From an uncultured Pelagibacteraceae bacterium (lineage in GTDB: Bacteria > Pseudomonadota > Alphaproteobacteria > Pelagibacterales > Pelagibacteraceae), in NCBI GenBank assembly GCA_902595625.1, contig CACJQQ010000008.1, positions 1 through 53,673 on the forward strand: a DNA stretch of 53,673 nucleotides, read 5' to 3'. Each line of letters opens with the position of its first letter. Position 1 is the first letter of the stretch. Under the pieces are notes generated by a model. The model ran no database searches. It was not told the origin of the DNA and saw nothing but the letters and a program-made list of their open reading frames with translations. The position numbers were made by a program, and so were the translations under genes. Of the stretch, positions 1-53,673 are shown piece by piece.

Positions 1-245
1 CCCAGAACTTTGCAATTATTTGTCAATTTAAGATTATTGCCAGTAAAATAGTTTGTAACATCATTTATTTGACCTCTCATTTGTGAGGGTAAAAACTCAA
101 TTTTTTGCTTATTATTTTTATTTATAATTTTTTTATTTTCAAAAGAAATTATGTTTATTTTTTTTCCACTACGAGTGTATGCATCAGCAAAATTCAATGC
201 AGCTAATCCACTTCCAATAACAGCAATATCCAATATTTTTTTCAT
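1..245 (-). CDS. FAD-dependent oxidoreductase, N-terminal part (partial)
   Basis: The gene runs off the left edge, so only the first 81 or so residues are visible. The N-terminus MKKILDIAVIGSGLAALNFA is a Rossmann-type dinucleotide-binding start with GSGLAALNFA (about residues 10-19), followed by a basic second strand (SGKKINIIS). This is known for FAD/NAD(P)-binding amine oxidases and related oxidoreductases; the substrate cannot be told from this fragment. It lies 18 bases downstream of the formyltransferase-like gene on the same strand, so the two are probably co-transcribed. Base composition is visibly more AT-rich than in the genes to the right. No clear ribosome binding site precedes the ATG. 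Confidence 0.7.
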   Translation of the reverse strand, partial: MKKILDIAVIGSGLAALNFADAYTRSGKKINIISFENKKIINKNNKQKIEFLPSQMRGQINDVTNYFTGNNLKLTNNCKVL

Positions 246-263
246 TAATTAATGTTTCAATGA

Positions 264-938
264 TTAAACTTTTCTATAGAAATACTTTATTATTAATTTT
301 AATAACTTAGTGAATGATGGAACTAAATTAATCTTTTCGTAGTCTTTATATTCAATATAATCAATTCCATCCTTTTTTTTAATACTTTGTTTCAAAAAAT
401 CTAAATTGTTTAAATAAAGAAAACAAATGTCAGTCGCATTTGTGTTATTATCGAGCTCTATTGTTCTTTTGTTATAAATTTTACCAACATCATATTTTTC
501 ATTTACTTCATGAAAAGTTAAGTCAATACTTTTCCAATTATATATAAATTTATAAAAAAAAATAAAAGATCCCCTTTGATTTTTTAGAGAGCCTAAATGA
601 AAATTAAATATCTTATATTTTTGTAAGCTTATTTTATTTATTCCATATACATTAAGGCCAAAATCATAGTCATTTTCGATTTTATTAATTAATCTACAAT
701 TTTTGTAATTAGCTAGTAATGATTTTAGAGTAACTTTATTTTTACTTTCTTTAATTAACCTAGCTATCGAACCAAATAATATAATTACAATTAGCACTTT
801 TAACTTTCTAAAAAAATTTGACTCACCTACAAATATATCAAAGTTATAATTTTTAAATTCTTTATCGGAAAGTATTTTATCAACTAATTTTAATGAAACT
901 ATTTCATCATTTGTAGTGTGTATGATAACATTTTTCAT
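264..938 (-). CDS. formyltransferase-like protein (224 aa)
   Basis: A central segment resembles the formyl_transferase fold of methionyl-tRNA and sugar-nucleotide formyltransferases: the NFHLGSLKNQRGS stretch supplies the Asn and His of the usual N-H-D catalytic set, and KYDVGKIYNKRTIEL supplies the Asp in the usual D-x-G-x-I context. The protein lacks the C-terminal OB domain expected of Fmt. It is therefore more likely a small-molecule or sugar formyltransferase than the initiator tRNA enzyme; the substrate is unknown. The N-terminal half is divergent and rich in Lys, Ile and Asn. Together with the oxidoreductase gene just downstream it may belong to a surface-glycan or other variable locus, which is inference only. 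Confidence 0.55.
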   Translation of the reverse strand: MKNVIIHTTNDEIVSLKLVDKILSDKEFKNYNFDIFVGESNFFRKLKVLIVIILFGSIARLIKESKNKVTLKSLLANYKNCRLINKIENDYDFGLNVYGINKISLQKYKIFNFHLGSLKNQRGSFIFFYKFIYNWKSIDLTFHEVNEKYDVGKIYNKRTIELDNNTNATDICFLYLNNLDFLKQSIKKKDGIDYIEYKDYEKINLVPSFTKLLKLIIKYFYRKV

Positions 939-1026
939 AGTGAAATTTAATGACTAATAGATTTTTTATAACAAATATACATGAAAGTAAGAAATACCTA
1001 AAAGAAATTGGGTATCAAGATTTAAA

Positions 1027-1055
1027 GGGAGGCGCTCTGTTGCCAGACGCCCCCC
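1027..1055 (-). terminator. GNRA-capped hairpin, possible terminator; second copy of tmRNA-type hairpin
   Basis: On the minus strand GGGGGGCG pairs with CGCCTCCC (8 bp, one G-U). An inner TCTG/CAGA stem is capped by a GCAA tetraloop, with one bulged G. The core CTGGCAACAGA is identical to that of the hairpin at 1159-1183, while the outer stems differ in sequence but still pair. It is followed by TTTAAAT, a weak U-tract, so it may end the tmRNA/micro-ORF transcript. Confidence 0.6.
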
Positions 1056-1068
1056 TGACTCAAATAAA

Positions 1069-1125
1069 TTAAGAGTTAGATCCGGCTATTATGTAAAGTA
1101 TACCGAATAATATTATTATTTCCAT
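1069..1125 (-). CDS. putative 18-aa micropeptide (MEIIILFGILYIIAGSNS)
   Basis: A short ORF begins with ATG at 1125 and has an AAAGG ribosome binding site 7 bases upstream (1133-1137). It encodes an almost wholly hydrophobic peptide long enough for a short membrane helix, then stops 13 bases before the strong hairpin at 1027-1055. It lies downstream of the tmRNA on the same strand. It shares the pattern ME-x-I...I-x-x-x-IAG with a 17-aa ORF at 36734. ORFs this short arise by chance in AT-rich DNA. Only the spacing of its ribosome binding site, the hairpin and the second look-alike make it worth listing. Confidence 0.35.
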   Translation of the reverse strand: MEIIILFGILYIIAGSNS

Positions 1126-1156
1126 TTTGATTCCTTTGTTAAGAATATTATATATG

Positions 1157-1418
1157 AAGGGGCGTTCTGTTGCCAGGTGCCCCAGACCCCGTTACTTAAT
1201 TAACAAAGTTAATTAAGCTGCAAGTGCGTAACTTTCGTTAGCATTTGTAAATTGGCCCGTTACGTCGGAACCATCTCGTACGAAAGAATAGCCTTTAGAC
1301 ATCCGTCGATCCTAATTCACCCCCATAAGTTGTAAATGGTGGAGGTGGTGGGTACTGCCCCCACGTCCGTAATGTTTATTACGAAATTCGTTTATCGTCA
1401 TAGTTGGAAAACCAACGC
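1157..1418 (-). ncRNA. ssrA: tmRNA (ssrA), permuted two-piece alphaproteobacterial type
   Basis: Minus strand. The acceptor piece comes first and ends at 1337 in CACCTCCACCA, preceded by a 5-bp T-stem (GTGGG/CCCAC). After a 12-base spacer (1325-1336) the coding piece begins at 1324 with GGGGGTGAATTAGGATCGAC, the conserved 5' tmRNA domain. GGGGGTG pairs with CACCTCC to form a 7-bp acceptor stem with one G-U. The tag frame reads ANESYALAA followed by a stop (1207-1236). A TTAATTAA hairpin and then the GCAA-capped hairpin at 1159-1183 follow. Acceptor-before-coding order and cleavage into two RNAs are known for alphaproteobacterial tmRNA. The 3' end of the coding piece and the 5' end of the precursor are estimated to within about 10 bases. 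Confidence 0.93.
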
Positions 1419-1422
1419 TATT

Positions 1423-1450
1423 AATATAAAACTCTTAAGCAGAGATTCAA
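1423..1450 (-). promoter_or_regulatory. putative sigma70 promoter for tmRNA
   Basis: Minus strand TTGAAT (1445-1450), a 16-base spacer and TATATT (1423-1428). Transcription would start near 1416-1418, just before the GTTGGTTTTCCAAC hairpin that opens the acceptor piece. It sits in the 45-base gap between tmRNA and the divergent thyX. Confidence 0.5.
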
Positions 1451-1462
1451 TAAATAAATCAA

Positions 1463-2410
1463 ATGAAACTTACGCCAGAACAAAAGCAAGAAATTGCAGA
1501 GCAACAAGCCCAAAAAACCTCAACTAAGAGAGTTACATCCCCAGAATTAGAAAAAATACTATATGAGGCTCTACCTGTTTTAGATCACGGCTTTGTAAGA
1601 GTAGTTGATTACATGGGTGATGATAGCTCTATCGTACAGTCTGCAAGAGTGTCTTACGGAAAAGGAACAAAGAAAGTTTCAACAGATGAGGGTTTAATTA
1701 AATATTTAATGAGGCATTGGCACTCCACTCCATTTGAAATGTGTGAGATTAAATACCATGTAAAACTTCCAATTTTTATAGCGCGTCAATGGATTAGACA
1801 TAGAACAGCAAATGTAAATGAATACTCAGCAAGATACTCTATATTAGATAAAGAATTTTATATTCCCGCTAAGGATCAGTTATCAGCACAGTCAACTTCT
1901 AACAGACAAGGAAGGGGAGATTTAATTACTGGAGAGCAAGCAGACGAAGTCTTAAAAATTCTTAAAGATGATGCAACAAGAACCTATGACAATTATGAGA
2001 AAATGCTTAACGAAAGATTTGATGGAAGCACTATAGATGAAGGCAAAGCTGGTCTAGCGAGAGAGTTAGCTAGAATGAACCTAACTTTAAATTCATACAC
2101 ACAATGGTATTGGAAAACAGATTTATTAAATTTATTAAACTTTTTATTCCTAAGAGCAGATAGTCATGCTCAATACGAGATAAGAGTTTATGCAGAAATC
2201 ATGTTAGATACAGTTAAAAAATGGGTTCCAATTACCCATGCCGCATTCTTAGATTATAGAGTAGGGGCAGTTCATGTTTCAGCCAAAGGTAAAAAGGTAA
2301 TTCAACAAATGGCAAAGGGTGAGAAAGTTAGCCATGAAAGCTCTGGTCTTTCCAAGAGGGAGTGGAATGAATTAATGAATTCTTTTGATTTTAAAGAAAA
2401 GATTGTTTAA
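1463..2410 (+). CDS. thyX: flavin-dependent thymidylate synthase ThyX
   Basis: Makes dTMP from dUMP using methylene-tetrahydrofolate, FAD and NADPH. The ThyX signature is at residues 112-125 ([14 protein letters not shown]), with the RHR triplet and the NEYS-x-R-Y nucleotide/FAD-binding part intact. The 315-aa length is within the family range, with about 25 extra polar residues at the N-terminus. The chosen ATG has no good ribosome binding site. It is kept because the reading frame is continuous from there and the tmRNA promoter lies directly upstream. The 3' end overlaps the convergent mrp gene by 20 bases. No thyA is seen in the window, which fits the usual exclusivity of thyX and thyA. 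Confidence 0.95.
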
Positions 2411-3218
2411 TTTTTAAAGCGATATCTTTAAATAATTTTGAAACTTCGTGATCAGGGTTAGAGTGTGTTAAAGGATCGCCCTTATCAGCTGAACTTCTTA
2501 AATCTTGATGAATAGGCAAATGTCCTAAGAATTCTTTTTTAAATTCCTTTGCAGTTTTTTCTACCGCGCTTTCCCCAAAAATTTTGTATTCTTTACCATC
2601 ATCTCCTTTAAAGAAACTCATATTGTCAATCAATCCTAAAATTTTTACACCTGTCTTATCAAACATTTGAATTCCTCTTTTTACATCTAGTAAAGCAAGA
2701 TCTTGTGGTGTTGAAACAATGATTGCTCCATCAACTTTTACTTCTTGTGCAAATGTTAATTGCGTGTCACCAGTTCCTGGCGGCATATCAATTATAATAA
2801 CATCCCTATCTTTCCATAATACTTTTTGCGTCATAGTTTTAATTGCACTAATCACCATTGGACCTCTCCAAATCATTGGAGTTTGTTCATCTACTAAAAA
2901 TCCCATGGACATAAATTGGGCATTGTATTTTTCTAGAGGAGACATTGTTTTTCCATCCTCACTTTTTGGTTTTTCACTTAAGTTAATTAATTTTGGTAAA
3001 GAAGGTCCATAAACATCAGCATCTAAGATACCAATTTTTAATCCTAAATTTTGTAAAGCAAATGCAAGATTAATTGCGACTGTAGATTTTCCTACACCAC
3101 CTTTCGCACTTGAAACTAATATTGTATTTTTAGTCCCATTTATTGGAGTTTTGGTAAATTTCTTAGGAGCAAGCTTTTCTCTCATTGTTTTGCTCATTTC
3201 TACTTTTTTTTCAGACAT
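2391..3218 (-). CDS. mrp: Mrp/NBP35-type P-loop ATPase, iron-sulfur carrier
   Basis: Family role: ATP-dependent scaffold or carrier of Fe-S clusters (ApbC/Mrp). The deviant Walker A KGGVGKS is at residues 39-45, with [12 protein letters not shown] and the MPPGTGD segment that are typical of Mrp. An upstream in-frame ATG at 3305 would overlap the start of divergent hflK and add 29 unlike residues, so ATG 3218 ([10 protein letters not shown]) is preferred, giving 275 aa. Many Mrp proteins carry an N-terminal MIP18/DUF59 domain; here only about 35 residues precede the ATPase domain, so that domain is absent. The gene is divergent from hflK across 54 bases and convergent with thyX. Confidence 0.92.
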
Positions 3219-3272
3219 AATATCGCTCTTACATAACTTGTTTTTGCAGTAAAAGTCACTATATAAAGTGTC

Positions 3273-4388
3273 ATGAGTTTCAAAGATAAGATTTTTAAAA
3301 ATCAATCCCCTTGGGGATCACCTCCTCCTGGTGGTGGTGGGAGTGCTCCTGGCGGTAATGGATCAGGATCAAGACAAGATCCGCCGAATCTTGATGACAT
3401 TATAAAAAATTTTCAAAAAACAATAAATAAATTCTCAGGTGGAAAATCCGGAGGTTCAAGACCAATAATAATTGGTCTATTAATTCTTTTAGGACTTTAT
3501 ATAGCAAGTGGTCTTTACAGAGTATTACCAGATGAACAAGGCGTAGTTTTGAGATTTGGTAAATTTGTTAATACAACTCAACCAGGATTGCATTACCATT
3601 TACCAATGCCGATAGAGAGAGTTCTAACGCCTAAGGTAACAAAAGTTAATAGGGTTGATGTTGGTTTTAGACCTGCGAGTGATAGTGGAAGATCATCTGG
3701 AGTAGGAAACGTGCCTGAAGAAAGTTTAATGCTTACTGGAGATGAAAACATAGTTGACATTAATTACTCTGTATTCTGGGTTATTAAAGATGCTGGTAAG
3801 TTTTTATTTAACATACAAAGCCCTGTTGAAACTGTTAAAGCTACTTCAGAGACGGCAATGAGAGAAGTTATAGCAAAAAACAACATTCAAACAATTTTAA
3901 CTGAAGGAAGAGCAAACATTGAAATTGAGGTACAAGAAATTACTCAAATGATTTTAGATGAATACGAGTCAGGTATTCAAATTACACAAGTTCAAACCCA
4001 ACAAGCTGACCCACCAGAACAAGTTATTGATGCATTTAGGGACGTACAAGCAGCTCGAGCTGATAGAGAGAGATCAAAAAATGAAGCCGAAGCATATGCT
4101 AATGATGTTATTCCAAGAGCGCGAGGAGAAGCCGAACAGGTTTTACAGCAAGCTGAAGCTTATAAAAAAGAAGTAGTAGCAAAAGCAGAAGGTGAGGCTA
4201 GCAGATTTTTAGCAATTTATAATGAATACAGAAATGCAAAACAAGTAACCCAAGAAAGAATGTATTTAGAGACAATGGAAAAAGTTTTGGCTGATATAGA
4301 TAAAGTAATCATAGATAAAGAGTCTGGATCAGGTGTTGTTCCTTACTTACCTTTACCTGAATTAAAAAAATCAGGAGGAAATAATTAA
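3273..4388 (+). CDS. hflK: HflK, FtsH-associated SPFH/band 7 membrane protein
   Basis: HflK pairs with HflC to form the periplasmic cage around the FtsH protease. The N-terminal 50 or so residues are cytoplasmic and rich in Gly, Pro and Ser (PPPGGGGSAPGGNGSGS), as in other HflK proteins. One membrane helix follows (about residues 64-83), then the band 7 domain (DEQGVVLRFGKFVNTTQPGLHYHLP) and a coiled, Ala/Glu/Arg-rich C-terminal region. The stop codon overlaps the hflC start (TAATG at 4386-4390), so translation is coupled. The 371-aa length is normal. Confidence 0.95.
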   Translation: MSFKDKIFKNQSPWGSPPPGGGGSAPGGNGSGSRQDPPNLDDIIKNFQKTINKFSGGKSGGSRPIIIGLLILLGLYIASGLYRVLPDEQGVVLRFGKFVNTTQPGLHYHLPMPIERVLTPKVTKVNRVDVGFRPASDSGRSSGVGNVPEESLMLTGDENIVDINYSVFWVIKDAGKFLFNIQSPVETVKATSETAMREVIAKNNIQTILTEGRANIEIEVQEITQMILDEYESGIQITQVQTQQADPPEQVIDAFRDVQAARADRERSKNEAEAYANDVIPRARGEAEQVLQQAEAYKKEVVAKAEGEASRFLAIYNEYRNAKQVTQERMYLETMEKVLADIDKVIIDKESGSGVVPYLPLPELKKSGGNN

Positions 4389-5263
4389 TGAAGGGCGTTA
4401 AACTTATAATTCCAGCGATAGTAATAATTGCAGTTACATTGTTTCAATCTTTATTTATTGTTCAAGAAATTAGTCAAGCGATTGTCCTTCAATTTGGTGA
4501 TCCTAAAAAAATTGTTACTAAAGCTGGATTAAATTTCAAATTACCGTTCATACAAAACGTAGTTTTTTTAGATAAAAGAATTTTAAATTTAGACAATGAT
4601 CCAGAAGAAGTAATTGCAGCAGATCAAAAGCGTTTAATTGTAGATGCAATCGCAAGGTTTAAGATTGTAGATCCTCTAAAATTTTACATTTCAGTTGGAA
4701 ATGAAAGAGTTGCAAGATCAAGACTTTCAACAATTATTAATTCAAGAATTAGGGGTGTGCTAGGTAAACAAGAACTGGCAACACTTTTATCCACTGATAG
4801 AACTAAACAAATGTCGATCATTCAAAATGATGTAAACACAGAAGCCCAAAACTTTGGAATTGAAATTGTAGATGTAAGAATTAAAAGAGCTGATTTACCC
4901 CCAGCAAACAGTGAAGCTATTTACAAACGAATGCAAACTGAAAGGGAGAGAGAAGCTAAAGAGTTTAGAGCACAAGGAGCTGAGATTGCACAAAAAATTA
5001 GATCAACTGCTGATAAAGATGTAACAGTAATATTAGCAGAAGCTAATAAGAAGTCAGAAATTATGAAAGGAGAAGGCGATGGTGAAAGAAATAAAATCTT
5101 TGCTAATGCTTTTGGAAGAGACCCTCAGTTTTTTGCATTTTACAGAGCAATGCAAGCTTATGAAAAAGCTTTAATCGGAGGAGAAACTTCACTTGTATTA
5201 TCTCCTGACAGTGAGTTCTTTAAATTTTTTGGTAAATCTATAAAGCCAAATATTAAAAGATAA
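4388..5263 (+). CDS. hflC: HflC, FtsH-associated SPFH/band 7 membrane protein
   Basis: Partner of HflK. A single N-terminal membrane helix (about residues 5-25) is followed by a band 7 domain that begins EISQAIVLQFGDPKKIVTKAGLNFKLPF. The QTEREREAKEFRAQGAE stretch is typical of HflC and marks the helical region. The length, 291 aa, is normal. The ATG overlaps the hflK stop. Next comes a small DUF2065 membrane protein, the same order (hflK, hflC, DUF2065, degP/Q) found in many proteobacteria, which suggests a membrane protein quality-control operon. Confidence 0.95.
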   Translation: MKGVKLIIPAIVIIAVTLFQSLFIVQEISQAIVLQFGDPKKIVTKAGLNFKLPFIQNVVFLDKRILNLDNDPEEVIAADQKRLIVDAIARFKIVDPLKFYISVGNERVARSRLSTIINSRIRGVLGKQELATLLSTDRTKQMSIIQNDVNTEAQNFGIEIVDVRIKRADLPPANSEAIYKRMQTEREREAKEFRAQGAEIAQKIRSTADKDVTVILAEANKKSEIMKGEGDGERNKIFANAFGRDPQFFAFYRAMQAYEKALIGGETSLVLSPDSEFFKFFGKSIKPNIKR

Positions 5264-5275
5264 ACTAATCACTTT

Positions 5276-5461
5276 GTGAAAGAGCTAATTACCGCTATAG
5301 GATTGCTTTTTTTTATAGAAGGACTTTTCCTTGCCATTTTCCCGTCAAGAATAAAAAATATGTTAGAGATGATCAAAAATACAACAGAAAATAAGCTGAG
5401 ATCATTTGGGTTGTTTTTTTTGATTATCGGCTTTTTAATAATTTGGTATATAAAAAATTAG
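5276..5461 (+). CDS. DUF2065 (YjeT-type) small membrane protein
   Basis: A 61-aa protein with two hydrophobic helices (about residues 4-22 and 43-58) separated by a basic loop. The ELITAIGLLFFIEGLFLAIFP start and the RSFGLFFLIIGFLIIW segment match the DUF2065 pattern. The start is GTG. It sits between hflC and the DegP/Q-like protease gene, with its stop touching the start of the latter. This context is conserved for the family, whose molecular role is unknown. Confidence 0.8.
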   Translation: MKELITAIGLLFFIEGLFLAIFPSRIKNMLEMIKNTTENKLRSFGLFFLIIGFLIIWYIKN

Positions 5462-6865
5462 ATGAGTTATTTTAAAAAAATATTTTTTTTATTAGTATTT
5501 TACAATTTTTCACTAGTTCAAGCTAAAGCTGTTCCAAATTCTTTTGCTGATTTAGCAGAGAAATTGATGCCATCTGTTGTTAATATTTCAACTACTCAAA
5601 CTGTAAAAACAACAACTAATCAATTCCCTTTTCAGTTTCCTCCAGGATCACCATTCGGTGAAATGTTTAAAGATTTTGAAAGACCTACGGAGAGAAAAGC
5701 TTCATCTTTAGGTTCTGGTTTTATAATTAAAGAAGAGGGTATCGTCATTACGAACAACCATGTTATTGCCAATGCTGAGGATATTTTAATAAAAGTTGGT
5801 GACAAAGAATATGATGCAGAGGTCATAGGTGCAGATCCTTATATGGATCTTGCAGTTTTAAAAATGAAAACGAAAGATAAATTTAAACCTGTAAGTTTCG
5901 GAGACTCAAATAAAGCAAGAGTAGGCGACTGGGTTGTTGCTATTGGTAACCCTTTTGGTCTAGGTGGAACAGTAACGTCCGGAATAATCTCAGCAAGAAA
6001 CAGGCAAATTGGTTTAACGCGATATGAGGATTTTATTCAAACTGATGCATCAATCAACCAAGGTAATTCTGGCGGACCATTATTCAATCTTAAAGGAGAG
6101 GTAATTGGAGTTAACACTGCAATTATAGCCCCAGGTCAATCAGGATCAATTGGAATTGGTTTTGCAATTCCTGCCAACGCAGCTTCTAATGTAATTGACC
6201 AATTAATAAAATTTGGTGAAACAAAAAGAGGATGGTTAGGAGTAAGAATTCAAGAAGTAACAAAAGAAATAGCAGAAGTTGAAAAACTAAAAAAACCAGA
6301 AGGCGCTCTTGTGGCAAGTGTTGGACAAGGTAGTCCAGCAGAAAAAGCAGGAATTAAAGCAGGTGATATTATCTTAGAATTTGATGGCAAAAAAATAAAT
6401 ACAATGAAAAAACTTCCTAATGTTGTTGCAAGCACTGAAGTAGGAAAAAGTGTTGAACTTAAAATTTGGAGAAACAAAAAATTAATCTCAAAAAGACTAA
6501 CTTTAGGAAGACTCGAAACATCAGAGGAATTTAAAGAAACAAAACCAAAAATTGTTAAAAAAGATGTAGACATCCAAAGCTTAAAAATTGCAGTGAGAGA
6601 TTTAAATGATGAAGATATTAAAAAAAGAAATTTAAACAAAAAAACAAAAGGAGTTGTGATAACTGAAATTTCTAATCGAAGCCCTTTAGCTAATCTTTTA
6701 AGCGTAAATGATATAATTATTGAAGTACAAAAAACTCCAGTGAAAAATTCTGTTGATTTGAATAAAATAGTTGATGGAATTTTTAAAAAAGGTGAAAAGA
6801 CATTATTGTTAACAATAATTAACAATAATAATAGAAGAAGATATCTTGGTGTAAAAATAAATTAA
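5462..6865 (+). CDS. degP: DegP/DegQ-type periplasmic serine protease (Do family)
   Basis: Periplasmic chaperone-protease for misfolded envelope proteins. A signal peptide (about residues 1-22) precedes a trypsin-like domain with the full triad: His100 (ITNNHVI), Asp129 (MDLAVLKM) and Ser203 (GNSGGPL). Two PDZ domains follow, one near residues 260-350 (GWLGVRIQEV) and one near 370-460. The length, 467 aa, fits DegP/DegQ/MucD. Whether to call it DegP or DegQ cannot be settled from sequence alone. It starts one base after the DUF2065 stop and is followed after 2 bases by miaA, so it is part of one long operon. Confidence 0.93.
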   Translation: MSYFKKIFFLLVFYNFSLVQAKAVPNSFADLAEKLMPSVVNISTTQTVKTTTNQFPFQFPPGSPFGEMFKDFERPTERKASSLGSGFIIKEEGIVITNNHVIANAEDILIKVGDKEYDAEVIGADPYMDLAVLKMKTKDKFKPVSFGDSNKARVGDWVVAIGNPFGLGGTVTSGIISARNRQIGLTRYEDFIQTDASINQGNSGGPLFNLKGEVIGVNTAIIAPGQSGSIGIGFAIPANAASNVIDQLIKFGETKRGWLGVRIQEVTKEIAEVEKLKKPEGALVASVGQGSPAEKAGIKAGDIILEFDGKKINTMKKLPNVVASTEVGKSVELKIWRNKKLISKRLTLGRLETSEEFKETKPKIVKKDVDIQSLKIAVRDLNDEDIKKRNLNKKTKGVVITEISNRSPLANLLSVNDIIIEVQKTPVKNSVDLNKIVDGIFKKGEKTLLLTIINNNNRRRYLGVKIN

Positions 6866-6867
6866 TC

Positions 6868-7785
6868 TTGTCAAAAAAAATTATTCTCTTAGCAGGACCT
6901 ACAGCTTCAGGAAAATCAAAATTAGCAATTCATTTGGCAAAAAAAATGAATGGAGAAATTATAAATGCTGACAGTATGCAAATCTATAAAGAGTTTTCTA
7001 TTTTATCCTCAAGGCCAAGAAGCTCTGAAACAAAAAAAATTAAACATCATTTGTACGGCATAGTTTCTGTTAAAAAATATTTCTCCGCAGGTGACTGGCT
7101 TAAGGAAGCAAAAAAGAGAGTTCACTTATGTTTGAAGAAGAAAAAAATTCCAATTATTGTTGGAGGCACTGGTCTATACTTTAACACTATTACGAAAGGA
7201 ATAAGTAAAATTCCAGATATAGACACCAAAACGAGAAAAAATGTGAGAGTTTTATTTAAGAAACTTGGCTCCAAAAAGTTTTATGAAAAACTTTTAGAGC
7301 TAGATCCTAAAGTTAAAAATAGAATTAATCCAAAAGATTCACAAAGGATACAAAGAGCCTATGAAGTAAAACTTAAAACGAAAAAGTCTCTGCTTGACTG
7401 GTTTACAAAAACGAAATCAGATTTTTTGGATTTCGATTTAAGAAAAGTTTTTATTGATATCCCAAGGATAGATTTACTTCCAAATATTTCAAAAAGAACA
7501 GAACTTATGTTTAAAGAAAATTGCTTAAAAGAGGTTAAAAAATTTAACACAATGAGGCTGAATAAAAATCTATCAGCTAATAAATTGATTGGAGTTCAAG
7601 AAATTAATCAATTTATTAAAGGCAATATCTCAATAGACGAATGTAAAGAACTTATCAATATTAAGACAAGACAGTACGCCAAAAGACAAAATACATGGGC
7701 TCGGGGACATATGAAGAATTGGAACAAGCTATATTCTAAAAATTTCTCTATTCTTTTAAAAAAAACATTAAAAGTCATCAGCTAA
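6868..7785 (+). CDS. miaA: tRNA dimethylallyltransferase MiaA
   Basis: Adds a dimethylallyl group to N6 of A37 in tRNAs that read codons beginning with U. P-loop GPTASGKS is at residues 10-17, then the NADSMQIYKEFSILSSRP motif and the VGGTGLYF motif, all typical of MiaA. The length, 305 aa, is normal. The start is TTG at 6868, two bases after the protease stop; no ATG in frame is compatible with the P-loop position. The C-terminus has the TRQYAKRQNTWARG segment of the family. Confidence 0.95.
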   Translation: MSKKIILLAGPTASGKSKLAIHLAKKMNGEIINADSMQIYKEFSILSSRPRSSETKKIKHHLYGIVSVKKYFSAGDWLKEAKKRVHLCLKKKKIPIIVGGTGLYFNTITKGISKIPDIDTKTRKNVRVLFKKLGSKKFYEKLLELDPKVKNRINPKDSQRIQRAYEVKLKTKKSLLDWFTKTKSDFLDFDLRKVFIDIPRIDLLPNISKRTELMFKENCLKEVKKFNTMRLNKNLSANKLIGVQEINQFIKGNISIDECKELINIKTRQYAKRQNTWARGHMKNWNKLYSKNFSILLKKTLKVIS

Positions 7786-7788
7786 AAC

Positions 7789-7816
7789 TTGACGGTTGGT
7801 ATTTCTAGGCTAGATT
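7789..7816 (+). promoter_or_regulatory. putative sigma70 promoter for the ilvBNC operon
   Basis: TTGACG (7789-7794), a 16-base spacer and TAGATT (7811-7816). The expected start point, about 7 bases after the -10 box, falls at 7822-7824, on the A of the ilvB ATG (7823). The transcript could therefore be leaderless; no ribosome binding site is visible. Confidence 0.5.
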
Positions 7817-7822
7817 GTATGA

Positions 7823-9592
7823 ATGCCAAAATTATTGAGTGGAGCGGAAATAGTATTTAAAGCATTGGAAGACCAAAAAGTTGAATATATTTTTGGATAT
7901 CCAGGGGGAGCCGTGCTCCCAATTTATGATGAATTAAAAAATCATAAATCAATTAAACATATTTTAGCAAGACATGAACAAGGCGCAGGTCATGCTGCAG
8001 AAGGTTACGCAAGATCAAGCGGTAAGCCGGGAGTTTTATTAGTTACATCAGGTCCAGGAGCAACAAATGCAGTTACAGCTTTGACCGATGCTTACATGGA
8101 CTCAATTCCTGTGGTTTGCATTTCTGGACAAGTTCCAACTCATTTAATTGGAACAGATGCATTTCAAGAATGTGATACAACAGGAATCACAAGGCCATGC
8201 ACAAAACATAATTGGTTAGTTAAAGACGTAAATGATTTAGCAGACATCATGAGTCAAGCTTTTAAAATCGCAACAACTGGTCGACCGGGACCTGTTTTAG
8301 TTGATATTCCCAAAGATATCCAATTCAACAAAGGTATTTATAAAGTAAGCAAAAACAAATTAGAAAAAAAATTGAATGGCGCTCTCTCGAATAAAATAAA
8401 TTTAAAAGACGTAGATAAATTTATTGAGATGATAAAAAAATCATCTAAACCAATTTTTTATACAGGTGGTGGAGTAATTAATTCAGGTCCAAAAGCAAGT
8501 GAACTTTTAAGAGATTTAGTTTCATTAACTGGTTTTCCTATTACTTCTACTCTTCAAGGATTAGGAGCTTTTCCGGGAGACGATCCTCAGTTTTTAGGAA
8601 TGCTTGGCATGCATGGTACTTATGAAGCTAATAATGCTATGCATGATTGTGACTTAATGATTAATATTGGAGCAAGATTTGATGACAGAATTACAGGAAA
8701 AATTGACGAGTTTTCTCCAAAATCAAAAAAAATTCATATTGATATAGATCCATCTTCAATTGGAAAAAATGTAAAAGTGGATTTGGCCATTACAAGTGAT
8801 GTTACAGAATTATTACAAGCGGTTATAAAAAGATTTAAAGAAAAAAATAAAAATTTTATTGAGTCGAATAAACAAAAAACTGCTAAGTGGTGGAGTCAAA
8901 TTGATAAATGGAGAGAAAAAAAATCTTTAAATTTCATCAATAGCAAGGAAACTATTAAACCACAGCATGCTGTACAAAGATTATATGAATTAACAAAACA
9001 CCAAGACACTTTTATTACTACAGAAGTTGGACAACACCAAATGTGGGCTGCTCAACATTATAAGTTTAATAAACCTAACAGATGGATGACTTCTGGAGGT
9101 CTAGGCACTATGGGATATGGTTTACCCGCAGCTATCGGTGTTCAAATTGCTCATCCTAAAAAGCTAGTAATAGATATAGCTGGTGAAGCATCAATATTAA
9201 TGAACATTCAAGAAATGTCGACCGCAATACAATATAGATTGCCAGTTAAGATTTTTATTTTAAATAATGAATACATGGGAATGGTCCGACAATGGCAAGA
9301 ATTGTTGCACGATAAAAATTATTCTGAAAGTTATACAGAAGCTTTACCAGATTTTGTTAAGTTAGCCGAAGCTTATGGCGCCGTTGGAATCAGAGCAAAA
9401 ACTCCTGGTGAACTAGACGAAAAGATTAAAGAAATGATTAATACAGATAAACCTGTTATTTTTGATTGTGTAGTTGATAAAGTAGAAAACTGTTATCCAA
9501 TGATACCTTCTGGAAAACCTCATAACCAAATGCTTCTTGGACCCGAAGATGAAAAAGAAGAAGTTTCAGATGAAGGAAAAACTTTAGTTTAA
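7823..9592 (+). CDS. ilvB: acetolactate synthase large subunit
   Basis: Thiamine-diphosphate enzyme that makes acetolactate or acetohydroxybutyrate, the first common step of Val/Leu/Ile synthesis. The catalytic Glu52 lies in the RHEQGAGHAAEGYA motif. The metal/ThDP-binding motif near residues 454-482 reads GEASILMN...NN, with Glu455 where GDG/GDA normally has Asp. The spacing to Asn481-Asn482 is normal. The length, 589 aa, is typical. The ATG of ilvN overlaps the stop codon (TAATG). Confidence 0.95.
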   Translation: MPKLLSGAEIVFKALEDQKVEYIFGYPGGAVLPIYDELKNHKSIKHILARHEQGAGHAAEGYARSSGKPGVLLVTSGPGATNAVTALTDAYMDSIPVVCISGQVPTHLIGTDAFQECDTTGITRPCTKHNWLVKDVNDLADIMSQAFKIATTGRPGPVLVDIPKDIQFNKGIYKVSKNKLEKKLNGALSNKINLKDVDKFIEMIKKSSKPIFYTGGGVINSGPKASELLRDLVSLTGFPITSTLQGLGAFPGDDPQFLGMLGMHGTYEANNAMHDCDLMINIGARFDDRITGKIDEFSPKSKKIHIDIDPSSIGKNVKVDLAITSDVTELLQAVIKRFKEKNKNFIESNKQKTAKWWSQIDKWREKKSLNFINSKETIKPQHAVQRLYELTKHQDTFITTEVGQHQMWAAQHYKFNKPNRWMTSGGLGTMGYGLPAAIGVQIAHPKKLVIDIAGEASILMNIQEMSTAIQYRLPVKIFILNNEYMGMVRQWQELLHDKNYSESYTEALPDFVKLAEAYGAVGIRAKTPGELDEKIKEMINTDKPVIFDCVVDKVENCYPMIPSGKPHNQMLLGPEDEKEEVSDEGKTLV

Positions 9593-10143
9593 TGCCTAAG
9601 CCAAAATCAGCATACAGCCAACCAACAAAATTTGGAAAAGAGGATCATCATATAATTGTTGTATGGGTAGATAATGAGGCTGGAGTTTTAGCAAGAGTTA
9701 TCGGATTATTTTCTGGTAGAGGTTATAATATTGAGTCTCTAGCAGTGGCTGAAATAGATAAAAAAAAACACTTATCAAGAATTACAATAGTTACTAAAGG
9801 AACTCCTGAGGTTATCCAGCAGATCAAATTACAGCTTGGAAAATTAATCCCAGTTCATAAAGTAGCAGATTTTTCTAGGAATGATCCTAAAATTTTATTT
9901 AAAGAACTTGCTTTACTTAAAGTAGTTGGAGCTACAAAAAAACTGGATAAAGCGAAGAAATTATGTAAAAAACATGACGGATTAATCTTAGATAAAACAA
10001 AAAAGTCTTTTGTTATTCAAGTAACTGCTTTAAGAAGAGAAATTGATAAATTAGTTGCAACCTTAAAGCCTTTAGGACTAATAAGTGTCTCTAGAACCGG
10101 GGCAGTTGCAATGACAAAAGGTGATGAAGTTTTTACACAATAG
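9592..10143 (+). CDS. ilvN: acetolactate synthase regulatory (small) subunit
   Basis: Small subunit that activates the large subunit and gives valine feedback control. The N-terminal ACT domain (about residues 20-95) is recognised from HHIIVVWVDNEAGVLARVIGLF and the RGYNIESLAV motif. A C-terminal ALS-type domain ends with SRTGAVAMTKGDEVF. At 183 aa it is a typical long IlvN/IlvH form. It overlaps the end of ilvB by one base and is 9 bases from ilvC. Confidence 0.95.
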   Translation: MPKPKSAYSQPTKFGKEDHHIIVVWVDNEAGVLARVIGLFSGRGYNIESLAVAEIDKKKHLSRITIVTKGTPEVIQQIKLQLGKLIPVHKVADFSRNDPKILFKELALLKVVGATKKLDKAKKLCKKHDGLILDKTKKSFVIQVTALRREIDKLVATLKPLGLISVSRTGAVAMTKGDEVFTQ

Positions 10144-11172
<1,029 letters not shown>

Positions 11173-11214
11173 CCCAATCTGACTCATTAATAGCTCTTAT
11201 TGATACATAATAAT

Positions 11215-11242
11215 TTGCAAATTCTATCTTTGATTGTATTAT
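11215..11242 (+). promoter_or_regulatory. possible promoter before leuA
   Basis: TTGCAA (11215-11220), a 16-base spacer and TATTAT (11237-11242) in the 102-base ilvC-leuA gap. The fit is fair only, and AT-rich DNA gives many such matches. A 9-bp inverted repeat follows at 11246-11269. Confidence 0.35.
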
Positions 11243-11245
11243 GAG

Positions 11246-11269
11246 AAACTTTTGAATTAACAAAAGTTT
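11246..11269 (+). repeat. inverted repeat just upstream of leuA
   Basis: AAACTTTTG and CAAAAGTTT form a perfect 9-bp inverted repeat around a 6-base AATTAA loop. It ends 5 bases before the leuA ATG. It has no run of Ts after it, only TAAG, so it is not a convincing terminator. It could be an operator or an RNA hairpin affecting leuA initiation. Confidence 0.5.
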
Positions 11270-11274
11270 TAAGT

Positions 11275-13880
<2,606 letters not shown>

Positions 13881-13898
13881 TTTGTCTTTACAAAAAAA

Positions 13899-14744
13899 AT
13901 GTCAGTTAGTAGAGATGATTTTAGTATAGCTTTTCGTTCAGCTCTTTTACAAAGAGGAGCAACTCAAAAATTTTCAATTTTCTCTCTTATAATTGTAGCT
14001 TTAATAGTGTTTTTTTTAGATGTTTATGGATTTACCGCAGTAAAAACAGCAAGAAGTTTTATAAATGATGTTGTCTATAGAGTTACTTATTTAGCCTCCG
14101 CTCCAACAAGATTATTTCCAGGTATTAATCAGGGTATCGCAAGTCATTTCAATTTAAAAAAAGAAAATGAAGAATTAAGACAAGTCATAGAAAGGTACAA
14201 ATCTCTTGATCTAAACCTAGAATATATTTCAAATGAAAATAAAAATTTAAAAAAAGTTCTAGATACTGAAGATATAGAAAGCGTTTCGAATGTAGTCCTA
14301 GCTAAAGTTTTAGTTGATCGGAATAGTCCTTTTTTAAAATCAATAATTATAAACAAAGGAAGTAAAGAAGGTATTATAAAAGGAATGCCTGTTACTCAAA
14401 ATAAATATTTAGTTGGACGTATTGTTGAGACTAATTATTTATCATCAAGAGTATTATTATTAAATGACTTAAATAGTAGAATTCCAGTAACATTTGATGA
14501 AAAAAGCACCCAAGCAATTTTAACTGGAGGTGGTACGCGTAAACCTACACTGTCTTACTTACCCGAAGACTATCAATTTGAAGAAGATATTACAGTATTT
14601 GCTTCCGGAAAAGATGGAATTTTTAATGCGGGAACACCAATTGGAAAAACTAAAGATAATGGAGAAGTAGAGTTATTTGTAGACCCTAACCAATTATCGT
14701 TTGTAACAGTTAATTTAATAAAACCAACTAAGGAAGTTTTTTAA
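13899..14744 (+). CDS. mreC: rod-shape determining protein MreC
   Basis: Bitopic periplasmic scaffold of the Rod complex that binds PBP2. One membrane helix near residues 24-45 is followed by a coiled coil (about residues 85-125, KKENEELRQVIERYKSLDLNLEYISNENKN region, only part quoted here for position). Two beta-rich domains include the IINKGSKEGIIKGMPV segment typical of MreC. The length, 281 aa, is normal. It overlaps mreD by one base (TAATG). Confidence 0.92.
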   Translation: MSVSRDDFSIAFRSALLQRGATQKFSIFSLIIVALIVFFLDVYGFTAVKTARSFINDVVYRVTYLASAPTRLFPGINQGIASHFNLKKENEELRQVIERYKSLDLNLEYISNENKNLKKVLDTEDIESVSNVVLAKVLVDRNSPFLKSIIINKGSKEGIIKGMPVTQNKYLVGRIVETNYLSSRVLLLNDLNSRIPVTFDEKSTQAILTGGGTRKPTLSYLPEDYQFEEDITVFASGKDGIFNAGTPIGKTKDNGEVELFVDPNQLSFVTVNLIKPTKEVF

Positions 14745-15256
14745 TGGCTAAAGCAAATTTAATACATAAATTATTTGCTGCTGGTCCTTTAATTTTATTA
14801 TATTACTTATCAATAAGTGAAATTGATACTAATCTAGAAAAGTTATTTGAAGTTTTCTCTTTAAATTTACAAATCATAATAATTTATTTTTGGATTATAA
14901 AGCGTCCAAGTCTTATGGGTCCAGGACATATATTTTTAGCGGGACTAATCAACGATGTTGTGATGGGATTTCCATTAGGCATAAGCTCACTATCTTATCT
15001 AGTAGTCTGTTTTGTAGGCAATTATGTTAGAAATAAAAGTGTTAATACTACAATAGCATCTGACTGGTTTACGTTTTTGATAGCTTTATTATTTGCTAAT
15101 TTACTTTTCTTTTCACTATTAAATAATTTTTCGGAAGTAGCGATCTCTTATACAAAAATTGGTTATAATACTTTCTTTACTCTATTTTTATTTCCAGTTT
15201 TTTGGCTTCTATTTAATCTTTATCAAATGAGTTTTATAGGATCTCAAGATGCTTAG
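14744..15256 (+). CDS. mreD: rod-shape determining protein MreD
   Basis: Small polytopic membrane protein with about five hydrophobic segments in 170 aa. The RPSLMGPGHIFLAGLINDVVMGFPLG segment carries the Asp-in-helix pattern common to MreD. The family is weakly conserved, so the call rests on size, topology and position between mreC and the PBP2 gene, with overlaps on both sides (1 base and 8 bases). Confidence 0.88.
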   Translation: MAKANLIHKLFAAGPLILLYYLSISEIDTNLEKLFEVFSLNLQIIIIYFWIIKRPSLMGPGHIFLAGLINDVVMGFPLGISSLSYLVVCFVGNYVRNKSVNTTIASDWFTFLIALLFANLLFFSLLNNFSEVAISYTKIGYNTFFTLFLFPVFWLLFNLYQMSFIGSQDA

Positions 15257-17183
15257 TCCTGGTTCAGGAAATACCGTCATTAAATCTAAACTTATAAGCA
15301 GAAGAATGTTTTTAATTACTGCAGCAAAGGCTGTGGTGATGGTTGGCTTAGTAGGGAGACTTATATCTCTTCAAATCAATCAAGCCACAAAATACAAGTC
15401 TTTGTCAGATAAAAATAGATTTAGAGAATGGAAGTTAGCACCTGAAAGAGGAGCAATAAAAGACTTCTTCGATACAAAAATCGCATCAAGCGAACCTCTT
15501 TATCAATTACATTTAGTACCTGAAAACGCTAAAGACCTAGATAATTTATTCGTAAGATTAAAAGCAATTTTAAATATTACAGATCGAAAAGTTTCTTATT
15601 TAAAAAGAGTTATTAAAAAACAAAAACCCTGGGAACCAGTGATAGTTTCAGAAAATTTGGATTGGTCTGATTTTTCAAGAATAAATTTATTTTTACACGA
15701 ACTCGAAGGAGTAGAACCCATCGTCTCTGTTGCGAGAACTTACCCTGATAACTCTTCAGCGCATATTTTAGGTTATGTTTCTCAAATAAGTGCAAAAGAT
15801 TTACAAACAAAAGAATATCTCAAAGAATTAGCTGTGCCCGGTATGGCAATAGGAAAAACTGGTTTGGAAAGAAAATTAGATCAACAAATAATAGGTAAAG
15901 TAGGTTATCAACGTTATGAAGTGAACGCTTTTGGGAAAAGAATTAGAGAAATAAAAATTGACGAAGGTCAGGCAGGTAAAAGTTTTAAAACAACTTTAGA
16001 TTACGAAGTACAAAAATACACTAATGAACTCTTAAAAGATAAAGCTGCAGCCGTATGTGTAATGGATGTGTATAATGGAGATATAGTATCTTTAGTTTCG
16101 TCGCCAACGTTTGAGCCTAATGAATTTGTTCATGGATTAGATAAGGCTTATTGGAATAGTTTAATTAAAAACGATAAGAAACCTTTAGCCAATAAAGCGT
16201 TGTCAGGATTATATCCTCCAGGATCTACAATTAAAACTTTGGTGGCTTTAAGTGCATTAGAAAATAAAATTATAAGACCTTTAGATACTTTCAGATGTAA
16301 AGGGAAAATAGAGCTGTATGGAGAAAAATTTCACTGCTGGGAGAAAGAAGGTCACGGGATTGTAAATCTCCGAAAAGGAATTCAAAGATCTTGCGACGTT
16401 TACTTTTATGAAGTTGCTAGAAAACTTGGTGTGGATCGATTATCAGAAACTGCAAAACGATTTGGATTAGGAAAAAAAGTTTTAAATGACTTTATCGAAG
16501 AGAGGTCAGGTGTAGTACCTAATACAAAATGGAAGAAAAAATATATTGGACAAAATTGGTACTTAGGTGAAACTCTTCACTCAGGAATTGGCCAAGGTTA
16601 CTTTCAAAGCACCCCTTTGCAATTATGTTTAATGACTGCTCAAATTGCAAATGGAGGTTTTGAAATAAAACCTAGAATAATATTTGATGAAAAAAATGAC
16701 AACCTCAGAAAATATTTAAAACACAAAAATGAAAATCCAAATGAACCTCTTCCAACTGACTTATTAGTATCAAATTTTTATTTAAAACCTTTGTTTAAAA
16801 ATCAAGAGCATATTAATCTTATTAAAGACGCAATGTTTTCATCATCGAATGAACCTGGTGGAACTTCTTATAGACACAGGTTGGAAAATCCAAAATTTAC
16901 TTTTGCCGGGAAAACTGGATCATCACAGATAAAAAGATTTACAGAAGCACAACGAGAAGCGGAAGTAAAACAAGAAAGCTTGCCTTATAAAGATAGAGAC
17001 CATGCGTTGTTCGTAGCGTTTGCTCCTTACAAAAATCCGCAATATGCGATCAGTGTTTTGGTTGAACACGGTGGTTCAGGTGGTAAAGCTGCAGCGCCGA
17101 TAGCAAAAAAAGTAATTCAAAAAGTTCTAGAAAGACATGAATTAAGAAGAAGTGTTAACAATCAAATTGGAGAGTCGGTTTAA
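15249..17183 (+). CDS. mrdA: penicillin-binding protein 2 (Rod complex transpeptidase)
   Basis: Class B PBP that cross-links lateral-wall peptidoglycan together with RodA. One N-terminal membrane helix (about residues 23-43) comes first. A dimerisation domain follows, with SAHILGYVSQIS and GKTGLERKLD. The transpeptidase domain has SxxK at Ser326 (GSTIK), SxD at RSCDVYF and KTG at residues 555-557 (GKTGSSQ). The length, 644 aa, is normal. The start overlaps mreD by 8 bases and the stop overlaps rodA (TAATG). Confidence 0.95.
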   Translation: MLSPGSGNTVIKSKLISRRMFLITAAKAVVMVGLVGRLISLQINQATKYKSLSDKNRFREWKLAPERGAIKDFFDTKIASSEPLYQLHLVPENAKDLDNLFVRLKAILNITDRKVSYLKRVIKKQKPWEPVIVSENLDWSDFSRINLFLHELEGVEPIVSVARTYPDNSSAHILGYVSQISAKDLQTKEYLKELAVPGMAIGKTGLERKLDQQIIGKVGYQRYEVNAFGKRIREIKIDEGQAGKSFKTTLDYEVQKYTNELLKDKAAAVCVMDVYNGDIVSLVSSPTFEPNEFVHGLDKAYWNSLIKNDKKPLANKALSGLYPPGSTIKTLVALSALENKIIRPLDTFRCKGKIELYGEKFHCWEKEGHGIVNLRKGIQRSCDVYFYEVARKLGVDRLSETAKRFGLGKKVLNDFIEERSGVVPNTKWKKKYIGQNWYLGETLHSGIGQGYFQSTPLQLCLMTAQIANGGFEIKPRIIFDEKNDNLRKYLKHKNENPNEPLPTDLLVSNFYLKPLFKNQEHINLIKDAMFSSSNEPGGTSYRHRLENPKFTFAGKTGSSQIKRFTEAQREAEVKQESLPYKDRDHALFVAFAPYKNPQYAISVLVEHGGSGGKAAAPIAKKVIQKVLERHELRRSVNNQIGESV

Positions 17184-18307
17184 TGTTACAACCAAGGTCT
17201 ATTCAATCTTCATTAGGTATTAGAGATAAAATTTTATCTTTAGACTTTATCTTAGTTATTTCAATTTTACTTTTAGGAATAATAAGTATGTTTGCAATGT
17301 ACTCAACAGATGGCGGAGAATTTAAATATCACACTAACAGCCACATTTTAAGATTCTTTGTATTTTTTGGAATGTTTTTTGTTGTCTCATTTATTTCTAT
17401 AAGATTTTGGCACGAGACGAGTTATTTAATTTATGTTGGAGTTTTTATTTTACTATTGGGTGTAAAGTATTTTGGATTAACATCATCAGGGTCTAAAAGA
17501 TGGTTGGATCTTTATTTTATGAACTTGCAACCTTCAGAGTTAATGAAAATAGGATTAATTTTGTTTTTAGCTAAATATTATCATCGTATTTCTATTGAAG
17601 GTATAAATAGTTTTAGATATTTGATTTTACCAATTACAGTTCTTATTGCGCCTGTAATTTTAGTAGCTACTCAACCGGACCTTGGAACATCAATTTTGAT
17701 TGCGGCTGGAGGTATTGTTGTGGCGTGGTTAGCAGGTGTTAGAGCAAAGTTCTTTACTCTATCTGGATTAGCAATGCTTGCTTTATTGCCTATTGCTATT
17801 TCATTTCTGAAACCCTATCAAAAGTCAAGAATACTCACTTTCTTAAATCCCGAAAGAGACCCATTGGGAGCTGGGTATCAGATCATCCAGTCAAAAATTG
17901 CAATTGGTTCAGGAGGGCTTTTCGGCAAGGGCTTCTTAAATGGATCACAAAGTTACCTAGATTATCTACCAGAAAAACATACTGACTTTATTTTTACTCT
18001 GTTTTCTGAAGAATTTGGATTTTTTGGTTCTTTGTTTATTTTATTGCTTTATGCATTGATATTATCAAGGATTATTCGAATAGGTCATATGACAAGAAGT
18101 AATTTTGGTAAATTATATTGCTATAGTTTTGCTACAGCTTTCTTTATTTATGTGGCAGTGAACATGATGATGGTTTTAGGCTTACTACCCATAGTAGGAT
18201 CTCCTTTACCTATAATGTCATATGGTGGATCTTCTATGATGGCAATCATGTTTGGGCTTGGAATAGTAATGTCCTGCAAGATTTATAAAGACGTTCCGGT
18301 CAACTAA
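17183..18307 (+). CDS. rodA: RodA, SEDS-family peptidoglycan glycosyltransferase
   Basis: Polymerises peptidoglycan with PBP2. It is a polytopic protein of about ten membrane segments in 374 aa. SEDS hallmarks visible are SGSKRWLDLYFMNLQPSELMK, the ATQPDLGTSILI motif with the catalytic Asp, PEKHTDFIFTLFSEEFGFFG and LPIVGSPLPIMSYGGSSM near the C-terminus. It is last in the mreBCD-mrdAB block; the bactofilin gene follows after 81 bases. Confidence 0.95.
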   Translation: MLQPRSIQSSLGIRDKILSLDFILVISILLLGIISMFAMYSTDGGEFKYHTNSHILRFFVFFGMFFVVSFISIRFWHETSYLIYVGVFILLLGVKYFGLTSSGSKRWLDLYFMNLQPSELMKIGLILFLAKYYHRISIEGINSFRYLILPITVLIAPVILVATQPDLGTSILIAAGGIVVAWLAGVRAKFFTLSGLAMLALLPIAISFLKPYQKSRILTFLNPERDPLGAGYQIIQSKIAIGSGGLFGKGFLNGSQSYLDYLPEKHTDFIFTLFSEEFGFFGSLFILLLYALILSRIIRIGHMTRSNFGKLYCYSFATAFFIYVAVNMMMVLGLLPIVGSPLPIMSYGGSSMMAIMFGLGIVMSCKIYKDVPVN

Positions 18308-18388
18308 ATCAAAGCCTAAAATGACCAAATTTTTTCTAAATAATAACTTGTATATTTTACAAATAGGTGATTAGTTAACAAAATATTT

Positions 18389-18841
18389 ATGTTTGGTGAT
18401 AAAAAAATTAAAATTAAAGATTCTGAAAGATCACTTATAAGTGAAACAGTAAGTATTGAAGGCACTATAAATAGCTCTGGCGCAATTGACGTTGCTGGTT
18501 TAATTAAAGGACCAGTTTACTCAAAAGAATTAATCGTGAGAGATACAGGCTCAATAACAGGATCAATCGAAGCTGATGACGTAGAAATTCACGGTCATCT
18601 AGATGGCAAAGTTTCAGCTCAAAATATAGTAATAGGAGCTACTGGTACAGTTAAAGGTGACATCGAGTTTGGTAGCAATCTTAGAACTGAAAATGGTGCT
18701 GATATTGACGGTTACATCAAAAAAACAAATAGTTCGAAATCTAAATTAACAGGCGACTTCTTATTTAAGAAAAAAGATAAGAAAGAGACTTCTGAAACTG
18801 AAGAAAGACCAGAAGTAGTTAATAAAGAAGCAATAGCCTAA
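18389..18841 (+). CDS. bactofilin-family cytoskeletal protein
   Basis: Bactofilins polymerise without nucleotides into beta-helical filaments. The central region (about residues 18-115) has the repeating short-strand pattern with conserved Gly: ISETVSIEGTINSSGAIDVAG, IKGPVYSKELIVRDTGSITG, IEADDVEIHGHLDGKVSAQN. It is flanked by charged, low-complexity ends (Lys/Glu-rich C-terminus). The length, 150 aa, is normal. Its place directly after mreBCD-PBP2-RodA suggests a part in cell shape, which is inference. Confidence 0.9.
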   Translation: MFGDKKIKIKDSERSLISETVSIEGTINSSGAIDVAGLIKGPVYSKELIVRDTGSITGSIEADDVEIHGHLDGKVSAQNIVIGATGTVKGDIEFGSNLRTENGADIDGYIKKTNSSKSKLTGDFLFKKKDKKETSETEERPEVVNKEAIA

Positions 18842-18886
18842 TCTACCGCACTACTATTTTTCATAACATTGAAATATAATTTCCTT

Positions 18887-20146
18887 ATGGAAAATTATAG
18901 GTGTAGATCAGTTGGTATTGTAGGATCCGGAATACAAGGTGTTTGTACTGGATTACAATTAATTAAAAAAGGGATACCAGTGACTATATTTGATAGACAT
19001 GACCCTTTATCAACTGAATTTAAAGCAGCTTCGTATGGTAACGCTGGCCATTTTTCCCCTTACGCAGTTTTGCAATTCAATCGTCCAGATGTTTTATATG
19101 ATGTTCCTAAAATGTTGATCAGTTCTTATGGACCTCTCGCTTTAAAATGGAATTATATTCCAAAAATGTTTAATTGGTTTTTGCATTATTTTAAAAACTG
19201 CAATCATCATTCAATGATGCATACTGCAAAAAATATGCATCAAATTTTAAGTCTTTCAAACGATGCTTATGAAGAAATTTTTCAAGAAATTGACACCACG
19301 GGATTAGTTGAAAAAAAAGGTATTATTTATATCTGGACTAATAAAAATATGAAAAGTAGAAATCTAGAAATAAAAGTTCGTAAGGAACTAGGTATTGAAC
19401 AAAAACTTCTTTCACAAAAAGAGGTTTTAGATTTAGAACCAAATTTACAACCTGTTTTTGATGCAGGGGTAATTTATGAGAGCGCAATGCATGCAAGAGA
19501 TCCACATGGAATTCTTAAAAAAATATTTAAATTATATTTAGAGCGCGGCGGCAAGTTTGTACAAACAAATATTATAAATTTAGAGCAAATAAATATAAAT
19601 GAAACAGCAATTAGATCAGAAACTGAGGAGTATAAATTTGAAAAAACTGTAGTAGCCTCTGGGGCATTTTCTAAATTATTAACTGATCAATTAGGAGAGA
19701 ATATACCTCTTGATACGGAAAGGGGTTATCATGTTCATTTTAAAGGAAAAGATCATCTGATAAGTCGACCTGTAATATTCTTAGATAGAGGATTTGGTAT
19801 GACACCAATGAATCAAGGTTTGAGAGCTGTAGGAACCGTCGAATTAGGAGGATTAAAAAACCCTCCTTCTAAAAAAAGGATTGATTATATTATTAAGTGC
19901 GCGAAAGAACTTTTACCTGATCTTGGTAAACATGAGGACGAATGGCTAGGTTTTAGACCCACGCTTCCTGATTTTCTTCCAATTTTAGGCCCTTCATTAA
20001 AAAATAAAAATATTATTTATGCTTTTGGACATCAGCATTTAGGCTGGACATTAGGTGCTATTACAGGCAAAATTATTTCTAAAATAGTTGCAGGAGAAAA
20101 AACAAATTTAGATTTAACTCCATACAGCTCAAAAAGATTTAATTAG
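18887..20146 (+). CDS. FAD-dependent D-amino acid dehydrogenase/oxidase (DadA-like)
   Basis: Member of the DAO superfamily. The N-terminal GIVGSGIQGVCTGLQL is the FAD-binding loop, followed by VTIFDRHDP. The C-terminal GFRPTLPDFLPILGPS and FGHQHLGWTLGAITG are typical of DadA-like enzymes. A TTG six codons upstream (18869) is possible, but ATG 18887 places the Rossmann motif normally (419 aa). It is followed after 7 bases by an EamA transporter and then a D-2-hydroxyacid dehydrogenase. The three may form a pathway for a D-amino acid and its oxo-acid; the substrate is not known. Confidence 0.85.
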   Translation: MENYRCRSVGIVGSGIQGVCTGLQLIKKGIPVTIFDRHDPLSTEFKAASYGNAGHFSPYAVLQFNRPDVLYDVPKMLISSYGPLALKWNYIPKMFNWFLHYFKNCNHHSMMHTAKNMHQILSLSNDAYEEIFQEIDTTGLVEKKGIIYIWTNKNMKSRNLEIKVRKELGIEQKLLSQKEVLDLEPNLQPVFDAGVIYESAMHARDPHGILKKIFKLYLERGGKFVQTNIINLEQININETAIRSETEEYKFEKTVVASGAFSKLLTDQLGENIPLDTERGYHVHFKGKDHLISRPVIFLDRGFGMTPMNQGLRAVGTVELGGLKNPPSKKRIDYIIKCAKELLPDLGKHEDEWLGFRPTLPDFLPILGPSLKNKNIIYAFGHQHLGWTLGAITGKIISKIVAGEKTNLDLTPYSSKRFN

Positions 20147-20153
20147 GAAATTT

Positions 20154-21047
20154 TTGTCAAAAAATTATTTAGCTTATCTATTTCTAGTGCTAGCAGCACT
20201 ATTTTGGTCGGGTAATTTTATTGTTGGAAAGTTCGCAACATTATTTGAAATTCCCCCACTAACACTAAATGTTTTTAGATGGATTTCAGTTTGGTTTATA
20301 TTAATACCTTTTACATATAAAGAAATTTACAACAATTTATCTTATATAAAAAAAAATTTGCTTGTTATCAGCTTCATGGGAGTAATTACAATAAGCACTT
20401 TTAACTCTGTTGTTTATTTTGCACTAAATTACACACAAGTAATAAATGCAGTTCTGATGTTAGCTGCTATTCCTGCAGCAACAATTGTGCTTTCGTCTTT
20501 AATGAAAATTGAAAAAACAAATTTTTTTCAAATTATTGGACTGTTGTTGTCAATTATAGGAATTGGATCAATCATTTCCAACGGTGATATTCAAAAAATT
20601 ATTTCTTTAAGCTTTAACAAAGGTGACTTATGGATGCTAGTTTGTGTAGTTACGTGGTCTCTTTATACTACTTTACTTAAAAAACATAAATTTAAATTTT
20701 CACAGTTTACTTTAATTCAGCTAATGGTTTCTGTTGGGATACTTTTTTTGATACCTCAATTTTTTTATGAAAAATCTATTGGTCTAGAACTAAATTTAAA
20801 CAAAGCATTTTTTTTGATTCTTTTTTATGTGGTTGTGTTTCCAGCTATTGCTGCTTATTACTGCTGGCAAAAAGGTGTTCAGATAATTGGCCCGAATAGA
20901 TCTACCATGTTTGTTCAATTGATGCCTTTATTCAGTGCAGTCATGGCGATCATAATCTTTAAAGAACAATTTGAACTATATCATTTTGCTGGAGCTGTTT
21001 TTATAGTATCAGGTATTTATCTTTCAAATAAAAAAATAAATGATTAA
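20154..21047 (+). CDS. EamA/DMT-family transporter
   Basis: Ten predicted membrane helices in 297 aa, arranged as two EamA repeats (about residues 8-140 and 155-290). The start LAYLFLVLAALFWSGNFIVGKFA and the conserved GPNRSTMFVQLMPLFSAVMAIIIFKE near the end are typical of this family of metabolite exporters. The start is TTG at 20154 with AGGA upstream. It overlaps the next gene by 8 bases, so it is in an operon with DadA and the hydroxyacid dehydrogenase genes. Confidence 0.88.
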   Translation: MSKNYLAYLFLVLAALFWSGNFIVGKFATLFEIPPLTLNVFRWISVWFILIPFTYKEIYNNLSYIKKNLLVISFMGVITISTFNSVVYFALNYTQVINAVLMLAAIPAATIVLSSLMKIEKTNFFQIIGLLLSIIGIGSIISNGDIQKIISLSFNKGDLWMLVCVVTWSLYTTLLKKHKFKFSQFTLIQLMVSVGILFLIPQFFYEKSIGLELNLNKAFFLILFYVVVFPAIAAYYCWQKGVQIIGPNRSTMFVQLMPLFSAVMAIIIFKEQFELYHFAGAVFIVSGIYLSNKKIND

Positions 21048-21993
21048 AATCGCAGTTTTAGATGATTATCAAAATGCTTTTCAACAAATTGTTGAGATAG
21101 AAAAGTATAAAGAAAAATTTGATTTTAAAATTTTTAATGAACCTTTTCTAGATGAAAAAGAAGCTATAGTTGAATTAGAAGATTTCGAAGCTCTATTCAT
21201 TATGAGAGAGAGAACTCCAATGACAAAGACTTTAATAGAAAGCTTGCCTAAATTAAAATACATCATGACCTCCGGAATGAGAAATAAAGCTATTGATTTA
21301 GAAGCAGCAAAGAAAAAAAAAATAATTGTTTGTGGAACGGAAATAAATCCTAATCCTGCTGCTGAGATTACTTGGGCTTTAATTTTAGGGCTTTACCGTA
21401 ATATGAAACAAGAGATTGATAATATGTTTCAAGGTTACTGGCAAACAACTATTGGTTTTGAGTTAAAAGGAAAAATGTTGGGTTTAATTGGTCTTGGTAA
21501 AATTGGGTCACAAGTTGCAAAAGTTGCAAAAGCTTTTGGTATGGAAGTTTGTGCCTGGAGTGAAAATTTGAATTTATCTCATGCAAATGAAATTGGAGTT
21601 TTGCCGATGAGCAAAGAAGATCTAATAAAAAATTCAGATATAATTTCAATCCATGTTGTTTTAGGTGATAGATATAAAAATTTGATAACAAAAAAAGAGT
21701 TAGGAATGATGAAAAAAACTTCCTTTATTATCAATACTTCAAGAGGACCAATTATTAATGAAAACGATTTAGTAGATGCTCTTAAAGACGAAAAAATTGC
21801 TGGAGCAGGGTTAGATGTTTATGATAAAGAACCTCTTCCTCAAGATCACAAATTGAGATTTCTTCCAAATGCATTGTTATTACCGCATATTGGTTATGTT
21901 ACAGCTGAAAATTATTCAATATTTTACAATCAAATGATTGAAAATCTCAATGCTTGCTTAAAAAATAAACCAATCAGAGTTATCTCAAAATAG
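21040..21993 (+). CDS. D-2-hydroxyacid dehydrogenase, NAD-dependent
   Basis: Reduces a 2-oxo acid to the D-2-hydroxy acid or the reverse. GLGKIG is at residues 151-156 in the NAD-binding domain. The catalytic Arg is in NTSRGPIINE, the Glu in YDKEPLP and the His in LLPHIGYVTAE. The length is 317 aa. The real substrate (phosphoglycerate, glyoxylate or another oxo acid) cannot be told; it lacks the C-terminal ACT domain of long SerA forms. Confidence 0.88.
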   Translation: MIKIAVLDDYQNAFQQIVEIEKYKEKFDFKIFNEPFLDEKEAIVELEDFEALFIMRERTPMTKTLIESLPKLKYIMTSGMRNKAIDLEAAKKKKIIVCGTEINPNPAAEITWALILGLYRNMKQEIDNMFQGYWQTTIGFELKGKMLGLIGLGKIGSQVAKVAKAFGMEVCAWSENLNLSHANEIGVLPMSKEDLIKNSDIISIHVVLGDRYKNLITKKELGMMKKTSFIINTSRGPIINENDLVDALKDEKIAGAGLDVYDKEPLPQDHKLRFLPNALLLPHIGYVTAENYSIFYNQMIENLNACLKNKPIRVISK

Positions 21994-22090
21994 AGGATTC
22001 AACTTAAAGTTAATTGTTGATAAACTCATTGTGGCCTAGTGATTTGTTTTTTTTTTAAAAAAAAAAGTTATAAGGCCTTTGGAGGAAACA

Positions 22091-22477
22091 CTGAAAAAAT
22101 CATTAAGTTTAATTTCAACACTTATTATTCTTACAGGTTGTGCTGAGTCTTTAGCTTTATTGGGTCCGGCATCTACCTCAGTTGGCGGAGGAAATGTAGC
22201 TCAGTCAGCTTTTTCATCTGCAGTTAGTTATGGAGTTAAAAAACAAACAGGTAAAAGTCCTATGGAGCATGCAATGGTGTATGCCAAAAAACACAATCCT
22301 GAAATGAAGAAATCTAAATGTATATCTTTTTTAGACTCAACAGATTCAGAGATTTGTGAAGCGGTAAAAAAAAATATTATAGAAACAAAAGAATACTTTA
22401 AAAATAAAAAAAAAATATTTGTAAGATCTAAAATAGAAAATTTAGCGAGAGAATCAATTATTTATAATAGAAGGTAA
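22091..22477 (+). CDS. small lipoprotein of unknown function, CTG start likely
   Basis: The signal peptide KKSLSLISTLIILTGC ends in a lipobox (ILTGC), so the protein is probably lipidated and attached to a membrane. The mature part (about 110 aa) has a Gly/Ser-rich start, then YGVKKQTGKSPMEHAMVYAKK and a basic C-terminus; I do not recognise a family for certain. No ATG fits. A TTG at 22079 is possible, but GGAGGA at 22081-22086 would then lie inside the gene. CTG at 22091, 5 bases after GGAGG, is the better start and gives a canonical M-K-K-S signal peptide. The 3' end overlaps the convergent rhodanese gene by 24 bases. Confidence 0.65.
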   Translation: MKKSLSLISTLIILTGCAESLALLGPASTSVGGGNVAQSAFSSAVSYGVKKQTGKSPMEHAMVYAKKHNPEMKKSKCISFLDSTDSEICEAVKKNIIETKEYFKNKKKIFVRSKIENLARESIIYNRR

Positions 22478-22822
22478 TCCTGATTTCTTCCAGCCAGGAT
22501 CTTCACCATTCCCACTAAAACCATCAGTAACATTTAATACATTATATCCTTCATTTTTTAATAAGTTGGCTGCAATAATTGATCTTCCCCCTGCAGCACA
22601 CATTACGAGAACTTGATCTTTTTTATTAATATTTTTTTTTACATTATCTAAGAAACTTGGATCTTGTGAAATAGTTATAAAGAAAGATTTAATTTTAAGG
22701 TCTTGAGTATCTGGTTTACCAATTGTATTCCATTCATCCTCTGTTCTTACATCTAATAAAACAGTTCCTGGATTACTTTCTATAAATTTTTTAATTTCTG
22801 ATGATTTTATTTGTTTGATCAT
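22454..22822 (-). CDS. rhodanese-domain sulfurtransferase
   Basis: A single rhodanese domain of 122 aa. The N-terminal VLLDVRTEDEWNTIGKPD is the conserved first motif. The active-site loop VMCAAGGRS has the catalytic Cys at residue 75. It probably moves sulfane sulfur; the acceptor is unknown. It lies 43 bases downstream of metY on the same strand, with a strong hairpin between them, so it may be co-expressed with methionine synthesis. No clear ribosome binding site is seen before its ATG. Confidence 0.88.
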   Translation of the reverse strand: MIKQIKSSEIKKFIESNPGTVLLDVRTEDEWNTIGKPDTQDLKIKSFFITISQDPSFLDNVKKNINKKDQVLVMCAAGGRSIIAANLLKNEGYNVLNVTDGFSGNGEDPGWKKSGLPSIINN

Positions 22823-22826
22823 TGAG

Positions 22827-22855
22827 TGGCCCCAATATAAATAATTGGGACCACT
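22827..22855 (-). terminator. intercistronic hairpin between metY and rhodanese gene
   Basis: Minus strand GTGGTCCCAAT pairs with ATTGGGGCCAC (11 positions, one G-U) around a short AT loop. No U-tract follows and the rhodanese ATG comes 5 bases later. It is more likely a processing, stabilising or attenuating hairpin than a full terminator. Confidence 0.55.
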
Positions 22856-22865
22856 AAATCAATTA

Positions 22866-24158
22866 TTAAGCAGCTAATGCTTGTTTAATGTCTGCAATGA
22901 TATCATCTGGATGTTCGATACCAATTGACAGTCTTACATAACCTGGTGTTACACCTGCTGCTGCTAACGCTGCATCATCTAACTGACTGTGCGTTGTAGT
23001 AGCTGGGTGAATTGCTAAACTTCTAGCATCACCAATATTAGCAACGTGATATAACATTTTTAAGTTATCGATGAACTTAGCACCTGCCTCTTTTGTGCCT
23101 ACATCCATTCCAACTAAAGAACCGTATCCACCTTGCATATATTTTTTAGCTCTCTCTTTAATCTCACCTTGGTGGTTAGTAGGATAGATTACATTCTTAA
23201 CTTTCTTTTGTGTTTCTAAGAATGAAACTACTTTCTCTGCATTACTACAGTGTTGTTTCATCCTGAGAGCAACTGTTTCCAAACCTTGGATAATTTGGAA
23301 TGCATTAAATGGACTTAAAGGAGCACCTAAGTCTCTCAATAAAACCACTCTTGCTCTGATCACAAAAGGAATGTTAGCTCCTGTTAACTGAGGAACTGCA
23401 TCTGCCCATATTGCACCACCATAACTTTGATCAGGTTCATTTATTAATGGTTGTCTTTTTCTGTCTTTAATCCAGTCAAAGTTTCCACCATCAACAATTA
23501 TTCCACCAATTGAAGTTCCGTGACCACCAATATACTTAGTCAATGAGTGCATTACAATTGCAGCTCCGTGAGCTAAAGGTTTGCAAATTACTGGTGAAGC
23601 CGTGTTATCGATAATTAAAGGAATACCTTTTTTTCTACCGATATCAGAAACTTCTTTGATTGGAAAAACACGAAGATAAGGATTAGGACAAGACTCACCG
23701 TAGTAAGCTCTTGTTTTATCATCAGTCACTTTTTCAAAGTTTTTAGGATCCGCAGGATCTGCAAATCTAACTTCAATACCTTGTTGTCTTAAAGTATTTT
23801 TAAATAAGTTAACCGTACCTCCGTATAAGTCAGTTGAAGCAACAATATTATCTCCAGCTTGTGCTAAGTTTTGAATACACATTGCTGATGCTGCTTGACC
23901 TGAACCTACCGCTAATGCAGCTACACCACCTTCAAGTGCTGCAACTCTTTTCTCTAGTACATCAACCGTTGGGTTCATGATACGCGTATAGATGTTACCA
24001 AATTCCTTAAGACCAAATAAATTTGCAGCATGCTCTGCATTTTTAAATTGGTAAGAAGTTGTTTGATAAATTGGAACTGCTACAGCTGTAGTAGTAGGAT
24101 CAGCTCTGTAATCACTACCATGTAAGCCAATAGTTTCCGGATGTTTAAAATCAGCCAT
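22866..24158 (-). CDS. metY: O-acetylhomoserine sulfhydrylase (Cys/Met metabolism PLP enzyme)
   Basis: Makes homocysteine (or methionine from methanethiol) from O-acetylhomoserine. PLP Lys208 lies in VMHSLTKYIGGHGTSIGG. The N-terminal ETIGLHGSDYRADPTTTAVAVPIY and the YTRIMNPT motif are typical of the MetY/MetZ branch, as is the 430-aa length with the long insert near residues 220-250. It is downstream of bhmT in one transcription unit under the SAM riboswitches. A 16-codon ORF overlaps its start. A G-rich ribosome binding site (AAGGGGGG) lies about 7 bases before the ATG. Confidence 0.93.
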   Translation of the reverse strand: MADFKHPETIGLHGSDYRADPTTTAVAVPIYQTTSYQFKNAEHAANLFGLKEFGNIYTRIMNPTVDVLEKRVAALEGGVAALAVGSGQAASAMCIQNLAQAGDNIVASTDLYGGTVNLFKNTLRQQGIEVRFADPADPKNFEKVTDDKTRAYYGESCPNPYLRVFPIKEVSDIGRKKGIPLIIDNTASPVICKPLAHGAAIVMHSLTKYIGGHGTSIGGIIVDGGNFDWIKDRKRQPLINEPDQSYGGAIWADAVPQLTGANIPFVIRARVVLLRDLGAPLSPFNAFQIIQGLETVALRMKQHCSNAEKVVSFLETQKKVKNVIYPTNHQGEIKERAKKYMQGGYGSLVGMDVGTKEAGAKFIDNLKMLYHVANIGDARSLAIHPATTTHSQLDDAALAAAGVTPGYVRLSIGIEHPDDIIADIKQALAA

Positions 24159-24201
24159 TGATTTCCCCCCTTACTGTTTCTCTTGTCGTTTCTTTTGTCA
24201 T
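24151..24201 (-). CDS. putative 16-aa leader ORF overlapping the metY start
   Basis: ATG at 24201 has a perfect GGAGG (24210-24214) 8 bases upstream, directly after the bhmT stop codon. The peptide is MTKETTRETVRGEING. It stops with TGA at 24151-24153, which overlaps codons 2-3 of metY in another frame. The placement mirrors the leader ORF before bhmT. It could couple metY translation to a preceding ORF; it may also be chance. Confidence 0.4.
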   Translation of the reverse strand: MTKETTRETVRGEING

Positions 24202-24214
24202 TATTATAGCCTCC

Positions 24215-25273
24215 TTACGCTACGTTTCCATACTCTTTCATGTGTTTCGGTATCTTTTTATCCGAACCATACATGAAATGTTTACTCATATTTTCCCTAA
24301 ATCTGCTTGCTGGAACTCTTAAACCAATTGCTTCTGCAACCTCACGTATATGCATTGGGCTAGCTCCACAACAAACACCGATGTACTTGACTCCAAGATC
24401 AAATACTTCTTTTGCGAAATTTCCAATCTCATATCTATTGCATTGCAATGGATCCATAGCAGTAGGGAAAGTTCTGCCATGAGGAGATGGACAATTACAT
24501 CCATTATTATCTGGAAGATTGAAAAATGTTGGATGCTGTTCTGTTGTTCTGTAAGGAACTGGTAAAGCAGCAACATGACATTTAAGTTCTTTTCTAATTT
24601 CTTTAATGTAAGGAAGCATTGTAGCAGGACCTCTAAAACAGTTTAATCCCACAACATCAGCTCCTAATTCTTCTAACTTCTTACATGTTTCAAGAATAGT
24701 ATAACCATCTCTCATTTTATTTTCACCCATTGGTGAAATAGTAATTACAGATGGTAAACCAGATTTTTTAATTTCTTCTAACGCGGCAAAAGCTTCTTCA
24801 GCATAATAGAAAGTTTCACCAATAATAAAATCAGCTCTTTCTTCTTTTGCCCACTGAACCATTTCAGCAAACATACTTTTTACTTCTGCTTGTACTCTTG
24901 GATTATTTTCTTCCCAAATATTACTGTTAGAAATATTTCCTGCCATTAAGCTAACACCTAAACCTTTTGGCGGATTGTCAGCACATTTTCTAGCAATTCT
25001 TAATGCAGCTCTATTTAAAGGTTCTAACAAATGCTCTTTATCTATAACTCTCATTTTTTCTCTATGACCGTTATAAGTAAAAGCTTGAACTATATTTGAG
25101 CCTGCATGTTGAAATTCTTTATGAAGATTTTCTAAAACTTCAGGATGCTCTAGTGCTACTTCAGGAACAAATTCGCCAGAAGTTAAATAACCTCTTCGTT
25201 CCATTTCAAATAAATAACCTTCAGCACATATTAAAGGCTGATCTTTTAGTGTATCTAATAAAATATTACTCAT
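24215..25273 (-). CDS. bhmT: betaine-homocysteine methyltransferase-like protein
   Basis: Zinc methyltransferase that moves a methyl group from a donor such as glycine betaine (or a related compound) to homocysteine, giving methionine. The homocysteine S-methyltransferase domain has its three zinc-binding cysteines at Cys212 (GLNCFRGP), Cys301 and Cys302 (GVCCGASP). The length, 352 aa, fits BHMT-like enzymes. The ATG overlaps the TGA of a 20-codon leader ORF. Its ribosome binding site GGAGAG is inside a hairpin. Expression is expected to fall when SAM is high, through the upstream SAM-II and SAM-V elements. metY follows after 56 bases. Confidence 0.92.
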   Translation of the reverse strand: MSNILLDTLKDQPLICAEGYLFEMERRGYLTSGEFVPEVALEHPEVLENLHKEFQHAGSNIVQAFTYNGHREKMRVIDKEHLLEPLNRAALRIARKCADNPPKGLGVSLMAGNISNSNIWEENNPRVQAEVKSMFAEMVQWAKEERADFIIGETFYYAEEAFAALEEIKKSGLPSVITISPMGENKMRDGYTILETCKKLEELGADVVGLNCFRGPATMLPYIKEIRKELKCHVAALPVPYRTTEQHPTFFNLPDNNGCNCPSPHGRTFPTAMDPLQCNRYEIGNFAKEVFDLGVKYIGVCCGASPMHIREVAEAIGLRVPASRFRENMSKHFMYGSDKKIPKHMKEYGNVA

Positions 25274-25332
25274 TTTCTCTCCATCTTAACCGGAGAGAGA
25301 TGAAATCTATTGAGGGAGTTTAACGATCTCAT
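25270..25332 (-). CDS. putative 20-aa leader peptide ORF under SAM-V control
   Basis: ATG at 25332 lies 6 bases after the GGAG (25339-25342) that ends the SAM-V aptamer. The peptide reads MRSLNSLNRFHLSPVKMERK. Its TGA (25270-25272) overlaps the bhmT ATG as ATGA. The SAM-V ribosome binding site is thus placed ideally for this ORF and is about 65 bases from bhmT. Within the ORF, TCTCTCC pairs with GGAGAGA over 7 bp and hides the bhmT ribosome binding site. Translation of the leader would open it. The arrangement is seen directly; the coupling is inference. Confidence 0.6.
   Translation of the reverse strand: MRSLNSLNRFHLSPVKMERK
25276..25298 (-). promoter_or_regulatory. hairpin sequestering the bhmT ribosome binding site
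   Basis: Minus strand TCTCTCC (25292-25298) pairs with GGAGAGA (25276-25282) around a 9-base loop. The 3' arm is the bhmT Shine-Dalgarno, ending 2 bases before the ATG. It lies wholly inside the 20-codon leader ORF. Confidence 0.6.
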
Positions 25333-25338
25333 CTACTT

Positions 25339-25396
25339 CTCCTTTTTAGTACTTCGGCGAAATGCCAGGTGTACAATATGGTTCAAATACCCGGTT
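25339..25396 (-). promoter_or_regulatory. SAM-V riboswitch
   Basis: Minus strand. CCGGGT pairs with ACCTGG (6 bp, one G-U) around the loop GTATTTGAACCATATTGTAC region. A GGC/GCC mini-hairpin follows, then GTACTAAAAAGGAG, where GTAC can form the pseudoknot and GGAG is a ribosome binding site. SAM-V is known from marine alphaproteobacteria as a translational switch that hides the ribosome binding site when SAM is bound. Here the exposed site serves the 20-codon leader ORF. Confidence 0.85.
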
Positions 25397-25412
25397 TAAT
25401 TTTAGATTGTTC

Positions 25413-25442
25413 CAAAAAAAAACCACCGACTAAAGCGGTGGT
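25413..25442 (-). terminator. intrinsic terminator controlled by SAM-II
   Basis: Minus strand ACCACCG/CGGTGGT (7 bp) with loop CTTTAGT, followed by nine Ts. CGCTTTAG (25430-25437) in its 5' arm and loop is perfectly complementary to CTAAAGCG (25458-25465) at the 3' end of the SAM-II aptamer, giving a mutually exclusive antiterminator. Confidence 0.88.
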
Positions 25443-25455
25443 CTGTTAGACTTAC

Positions 25456-25508
25456 GACGCTTTAGCTGGATTTATTAAGCGCCCGCAAGTTGCCTTAACT
25501 CGGCGCTA
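25456..25508 (-). promoter_or_regulatory. SAM-II riboswitch
   Basis: Minus strand. P1 is GCGCC/GGCGC. The conserved 3' part TTAATAAATCCAGCTAAAG matches the SAM-II pattern (TGATAAA then AGCTAAA) and forms the H-type pseudoknot. It starts at about the predicted transcription start and is followed by an intrinsic terminator, consistent with SAM-dependent transcription termination ahead of bhmT-metY. Confidence 0.88.
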
Positions 25509-25513
25509 GTTGG

Positions 25514-25544
25514 CTTATATCAATTATTCTAGTAATTTGTCAAT
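25514..25544 (-). promoter_or_regulatory. promoter of the bhmT-metY unit
   Basis: A consensus TTGACA (25539-25544) is followed by a -10 region GATATAAG (25514-25521), with 17-19 bases between depending on the hexamer chosen. Transcription would begin near 25507, right at the SAM-II aptamer. Confidence 0.65.
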
Positions 25545-25546
25545 GC

Positions 25547-25951
25547 TTAATTTTTAAGTGTTTTAAGCTCTAAAATATTACCGTGCGGGTCTTTAATAAA
25601 GAAAGTTTCTTGTTGCTCTTTCTTATCTTTAAATCTCGTATAAGGTTCGTCTAAATATTTTATATCATTCGTTTTTAGATTTTCTCTAATCTTGTCAAAT
25701 ATTGCTCTGTCTAAATGAACTCCAAAATGAGGTACTGGAACGCTTCCCATATCCACATCGTGTCGTTCATTTGGAAGTTTCATATTAGTTTTATGAAGTG
25801 TTAATTCATTTCCCCAAAAATCTACATCGATCCATTTTCCTTGTTCTCCATTTCCTGTTTTACAGCCTAGAATATCAACGTAAAACTTAGTAGATACATC
25901 AAGATCTTCTGCAGGAATTGCTAAATGAAAAGGATTGCTCATAAAGTTCAT
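25547..25951 (-). CDS. VOC (glyoxalase/bleomycin-resistance) family protein
   Basis: A 134-aa protein with two beta-alpha-beta-beta-beta modules. The N-terminal half begins NPFHLAIPAEDLDVSTKFYVDILGCKTG. The C-terminal half has PHFGVHLDR and ends FFIKDPHGNILELKTL, the usual metal-binding Glu context. The substrate is unknown. ATG 25951 has AAAGGA upstream and is preferred over an ATG three codons later. It lies upstream of the bhmT promoter on the same strand and diverges from cysE. Confidence 0.85.
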   Translation of the reverse strand: MNFMSNPFHLAIPAEDLDVSTKFYVDILGCKTGNGEQGKWIDVDFWGNELTLHKTNMKLPNERHDVDMGSVPVPHFGVHLDRAIFDKIRENLKTNDIKYLDEPYTRFKDKKEQQETFFIKDPHGNILELKTLKN

Positions 25952-25996
25952 ATATATAGTCCTTTTAATTAATCAAGTAGTCATTATATATAAACT

Positions 25997-26575
25997 ATGA
26001 ACGAATACTTAGAATCAGTTAAAAAACGAGATCCTGCGGCTAAATCGATACTTAGCATCATTCTCACTTACCCTGGTGTGAAAGCAGTTTTTATGCATAA
26101 AGTTTCAAGTTTTTTTCACATAGCTGGATTTCATTTAATTGCGAGAATTATATCTCAAGCTACTAGATTTTTTACAGGGATTGAAATTCATCCAGGTGCA
26201 AAAATTGGTAAAAATTTATTTATTGATCATGGTATGGGGGTTGTTATTGGAGAAACTTCAGAGATTGGTGATAATGTTACTATCTACCATGCAGTAACTT
26301 TAGGAGGAAGTTCACCCAGTATAGATAGCGAAAGACAACGCCATGAAAAAAGACACCCAACTATTGGCGACGATGTTGTAATAGGATCTGGGGCACAAAT
26401 CATTGGCCCGGTGATTGTAGGAAAGAATGCAAGAATTGCTGCAAATGCTGTCGTAGTAAAAGATGTACCAGAAAATGCTACGATGGTAGGCGTTCCTGCA
26501 AAAGCAGTTAAACTAGAGAACAAAGGTAAGTTCAGACCTTATGGTGTAGACGATAAAGTTAAAGATGAGCAATAA
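25997..26575 (+). CDS. cysE: serine O-acetyltransferase
   Basis: Acetylates serine to O-acetylserine, the precursor for cysteine. The C-terminal left-handed beta-helix has the hexapeptide repeats ([36 protein letters not shown] region), with the His-Gly active-site loop [10 protein letters not shown] and the VTLGGS motif. At 192 aa it is a short form lacking most of the N-terminal helical domain of E. coli CysE. It overlaps msrB by 11 bases. Confidence 0.9.
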
Positions 26576-26942
26576 AGACTGGGATCCAAATTTAACTCCA
26601 GAGCAAAATTACGTACTAAGACAAGAAGGAACAGAGTCTCCCGGCAGCAGTCCATTAAATAATGAAAAGAGAGAAGGCTCTTATCACTGCGTAGGATGCG
26701 GAACTAAACTTTTCGACTCAAGCACAAAATATGAAAGTGGATCAGGCTGGCCTTCTTTTTACAAATCTTTACCCGATGTTTTTGAGGAAAAAACAGACAT
26801 GCACATAGGTTACCCAAGAACAGAATATCATTGTAAAAAATGTGGTGGTCATCACGGCCACGTGTTTGAAGATGGTCCAAAACCCACAGGAAAACGCTAT
26901 TGCAACAATGGCGTGTGTTTAGTTTTTAAACCTAAAAGTTAA
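26565..26942 (+). CDS. msrB: peptide methionine-R-sulfoxide reductase MsrB
   Basis: Reduces the R form of methionine sulfoxide. The zinc-binding Cys pairs are at residues 42/45 (CVGC) and 90/93 (CKKC). SGSGWPSFY is conserved, and the catalytic Cys113 lies in [11 protein letters not shown]. The length, 125 aa, is normal. It overlaps the end of cysE by 11 bases. Confidence 0.95.
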
Positions 26943-27061
26943 ATAGTTATTAACAAACCAATTAAGTGTTTTAATACAACCTTTTAACAATCTAAATTGT
27001 GTGGTGCCATGTCCTCTAGACCAAGGCTACATAAATTCGTAAGATTAACTTTTCATCCGCC

Positions 27062-27622
27062 ATGAAGAATAACATTATTTCCCTAATAATAAGTCTATTC
27101 CTTTTTCTTTTTACATCACAATTAATCGCATCAGATCAAGCTTGGAATATAGCTCAGGAAGGGAATAAAATTATTTTAATTAGACATTCATTAGCACCAG
27201 GCGGAGGAGATCCTGCAGGGTTTAAAATTGATGATTGTAAAACACAAAGAAATCTTAGTAAAAAAGGCATCAATCAATCAAAAAAAATTGGAAAATTATT
27301 TAAAAAGAATAAAGTTCCCATAGATCAAGTTTTAAGCAGCCAGTGGTGTAGATGTAAAGATACTGCAAAATATGCTTTTGGAAATTATAAAGAGTTCACC
27401 GCTTTAAACTCTACTTTTCAGTCTCCATACAACAAGAATGAGGGAAAACAATTAAAGGAGCTTTACAGTTTTGTTAAGAAATGGAATGGAAAAGGTAAAA
27501 ATTTAGTATTGATTACCCATTATAGTATAATTACAGCAGTTACAAATGCAGTTCCAAGCTCAGGAGAAATAGTAGTAGCAGATAAAAATTTTAAAGTTTT
27601 AGGAACAATTCAAACTGATTAA
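27062..27622 (+). CDS. periplasmic histidine phosphatase family protein
   Basis: A signal peptide (about residues 1-23, ending LIASDQA) precedes a phosphoglycerate-mutase-like domain. The catalytic RH motif is LIRHSLAPGG and the second His is in LVLITHYSII. QVLSSQWCRCKDTA is the typical third motif. The length, 186 aa, fits secreted SixA/PGAM-type phosphatases. The substrate is unknown. The 119 bases upstream hold a GC-richer patch described in the findings. Confidence 0.85.
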   Translation: MKNNIISLIISLFLFLFTSQLIASDQAWNIAQEGNKIILIRHSLAPGGGDPAGFKIDDCKTQRNLSKKGINQSKKIGKLFKKNKVPIDQVLSSQWCRCKDTAKYAFGNYKEFTALNSTFQSPYNKNEGKQLKELYSFVKKWNGKGKNLVLITHYSIITAVTNAVPSSGEIVVADKNFKVLGTIQTD

Positions 27623-27963
27623 GCAAAAATATAGTAGAGTATTGCAATAATAATAAAGTATTCAACAACCGTTTTTACTCTTAACAGATTTTGTTTATTA
27701 TCAAACTTTGAATTAATAAATAGGCTTATTCTACCAAAAGTTAATTGGACAAGCGCAATGATGAAACCTATTCCTATTAAAACGTAGTAGAATTCGAAAT
27801 TTTTAAAACCATAAAAACAAGCAGCAATAAAAGTTAACCATGAAATATTTGAAACAAATAATGTTATCAAAAACCCTGATCCTTTTTTAAATAAACTCTG
27901 TGTTTTAATAAATGTGAAAGACCAAAGAAGTGTAAATAGAAAACCAATGTATTTTATTATCAT
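27619..27963 (-). CDS. hypothetical membrane protein (114 aa)
   Basis: Four hydrophobic segments (about residues 3-18, 30-50, 56-76 and 95-113) with a basic loop around residues 82-94. I do not recognise the family. It overlaps the phosphatase gene by 4 bases in convergent orientation and is divergent from ccdA across 50 bases. Confidence 0.6.
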   Translation of the reverse strand: MIIKYIGFLFTLLWSFTFIKTQSLFKKGSGFLITLFVSNISWLTFIAACFYGFKNFEFYYVLIGIGFIIALVQLTFGRISLFINSKFDNKQNLLRVKTVVEYFIIIAILYYIFA

Positions 27964-28013
27964 GAGCCAATATTGTAATTGCGAGAAAGATTAAAGGCAA
28001 ATATAAAGATTAT

Positions 28014-28727
28014 ATGATTGTAAAGTTAGCTTTTGCATTTGGAGCTGGATTTATAAGTTTTTTAACTCCATGTGTATTACCTATTATTCCAGGTTATATT
28101 TCTTACATTACTGGAAAAAATTTAGATGAAATTGAACAAGATAGACGAGGTGTTCTCATTAAAACTGTTTTGTTTTCTTTAGGATTTTCGCTTGTATTTA
28201 TTGTTCTAGGAGCAACAGCTTCTGCTGTAGGAAATATATTATTATTTTTATCTAATGAATTAAGAATTGCAGCAGGAATTTTAATCATTCTTTTTTCACT
28301 TCAAATGTTGGGAATTTTTAATTTTAGTTTCTTAAATCAAGAAAAAAGGATGGAAACCGAAGGCTATAAAAATAATTATGCTTTTCCATTATTAGTTGGT
28401 GCAGCATTTGCTTTTGGATGGACGCCATGTATTGGGCCTGTGCTAGGATCTATACTAGCTTTATCTGCAACAGAAGCTTCTGTTAGTTCTGGTGTATTGT
28501 TGCTTTCATTTTACTCTTTAGGTTTGGCAATCCCATTTATTTTATCTGGCTATTATATGAGTAAATTTTTAACAACTAGAAAAGGTTTTAGTAAATATTA
28601 CGGAAGAGTTACTAAAACAGGTGGAGTAATTTTATTACTTACGGGCGTTTTGATTGCTACTAATCAAATCCAAGTTATAAGTTATTATATTTTGACAATC
28701 TTTCCTTTCCTAACTACGCTTGGCTAA
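28014..28727 (+). CDS. ccdA: CcdA/DsbD-type thiol-disulfide transmembrane protein
   Basis: Moves reducing equivalents across the inner membrane, usually for cytochrome c maturation. It has six membrane helices in 237 aa. The two redox cysteines are in FLTPCVLPIIPGY (first helix) and FGWTPCIGPVLGS (fourth helix), each in the conserved TPC context. The stop overlaps the ribokinase start by one base (TAATG). Confidence 0.93.
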   Translation: MIVKLAFAFGAGFISFLTPCVLPIIPGYISYITGKNLDEIEQDRRGVLIKTVLFSLGFSLVFIVLGATASAVGNILLFLSNELRIAAGILIILFSLQMLGIFNFSFLNQEKRMETEGYKNNYAFPLLVGAAFAFGWTPCIGPVLGSILALSATEASVSSGVLLLSFYSLGLAIPFILSGYYMSKFLTTRKGFSKYYGRVTKTGGVILLLTGVLIATNQIQVISYYILTIFPFLTTLG

Positions 28728-29629
28728 TGAGCGATATTTCTGTCTTAGGTATATTTGTAGCTGATATAAGTTTTTCAGGATCAAAGATTCCTGCCATTGG
28801 AGAAACTATATTAGGAAATAAATATAATGTTGGACCCGGTGGAAAAGGATGCAATCAAGCAGTAGCGATCGCAAGATTGGGTGGAAAAGTAAACTTTATA
28901 AGCAAGATCGGAAAAGATTCTTACGGTGAATTAGCTTTAAATACGCTAACAAAAAATAAAATTAATATTGAAAGTGTTATCCAAGATGAAAATTTACAAA
29001 CTGGTGTAGCTGGAATTTTAGTTGATAAGAACTCCGGAAAAAATGCAATCAATGTTATCGTTGGAGCACCTTCGACTTTAAAAGTTGCTGAAATAGATAA
29101 ACACATTGATATTATAAAGAGTTCAAAGATCTTTTTAACTCAACTTGAAGTCCCTAAAGATGTTACCTTACACTGCCTTAAAACTGCTAAGGAGAATGGG
29201 TGTTTAACTATATTAAACCCTGCACCTGCATCAGAAATTACAAAAGAATTTTATAGCAATATTGACTACTTTACGCCTAATGAAACTGAAGCAGAGTTTT
29301 ATACTGGTATAAAAATTACAAATGAAAAAGAGGCAAAACAAGCTGCAGATAAATTAATTAATTTAGGAATAAAAAAAGTAATAGTCACGCTTGGAGAGAA
29401 AGGATTGTTCTACTCTGATGGAAAAGAGGAAATTTATTTAAAAGCTACTTCTATAAAAGCTATCGATACTACCGGGGCAGGTGATGCTTTTAATGGAGGT
29501 TTGGCTTTTGGTTTATCTAAAGAAAAACCAATAAAAGATTGTCTAGAACTTGCTAATAAAGTAGCTGGTTTATCAACAACAAAACTTGGGGCAGGAGACG
29601 CAATGCCTTTTTTGAAAGATATTAATTAA
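28727..29629 (+). CDS. rbsK: ribokinase-like PfkB carbohydrate kinase
   Basis: Phosphorylates ribose or a similar sugar or nucleoside. VGPGGKGCNQAVAIARLGGKV is the N-terminal substrate-binding motif (PfkB signature 1). DTTGAGDAFNGGLAFGL contains the catalytic Asp and anion hole (signature 2). The length, 300 aa, matches ribokinase. No ribose transporter is next to it, so the substrate is assigned by family only. Confidence 0.85.
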   Translation: MSDISVLGIFVADISFSGSKIPAIGETILGNKYNVGPGGKGCNQAVAIARLGGKVNFISKIGKDSYGELALNTLTKNKINIESVIQDENLQTGVAGILVDKNSGKNAINVIVGAPSTLKVAEIDKHIDIIKSSKIFLTQLEVPKDVTLHCLKTAKENGCLTILNPAPASEITKEFYSNIDYFTPNETEAEFYTGIKITNEKEAKQAADKLINLGIKKVIVTLGEKGLFYSDGKEEIYLKATSIKAIDTTGAGDAFNGGLAFGLSKEKPIKDCLELANKVAGLSTTKLGAGDAMPFLKDIN

Positions 29630-29880
29630 GCTAATAACTTATCAAGCTCACCGTTTTTATTAGCTTCTTGAAGTTTATCGTTTCCACCTACGTAATGATC
29701 ACCTATAAAAATTTGCGGAATAGTTCTAGCGCCATTAGTTCTTTGCAACATTTCTTTTGCTTTAGCTGGATCTTTCCATATATCAAACTCTTCTATTTCA
29801 ACATTTTTAGTTTTAAGCAAAGCTTTCGCAGCCGCGCAGTAAGGACAAGGATCGCCAGAGTACATCGTTACTTTTTTCAT
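29626..29880 (-). CDS. grxC: glutaredoxin 3
   Basis: Dithiol glutaredoxin, 84 aa. The CPYC active site has Cys12 and Cys15. ARTIPQIFIGDHYVGGNDKL is the glutathione-binding TIP and GG region. It overlaps ribokinase by 4 bases in convergent orientation. The DUF2805 gene lies 2 bases upstream on the same strand. Confidence 0.95.
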   Translation of the reverse strand: MKKVTMYSGDPCPYCAAAKALLKTKNVEIEEFDIWKDPAKAKEMLQRTNGARTIPQIFIGDHYVGGNDKLQEANKNGELDKLLA

Positions 29881-29882
29881 AA

Positions 29883-30179
29883 TTAATATATATCAGTTAT
29901 CTTTACTTTTTCTCTAATTTTTTTTCTTTCTAATTTGAATTTTTTTCTATGTTTTATACTTGTGTTGTGGACCCTTTTTCGCCAAAGCCTAAAAGATCCA
30001 GGCTTCAAATTCTTTCTCATTATTTTAATTACATCAGACTCTGATTTACCTGTTTTCTCTTTAATTTCTTCGAATGTAATTCTATCAGCCCAAGCAGCCC
30101 ATATAATCCAATTTTCATCTTTTTTCTTAGGCTCTGGATTTTTAACTTTAGTTTGTGGGAAAGAACTTTTTTTCTTCAT
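29883..30179 (-). CDS. DUF2805/TIGR03643 family protein
   Basis: A 98-aa basic protein. WAAWADRITFEEIKEKTGKS and KIMRKNLKPGSFRLWRKRV form the conserved DUF2805 core, which looks like a helix-turn-helix fold. The C-terminus is rich in Lys and Arg. The function of the family is not known. It is directly upstream of grxC and likely co-transcribed with it. Confidence 0.8.
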   Translation of the reverse strand: MKKKSSFPQTKVKNPEPKKKDENWIIWAAWADRITFEEIKEKTGKSESDVIKIMRKNLKPGSFRLWRKRVHNTSIKHRKKFKLERKKIREKVKITDIY

Positions 30180-30204
30180 ATAATTCTATATAGTCTTTAA
30201 TCAT

Positions 30205-30822
30205 ATGTTTCCAAGTGACTATTTAATCTATCTTCAAATAATATTATTCTTATTTATAACTCCTGGTCTTCCAAGGGTTGTCATTGTTTCTCATACTTTA
30301 AACTATGGTTTGAAAAGGTCTGTTTGGACCGCTGTCGGCGATGTTACTGCAAATACAATACAAGGAATTTTAGTCGTATTTCTTATTGGTTCTTTTTTAA
30401 GTGATAATCCGCAAATTTTATATTATCTCAAATGGGCTGGAATTCTTTACATAGTTTATCTTGCTTATGACACTTACACAGCAAAAATAAGTTCTATAAA
30501 TTCAAGAGAACAAAGCACAAAATCAATTTTATCTTTTTATAAAGATGGTTTTATGGTTGCAGGATTAAGTCCAAAAGCCATAATTTTTTTTGGAACTATT
30601 TTTTCTTCGTTTATTAATTTTGAGAGTAATGTTTTCTCACAATTTATAATTTTAATGATCACTTATGTTATTCTCGATTTTTTAACTTTAATGTTTTACG
30701 GAATAGCAGCAGAAAAAATTTCTATTTGGTTAAAAAGCAAACCAAAAGTATTAAATACAATCTCAGCGTGTGTATTACTTATAATCGCGCTTTACGTTGC
30801 TGCGACACAGAATTTTAGTTAA
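30205..30822 (+). CDS. LysE/RhtB-family amino acid exporter
   Basis: A 205-aa protein with six hydrophobic segments. TPGLPRVVIVSHTLNYGLKRSVWTAVGD carries the pattern of the LysE N-terminal motif, and GLSPKAIIFFGTIFSSFI matches the mid-protein motif (NPK in most members, SPK here). It exports amino acids or related metabolites; the substrate is unknown. It is followed by the leader of the LIV importer operon. Confidence 0.85.
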   Translation: MFPSDYLIYLQIILFLFITPGLPRVVIVSHTLNYGLKRSVWTAVGDVTANTIQGILVVFLIGSFLSDNPQILYYLKWAGILYIVYLAYDTYTAKISSINSREQSTKSILSFYKDGFMVAGLSPKAIIFFGTIFSSFINFESNVFSQFIILMITYVILDFLTLMFYGIAAEKISIWLKSKPKVLNTISACVLLIIALYVAATQNFS

Positions 30823-30831
30823 TTCTAACGG

Positions 30832-30860
30832 TTGTCAAAAACTTCTTTTCTTGTTTTAAT
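30832..30860 (+). promoter_or_regulatory. putative promoter of first LIV operon
   Basis: TTGTCA (30832-30837), a 17-base spacer and TTTAAT (30855-30860). It precedes the TTAATTAATTAATTAAC leader element at 30871-30886. Confidence 0.45.
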
Positions 30861-30870
30861 TATTTAATTT

Positions 30871-30906
30871 TTAATTAATTAATTAACAACAAAGAGGGAA
30901 ATAATG
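30871..30906 (+). promoter_or_regulatory. shared binding-protein leader element, copy 1
   Basis: TTAATTAATTAATTAAC, then AACAAAGAGGGAAATAATG with a GAGGG ribosome binding site. The same arrangement precedes the genes at 37784 and 46805. Confidence 0.6.
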
Positions 30907-32145
30907 AATAAACTAGTAAAACTATTTATTACATCTATTTCAGCTATAACTTTAGCACTTGTATCTTTCTCTTCTTCTTTTGCAAAAGTAGAAGGTGATT
31001 ACATTGTGTTAGGTTCTGCAATATCTCTTACAGGTAAATACTCTTCAAATGGAGTTCATACTCAAAACGGTTACAACATGGCCGTTGACAGAATAAACAA
31101 AATGGGTGGAGTTGAAGTACAAGGTAAGAAATATAAGTTTGAAATTATCTATTACGATGATGAGTCAAACCCAAAAAGAGCCGCTCAGTTAGCTGAAAGA
31201 CTAATTAAACAAGATGGCGTTCATTACATGCTTGGACCATACAGTTCAGGTTTAACGAAAGCCATTGCACCAGTAACCGAGAAATATAAAATTCCTATGG
31301 TTGAAGCAAATGGTGCATCTAGATCTTTATTTACAAAAGGATACAAATATTTGTTTGCGGTGTTATCACCAGCTAACCAATACCTTGAAGTAGCTATCGA
31401 TTTAGCGGTAGAGAAAAACGGTGGTAAAGGAGTAAGAATTGCTCAAGCGTTTGAACAAGACGCTTTCTCACAAGACGTGAGACTTGGTATTTTAGATGCA
31501 GCGAAAAGAACTGGATCTGAGATCATCATCGATGACAAACTACCAAAAGAACTTAACGATATGGCAGCTACATTAGCTAAAGTAAAAGCTACTAAGCCAG
31601 ATGTACTTGTTGTATCAGGTCACACAAAAGGTGCGTTAACTGCAATCAGACAAATCTCTGAAATGAAAGTTGATGTTCCTATGTTAGCGATGACACACTG
31701 TGATGCTGCTAAACTTTCTAAGCAACACGGAAAGAAATCAGAATATGCATTGTGCGCTTCTCAGTGGCATAAAAATTTATCTTACAAAGATAAGTTTTTT
31801 GGTTCAGGTAAGAAGTATGACAAAGACTTTAAAAAAGAATTTGGTTATGCTCCGCCGTACCAATCAGCTGAATCTTCTGCAGCATTATTAGTATTTAAAG
31901 ATGCATTCGAAAGAGCAAATTCTTTTGATAGAGATGCAGTAAGAGACGCTCTTAAGACAACTGAAATGCAAACTTTCTATGGAAACATTAAATTTGGTCC
32001 TGGCGGTCAAAACACTGCTAAGCCAATGATCTTGTTCCAAGTAAGATGTAAAGGTGATGAGTGTGAGAACAAAGTTGTAGCTCCAACAAAATGGGCTTCT
32101 GACAAGTTCTACCATCCAATACCTAAGTGGTCTGAAAGAAGTTAA
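30904..32145 (+). CDS. LIV-type ABC transporter substrate-binding protein (amide/branched-chain family)
   Basis: Periplasmic Leu/Ile/Val-binding protein family (Peripla_BP_6). A signal peptide ends near residue 27 (SFSSSFA). IVLGSAISLTGKYSSNG is the usual N-terminal strand and ligand loop. YYDDESNPKRAAQLAERLI and YMLGPYSSGLTKAIAPV follow the LivJ-type pattern. The length, 413 aa, is normal. The ligand may be branched-chain amino acids, amides or other compounds and cannot be read from sequence. It is the first gene of a K-H-M-G-F unit and is separated from livH by a terminator-like hairpin. Confidence 0.9.
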   Translation: MNKLVKLFITSISAITLALVSFSSSFAKVEGDYIVLGSAISLTGKYSSNGVHTQNGYNMAVDRINKMGGVEVQGKKYKFEIIYYDDESNPKRAAQLAERLIKQDGVHYMLGPYSSGLTKAIAPVTEKYKIPMVEANGASRSLFTKGYKYLFAVLSPANQYLEVAIDLAVEKNGGKGVRIAQAFEQDAFSQDVRLGILDAAKRTGSEIIIDDKLPKELNDMAATLAKVKATKPDVLVVSGHTKGALTAIRQISEMKVDVPMLAMTHCDAAKLSKQHGKKSEYALCASQWHKNLSYKDKFFGSGKKYDKDFKKEFGYAPPYQSAESSAALLVFKDAFERANSFDRDAVRDALKTTEMQTFYGNIKFGPGGQNTAKPMILFQVRCKGDECENKVVAPTKWASDKFYHPIPKWSERS

Positions 32146-32167
32146 TAACTTCTAATTATTAAGAAAT

Positions 32168-32197
32168 AGCCCCTAGTTTTCTAGGGGCTTTTCTTTT
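32168..32197 (+). terminator. intrinsic terminator after the binding-protein gene
   Basis: AGCCCCTAG and CTAGGGGCT form a perfect 9-bp stem with a TTTT loop, followed by TTTCTTTT. Located between the binding-protein and permease genes, it probably gives partial termination so that the binding protein is made in excess. Confidence 0.88.
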
Positions 32198-32215
32198 ATA
32201 AGTTTTACAAATTTT

Positions 32216-33109
32216 ATGGACTTTCTAATTTTTAAAGCTCCAATGTTAATGGTCCAAGCCTCATTGGACGGAATTCTTCTAGGGATTTTATTCGCATTAA
32301 TTGCCTACGGAATGGCTCTTCAATGGGGAGTAATGAATATTATTAATATTGCACAAGGTGATTTAGTAATCCTTGGTGGCTACATTGCATACACTATGTA
32401 TCTAGCAGGAATTCATCCAGCCTGGGGAGTAATTGTTTCTCCAATTATTATGTATTTTGTAGGCTGGTATTTATATAAATTAGTTATTAATAAAGTCGTA
32501 GATCGAGATCTCTTTATTTCAATTTTAGCAACATTCGGTATCGCAATTGTAATGCAACAGTTAATGAATTTTATTTTTGGAGCTGACGTAGTTGTTGCAC
32601 AATCGGAGTATGGTACAACAATGTTATTTGATAATTCAGTAACTTTACCAAATTCAAAAATATTCTCTGCTTTTATAAGTGTTTTATATGCGGTTGGTTT
32701 AGTTATCTATATGAAGAAATCTAGACTAGGTCGAGCTATAAGAGCTACAGCACAAAATGCTAGGGCAGCAAAAATTCTTGGAGTTGATACAGAAAAAGTC
32801 TATGCAGCAACTTTTGGTATTAACGCTGCATTATGTGGAGTTGCTGGAGCATTAATTGCAATTACACTAACGCTTCATCCTTATGTAGGACTTCCTTATA
32901 CGGTAAGATCGTTCATGATAGTTATTGTTGCGGGTCTTGGAAACTTACCAGCTGTAGCAATTTCAGGAATGGGTTTAGGACTGTTTGAAGAATTTGCAGA
33001 TTATATTTTAGGAACAGAATTTAGAATTGGAGCAGTGTTTATGCTGCTAGTCTTTATATTAGTTTACAGAAGATTTAAACTTTCAAAGAAGAGGGAATAT
33101 TTAAAATAA
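32216..33109 (+). CDS. livH: LIV-type ABC transporter permease LivH
   Basis: Inner-membrane permease of the HAAT family, 297 aa with about eight hydrophobic segments. GILLGILFALIAYGMALQWGVMNIINIAQGD is the conserved N-terminal motif. RAIRATAQNARAAKILGVD is the cytoplasmic EAA-like loop that contacts the ATPases. It is one base from livM. Confidence 0.93.
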   Translation: MDFLIFKAPMLMVQASLDGILLGILFALIAYGMALQWGVMNIINIAQGDLVILGGYIAYTMYLAGIHPAWGVIVSPIIMYFVGWYLYKLVINKVVDRDLFISILATFGIAIVMQQLMNFIFGADVVVAQSEYGTTMLFDNSVTLPNSKIFSAFISVLYAVGLVIYMKKSRLGRAIRATAQNARAAKILGVDTEKVYAATFGINAALCGVAGALIAITLTLHPYVGLPYTVRSFMIVIVAGLGNLPAVAISGMGLGLFEEFADYILGTEFRIGAVFMLLVFILVYRRFKLSKKREYLK

Positions 33110-34174
33110 ATGAATAAAGTAAAACAAAAAGATTTAATTCTATATTCTGGCCTTATTATTCTAGGTCTAGCTGCACCTTATTTATTCTCAGCTTTTAAAG
33201 TTCAGCTTACATACCTTTGTGTCTTGATCGTATTAGCGATGACTTGGAACTTACAGGGTGGAGAGATGGGCTACAACACTTTTGGAAACATTCTTTTCTA
33301 CGGTCTTGGAATGTATCTTACTGCCTCAGTTCAAGTAGGAATGTTTTTTCCATTAGCAGAATGGACAGAAAGTGGCGGTGAAAAAACATTTGTACATACT
33401 ACAGCGCAATATTTTCAAGGAATTGGTGTCGGTTTATTAGTATCAGCTATTATTCCTGCTCTTGTCGCAGGTGCTATAGGTTATGCTATTTTAGGTTTAA
33501 GAGGTCATTATTTTGCAATTTGTACATTAGGGCTAGGGATTGCAGCAGGTGAAATCGCTGGAGGAATTGAAATTATTGGAGCGGGCCAAGGCTTTACCAC
33601 TCCACCTTTTCCTGCAGAAATAGTTGATAATGAAGCGAGAGGAAAATTTTTCTACTTTTTAAGCTTTGCTTTACTAATCGGTACATTTGTTTTCGTTAAA
33701 TATATTTACGGATCTAGATTTAAATTAATTTTAAACGCGATAAGAGACAATGAAGATAAAGCAGAAGCAATGGGTATCCAAACAATGAAGTATAAAATTA
33801 CGGGTTGGATGTGTTCTGCATTTTTCTGCGGTCTAGCAGGTGGAATCATGGGTGGACTAATTGGATACATAGACTCTACCGATGTTGCATTTGACGGAAG
33901 AGAGATGGGAGTATTCATGGTGCTAATGGCGATACTTGGTGGTAAAGGAACTTTATGGGGACCAGTAATTGGTGCAACTTTATTCCATTTCTTTAAAGAA
34001 GGTCTTTGGACTTTAATTTTAGGTTGGCAGTATGTTGCTCTAGGAGTTTTAATTGTTGTGATTGTAATTTATTTTCCAGAGGGATTAATGGGTTGGTTAA
34101 GAGAAAAATACCCTGAAAGATTTGGTGAAGTGATTGATGAGAAAGATCGAAAGGCGCAGGTGGAATTAAAATGA
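33110..34174 (+). CDS. livM: LIV-type ABC transporter permease LivM
   Basis: Second permease, 354 aa. ALVAGAIGYAILGLRGHYFAICTLGLG is the LivM signature. The loop LNAIRDNEDKAEAMGIQTMKYKI contacts the ATP-binding subunits. About nine hydrophobic segments are seen. It overlaps livG by 4 bases (ATGA). Confidence 0.93.
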   Translation: MNKVKQKDLILYSGLIILGLAAPYLFSAFKVQLTYLCVLIVLAMTWNLQGGEMGYNTFGNILFYGLGMYLTASVQVGMFFPLAEWTESGGEKTFVHTTAQYFQGIGVGLLVSAIIPALVAGAIGYAILGLRGHYFAICTLGLGIAAGEIAGGIEIIGAGQGFTTPPFPAEIVDNEARGKFFYFLSFALLIGTFVFVKYIYGSRFKLILNAIRDNEDKAEAMGIQTMKYKITGWMCSAFFCGLAGGIMGGLIGYIDSTDVAFDGREMGVFMVLMAILGGKGTLWGPVIGATLFHFFKEGLWTLILGWQYVALGVLIVVIVIYFPEGLMGWLREKYPERFGEVIDEKDRKAQVELK

Positions 34175-34905
34175 GCATTTTACAAGTTAAAAATGTAAGT
34201 AAATCTTTTGGCGGTGTTCAAGCGAACGTAGATATTTCTGTGTCTGTGGAGCAAGGATCTATTGTTGGATTAATTGGACCAAACGGTTCGGGTAAAACAA
34301 CTTTATTTAATTCTATTGTAGGAACTCATCCTATTGATCAAGGTTCAATTGTTTTCGATAATACAGAAGTTTCCGAAATGCCTGTTCCTGCAGTAGCTAA
34401 ATTAGGTTTATTAAGAACGTTTCAGCAAACAAAAATATATACAAAACTTAACTGCGTTGAAAACATGTTAATCAGTCACAAGGCAAGTGACTCTGGATTT
34501 ATATTTGCAAAAATACCTACTGATTTAACTGAGAAAGCAGAAAACCTTTTAAACTTTGTGGGTCTTTATCAAAAAAGAAACTTAAGAGCGGGGGATCTTT
34601 CTTTTGGACAACAAAAACTTTTAGAACTAGCAATGGCTTTAATGAATGAACCTAAAATGCTTTTATTAGATGAACCCACAGCTGGAATCAATCCAACTTT
34701 AATTAATGGAATTATAGACAGGCTGATAAAGATAAACAAAGATTATGGAATTACTTTATTAGTTATTGAGCACAATATGAAAGTAATAATGAGTTTAGCT
34801 CAAAGAATTTTCTGTTTAGCGCATGGTAAAATGTTAGCGGAAGGTTCACCTGATCAAATCAAAAATGATAAGCGAGTAGTTGATGCTTATTTAGGAGCAC
34901 AATAA
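34171..34905 (+). CDS. livG: LIV-type ABC transporter ATP-binding protein LivG
   Basis: ATPase subunit, 244 aa. Walker A GPNGSGKTT is near residue 36, the signature loop is LSFGQQKLLELA (the usual SGG is replaced by SFGQQ, common in LivG), and Walker B is MLLLDEPTAGINP with the switch His in VIEHNM. It overlaps livM by 4 bases and livF by 1 base. Confidence 0.94.
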   Translation: MSILQVKNVSKSFGGVQANVDISVSVEQGSIVGLIGPNGSGKTTLFNSIVGTHPIDQGSIVFDNTEVSEMPVPAVAKLGLLRTFQQTKIYTKLNCVENMLISHKASDSGFIFAKIPTDLTEKAENLLNFVGLYQKRNLRAGDLSFGQQKLLELAMALMNEPKMLLLDEPTAGINPTLINGIIDRLIKINKDYGITLLVIEHNMKVIMSLAQRIFCLAHGKMLAEGSPDQIKNDKRVVDAYLGAQ

Positions 34906-35690
34906 TGGCAAATCAATACGATGTATTAGGTAAAGCACCTGGTTTAGAAGAGCTAAACAAGCTGTCTCCTAGTGATGTTCACCTAACTATTAGAGGTTTA
35001 AACGCTGGTTATGGAAAAATGGAAATTCTTCATAACTTTGATTTAACTGTCAGCAAAGGCCAATCCTTATGTTTAATCGGACCTAACGGAGCGGGTAAAT
35101 CTACAATACTTCACTCTATCTATGGTTTTACAAATATTTTTGATGGAAAAATTGAATTAGAGGGAAATGAAATTACCAAATTAACCCCAGCTGAAAAATT
35201 AAGTAAAGTTGGTGTTGCTTATATCTTACAAGATAACTCAGTGTTTCCTGATATGACTGTTGAAGAAAATCTTTTAATGGGCGGATACATTAAAGACAAG
35301 CAAGATGAAGCTTACGAAGAAGCAGAAAGAATATTTCAAAAATACGATAGATTAAGAAATAGAAGAAACCAGCCAGCAAAAGTTTTATCAGGTGGTGAGA
35401 GAAGGTTGTTAGAAATTTCAAGAGCGCTAGTAATGAAACCTTCAGTTCTATTAGTTGATGAACCATCAATTGGTTTGGAGCCTAAATATATCAGTATGGT
35501 ATTTGAAATCTTAGAAGATCTTCAAAAATCAGAGAAGAAAACAATCATTCTAGTAGAACAAAATGCTAAAAAAGGTTTAGAGTTTGCAGATATTGGCTAC
35601 GTTCTAGTTTCCGGCCAAACTGCAATAGCAGGAAAAGGTAATGATCTACTTAAAAATCCAGACGTAGGAAGATTATTCCTTGGCGGTTAA
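34905..35690 (+). CDS. livF: LIV-type ABC transporter ATP-binding protein LivF
   Basis: Second ATPase, 261 aa. Walker A GPNGAGKST, signature LSGGERRLLEISRAL and Walker B VLLVDEPSIGLEP are intact; the switch residue is in VEQNAKKGLE, with Gln in the usual LivF VEQN pattern. About 20 extra N-terminal residues precede the domain. The stop overlaps azlC (TAATG). Confidence 0.94.
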   Translation: MANQYDVLGKAPGLEELNKLSPSDVHLTIRGLNAGYGKMEILHNFDLTVSKGQSLCLIGPNGAGKSTILHSIYGFTNIFDGKIELEGNEITKLTPAEKLSKVGVAYILQDNSVFPDMTVEENLLMGGYIKDKQDEAYEEAERIFQKYDRLRNRRNQPAKVLSGGERRLLEISRALVMKPSVLLVDEPSIGLEPKYISMVFEILEDLQKSEKKTIILVEQNAKKGLEFADIGYVLVSGQTAIAGKGNDLLKNPDVGRLFLGG

Positions 35691-36394
35691 TGATTAACCC
35701 CAAAGTTTTTATCAAAGGTCTTAAATCAAATCTAGGCGTAAGAAGTCCCACAATTTCATTAGGAGCGTGTTTTATTGCGTTAGGTGCGCTACTCAAAGAT
35801 GCTGGTTTTAATTTACAGCAAAGCGTTGCATCAAGTTTTTTTACATATGCTTTACCTGGACAATTGGTAATGGCTGAGTCTTTATTAATAGGTACGTCAC
35901 TTTTAAATATATTTATTGCTGTATGGTTAGTGAATTTTAGACTTTACCCAATGACAGTCTCTTTGTTTCCATTGTTGAAACATAAATCTCAACCTAAATG
36001 GAAATATTATTTATCAAGTCATTTTCTAGCTGTCTCATCATGGCTAGTCGCTAAAGAGGGTTATAAGAAAATTGATAAAAAATATCGTATTGATTTTTGG
36101 ATAGGTATTGGAATTGGAACTTGGACAACAGCAGTTTCAATGACTGTTGTTGGTTATCTTTTAGCAGATTATTTGAGTAAAGATGTGATGATAGGGCTTG
36201 CTATCGTTAATCCTGTTTATTTTTTCTGTATGATGATAGGAGCAATGAAAAATATAAGTATATCCATTGCTGTTATTGGCGGAACAATACTTGGTCCTAT
36301 TGTTTTCTTATACTCAACGGAGTGGGCAATTTTATATGCTGGTTTAATTGCTGGAACAATTGCTTTTTTGTTTGGAGGAAAAAATGGTAAGTAG
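35690..36394 (+). CDS. azlC: AzlC-family branched-chain amino acid exporter subunit
   Basis: Large subunit of the AzlCD (LIV-E) exporter, 234 aa with multiple hydrophobic segments. SLGACFIALGALLKDAGFNLQQSVASSFFTYALPGQLV and the NFRLYPMTVSLFPLL segment are family features. It overlaps the livF stop by one base and azlD by 11 bases, so it belongs to the importer operon. Confidence 0.9.
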   Translation: MINPKVFIKGLKSNLGVRSPTISLGACFIALGALLKDAGFNLQQSVASSFFTYALPGQLVMAESLLIGTSLLNIFIAVWLVNFRLYPMTVSLFPLLKHKSQPKWKYYLSSHFLAVSSWLVAKEGYKKIDKKYRIDFWIGIGIGTWTTAVSMTVVGYLLADYLSKDVMIGLAIVNPVYFFCMMIGAMKNISISIAVIGGTILGPIVFLYSTEWAILYAGLIAGTIAFLFGGKNGK

Positions 36395-36710
36395 CCAGAT
36401 AATAATATTAGCAATTGTTGTAACTTCCTTAGCGACATTCGTTTCTAGATTTATGGGAGCGCTTACTTCAGAGAAAGTGAGCGTAAAATCAAAAGCATTT
36501 CAATGGTTTAATTGTGTAGCTTATTCAACATTAGCAGCATTATTAGGTAGGATGATTATTTTTCCTGCAGGAGTACTTGCAGACAGCTCACTAATAATCA
36601 GAATTGTTGTTTTATTTATTTGTATTGTAATATTTCTAAATAGTAAGAAAAATTTAGTCATACCAACAATTTTATCAGCAGTACTTTTAAGTTTTTTTAA
36701 TTCAATATAA
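36384..36710 (+). CDS. azlD: AzlD-family branched-chain amino acid exporter subunit
   Basis: Small partner of AzlC, 108 aa from ATG 36384 with four hydrophobic segments. GGAGGA lies 7 bases before this ATG. An upstream in-frame ATG (36348) would add 12 residues inside azlC and is not favoured. VTSLATFVSRFMGAL is the conserved start with the FxxR motif. Confidence 0.85.
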   Translation: MVSSQIIILAIVVTSLATFVSRFMGALTSEKVSVKSKAFQWFNCVAYSTLAALLGRMIIFPAGVLADSSLIIRIVVLFICIVIFLNSKKNLVIPTILSAVLLSFFNSI

Positions 36711-36718
36711 GATTTATT

Positions 36719-36787
36719 ATGATAAAATTAGTCATGGAACCAATATTTGCAATCTGGATAATTTTATGGATTGCAGGCCAAACATAG
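36719..36787 (+). CDS. putative 17-22 aa micropeptide before csiD
   Basis: ATG 36719 or in-frame ATG 36734 opens a short ORF that ends at 36787. The shorter form reads MEPIFAIWIILWIAGQT, wholly hydrophobic apart from Glu2 and the end, so it could span or lie in a membrane. No good ribosome binding site is seen. It shares the ME...IAG pattern with the micro-ORF at 1069-1125. It stops 6 bases before the csiD ATG. Confidence 0.35.
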   Translation: MIKLVMEPIFAIWIILWIAGQT

Positions 36788-36793
36788 GGCCTT

Positions 36794-37690
36794 ATGAGTT
36801 TTAAAATTGAAAATCACCAAAAATCAAATAGAGTTCGTGTAATTAAATTTCAAGAGTCTGATTTAGATAGATTAATTTTCCCGTTTAAAAAACACACAAT
36901 TCTGTCGTTAGAGTATAAACCTTTCTCAAGATTTAATTTAGCCAAGAGTTTAGATGAAGTATTTGAAAACAAATTAAGCCAAACATTAATTAAAATTCTT
37001 AATGATAGAGATACAGGAACCGTAATTGTTGAACCAGAGATTGGTAATAAGAAATTTGATAAAGACTTTTTAGTTAAACTATCAACTGGGCTTGCTTACT
37101 TAGTTGGTAACCCTAATTTTGACTCTATGACTGAAAAATATTATGCAAGATTTTTTGTAAAACATCAGGACAGTAGCGACTCTTATCTCAGAAAGGCTTA
37201 TACTAATTTAGATCTTCATACTGATGGAACTTACGTTAAAGAAAAAACAGATTGGCTTATTATGACGAAAATGGAAGAACAAAATGTTAGTGGGGGTGAA
37301 AGTGTAATCTTACATCTAGACGATTGGGAACATTTAGATGAACTAAGCAATGATGCAGTAGGACAACAAAACTTTACATGGGGCTCACCTAAAAGTAAAA
37401 ACGTAGATTATAAAGTAGAACATCCTGTGTTTTCAAAAGATAAAAACGGCAAACCTACTATTTCTTATATTGATCAATTTCCACAACCAAAAAATATGGA
37501 GCAGGGTTTATTTCTTCAAAAGCTTTCTGATGCTTTAGAAGAAAGTAAAAACAAAGTTGTATTTCCATTACCTGTTGGATCCACAATCTTTTCTAATAAT
37601 TACTTTTGGTTACACGGTAGAAAAGCATTTAATGAGCATACCGGTTTATCCAGAGAATTGTTAAGAATTAGAGGAACCTTTTTCAATTAA
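36794..37690 (+). CDS. glaH: glutarate 2-hydroxylase CsiD/GlaH-like Fe(II)/2-oxoglutarate oxygenase
   Basis: Known role of CsiD: hydroxylates glutarate to L-2-hydroxyglutarate using 2-oxoglutarate and Fe(II). Long stretches follow the E. coli protein as I recall it: LSLEYKPFSRFNLAK, NFDSMTEKYYARFFVKHQDSSDSYLRK, ESVILHLDDWEHLDEL and PTISYIDQFPQPK. The Fe ligands are His142 and Asp144 (LHTDGTYV) and His274 (WLHGRKAF), with 2OG-binding Arg in RELLRIRG. The length, 298 aa, is slightly shorter than in E. coli. No lhgO or gabT is adjacent; instead a TctCBA transporter follows. Confidence 0.88.
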   Translation: MSFKIENHQKSNRVRVIKFQESDLDRLIFPFKKHTILSLEYKPFSRFNLAKSLDEVFENKLSQTLIKILNDRDTGTVIVEPEIGNKKFDKDFLVKLSTGLAYLVGNPNFDSMTEKYYARFFVKHQDSSDSYLRKAYTNLDLHTDGTYVKEKTDWLIMTKMEEQNVSGGESVILHLDDWEHLDELSNDAVGQQNFTWGSPKSKNVDYKVEHPVFSKDKNGKPTISYIDQFPQPKNMEQGLFLQKLSDALEESKNKVVFPLPVGSTIFSNNYFWLHGRKAFNEHTGLSRELLRIRGTFFN

Positions 37691-37752
37691 TTTAGAATTA
37701 TTTTAAATTTCAGTTGTTGACTCTAACACGTCATTCATTTTTAATACGCCCA

Positions 37753-37786
37753 ATTAATTAATTAATTAACAGAGGGAAATAATATG
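37753..37786 (+). promoter_or_regulatory. shared binding-protein leader element, copy 2
   Basis: ATTAATTAATTAATTAAC followed directly by AGAGGGAAATAATATG. Compared with copies 1 and 3 the AACAA between the two parts is missing. A possible -35 TTGACT lies upstream near 37714. Confidence 0.6.
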
Positions 37787-38764
37787 TTTAATAATTTGAA
37801 AAAATTGATTAGCTTAGTTTTCGCAACTGTTCTTTTAACTTCAATCTCATCAACTAGTTTTGCAGTCGATAAGTTACACTTCATTATCGGTGGTGGTGCT
37901 GGTGGTGGTTGGGATGGAACTGCTAGAGGAACTGGTGAAGCTTTAACTAAAGCTGGTTTTCTAAAAAGTGCTTCATATGAAAATATGTCTGGTGGTGGTG
38001 GAGGAAAAGCTCTATCTTACATAATCAATTCGAAGCCTGAGGGAACTGTACTAGTTCAATCAACACCTTTAGTGTTAAGATCAATCACAAGACACAAAGG
38101 TTATGTTAAAGGATCTGGCGTATTATCTTACAAAGATGTTAAGCCAATCGCTGGTGTAATCGGTGACTATGGTGCAATCGCAGTTGCAAAAAACTCACCT
38201 TACAAAAACTTTAAAGATGTGGTGGATGCTTACAAAAAAAACCCTAAGTCAGTTAAAATGGCTGGTGGTTCTGTAAGAGGAAGCATGGACCATTTAATTG
38301 GTGCGCTTGCATTTCAAGAAGCTGGCGCAAATCCTAACGACGTAGTTTACGTGCCTTACGATGCTGGTGGTAAAGCTTTAGCTGGACTTTTATCTGGAGA
38401 AACTCAAATTCTTTCAACTGGTTTGGGAGAAGTAATGGGTGCTAGAGACCAAGTAAGAATTATTGGTATTACAGCTCCTAAAAGAGTAGGTGATGCTCCA
38501 GAAGTTCCAACTCTAAAAGAACAGGGATACGATGTTCAGTTTGTTAACTGGAGAGGTTTCTTTGCTCCTAAAAGCATGCCAAGTTCAGATGTGAAGAAGA
38601 TCGAAAAAATGTTAGGCGATGTTCAAAAAACTCCTGAATGGGAAGCAGTAAGAAAAAGAAATGCTTGGGTTAATATTTATAACCCAGGACGTAAGTTTGA
38701 CAGTTTCTTAAAAGGTCAAACGAAAGAAATGACAAAGTTAATGAAAAAACTAGGCGTTATCTAG
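37784..38764 (+). CDS. tctC: TctC-family substrate-binding protein of a tripartite tricarboxylate transporter
   Basis: Periplasmic binding protein, 326 aa. A signal peptide ends near residue 27 (STSFA). DKLHFIIGGGAGGGWDGTARGTGEAL is the Bug/TctC N-terminal loop that holds a carboxylate. AGGSVRGSMDHLIGALAFQEAG and PYDAGGKALAGLLSGE are conserved. It is the first gene of tctCBA. The substrate is unknown; proximity to glaH suggests glutarate or a similar dicarboxylate. Confidence 0.92.
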   Translation: MFNNLKKLISLVFATVLLTSISSTSFAVDKLHFIIGGGAGGGWDGTARGTGEALTKAGFLKSASYENMSGGGGGKALSYIINSKPEGTVLVQSTPLVLRSITRHKGYVKGSGVLSYKDVKPIAGVIGDYGAIAVAKNSPYKNFKDVVDAYKKNPKSVKMAGGSVRGSMDHLIGALAFQEAGANPNDVVYVPYDAGGKALAGLLSGETQILSTGLGEVMGARDQVRIIGITAPKRVGDAPEVPTLKEQGYDVQFVNWRGFFAPKSMPSSDVKKIEKMLGDVQKTPEWEAVRKRNAWVNIYNPGRKFDSFLKGQTKEMTKLMKKLGVI

Positions 38765-38787
38765 TAAGTTAACTTGGAGAAAAAGCA

Positions 38788-39258
38788 GTGAAAATTAGTC
38801 CTTCAAAATTAATTTCACTGCTTTTCTTCGTCTTCTCAGGTTATTATTTATATACAGCTTATCAAATACAAGTCTTTGCTTTTGACGAAAATGCACCGTT
38901 TAATGCTAAGACATTTCCAATTTATCTAGGTTTTGCTGGGTTAGTTTTTTCTGCGCTTTATATCATTTTACCAGAGGCAAACCCAACCGACGTTGATTTA
39001 AAAGTTTTAGATTATAAAAAAACAATTGGTTTAACTATTTTAATGATTTTATACGGCTTAACTATTCTTAGAGCAGGATATTTTCTTTCAACTTCAATTT
39101 TTTTAGTTGCCTCTTACATAATTTTAGGGGAAAGAAAATGGATTTGGATATTCATTTTATCTTTCCCTTTCGTTGCAATATTTATGTATCTCCTTCATGG
39201 ATTATTAAATATTTATCTACGTGATCCTTTCTTAAAATATATAGGAATAATGGGATGA
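38788..39258 (+). CDS. tctB: TctB-family small membrane subunit
   Basis: Small permease subunit, 156 aa with four hydrophobic segments, as usual for TctB. The start is GTG with GGAG upstream (TTGGAGAAAAAGCAGTG). It overlaps tctA by 4 bases (ATGA). The family has low sequence conservation; the call rests on topology and position. Confidence 0.85.
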   Translation: MKISPSKLISLLFFVFSGYYLYTAYQIQVFAFDENAPFNAKTFPIYLGFAGLVFSALYIILPEANPTDVDLKVLDYKKTIGLTILMILYGLTILRAGYFLSTSIFLVASYIILGERKWIWIFILSFPFVAIFMYLLHGLLNIYLRDPFLKYIGIMG

Positions 39259-40757
39259 TTGAGGGAATACTCATAGGATTACAAACAGCTTTATCATTTA
39301 AAAATTTACTGATGGTCATGATTGGTTGTTTCTCAGGGACTATTATCGGAATGTTGCCAGGTCTTGGACCAATGACTGCAATAGCACTGATGATACCTAT
39401 TACTTATGGTTTCGATCCATCAACAGGATTAATTTTAATGGCTGGTGTTTATTATGGAGCAGTTTTTGGCGGATCAACTTCTTCAATATTAATTAATGCA
39501 CCTGGTGTACCAGGAACTGTAGCCACATCTTTTGATGGTTATCCCATGGCACAACAAGGTAAAGCAGGTAAAGCTTTAGCTATTGCTGCTTACAGCTCTT
39601 TTGCAGGTGGAACAATATCTGCAATCTTTTTATTAATTGCTGCACCAAGTTTATCTTTAGTAAGTTTATCTTTTAGATCACCAGATTATTTTGGTTTAAT
39701 GATCTTAGGTTTAACAGCTGTTGCTGCATTTTCTTCAAAAGGGAATTTTTTAAAAGCTATGATGATGGTTGTTTTAGGGCTGATGTTAGCTAGCGTTGGT
39801 CAAGATACTCTTTCTGATATACCTAGATTTACTTTTGATAATATGAATTTATCAGATGGAATAAGCTTCGTTTTAGTTGTTATGGCTACTTTTGCTATGA
39901 GTGAAGCTTTAACAATTATTTTCAAAGCAAATGATCCAACTAAAGCTGCAAAACAAATTTCGTTATCTCAATTAGGGTCTATCAAACTAGATAAAGATGA
40001 AACAAAAAAAATGGTTACTACAATTCCTAGATCATCAGTTTTAGGATTTATTATTGGAGTGCTACCTGGCGCAGGTGCAACAATTGCCTCTTTTTTAGCT
40101 TACGGGATGGAAAGAAACTTTGTTAATGATGAAGAAAAACAAAAATTTGGTAAAGGGAGTGTAAATGGTATAGCTGCTCCAGAAACTGCAAACAATGCAG
40201 CTTGTTCTGGATCATTTGTACCTTTACTTACTTTAGGTATACCAGGCAGCGGTACCACCGCTGTAATGCTTGGAGCTCTTTTAGGATTTGGTATTCAACC
40301 TGGTCCAAGATTATATCAAACCAATCCCGAGATTTTCTGGTCTGTAATTATGTCAATGTACATTGGAATGGTTGTTCTTTTAATACTCAATCTTCCTTTA
40401 ATCCCATACATTGCTAGAGTTTTAGCAACACCAAGAACTTTCTTAATTCCATTAATTTTATTTTTCTCCTTAACGGGAGTCTATTTAATGTCTTTCAATA
40501 ACTTCGATATTTATATGATGATTGGAATTGCGGTAGTGGCTACAATCCTTCGCTTATATGATTTTCCGATGCCGCCATTAATTCTTGCTTTTGTATTAGG
40601 AGGTTTAATGGAAGAAAATTTAAGAAGGTCTTTACTTATAAGTGATGGATCTTGGTCATTTATGTGGGATAGGCCATTAACTATAGTAATAATGTTAACA
40701 ATAATATTTATTGTTGGATGGCAAATTTATAAAAGCTTTTTTAAAAAAAAATTATAG
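39255..40757 (+). CDS. tctA: TctA-family large permease subunit
   Basis: Large permease, 500 aa with about 12 hydrophobic segments. GCFSGTIIGMLPGLGPMTAIALMIP and GVYYGAVFGGSTSSILINAPGVPG are TctA signatures, as is ETANNAACSGSFVPLLTLGIPGSGTTAVMLGAL in the second half. It overlaps tctB by 4 bases and the convergent DoxX gene by 6 bases. Confidence 0.95.
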   Translation: MIEGILIGLQTALSFKNLLMVMIGCFSGTIIGMLPGLGPMTAIALMIPITYGFDPSTGLILMAGVYYGAVFGGSTSSILINAPGVPGTVATSFDGYPMAQQGKAGKALAIAAYSSFAGGTISAIFLLIAAPSLSLVSLSFRSPDYFGLMILGLTAVAAFSSKGNFLKAMMMVVLGLMLASVGQDTLSDIPRFTFDNMNLSDGISFVLVVMATFAMSEALTIIFKANDPTKAAKQISLSQLGSIKLDKDETKKMVTTIPRSSVLGFIIGVLPGAGATIASFLAYGMERNFVNDEEKQKFGKGSVNGIAAPETANNAACSGSFVPLLTLGIPGSGTTAVMLGALLGFGIQPGPRLYQTNPEIFWSVIMSMYIGMVVLLILNLPLIPYIARVLATPRTFLIPLILFFSLTGVYLMSFNNFDIYMMIGIAVVATILRLYDFPMPPLILAFVLGGLMEENLRRSLLISDGSWSFMWDRPLTIVIMLTIIFIVGWQIYKSFFKKKL

Positions 40758-41138
40758 TCTAACGTATTTCTTTTCTCTATCTACTGACCAATCTTTTGTA
40801 CCATTAGCTACGATAAATAAAAATCCTCCAGCTAATCCTAAGTTTTTAAGAAACGCGATTGTTTGCATTTGATCAACAAAATCGTAGTGAAATAAAAATG
40901 CAGTAGCTATACAGAAAATTGCAAGCAGACCTGCAGAAATTCTTGCTCGATACCCTATGATGACAAATAAAGGTAAAATTATTTCTAAAGCTATAGCTGG
41001 ATATAATAAAAATCCTGGAATTCCATATCCTTCCATCCAGCTCATTGTACCATCGATACTAAAAATTTTATTATACGCTGAAATCAAAAATAAAGCTGAG
41101 ATAAGAAGCCTGCCAAGAAGATCAATTAAATTTGCCAT
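40752..41138 (-). CDS. DoxX-family membrane protein
   Basis: Four membrane segments in 128 aa. LGRLLISALFLISAYNKI and GIPGFLLYPAIALEIILPLFVIIGYRARISAGLLAIFCI follow the DoxX pattern. The role is unclear, often linked to redox stress or membrane thiol metabolism. Convergent with tctA. Confidence 0.85.
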   Translation of the reverse strand: MANLIDLLGRLLISALFLISAYNKIFSIDGTMSWMEGYGIPGFLLYPAIALEIILPLFVIIGYRARISAGLLAIFCIATAFLFHYDFVDQMQTIAFLKNLGLAGGFLFIVANGTKDWSVDREKKYVRL

Positions 41139-41189
41139 ACAAATTTGTACTGAATTGAACTATGTGAGTCAAAAACTGAAGAGTTTAAT

Positions 41190-42269
41190 TTAGGCTTTTT
41201 TAGAAATTATTTTCAATATTACTGGCACAATAAACAAAATCATCAGCAATCTAATTATATGATGAAATGAGACAAACTCAGGATCAAGGTCAAAGAAAAT
41301 TGCTATCACTGCAACTTCATAAATTCCTCCTGGGCAGTAGGAAAGCAATAAAGTAAAAAAGTTTTTATCAATTATTAAACCCGCGACAACTGCTGCAACA
41401 ACACCCAATATCACTAATAAGAACGTTGCTACAAAGCTATGCAAAGCATTTCTTCCTATTTCACCAAAAGTTTTGTCAGCAAATCTACACCCCACTGAAG
41501 AACCTAATATTAATAAACAATAATCAATGATGTCAGGAGATACTTGATAACTTGCAATCTCTGTAAATTGCAATAAACCACTTGCAACTAAAGTTCCAGT
41601 CAACAGAGCAGCAGGAACTTTAATCTTTTCAAAGAAAAAAATTAAAATTACTGACGAAGTAATCAAAATCATTAAGTGATATAAATTTTGATTAGTAATT
41701 ATCTCTTCAGAAATATTTACGCTATCTACATCGTAAAAACTATTTACGATAAAAGGAAAAACAGTAATTATTATAATTAATCTTATTAGATGAGATGTAG
41801 CTACTTGACTCAAGTCAGTTTTTGCATCTTCAGCTAGTATCATCAACGGACCTAATGCACCTGGTGCAGCTGAAAAAATAGAGGTTTTCTTTTCATATTT
41901 TGAGAACTTTTCTAAATATTTTGAAACGATTAGGACACTCAAAATTATATAAATTAGCATGATAAAAGAAGTCCAGATCCAATCTTGCATTTGGCTGAAT
42001 AAATCTTTGTCTATGTAATTACCAATATAGAGTCCAAGAATTATTAATATAGAAGATAATACCAACCTAGGCATTTTAGTTTTAAGACCCATTAATGAAG
42101 CTAAAGAAGTTATTAGCATTGGCCCCAAGAACCAGGCTAAAGGAATATTAAAATATTCAGCTATAATGGCACTCGGTATTGATATTATGATGACAGATAT
42201 AAACGGTATTGAAAATATCTGTTTAAAATTTTCTTTATTAAAAGGAATAGCTTGGTTATTCTGCATCAT
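41190..42269 (-). CDS. AbrB-family transporter (putative ammonia monooxygenase family)
   Basis: A 359-aa protein of about ten hydrophobic segments. IPLAWFLGPMLITSLASLMGLKTKMP and the repeated KVPAALLTGTLVASGLLQF, together with SYCPGGIYEVAVIAI, are typical of the AbrB duplicated domain. The family name mentioning ammonia monooxygenase is historical; it is more likely a transporter or exporter of unknown substrate. Its ATG (42269) is only 2 bases from the divergent proC-like ATG (42272). Confidence 0.85.
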   Translation of the reverse strand: MMQNNQAIPFNKENFKQIFSIPFISVIIISIPSAIIAEYFNIPLAWFLGPMLITSLASLMGLKTKMPRLVLSSILIILGLYIGNYIDKDLFSQMQDWIWTSFIMLIYIILSVLIVSKYLEKFSKYEKKTSIFSAAPGALGPLMILAEDAKTDLSQVATSHLIRLIIIITVFPFIVNSFYDVDSVNISEEIITNQNLYHLMILITSSVILIFFFEKIKVPAALLTGTLVASGLLQFTEIASYQVSPDIIDYCLLILGSSVGCRFADKTFGEIGRNALHSFVATFLLVILGVVAAVVAGLIIDKNFFTLLLSYCPGGIYEVAVIAIFFDLDPEFVSFHHIIRLLMILFIVPVILKIISKKA

Positions 42270-42271
42270 TC

Positions 42272-43036
42272 ATGATTTTAGGATTTATAGGAACTGGTAA
42301 AATTTCATCATCAATTATCTTTGGTATTTTTAAATCAAAGCTAAAAATTAAAAGAATTTATATATCTTCAAGAAATAGAAACATAGCTAAAAAACTATCT
42401 AAAAGTTATGGAAAAATAAAAGTATTAAACAATAATCAAGAAATAATAGATAAATCCTCAGTAATATTATTGGGTGTTACACCTAATGTTGGTAACAAAA
42501 TATTACCTAAATTAAAATTTTCAAAAAATAAAAAAATAATAAGTCTTATTTCGACAATCAATTTGAATAAACTCAAAAAACTTACAAAAAATAAAAATTT
42601 GGTAAGAGCTATACCTTTACCTCCAATTGAAATTAAAAAAGGACCAGTTATTGTTTGCCCACCAAGTAAATTTGCTAAGAATATATTTAAACATTTAGGG
42701 CAAGTTTTAGAAATAAGGAATGAAAAACTAAGCTATAAGTTTTGGTCTACTGCTTCTTTAATGGCAACATACTATGAGATACTTAATACGAGTTCTAAAT
42801 GGTTAAGTAAAAAAGGAATTTATAAAAAACTAGCCGATACCTATGTGGCTGAACTATTTTTAGCCTTAAGTCAGGATGCATTAAATAAATCTTCTAAAGG
42901 CTTTAAAAAACTTGTAGCGGACTCACAGACCCCAAAAGGCCTAAATATGCAGGTTCTTAATGAATTGAAAAAAGGAAAATTCTTTACTAAGTTCACCAAA
43001 GCTCTTGAAAATGTAAACAAAAGAGTAAGTAAGTAA
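42272..43036 (+). CDS. pyrroline-5-carboxylate reductase-like protein
   Basis: N-terminal MILGFIGTGKISSSIIFGI is the NAD(P)-binding GxGxxx loop right at the start, typical of ProC. VRAIPLPPIEIKKGPVIVCPP matches the RxMPN-like region in degenerate form. ADSQTPKGLNMQVLNEL corresponds to the PGG(T/L) proline-binding motif with a Lys in place of Gly. At 254 aa it is a little short and rich in Lys/Asn. The substrate may be P5C or a related imine. It is 3 bases from livH of the second LIV cluster. Confidence 0.75.
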   Translation: MILGFIGTGKISSSIIFGIFKSKLKIKRIYISSRNRNIAKKLSKSYGKIKVLNNNQEIIDKSSVILLGVTPNVGNKILPKLKFSKNKKIISLISTINLNKLKKLTKNKNLVRAIPLPPIEIKKGPVIVCPPSKFAKNIFKHLGQVLEIRNEKLSYKFWSTASLMATYYEILNTSSKWLSKKGIYKKLADTYVAELFLALSQDALNKSSKGFKKLVADSQTPKGLNMQVLNELKKGKFFTKFTKALENVNKRVSK

Positions 43037-43039
43037 ATC

Positions 43040-43951
43040 ATGGAATATTTTATACAACAATTAGTTAACGGGATTACTTTAGGTTCGATCTACGGACTTA
43101 TCGCAATTGGTTACACCATGGTTTATGGGATTATTGGAATGATTAATTTTGCTCACGGAGATATTTTTATGATCGGAGCTTTTGTTGCATTAATTTCATT
43201 TATTATTTTTGGTTTAACTGGAGTAGCCTTACCAATCATTTTACTTTTAGTTTTATTAATAGCTATGCTTTTCACAGCTTGTTATGGATGGACCGTTGAA
43301 AAATTGGCTTACAAACCATTAAGAGGATCTTTCAGATTAGCTCCACTTATTTCCGCTTTAGGTATGTCAATTGTTTTACAAAACTATGTGCAAGTTGCTC
43401 AAGGAGCTAGAGTGAAGCCAATGCAGCCTTTGATTAGCGGTGGTTTAGAATTTTTCAAGAATTCTGAGTTTATTGTAACAGTAAGCTATCTTCAAATTTT
43501 TATAGTTATCTTAACAATTATCTTAATGGGTATTTTTACTTATCTAATTACAAAAACAGATTTAGGTAGAGCTCAAAGAGCCTGTGAACAAGACAGAACA
43601 ATGACAGCATTGCTAGGAATAAATGTAGATAGAACAATTTCAATTACATTTATAATTGGTTCTTCATTAGCATCAGTAGCTGGAATGATGTTTGTTCTTT
43701 ATTACGGTGTAATTGATTTTTACATTGGGTTCTTAGCTGGAATAAAAGCTTTTACTGCAGCAGTGTTAGGAGGAATTGGATCATTGCCCGGAGCAATGTT
43801 AGGTGGCTTGTTAATCGGACTTATAGAAACCTTCTGGGCTGGATATGTTTCACTTGAATATAAAGATGTTGCAGCTTTTAGTGTATTAATTGTAGTTTTA
43901 ATTTTCTTTCCAACTGGATTTCTTGGAAAACCTGATATCGAGAAAGTTTAA
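43040..43951 (+). CDS. livH: LIV-type ABC transporter permease LivH (second cluster)
   Basis: A 303-aa permease. QLVNGITLGSIYGLIAIGYTMVYGIIGMINFAHGD is the very conserved LivH start. The coupling loop is GRAQRACEQDRTMTALLGIN, and AVLGGIGSLPGAMLGGLLIG lies near the end. It is closer to classical LivH than the permease at 32216. One-base overlap with livM. Confidence 0.95.
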   Translation: MEYFIQQLVNGITLGSIYGLIAIGYTMVYGIIGMINFAHGDIFMIGAFVALISFIIFGLTGVALPIILLLVLLIAMLFTACYGWTVEKLAYKPLRGSFRLAPLISALGMSIVLQNYVQVAQGARVKPMQPLISGGLEFFKNSEFIVTVSYLQIFIVILTIILMGIFTYLITKTDLGRAQRACEQDRTMTALLGINVDRTISITFIIGSSLASVAGMMFVLYYGVIDFYIGFLAGIKAFTAAVLGGIGSLPGAMLGGLLIGLIETFWAGYVSLEYKDVAAFSVLIVVLIFFPTGFLGKPDIEKV

Positions 43952-45219
43952 TGGAAAAGAAAGATATCATTCAGTCATTTAAAGATAGTTTATTTACAGG
44001 CTTAATTGCTTTAGCTTTATTCGGGCCGATAGTTGGTCTTAGAACTGCATCTAAAGGAGAAGGTTTATTTATTACTCCTCAATGGGGAGTAGTTTTTTTA
44101 TTAGTTGGACTTTGTATTTTAGGACGATTTTTAATTAATTTAAATTCCGCAAGAAAAACTGAAATTACTTTTTTTTCAAAGTTCACATCTAAGTTTTCAG
44201 CGATAACTGAAGATAAAGCAAAACACTTTGCTATTACTGCAATTTTATTTGCCGTTGTGTTTCCGTTTTTACCTTTTACCGACAGATACTTTATGGATGT
44301 TGCCATAATGATTTTAACCTACATCATGCTTGGCTGGGGTTTAAATATTGTAGTTGGTTTAGCAGGCCTTCTTGATTTAGGTTATGTAGCCTTCTATGCA
44401 GTTGGTGCATATTCATATGCATTAATTGCAACTACTTTTGGTTGGTCTTTTTGGATTTGTTTACCTTTAGCAGGAGTGTTTGCAGCTTTTTTTGGAATTT
44501 TACTTGGTTTTCCTGTTTTAAGATTAAGAGGGGATTATCTTGCGATTGTTACTTTAGGATTTGGAGAAATTATAAGAATAATTTTAATTAATTGGTATGA
44601 AGTAACTAATGGTCCTGATGGCATCACCGGGATACCACGACCGTCTTTTTTCGGATTACCTTTTAAAAGATCTCCAGATGAAGGGGAAACAAGTTTTCAT
44701 TTGTTTTTCAATCTTGAATATTCAACGATGCACCGAATAATATTTCTATACTATTTAATTTTAGTATTAGCCTTAATAACAAATTACTTTACGCTGAAGA
44801 TAAGAAAACTTCCTGTTGGTAGAGCCTGGGAGGCTTTAAGAGAAGATGAAATTGCTTGTAAATCCTTAGGAGTTAATCCTACAAATACAAAATTAACTGC
44901 TTTTGCAATCGGTGCTATGTTTGGTGGTTTCGCTGGTTCATTTTTTGCGACACGACAAGCATTTATAAGTCCAGAAAGTTTTACATTCATTGAGTCCGCA
45001 ATCATTGTTGCTATTGTTGTATTAGGTGGCATGGGTTCACAAACCGGAGTAGTTCTTGCATCAATTTTCTTAATAGGAATTACAGAGATGTTTAGAGACT
45101 TAGAGCAATATAGAATGATCGCTTTTGGTGGAGCTATGGTTTTAATTATGGTGTTTAAACCAAAAGGAATATTAGCAAACCGAAAACCAACTATTCTTAT
45201 GCACGGAGATAAGAAATGA
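43951..45219 (+). CDS. livM: LIV-type ABC transporter permease LivM (second cluster)
   Basis: A 422-aa permease with a long N-terminal extension containing extra hydrophobic segments (about residues 15-110), as in long LivM proteins. GWGLNIVVGLAGLLDLGYVAFYAVGAYSYAL and LRLRGDYLAIVTLGFGEIIRI are signatures. The coupling loop is GRAWEALREDEIACKSLGVN. It overlaps livG by 4 bases. Confidence 0.95.
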   Translation: MEKKDIIQSFKDSLFTGLIALALFGPIVGLRTASKGEGLFITPQWGVVFLLVGLCILGRFLINLNSARKTEITFFSKFTSKFSAITEDKAKHFAITAILFAVVFPFLPFTDRYFMDVAIMILTYIMLGWGLNIVVGLAGLLDLGYVAFYAVGAYSYALIATTFGWSFWICLPLAGVFAAFFGILLGFPVLRLRGDYLAIVTLGFGEIIRIILINWYEVTNGPDGITGIPRPSFFGLPFKRSPDEGETSFHLFFNLEYSTMHRIIFLYYLILVLALITNYFTLKIRKLPVGRAWEALREDEIACKSLGVNPTNTKLTAFAIGAMFGGFAGSFFATRQAFISPESFTFIESAIIVAIVVLGGMGSQTGVVLASIFLIGITEMFRDLEQYRMIAFGGAMVLIMVFKPKGILANRKPTILMHGDKK

Positions 45220-46007
45220 GTAATTTATTATCAGTAGAAAATTTGACAATGAAGTTTGGTGGTTTAACTGCAATTGATGATTTAAGTTTTGATGCAAAAA
45301 ATAATCAAATAACTTCTATCATTGGGCCTAACGGTGCAGGAAAAACTACTGTATTCAATTGTCTAACAGGATTTTATAAGCCTACGAATGGTCAAATGTT
45401 TTTACACAAAGAGGATAGCAAAATTTCATTAAGAAAATATACAGACTTTAAAATTGCTTATGTAGCTAAGGTGGCTAGAACTTTTCAAAATATTAGATTA
45501 TTCCCAGCAATGTCTGTGCTTGAAAATTTGCTAGTCGCTCAACACAATGAATTAATGGTTGCCTCGGGTTACTCTTTATTCGGTTTACTTAATCTTAAGA
45601 CCTATAGAGATAAAGAACAGCTGGCAGTTGATAAAGCAAAATACTGGTTAGATATTATTGGCTTAACTCATAGAGCAGATGATAATGCTGGAGACCTGCC
45701 TTATGGCGATCAAAGAAAATTAGAAATTGTTCGTGCAATGTGTATTGAACCAAGGTTATTGTGCTTAGATGAACCAGCTGCAGGATTAAATCCAAAAGAG
45801 TCAGCTGAATTAAATAAATTATTAAAATTCATTAAAACAGAGAAACAAACAGGAATTTTGTTAATTGAACATGATATGAGCGTAGTAATGGGGATCTCTG
45901 ATCATGTTGTTGTTTTAAACTATGGTAAAAAGATATTTGAAGGAACAGCTGATCAAACTAAAAATAGCAAAGAGGTTATCGAAGCCTATCTAGGAGTAGA
46001 TGAATAA
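45216..46007 (+). CDS. livG: LIV-type ABC transporter ATP-binding protein LivG (second cluster)
   Basis: A 263-aa ATPase. Walker A is GPNGAGKTT, the signature LPYGDQRKLEIVRAM (the usual LivG form) and Walker B RLLCLDEPAAGLNP, with the switch His in LIEHDMSVVMGISD. One-base overlap with livF (TAATG). Confidence 0.95.
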   Translation: MSNLLSVENLTMKFGGLTAIDDLSFDAKNNQITSIIGPNGAGKTTVFNCLTGFYKPTNGQMFLHKEDSKISLRKYTDFKIAYVAKVARTFQNIRLFPAMSVLENLLVAQHNELMVASGYSLFGLLNLKTYRDKEQLAVDKAKYWLDIIGLTHRADDNAGDLPYGDQRKLEIVRAMCIEPRLLCLDEPAAGLNPKESAELNKLLKFIKTEKQTGILLIEHDMSVVMGISDHVVVLNYGKKIFEGTADQTKNSKEVIEAYLGVDE

Positions 46008-46726
46008 TGCTTAAAATTTCTAATGTTGAAACTTTTTACGGAAAAATCCAAGCTCTAAGAGGTGTTGATCTTGATGTAAATGATGGTGAAATTGTTTCTT
46101 TGATTGGTTCTAACGGAGCAGGTAAATCAACCTTACTCATGACCATAAGTGGAGTCAATAAAGCCAAAAAAGGAAATATAGTTTTCAACGGTGAGAATAT
46201 TGAAAACAAACAGCCCCACAAAATTGTTGATATGGGTATTTGCCAAGTACCAGAGGGAAGAAGAATTTTCTCAAGACTAACTGTAGAAGAAAATTTAAGA
46301 CTGGGTGCTCATGCAAATGAAAAAGGAAAGTATTTTGAAAACGATATAAAGGAAGTTTACGATTTATTTCCTGTATTAAGTGATAGAAAAACTCAAAGAG
46401 GCGGAACACTTTCAGGAGGAGAACAACAAATGCTAGCCATCGGAAGAGCTTTAATGAGTAAACCCAAAGTGCTTTTACTGGATGAACCTTCACTAGGAAT
46501 AGCTCCTAAATTGGTTAATCAAATATTTCTTTCAATAAAAAATATTAATAAAGAAAAAAATGTTACTATTTTTTTAGTTGAACAAAATGCTAAAAAAGCT
46601 TTAGAGCTTGCAGACAGAGCATATGTTTTAGTTAATGGCAAAGTGACCATTAAGGGTTCTGGTCAAGAGTTGCTCAAAAATAAAGACATACAAGCCGCTT
46701 ATCTCGAAGGTGGGGCAAAAAATTAA
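46007..46726 (+). CDS. livF: LIV-type ABC transporter ATP-binding protein LivF (second cluster)
   Basis: A 239-aa ATPase. Walker A is GSNGAGKST, the signature LSGGEQQMLAIGRALM and Walker B VLLLDEPSLGIAP, followed by LVEQNAKKALELAD. VPEGRRIFSRLTVEENL is the conserved LivF Q-loop region. It is followed by 78 bases holding the third leader element and then the binding-protein gene. Confidence 0.95.
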   Translation: MLKISNVETFYGKIQALRGVDLDVNDGEIVSLIGSNGAGKSTLLMTISGVNKAKKGNIVFNGENIENKQPHKIVDMGICQVPEGRRIFSRLTVEENLRLGAHANEKGKYFENDIKEVYDLFPVLSDRKTQRGGTLSGGEQQMLAIGRALMSKPKVLLLDEPSLGIAPKLVNQIFLSIKNINKEKNVTIFLVEQNAKKALELADRAYVLVNGKVTIKGSGQELLKNKDIQAAYLEGGAKN

Positions 46727-46772
46727 CTTTTTTTCATATTTACAAGATTGTAATTAAGGTGTTCAATATCAA

Positions 46773-46807
46773 TAATTAATTAATTAACAACAAAGGGAAA
46801 TAATATG
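46773..46807 (+). promoter_or_regulatory. shared binding-protein leader element, copy 3
   Basis: TAATTAATTAATTAAC, then AACAAAGGGAAATAATATG. It is nearly identical to copy 1, although here the binding-protein gene is last in its cluster. Confidence 0.6.
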
Positions 46808-47908
46808 TTAAGAACGTTCAATAAACTTCTTTCATTAATTGCCGGAACATTAATGCTTGCAACAGTATCAGCTAAAGCTGAAGTTGTTGTTGCTTCTGCT
46901 GGACCTATGTCAGGTCAGTACGCTTCATTTGGTGCTCAGTTAAAAGCTGGTGCTGAAATGTGGTTAAAGCACGTTAATAAAAAAGGTGGAATTAATGGTG
47001 AGAAAGTTAAATTAGAAATCGGAGACGATGCTTGCGATCCTAAACAAGCTGTTGCTGTAGCCAACAAATTTGCTGGTCAAGGTGTAGCTTACGTTGCAGG
47101 TCACTTCTGCTCTGGTTCTTCAATTCCAGCTTCTGCGGTTTACAATGAAGAAGGAATTATTCAAGTTTCACCAGCTTCTACAAACCCGGCTTTAACGGAT
47201 AAAGGTGGAAAATATACTTTTAGAGTTTGTGGTCGAGATGATCAGCAAGGTGAAGTTGCTGGTAAATTCTTAGCTGACAACTACAAAGGTAAAAAAGTAG
47301 CTATCCTTCATGACAAAACTGCTTACGGAAAAGGTTTAGCAGACGCTACAAGAAAGAACATGAAGAAAGCTGGCTTAAAAGAAGCTATGTATGAAGCTTA
47401 TACAGCAGGTGAAAAAGATTACTCTGCTTTAGTTTCAAAACTAAAATCTAATAACATCGATGCAGTATATCTTGGTGGTTACCACACTGAAGGTGGTTTG
47501 ATCGTTAGACAAATGAGAGATCAAGGTATGTCTACTAAATTAATTAGTGGAGATGCATTAGTAACAGCTGAATATTGGGATATTACAGGTGATGCAGGTG
47601 AAGGTACTTTAATGACTTTCTCTCCAGACCCAAGAAATAACCCTGCTGCTGCAGATGTTGTAAAAGAATTTAAAGCTGCTGGTATTGAGCCAGAAGGTTA
47701 TGTTCTTTATTCATACGCTGCGTTACAAGTTTTCGAACAAGCTGCAAATCAAGCTGGATCAAACGACCCTGCTAAAGTTCTTAAAGTAATGAGAAAAGGT
47801 AAGTTTGATACTGTAATCGGTTCACTAAGCTTTGATAAAAAAGGTGACGTGAGCTTACCAGGTTATGTATTTTATGAGTGGAGCAAAGGTAATTACAAAG
47901 AACTGTAA
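46805..47908 (+). CDS. LIV-type ABC transporter substrate-binding protein (LivJ/K-like)
   Basis: A 367-aa periplasmic binding protein. The signal peptide ends near residue 25 (TVSAKA). VVVASAGPMSGQYASFGAQLKAGAEMWLKHVNKKGGING is the classical LivJ/LivK start. LEIGDDACDPKQAVAVANKFA and GHFCSGSSIPASAVYNEEGI hold the two Cys that form the LivJ/K disulfide. This resemblance supports branched-chain amino acids as ligands more than for the protein at 30904. Confidence 0.93.
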   Translation: MLRTFNKLLSLIAGTLMLATVSAKAEVVVASAGPMSGQYASFGAQLKAGAEMWLKHVNKKGGINGEKVKLEIGDDACDPKQAVAVANKFAGQGVAYVAGHFCSGSSIPASAVYNEEGIIQVSPASTNPALTDKGGKYTFRVCGRDDQQGEVAGKFLADNYKGKKVAILHDKTAYGKGLADATRKNMKKAGLKEAMYEAYTAGEKDYSALVSKLKSNNIDAVYLGGYHTEGGLIVRQMRDQGMSTKLISGDALVTAEYWDITGDAGEGTLMTFSPDPRNNPAAADVVKEFKAAGIEPEGYVLYSYAALQVFEQAANQAGSNDPAKVLKVMRKGKFDTVIGSLSFDKKGDVSLPGYVFYEWSKGNYKEL

Positions 47909-47928
47909 TTCAATTGTTTAACTATTTT

Positions 47929-47956
47929 AAAAGGGGGCTTAGGCCCCCTTTTTTAT
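47929..47956 (+). terminator. intrinsic terminator after second LIV cluster
   Basis: AAGGGGGC/GCCCCCTT with a 4-base TTAG loop, then TTTTATTT. A strong hairpin 21 bases past the binding-protein stop. Confidence 0.9.
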
Positions 47957-47972
47957 TTATAGAAAGGAAATT

Positions 47973-48308
47973 ATGAAAATAACTTATGATGATTTTAAGA
48001 AAGTGCAGATTAAAGTTGGCACTGTTTTAGAGGTAAAAGTTAATGAAAAAGCCAGAAAACCATCTTTAGTAGTTAAAGTTGATTTTGGAAAAGAGATTGG
48101 AATTAAACAATCTTCAGCTCAAATTACTCATTACTACAATGCTGAAAGTTTAGTAGGCAAACAAGTAATAGGAGTTTGCAACTTTCCCACAAAAAATATA
48201 GCTGGTGTTGTGTCTGAAGTATTGGTGCTTGGAGCAATTGAAAAAGATGGAAAAGTTGTCCTGGTGCATCCATCTCAAAAGACTGATAATGGTTTAGATA
48301 TTGCTTAA
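47973..48308 (+). CDS. csaA: CsaA-like tRNA-binding domain protein
   Basis: A single OB-fold tRNA-binding domain, 111 aa. FKKVQIKVGTVLEVKVNEKARKPSLVVKVDFG and KQSSAQITHYYNAESLVGKQVIGVCNFP match the CsaA/Trbp111 pattern. Suggested roles in the family are chaperone or tRNA binding; the cellular task is uncertain. The ribosome binding site AAAGGA is good. The next gene starts on the base after its stop. Confidence 0.88.
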   Translation: MKITYDDFKKVQIKVGTVLEVKVNEKARKPSLVVKVDFGKEIGIKQSSAQITHYYNAESLVGKQVIGVCNFPTKNIAGVVSEVLVLGAIEKDGKVVLVHPSQKTDNGLDIA

Positions 48309-48644
48309 ATGATATTTACACTTAAAGCTTTACTTGCTGGATTAATTATAGCCTTTTCTTCTTGGCTTGCGGGTCAAAATCCTAGAATAGCTGGCTTTAT
48401 AATTGCCTTGCCTATGGCTTCATTAATCGCGATCACGTTTGTTTACTTTGAACATAACAGTGTTGAAAAAACAGTTTTGTATGCAAAAAGTATTTTAGTT
48501 GCTGTACCAGTAAGTTATTTATTTTTTCTTCCTTTCTTCTTCGCAAAACAATTCAATATGAATTTTTGGATGATTTATGGTTCTGGAATACTTTTACTAG
48601 CCTTAGGTTTTTTCATTCATAAGTATTTTGCAAATTTTTTATAA
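48309..48644 (+). CDS. small membrane protein (DUF3147-like), 111 aa
   Basis: Four hydrophobic segments. GLIIAFSSWLAGQNPRIAGFIIALPMASL has the motif of small polytopic proteins with a conserved NP-x-x-AGF loop; I think it resembles DUF3147, but this is not certain. It overlaps the DUF4396 gene by one base (TAATG), so the two are translationally coupled and may work together. Confidence 0.6.
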   Translation: MIFTLKALLAGLIIAFSSWLAGQNPRIAGFIIALPMASLIAITFVYFEHNSVEKTVLYAKSILVAVPVSYLFFLPFFFAKQFNMNFWMIYGSGILLLALGFFIHKYFANFL

Positions 48645-49081
48645 TGAGCACTGAAACTTTTCATTGGAGCTGTAAACACACTTGGTCAAGAAGCGCTAAA
48701 AATACTGCATGGTGTTTATTAGGTTGTTCAATTGGTGATTTTGGAACAATTTTATTTTTTCAATTAACTCAAATTCCTTTTCCAGTTTTAGCTATTATGA
48801 CTTTAGCAATTATAAACGGGATAATTACGAGTATAATTTTAGAAACTATAATTTTACTTAGACAAAATTTTTCTTTTAAGCTAGCTTTTAAAACAGCAGT
48901 GGGCATGAGTTTAATTTCTATGATCAGTATGGAAATTGCTATGAATTTAACAGACTATCTTTTAACTGGCGGAGCTATTTTAACTTGGTGGGTTGTTCCA
49001 ATAATGCTTGCTGCAGGGTTCGTTACACCATGGCCATATAATTACTGGAGATTAAAAAAGTTTAATGAGGCTTGCCACTAA
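48644..49081 (+). CDS. DUF4396-domain membrane protein
   Basis: A 145-aa protein. The N-terminal HWSCKHTWSRSAKNTAWCLLGCSIGDFG and the MEIAMNLTDYLLTGGAILTWWVVPIMLAAGFVTPWPYNYWRL end are the conserved DUF4396 features, with His/Cys/Asp residues near the membrane face that could bind metal. Four membrane segments. The family role is unknown; it is often near copper or heme-copper genes, which fits the DUF411 protein 1 kb further on. Confidence 0.8.
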   Translation: MSTETFHWSCKHTWSRSAKNTAWCLLGCSIGDFGTILFFQLTQIPFPVLAIMTLAIINGIITSIILETIILLRQNFSFKLAFKTAVGMSLISMISMEIAMNLTDYLLTGGAILTWWVVPIMLAAGFVTPWPYNYWRLKKFNEACH

Positions 49082-49510
49082 TTAATAACTATTAATATAA
49101 TCTTTTAAATTTTTATTTTCCTCTTCAATTTTATTAATTAAATGTTTTACCACATCACCAATAGAGACTATGCCAAGAAGTTTTTGATCTTCCATAATTA
49201 AAATATGTCGTATTTTTTTCTCTGTCATCTCATCCATTAATTCAGTTACAGAAGTATTTAAATCACAGGTTACTAAAGATTTTGACATTAGTTCTGAAAC
49301 AGGAAGAGTTAAGTTAAATTTTTCAGCATAAATAAATCTTGATAGATCTCTTTCTGACAATATCCCTGTAACTGTTTTATTTTCATTAATTACAGGCATA
49401 CATCCAATTTTTTTTTCGTGAAATTTTTGACTGGCAGATTTAACGGTATCTTTTTCACTGAGTGTGAAGCATTCTCTTTTTGACATCCTGCTAACAAGTT
49501 TACCAGGCAT
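49082..49510 (-). CDS. tandem CBS-domain protein
   Basis: Two CBS domains in 142 aa, about residues 10-65 (FTLSEKDTVKSASQKFHEKKIGCMPVINENKTVTGILSERDLSR region) and 75-135 (CDLNTSVTELMDEMTEKKIRHILIMEDQKLLGIVSIGDVVK). They probably sense an adenine nucleotide. No catalytic domain is attached, so it would regulate a partner that cannot be named here. Convergent with DUF4396, whose stop touches its stop. Confidence 0.88.
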   Translation of the reverse strand: MPGKLVSRMSKRECFTLSEKDTVKSASQKFHEKKIGCMPVINENKTVTGILSERDLSRFIYAEKFNLTLPVSELMSKSLVTCDLNTSVTELMDEMTEKKIRHILIMEDQKLLGIVSIGDVVKHLINKIEEENKNLKDYINSY

Positions 49511-49561
49511 AGACTCATTTAATTAAAATAACAAACGTTAGTCAAATCAATTAATAAAACA

Positions 49562-50092
49562 TTAAGTAATTTTATTTAAGATTTTATCCTTAAAAATGAA
49601 GTGATGAACAATCACTGCTAGAATATGTAGTGTAATTAAAACAATAAGAAAATAATTAGCGTAGATATGAACTTCATAATATATATCAGCTAATTGAAAA
49701 TTATCTTTATCAAATCCATACCTAAAAAATAAAAAATTAAGTTTTTCACCCATATAAAGTTTCTTTAAAACTCCCGAAATAGTGATAGTAAAAATACTTA
49801 AGTAAAGTAAAAAATGATTTACTTTTGCTATGAAAATTTGACCTTTAAAAAAACTATTACCTTCCGTGGGGCTTGAATTGAAAAATTTCCAAATTAATCT
49901 AAACAAAGTAATATAAAAAACTGTTATCCCTATTAGTATATGAATATTCTCAAGGTCTATCCTTCGATCTGAAAACTCTAAACCTACCAAGTAAAAACCA
50001 AAGGGAATTTGAGCTAATAAGATAATAAACGTAATCCAATGGAACAATTTGGCTAATAGACCATACTCTTTTTGGCTATTAAAAATACTCAT
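49562..50092 (-). CDS. cytochrome b561-family membrane protein
   Basis: A 176-aa protein with four membrane helices and His residues placed to bind heme b: LAKLFHWITF (helix 1), NIHILIGITV (helix 2) and YEVHIYANYFLIVLITLHILAVIVHHF (helices 3-4). It passes electrons across or along the inner membrane; the partner is unknown, but it starts only 18 bases from the divergent DUF411 gene and near a cytochrome c' gene. Confidence 0.88.
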   Translation of the reverse strand: MSIFNSQKEYGLLAKLFHWITFIILLAQIPFGFYLVGLEFSDRRIDLENIHILIGITVFYITLFRLIWKFFNSSPTEGNSFFKGQIFIAKVNHFLLYLSIFTITISGVLKKLYMGEKLNFLFFRYGFDKDNFQLADIYYEVHIYANYFLIVLITLHILAVIVHHFIFKDKILNKIT

Positions 50093-50110
50093 AGTTAATT
50101 ACAATATCTT

Positions 50111-50596
50111 ATGCTTAAAATAAAAAATTACTCAAAACTTATTATAGTTTTAATCTTCTCAATATCATTATTTTATATTTTTAATATTGTCACAGATGAA
50201 AAACATGCTTTAGCTAGCGTTAAAACTGGAAAACATGATGTTGAGGTCTACAAAACTCCTTCATGCGGTTGTTGTTATGGTTATGTTGTGTTTCTTGAAA
50301 AAGAAAATTTTAAAGTTAAACAAACAGACATGAGAAGTCTGCATACAATTAAACAAAAATATAATATCCCTGTTGAAATGCAGTCATGCCATACTACGAT
50401 TATGGGAAAATATTTTATAGAAGGTCATGTTCCTCTTGAAGCGATAAATAAACTTTTAAAAGAACAACCTGATATCGATGGTATAGCATTGCCTGGAATG
50501 CCTATTGGGACACCTGGTATGCCAGGAGATAAAGATGAGCCATATGTTATTTACCAACTTGTTGATGGGAAATATTCTGTGTTCATGACAATATAA
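50111..50596 (+). CDS. DUF411 metal-binding protein
   Basis: A 161-aa protein. An N-terminal hydrophobic segment (about residues 8-27) is a signal or anchor. The CGCC motif is at residues 52-55 (KTPSCGCCYGYV), followed by PVEMQSCHTTIMGKYFIEGHVPLEAI, with further Cys, His and Met. This is the standard DUF411 arrangement, thought to bind copper in the periplasm. It lies 3 bases before the cytochrome c' gene. Confidence 0.9.
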   Translation: MLKIKNYSKLIIVLIFSISLFYIFNIVTDEKHALASVKTGKHDVEVYKTPSCGCCYGYVVFLEKENFKVKQTDMRSLHTIKQKYNIPVEMQSCHTTIMGKYFIEGHVPLEAINKLLKEQPDIDGIALPGMPIGTPGMPGDKDEPYVIYQLVDGKYSVFMTI

Positions 50597-50599
50597 AAC

Positions 50600-51046
50600 A
50601 TGAAAATTTTTAAAACATTTGTCTTTGTTTTTATTCTTTCATTATTCTTACCTTTCTCATCTTTTGCCAATCAAAGTGTTGAAGAAATTATTAAAGGAAG
50701 AAAAGCTATGTTTAGTGAAAATTACCAAAATGCAAAAAAAATTTCTATCTTATTGAGATCTGGTAAAAAAGAAGAAGCCAAACCTTTAATGAAAAAAATT
50801 TCAGATAATTATAAAAAATTATTAGATTATTTTCCTGAAAATACAAAAGAGGGCTTTAAAACAGAAGCACTACCCAGTATTTGGGAAAATAAAGAAGAGT
50901 TTAATGCTCTAATGCAAAAAGCATCAGATGACATGCTCAAACTTGCAAAAGCAATAGATACCGCTGATGATCTTGGTGCAATTCAAAAAAAATTAATGTG
51001 GAGCAATTGTTCAGCTTGTCATAATAGATTTAGAGCACCCCATTAA
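50600..51046 (+). CDS. cytochrome c' / c-556 family protein
   Basis: A signal peptide (about residues 1-23, ending SSFA) precedes a four-helix bundle of about 125 aa. The heme c site CSACH is near the C-terminus, with Cys137, Cys140 and His141. Its place at the end of the last helix is typical of cytochrome c'. It could act as an electron carrier or bind small gas ligands. It abuts the LysE gene, whose ATG follows the stop directly. Confidence 0.92.
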   Translation: MKIFKTFVFVFILSLFLPFSSFANQSVEEIIKGRKAMFSENYQNAKKISILLRSGKKEEAKPLMKKISDNYKKLLDYFPENTKEGFKTEALPSIWENKEEFNALMQKASDDMLKLAKAIDTADDLGAIQKKLMWSNCSACHNRFRAPH

Positions 51047-51640
51047 ATGACATCTCAATTATTTCCCATGATCCTTTTTGGGATCGCAACAGCCTTTTCA
51101 CCTGGACCGAATAATATCATGACATCTTACACGGCTTTTAATTTTGGCGTCAGAAAAGCTATTCCTACTATGTTAGGCGTCATTATCGGATGGACACTTT
51201 TAATAATATTATTGCAAATTGGATCAGTTTCTATTTTTCAAAAATATCAATTAATACAAACTATAATTAAAGTTTTAGGTTCAATTTATCTTCTGTACAT
51301 GGCGTACAAGTTATCTTTTGGCGGTCAAACTAAAGATAAAAAACTTGATCCAAAGCCAGTTACTTTTATAAACACTTTCTTTTTTCAATTCGTAAATCCT
51401 AAAAGTATTATTGTTGGCCTTACCTCGATATCTCTGTTTGTTGATACGGAAAATAATTATTTAAGAGACTCAATTGTTTTAACCATTCTTTGGTTTTTAA
51501 TGGCCGTTGGAAGTCAAACGGGCTGGTGTTTGATGGGAAAATACATGAGAAAATTCGCCACAAGTGATAAATTTATTAAGAATTTTAATTATACAATGTC
51601 TTTTTTACTTATCGTTTGTGTGATTTTGTTCTATGTATAG
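51047..51640 (+). CDS. LysE/RhtB-family transporter
   Basis: A 197-aa, six-helix protein. FGIATAFSPGPNNIMTSYTAFNFGVRKAIPTMLGVIIGW is the classical LysE start (SPGPN). FVNPKSIIVGLTSISLFV contains the conserved NPK motif, which the paralogue at 30205 has as SPK. The export substrate is not known. acnA starts 3 bases after its stop. Confidence 0.92.
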   Translation: MTSQLFPMILFGIATAFSPGPNNIMTSYTAFNFGVRKAIPTMLGVIIGWTLLIILLQIGSVSIFQKYQLIQTIIKVLGSIYLLYMAYKLSFGGQTKDKKLDPKPVTFINTFFFQFVNPKSIIVGLTSISLFVDTENNYLRDSIVLTILWFLMAVGSQTGWCLMGKYMRKFATSDKFIKNFNYTMSFLLIVCVILFYV

Positions 51641-51643
51641 CGC

Positions 51644-53673
51644 ATGAAATTTAATAGTAAAAATTCTTTTCAATCACTCGATACTCTTAATTCATCAGGA
51701 AAAGATTTTAAATATTTCAACTTAAAGACAGCAGAAAAAAATGGATTAGAAGGAATTTCAAAACTTCCTAAATCACTTAAGGTATTATTAGAAAATCTTC
51801 TAAGATATGAAGATGATGTAACTGTCGATAAAAAACAAATATTAGCTTTAAAAGATTGGCTTAAAAATAAAAAATCAAACACTGAAATAGCTTACAGGCC
51901 AGCACGTACTTTATTGCAAGATTATACAGGAATTCCTGCTATTGCCGATCTAGCAGCAATGAGAGACGCTGTAAAAGATAAAAATAAAAACCCAGATAAG
52001 ATTAATCCATTATCTACTGTCGATTTAGTTATAGATCATTCTGTAATGGTAGATGAATATGCTTCAGGAAAATCATTTAATCAAAATGTTGAAAGAGAAT
52101 TTTCAAGAAACGGTGAACGATACTCTTTTTTAAAATGGGGACAGAAAGCGTTTGATAATTTTAGAGTTGTGCCTCCTGGTACAGGGATTTGCCACCAAGT
52201 AAATTTAGAATATTTATCTAAAGTTGTTTGGTCATCAAAAAGTGGAAGCGACTTATATGCTTATCCAGATACTTTAGTTGGGACCGATAGCCATACAACA
52301 ATGGTAAATGGTTTATCTGTTTTAGGTTGGGGTGTTGGCGGGATTGAAGCAGAAGCTGCAATGTTAGGTCAGCCTATTTCAATGTTAATTCCAGAAGTTG
52401 TTGGAGTTGAACTTAAAGGTAAATTGAAAGAAGGAACAACTGCAACAGACTTAGTTTTAGTCATTGTTGAAATGCTTAGAAAAAAAGGTGTGGTTGGAAA
52501 ATTTGTAGAATTTTATGGTGAAGGTTTAAAAAATTTAACTTTAGCTGATAGAGCAACAATTGCAAACATGGCTCCTGAATATGGAGCTACATGTGGTTTC
52601 TTCCCCGTAGATGATGAGACTCTTAAATATTTAAAATTATCTGGAAGAGATAAAGCGACAATTGACTTGGTAGAGAAATACTCCAAAGAACAAGGGCTTT
52701 GGGCAAGCAATGATGTTGTTTTTACCGATACTCTTTCTTTAGATGTTAGCAGTGTAGTAACAAGTATTTCTGGACCTAAACGACCACAGGATAAAGTTTT
52801 ACTTACAGAAGCTTCAACTGCTTTTGCAAAAGTTTATAAAGAAAATGCAAAAAGAGATAAAGCTATCGAAGCAAAAGTTGAAGGCACTGACTTTAATGTT
52901 AAAGATGGTGATATAGTAATTGCAGCAATAACATCTTGCACAAATACTTCTAACCCAAGCGTTATGATTGGTGCAGGTCTTTTAGCGAAGAAAGCCCACG
53001 AAAAAGGACTTAAAATTAAACCATGGGTGAAAACCTCTTTAGCTCCTGGTTCGCAAGTTGTGACAGACTATTTGGAAAAAGCTGGTTTAAATAAATATTT
53101 AGATGAACTTGGTTTTAATTTAGTGGGTTATGGTTGCACTACTTGTATTGGTAACTCTGGACCTTTAAATCAAAATATATCGGATGCGATAAATAAAAAT
53201 GATCTTTACGCTGTTTCAGTTTTATCTGGAAATAGAAACTTTGAAGGAAGAATTAATCCAGATGTAAAAGCTAATTACTTAGCTTCACCTCCACTTGTTG
53301 TTGCTTATGCTCTAGCAGGTAACATGAATTTCGATATGTATAAGTCTGCACTTGGAAAAGATAAAGATGGTAAAGATGTCTTCTTAAAAGATATTTGGCC
53401 AAGCAATAAAGAGATTGAAGATTTAATGTTAAGTTCTTTGAATGCAGATATGTTTAAACAAAGATATTCAAATGTTTCAGAAGGACCTAAAGAATGGCAG
53501 GCTATCAATACAACAGATAGTGATATTTATAACTGGGAAGCTAATTCTACTTACGTAAAAAGACCACCATTTTTTGATGATTTACCTGACCAACCAGAGG
53601 GATTTAAACCAATCAATGATGCTAGAATTCTTTTATTGTTAGCTGACTCAGTAACAACGGATCATATTTCACC
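51644..53673 (+). CDS. acnA: aconitate hydratase AcnA (3' end outside the window)
   Basis: TCA-cycle enzyme that converts citrate to isocitrate with a [4Fe-4S] cluster. The ATG at 51644 opens a frame without stops to the window edge (about 676 codons). It begins NSFQSLDTLNSSGKDFKYFN. Further on there are the VDLVIDHSVMVD region, DTLVGTDSHTTMVNGL, the cluster Cys in IAAITSCTNTSNPSVM and the pair GYGCTTCIGNSGP. These are AcnA/IRP-type signatures. AcnA proteins are about 890 aa, so roughly a quarter is missing. Confidence 0.95.
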   Translation, partial: MKFNSKNSFQSLDTLNSSGKDFKYFNLKTAEKNGLEGISKLPKSLKVLLENLLRYEDDVTVDKKQILALKDWLKNKKSNTEIAYRPARTLLQDYTGIPAIADLAAMRDAVKDKNKNPDKINPLSTVDLVIDHSVMVDEYASGKSFNQNVEREFSRNGERYSFLKWGQKAFDNFRVVPPGTGICHQVNLEYLSKVVWSSKSGSDLYAYPDTLVGTDSHTTMVNGLSVLGWGVGGIEAEAAMLGQPISMLIPEVVGVELKGKLKEGTTATDLVLVIVEMLRKKGVVGKFVEFYGEGLKNLTLADRATIANMAPEYGATCGFFPVDDETLKYLKLSGRDKATIDLVEKYSKEQGLWASNDVVFTDTLSLDVSSVVTSISGPKRPQDKVLLTEASTAFAKVYKENAKRDKAIEAKVEGTDFNVKDGDIVIAAITSCTNTSNPSVMIGAGLLAKKAHEKGLKIKPWVKTSLAPGSQVVTDYLEKAGLNKYLDELGFNLVGYGCTTCIGNSGPLNQNISDAINKNDLYAVSVLSGNRNFEGRINPDVKANYLASPPLVVAYALAGNMNFDMYKSALGKDKDGKDVFLKDIWPSNKEIEDLMLSSLNADMFKQRYSNVSEGPKEWQAINTTDSDIYNWEANSTYVKRPPFFDDLPDQPEGFKPINDARILLLLADSVTTDHIS

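Follow-up and report, generated by a model that had tools for sequence, protein, structure and literature searches.

The leader of the bhmT gene in SAR11, which are among the most abundant marine bacteria, raises the question of how a riboswitch might govern a ribosome site that is not its own. SAM-V as described in PMC6061858 and PMC9481103 hides the Shine-Dalgarno (SD) sequence that serves the gene. In the locus considered here, from an uncultured member of the Pelagibacteraceae (assembly GCA_902595625.1, contig CACJQQ010000008.1; the whole stretch analysed, 53,673 nucleotides, is called the window), 65 nt instead separate the SAM-V GGAG from the bhmT ATG, and bhmT has a second GGAG of its own, which bears out the earlier view that the SAM-V GGAG is not the ribosome site of bhmT. 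The original prediction, made from the letters of the window, joined the two by a three-step gate in which SAM-II controls termination, SAM-V controls initiation on a short leader ORF, and translation of that ORF opens the bhmT site. Two parts of this proposal survive, namely that the bhmT site lies in a hairpin and that SAM is expected to act on it at a distance, but the leader-peptide step does not stand as a general mechanism. What that reading lacked is a rival pairing in which the GGAG strand takes part. With this pairing in hand, the spacer behind SAM-V can be modelled as what it probably is, a translational expression platform working by strand exchange.

Architecture of the leader

All leader elements in the window lie on the minus strand. 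The SAM-V aptamer (25336-25401) scores 71.4 bits against RF01826 (gathering 41, E 8.8e-10), and its linker holds a CC (25380-25381), assigned here after PMC6061858 as the presumed P2a partner of GG 25342-25341 when SAM is bound. Membership in the class is carried by an aptamer above the gathering score and by a CC that could pair with the two G's of the SD; the typical trait of an SD directly serving the regulated gene, which lies outside the aptamer model, is absent in the window. The tandem leader opens with an aptamer (25442-25516) followed by an intrinsic terminator recognized by pattern scan and from its sequence (25414-25444; stem 25444-25420, T run to 25414), in the same order of SAM-II, terminator and SAM-V as the tandem bi-mechanism leader (PMC9481103, PMC11508383). 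This order had been foreseen and holds for the terminator and SAM-V, but the first element is best called SAM-II-like, at 18.4 bits against RF00521 and below the gathering score of 36. Other SAR11 leaders also score low against this model (25.6 bits in L022, 28.8 bits in L164), and at E 0.5 no match to it is listed for L017, L079, L021 or L003. Given that SAM-II within the full tandem RNA is reported as unresponsive to SAM in vitro (PMC11508383), the first step of the gate, assigned to SAM-II, is in doubt.

Six bases behind the SAM-V GGAG (25342-25339) stands an ATG (25332-25330), base for base as first read. It opens a 20-codon leader ORF, MRSLNSLNRFHLSPVKMERK (25270-25332), identified as an open reading frame and often not kept elsewhere, whose TGA overlaps the bhmT ATG as had been noticed. 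The bhmT ribosome site (25270-25282) comprises a GGAG at 25282-25279 and the start codon at 25273-25271. The gene itself (24215-25273) encodes a bhmT-type homocysteine S-methyltransferase (PF02574, E 1.5e-38), its product reaching 80.7 bits against the NCBIfam betaine-homocysteine model, below the cut-off of 338, and is followed by metY, an O-acetylhomoserine sulfhydrylase (22866-24158; TIGR01326, E 1.6e-170, over cut-off).

Another account of such a leader would be ordinary direct occlusion, either because bhmT really begins at 25332 or because the spacer is a decayed remnant. Direct placement is indeed common, being labelled for 85 metY, 10 bhmT and 5 mmuM among 211 distinct SAM-V stretches, and the occurrence of SAM-V directly before bhmT in other SAR11 (for example L021, L023, L026 and L030) counts against the leader-peptide gate as a general mechanism. 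However, the frame opened at 25332 differs from that of bhmT and terminates at bhmT, and paired arms are kept in spacers across genera; direct occlusion in this leader is therefore highly improbable.

Two predicted helices that share one strand

The 7-bp hairpin originally placed over the bhmT ribosome site (25298-25276) is present, and the fold extends to 13 pairs (8 + 5) between a middle strand (25307-25292) and the GGAG and AUG of bhmT (-13.7 kcal/mol; 5/200 shuffles as stable). The same middle strand forms a second helix, of 16 pairs, with the stretch 25342-25325, which holds the SAM-V GGAG, its adjoining arm and the ATG at the start of the leader ORF (-17.8 kcal/mol, z -3.4, 0/200 shuffles as stable). 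This second helix was absent from the original prediction, is better supported than the bhmT hairpin, and uses the bases that close the bhmT site. Folded jointly, the upper nine pairs of the second helix can stand alongside the SD hairpin, and competition falls to the GGAG. Translational riboswitches with anti-SD and anti-anti-SD helices control a downstream SD through mutually exclusive pairings; predicted here are, likewise, two mutually exclusive helices with a shared strand, one of which closes the gene's SD. The role of the middle strand as complement of both partners is drawn from the folds, the pairing of the arms and the blocking calculations.

A strand-exchange mechanism can be modelled on these pairings. 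The SD strand of SAM-V itself (GGAG plus arm) would serve as a decoy of the gene's ribosome site, the middle strand being complementary to both. When SAM is absent, the decoy GGAG would be free to capture the middle strand, thereby releasing the bhmT ribosome site, and the decoy, being transcribed first, could already hold the middle strand. When SAM is present, the aptamer would lock the decoy's GG into P2a, leaving the middle strand to cover the GGAG and AUG of bhmT and turning translation off. The upper decoy helix could persist throughout, with the GGAG acting as a toehold. In direct leaders P2a would hide the SD of the gene, whereas in spacer leaders it would remove the decoy instead. In leaders whose middle strand also covers the AUG of the gene, the decoy must carry an AUG too, and the ATG behind the decoy would then be mostly a by-product of mimicry.

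Formation of P2a by SAM, joining the linker to the first bases of the SD, has been proposed (PMC6061858), and SAM binding has been reported for the metY and bhmT homologs of Ca. P. ubique in the same source, although P2a, at only two pairs, may be weak as a lever. We infer that SAM causes the block in the cell and that its presence is the off signal, a sign that agrees with the rise of bhmT, as mRNA and protein, under sulfur shortage, when metY and mmuM rise as well (PMC5069961). The co-transcriptional order may in addition favour the open state.

What was computed here are the pairings, their conservation and co-variation, and the predicted effect of blocking the decoy, with the SAM block imposed as a constraint, not predicted, and with the platform folded apart from the aptamer. 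In the window, opening the SD of bhmT costs 2.1 kcal/mol with the decoy free, 8.5 with its GG blocked, 9.6 with its GGAG blocked and 2.0 with four control bases blocked. Even with the decoy free the site is still mostly closed at equilibrium (about 3% open), so that the open state needs folding order or help from the ribosome. Such help is provided for in a combined reading, which keeps strand exchange as the common basis and supposes that, in the window's genus, ribosomes initiating on the released decoy contribute further to opening the bhmT site. Both components need a free GGAG and act with the same sign, and leader translation would overcome the closure seen at equilibrium. Against this, the leader AUG is hidden within the exchange helix, and the combined reading shares the counter-evidence considered below for translation of the leader ORF; it is possible, if rather doubtful.

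The proposed exchange design across SAR11

Strand exchange as a platform in its own right was followed through relatives. A search for bhmT in 297 SAR11-family genomes matched 81 at E 1e-40 or better, second homologs counted, and outside the window's genus SAM-V stands directly before bhmT in some genomes and behind a spacer in others. Within the genus, a whole-leader search of 169 genomes matched 132, HIMB058 (L245) and many single-cell genomes among them: a spacer leads to bhmT in 18, to metY in 69 and to a metE-like gene in 2, and placement before metY is direct in 41, the remaining 2 being L135 (unparsed) and G315 (not fetched). A spacer is thus present in 89 of the 132. The metE-like gene (NF003317, E 5.6e-8 on a partial protein, below the model's cut-off) follows a tandem leader with an exchange platform in two genomes of the genus (L106 and L108). 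Two further arrangements were observed. L017 (1427-1491, minus strand) and L048 each carry another SAM-V (57.6 bits) past bhmT, immediately ahead of the gene that follows. In L051 and L161, which apparently carry a decayed leader, SAM-V, decoy and middle strand are present with neither a second site nor a parsed gene behind them.

For quantitative comparison, identical leaders were collapsed to 92 distinct SAR11 spacer leaders behind SAM-V (44 bhmT, 46 metY, 2 metE-like). Left out were L057 (a frameshifted direct metY leader), L051 and L161 (no gene after), L256 and L269 (spacer visible, aptamer missed by the pattern), L135 and the weak G315 match. The leaders are mutually related, and counts among them are consequently not independent. 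Before bhmT (n=44), the median cost of opening the SD is 1.4 kcal/mol with the decoy free, 6.9 with its GG blocked, 8.3 with its GGAG blocked and 1.2 with four control bases blocked; the corresponding medians are 0.7, 7.1, 9.3 and 0.3 kcal/mol before metY (n=46) and 0.9, 5.2, 7.0 and 0.2 kcal/mol before the metE-like gene (n=2). Blocking the GGAG lifts the opening cost of the gene's SD by at least 3 kcal/mol in 86/92 leaders, with weak effects in L019 (1.5), L028 (0.9) and L171 (0.15 kcal/mol). When the spacer was shuffled with the decoy GGAG and the gene's SD kept, in all 46 bhmT and metE-like leaders and 23 of the 46 metY leaders, no more than 5 of 100 shuffles matched the effect in 64/69 leaders, and none did in 55; at this 5-in-100 mark five of the 69 were no better than their shuffles (L019, L028, L289, L171 and L204). 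The presumed P2a partner is CC in 91/92 spacer leaders and CU in L282.

Co-variation was tested for the helix between decoy and middle strand. Among 20 dissimilar leaders, decoy and middle arms beyond GGAG/CUCC pair with a mean of -10.9 kcal/mol in their own combination and -6.5 kcal/mol when permuted, and 0/10,000 permutations were as good. In five of the 20 (L014, L084, L178, L255 and L279) at least 10 of 38 foreign pairings equalled the leader's own, perhaps owing to the placement of the arms by a simple pattern. The decoy ATG likewise tracks a CAT in the middle arm, as would follow from a decoy that imitates the site with which it competes: across the 92 related leaders both are present in 62, neither in 16, the ATG only in 13 and the CAT only in 1 (p 3e-9), and across the 20 dissimilar ones the counts are 6, 10, 4 and 0 (p 0.011). 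Altogether the design of decoy, complement and true site precedes three genes (bhmT, metY and metE-like) in five genera by label (g1, g3, g4, g6 and g9).

These arms also bear on the possibility that the SAM-V GGAG is a standby site that loads the 30S subunit, with initiation following at the bhmT ATG farther on; such a mechanism has been proposed for the SAM-II switch of Sinorhizobium meliloti metA. The geometry is similar, with a comparable distance from GGAG to start (cf. PMC9373788), but a standby site predicts neither co-varying decoy and middle arms nor the second GGAG found close before the gene in most leaders, and must be regarded as quite improbable.

The leader reading frame

The rival proposal, that SAM-V governs initiation at 25332 and that translation of the 20 codons opens the bhmT hairpin with restart at the ATGA, draws some strength from the window's own genus, where 14 of the 15 distinct bhmT leaders keep the frame open as far as an overlap with the start of bhmT, two different frames being used, and 14 of 15 have a GGAG-ATG spacing of 6. 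Further, the decoy GGAG is mostly free in the equilibrium fold of the window (0.10 kcal/mol). The whole stretch from this GGAG to the ORF's AUG, however, costs 7.1 kcal/mol to open, and the ORF's AUG alone 4.4, as against 0.6 for the AUG of bhmT. In metY leaders this stretch is almost unpaired (median 0.55 kcal/mol), which speaks for initiation there and implies that burial of the ORF start is a feature of the bhmT group only.

Conservation of the frame is limited. The expectation of an intact frame among close relatives fails with L092, a member of the genus whose frame ends 13 nt before bhmT. Outside the genus no ATG was found within 15 nt of the GGAG in 16/29 bhmT spacer leaders, and the similar leaders L251 and L253 differ in that one has an ATG behind the GGAG and the other does not. 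Of the metY spacer leaders, 47 out of 69 have a frame that terminates on the following start, which also favours coupling at an ATGA, but the overlap is missing from the other 22 (8 in frame, 9 reading past, 5 with an early stop). Start codon and frame are thus kept within the window's bhmT group and not across leaders at large, and the leader ORF was rejected as a general conserved element on account of missing ATGs and broken frames. Nor does the overlap itself count for much: the first bhmT codons, ATG AGT AAT, stop both other frames within 8 bases and so force it, for which reason it was discarded as evidence for coupling. The leader ORF gave no sign of coding constraint, with 3 synonymous changes to 7 nonsynonymous against 36:142 possible (p 0.44, 10 distinct sequences), and selection at the level of the peptide was accordingly set aside as unsupported.

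On this evidence a gate worked by the leader peptide is unlikely, and under strand exchange the reading frame would in most lineages probably be incidental. Coupling may nevertheless be an addition to exchange in the window's own group, and it looks more likely in four leaders from two other genera (L019 and L028 in one, L171 and L226 in another), in which frames of 44-48 codons stand directly behind the SAM-V GGAG and run into bhmT. Their peptides are similar (for example NNCSxSIK in L171 and L226), three of the four show a weak exchange effect, and the frames possibly encode a true leader peptide.

Relation to known switches

The aptamer, the P2a CC and the gene families are those of the SAM-V (RF01826) of Ca. 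Pelagibacter ubique metY and bhmT. The SAM-V coordinates of L017 and L048 fall within the HTCC1062 leader interval of PMC2704228, and the bhmT leader of HTCC1062 has a spacer too. SAM-II and SAM-V are filed under direct occlusion in a 2024 review (PMC10907184), and tandem SAM-II/SAM-V leaders have been described as direct control of translation initiation (PMC9481103); the available portions of the two tandem-leader accounts make no mention of a further platform behind SAM-V (PMC9481103, PMC11508383). Among the matches listed from the SAM-V literature such a platform is not described, and the founding description of SAM-V may cover some of it. Compared with the usual anti-SD/anti-anti-SD arrangement, the anti-anti-SD here would be the former ribosome site of the aptamer and a near copy of the site that it releases.

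The nearest functional parallel is the SAM-II switch of S. meliloti metA, in which the SD of the aptamer is needed, the start lies 74 nt downstream, the nearby AUG1 is dispensable, and a terminator lies between AUG1 and AUG2, a standby mechanism having been proposed (PMC9373788). If strand exchange is correct, the same logic could explain that control at a distance. A search for SAM-II among alphaproteobacteria matched 134/241 genomes, from which 30 loci were kept; two are metA-like by sequence among the few parsed.

It is about an even question whether, taken as a whole, a direct-occlusion class has, in SAR11, converted the ribosome site within its aptamer into a toehold decoy before three genes in five genera, with mimicry explaining the stray starts and a translated leader of 44-48 codons added in some members of two genera. 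Neither the spacer leaders that make up the majority of those matched in the window's genus (89/132) nor the published Ca. P. ubique bhmT leader fits the mechanism described for SAM-V, and constructs ending at the SAM-V GGAG would lack the half that switches. Likewise, an ATG behind an aptamer's SD need not be a start codon. More broadly, a route is suggested by which a direct-occlusion switch might gain an expression platform through copying its own ribosome site.

A second leader ORF and a tmRNA

A second leader ORF, of 16 codons, MTKETTRETVRGEING (24151-24201, minus strand), was read from the sequence before metY; in the window it shares 8 bases with the beginning of metY, whose probable ribosome site lies within it. 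A 16-17-codon form of it occurs in 28/29 bhmT-metY loci, several of which are one genome under two ids, L248 being the locus in which it was not found, and a frame of 14-15 codons is found in 69/69 metY spacer leaders, where it stands behind the riboswitch-controlled site. Its synonymous to nonsynonymous changes number 11:17 against 28:103 possible (p 0.055), and coupling to a downstream gene is more plausible for it than for the ORF at 25332-25270. Elsewhere in the window, positions 1155-1454 of the minus strand match the alphaproteobacterial tmRNA model at 220 bits, and the permuted tmRNA model matched there as well.
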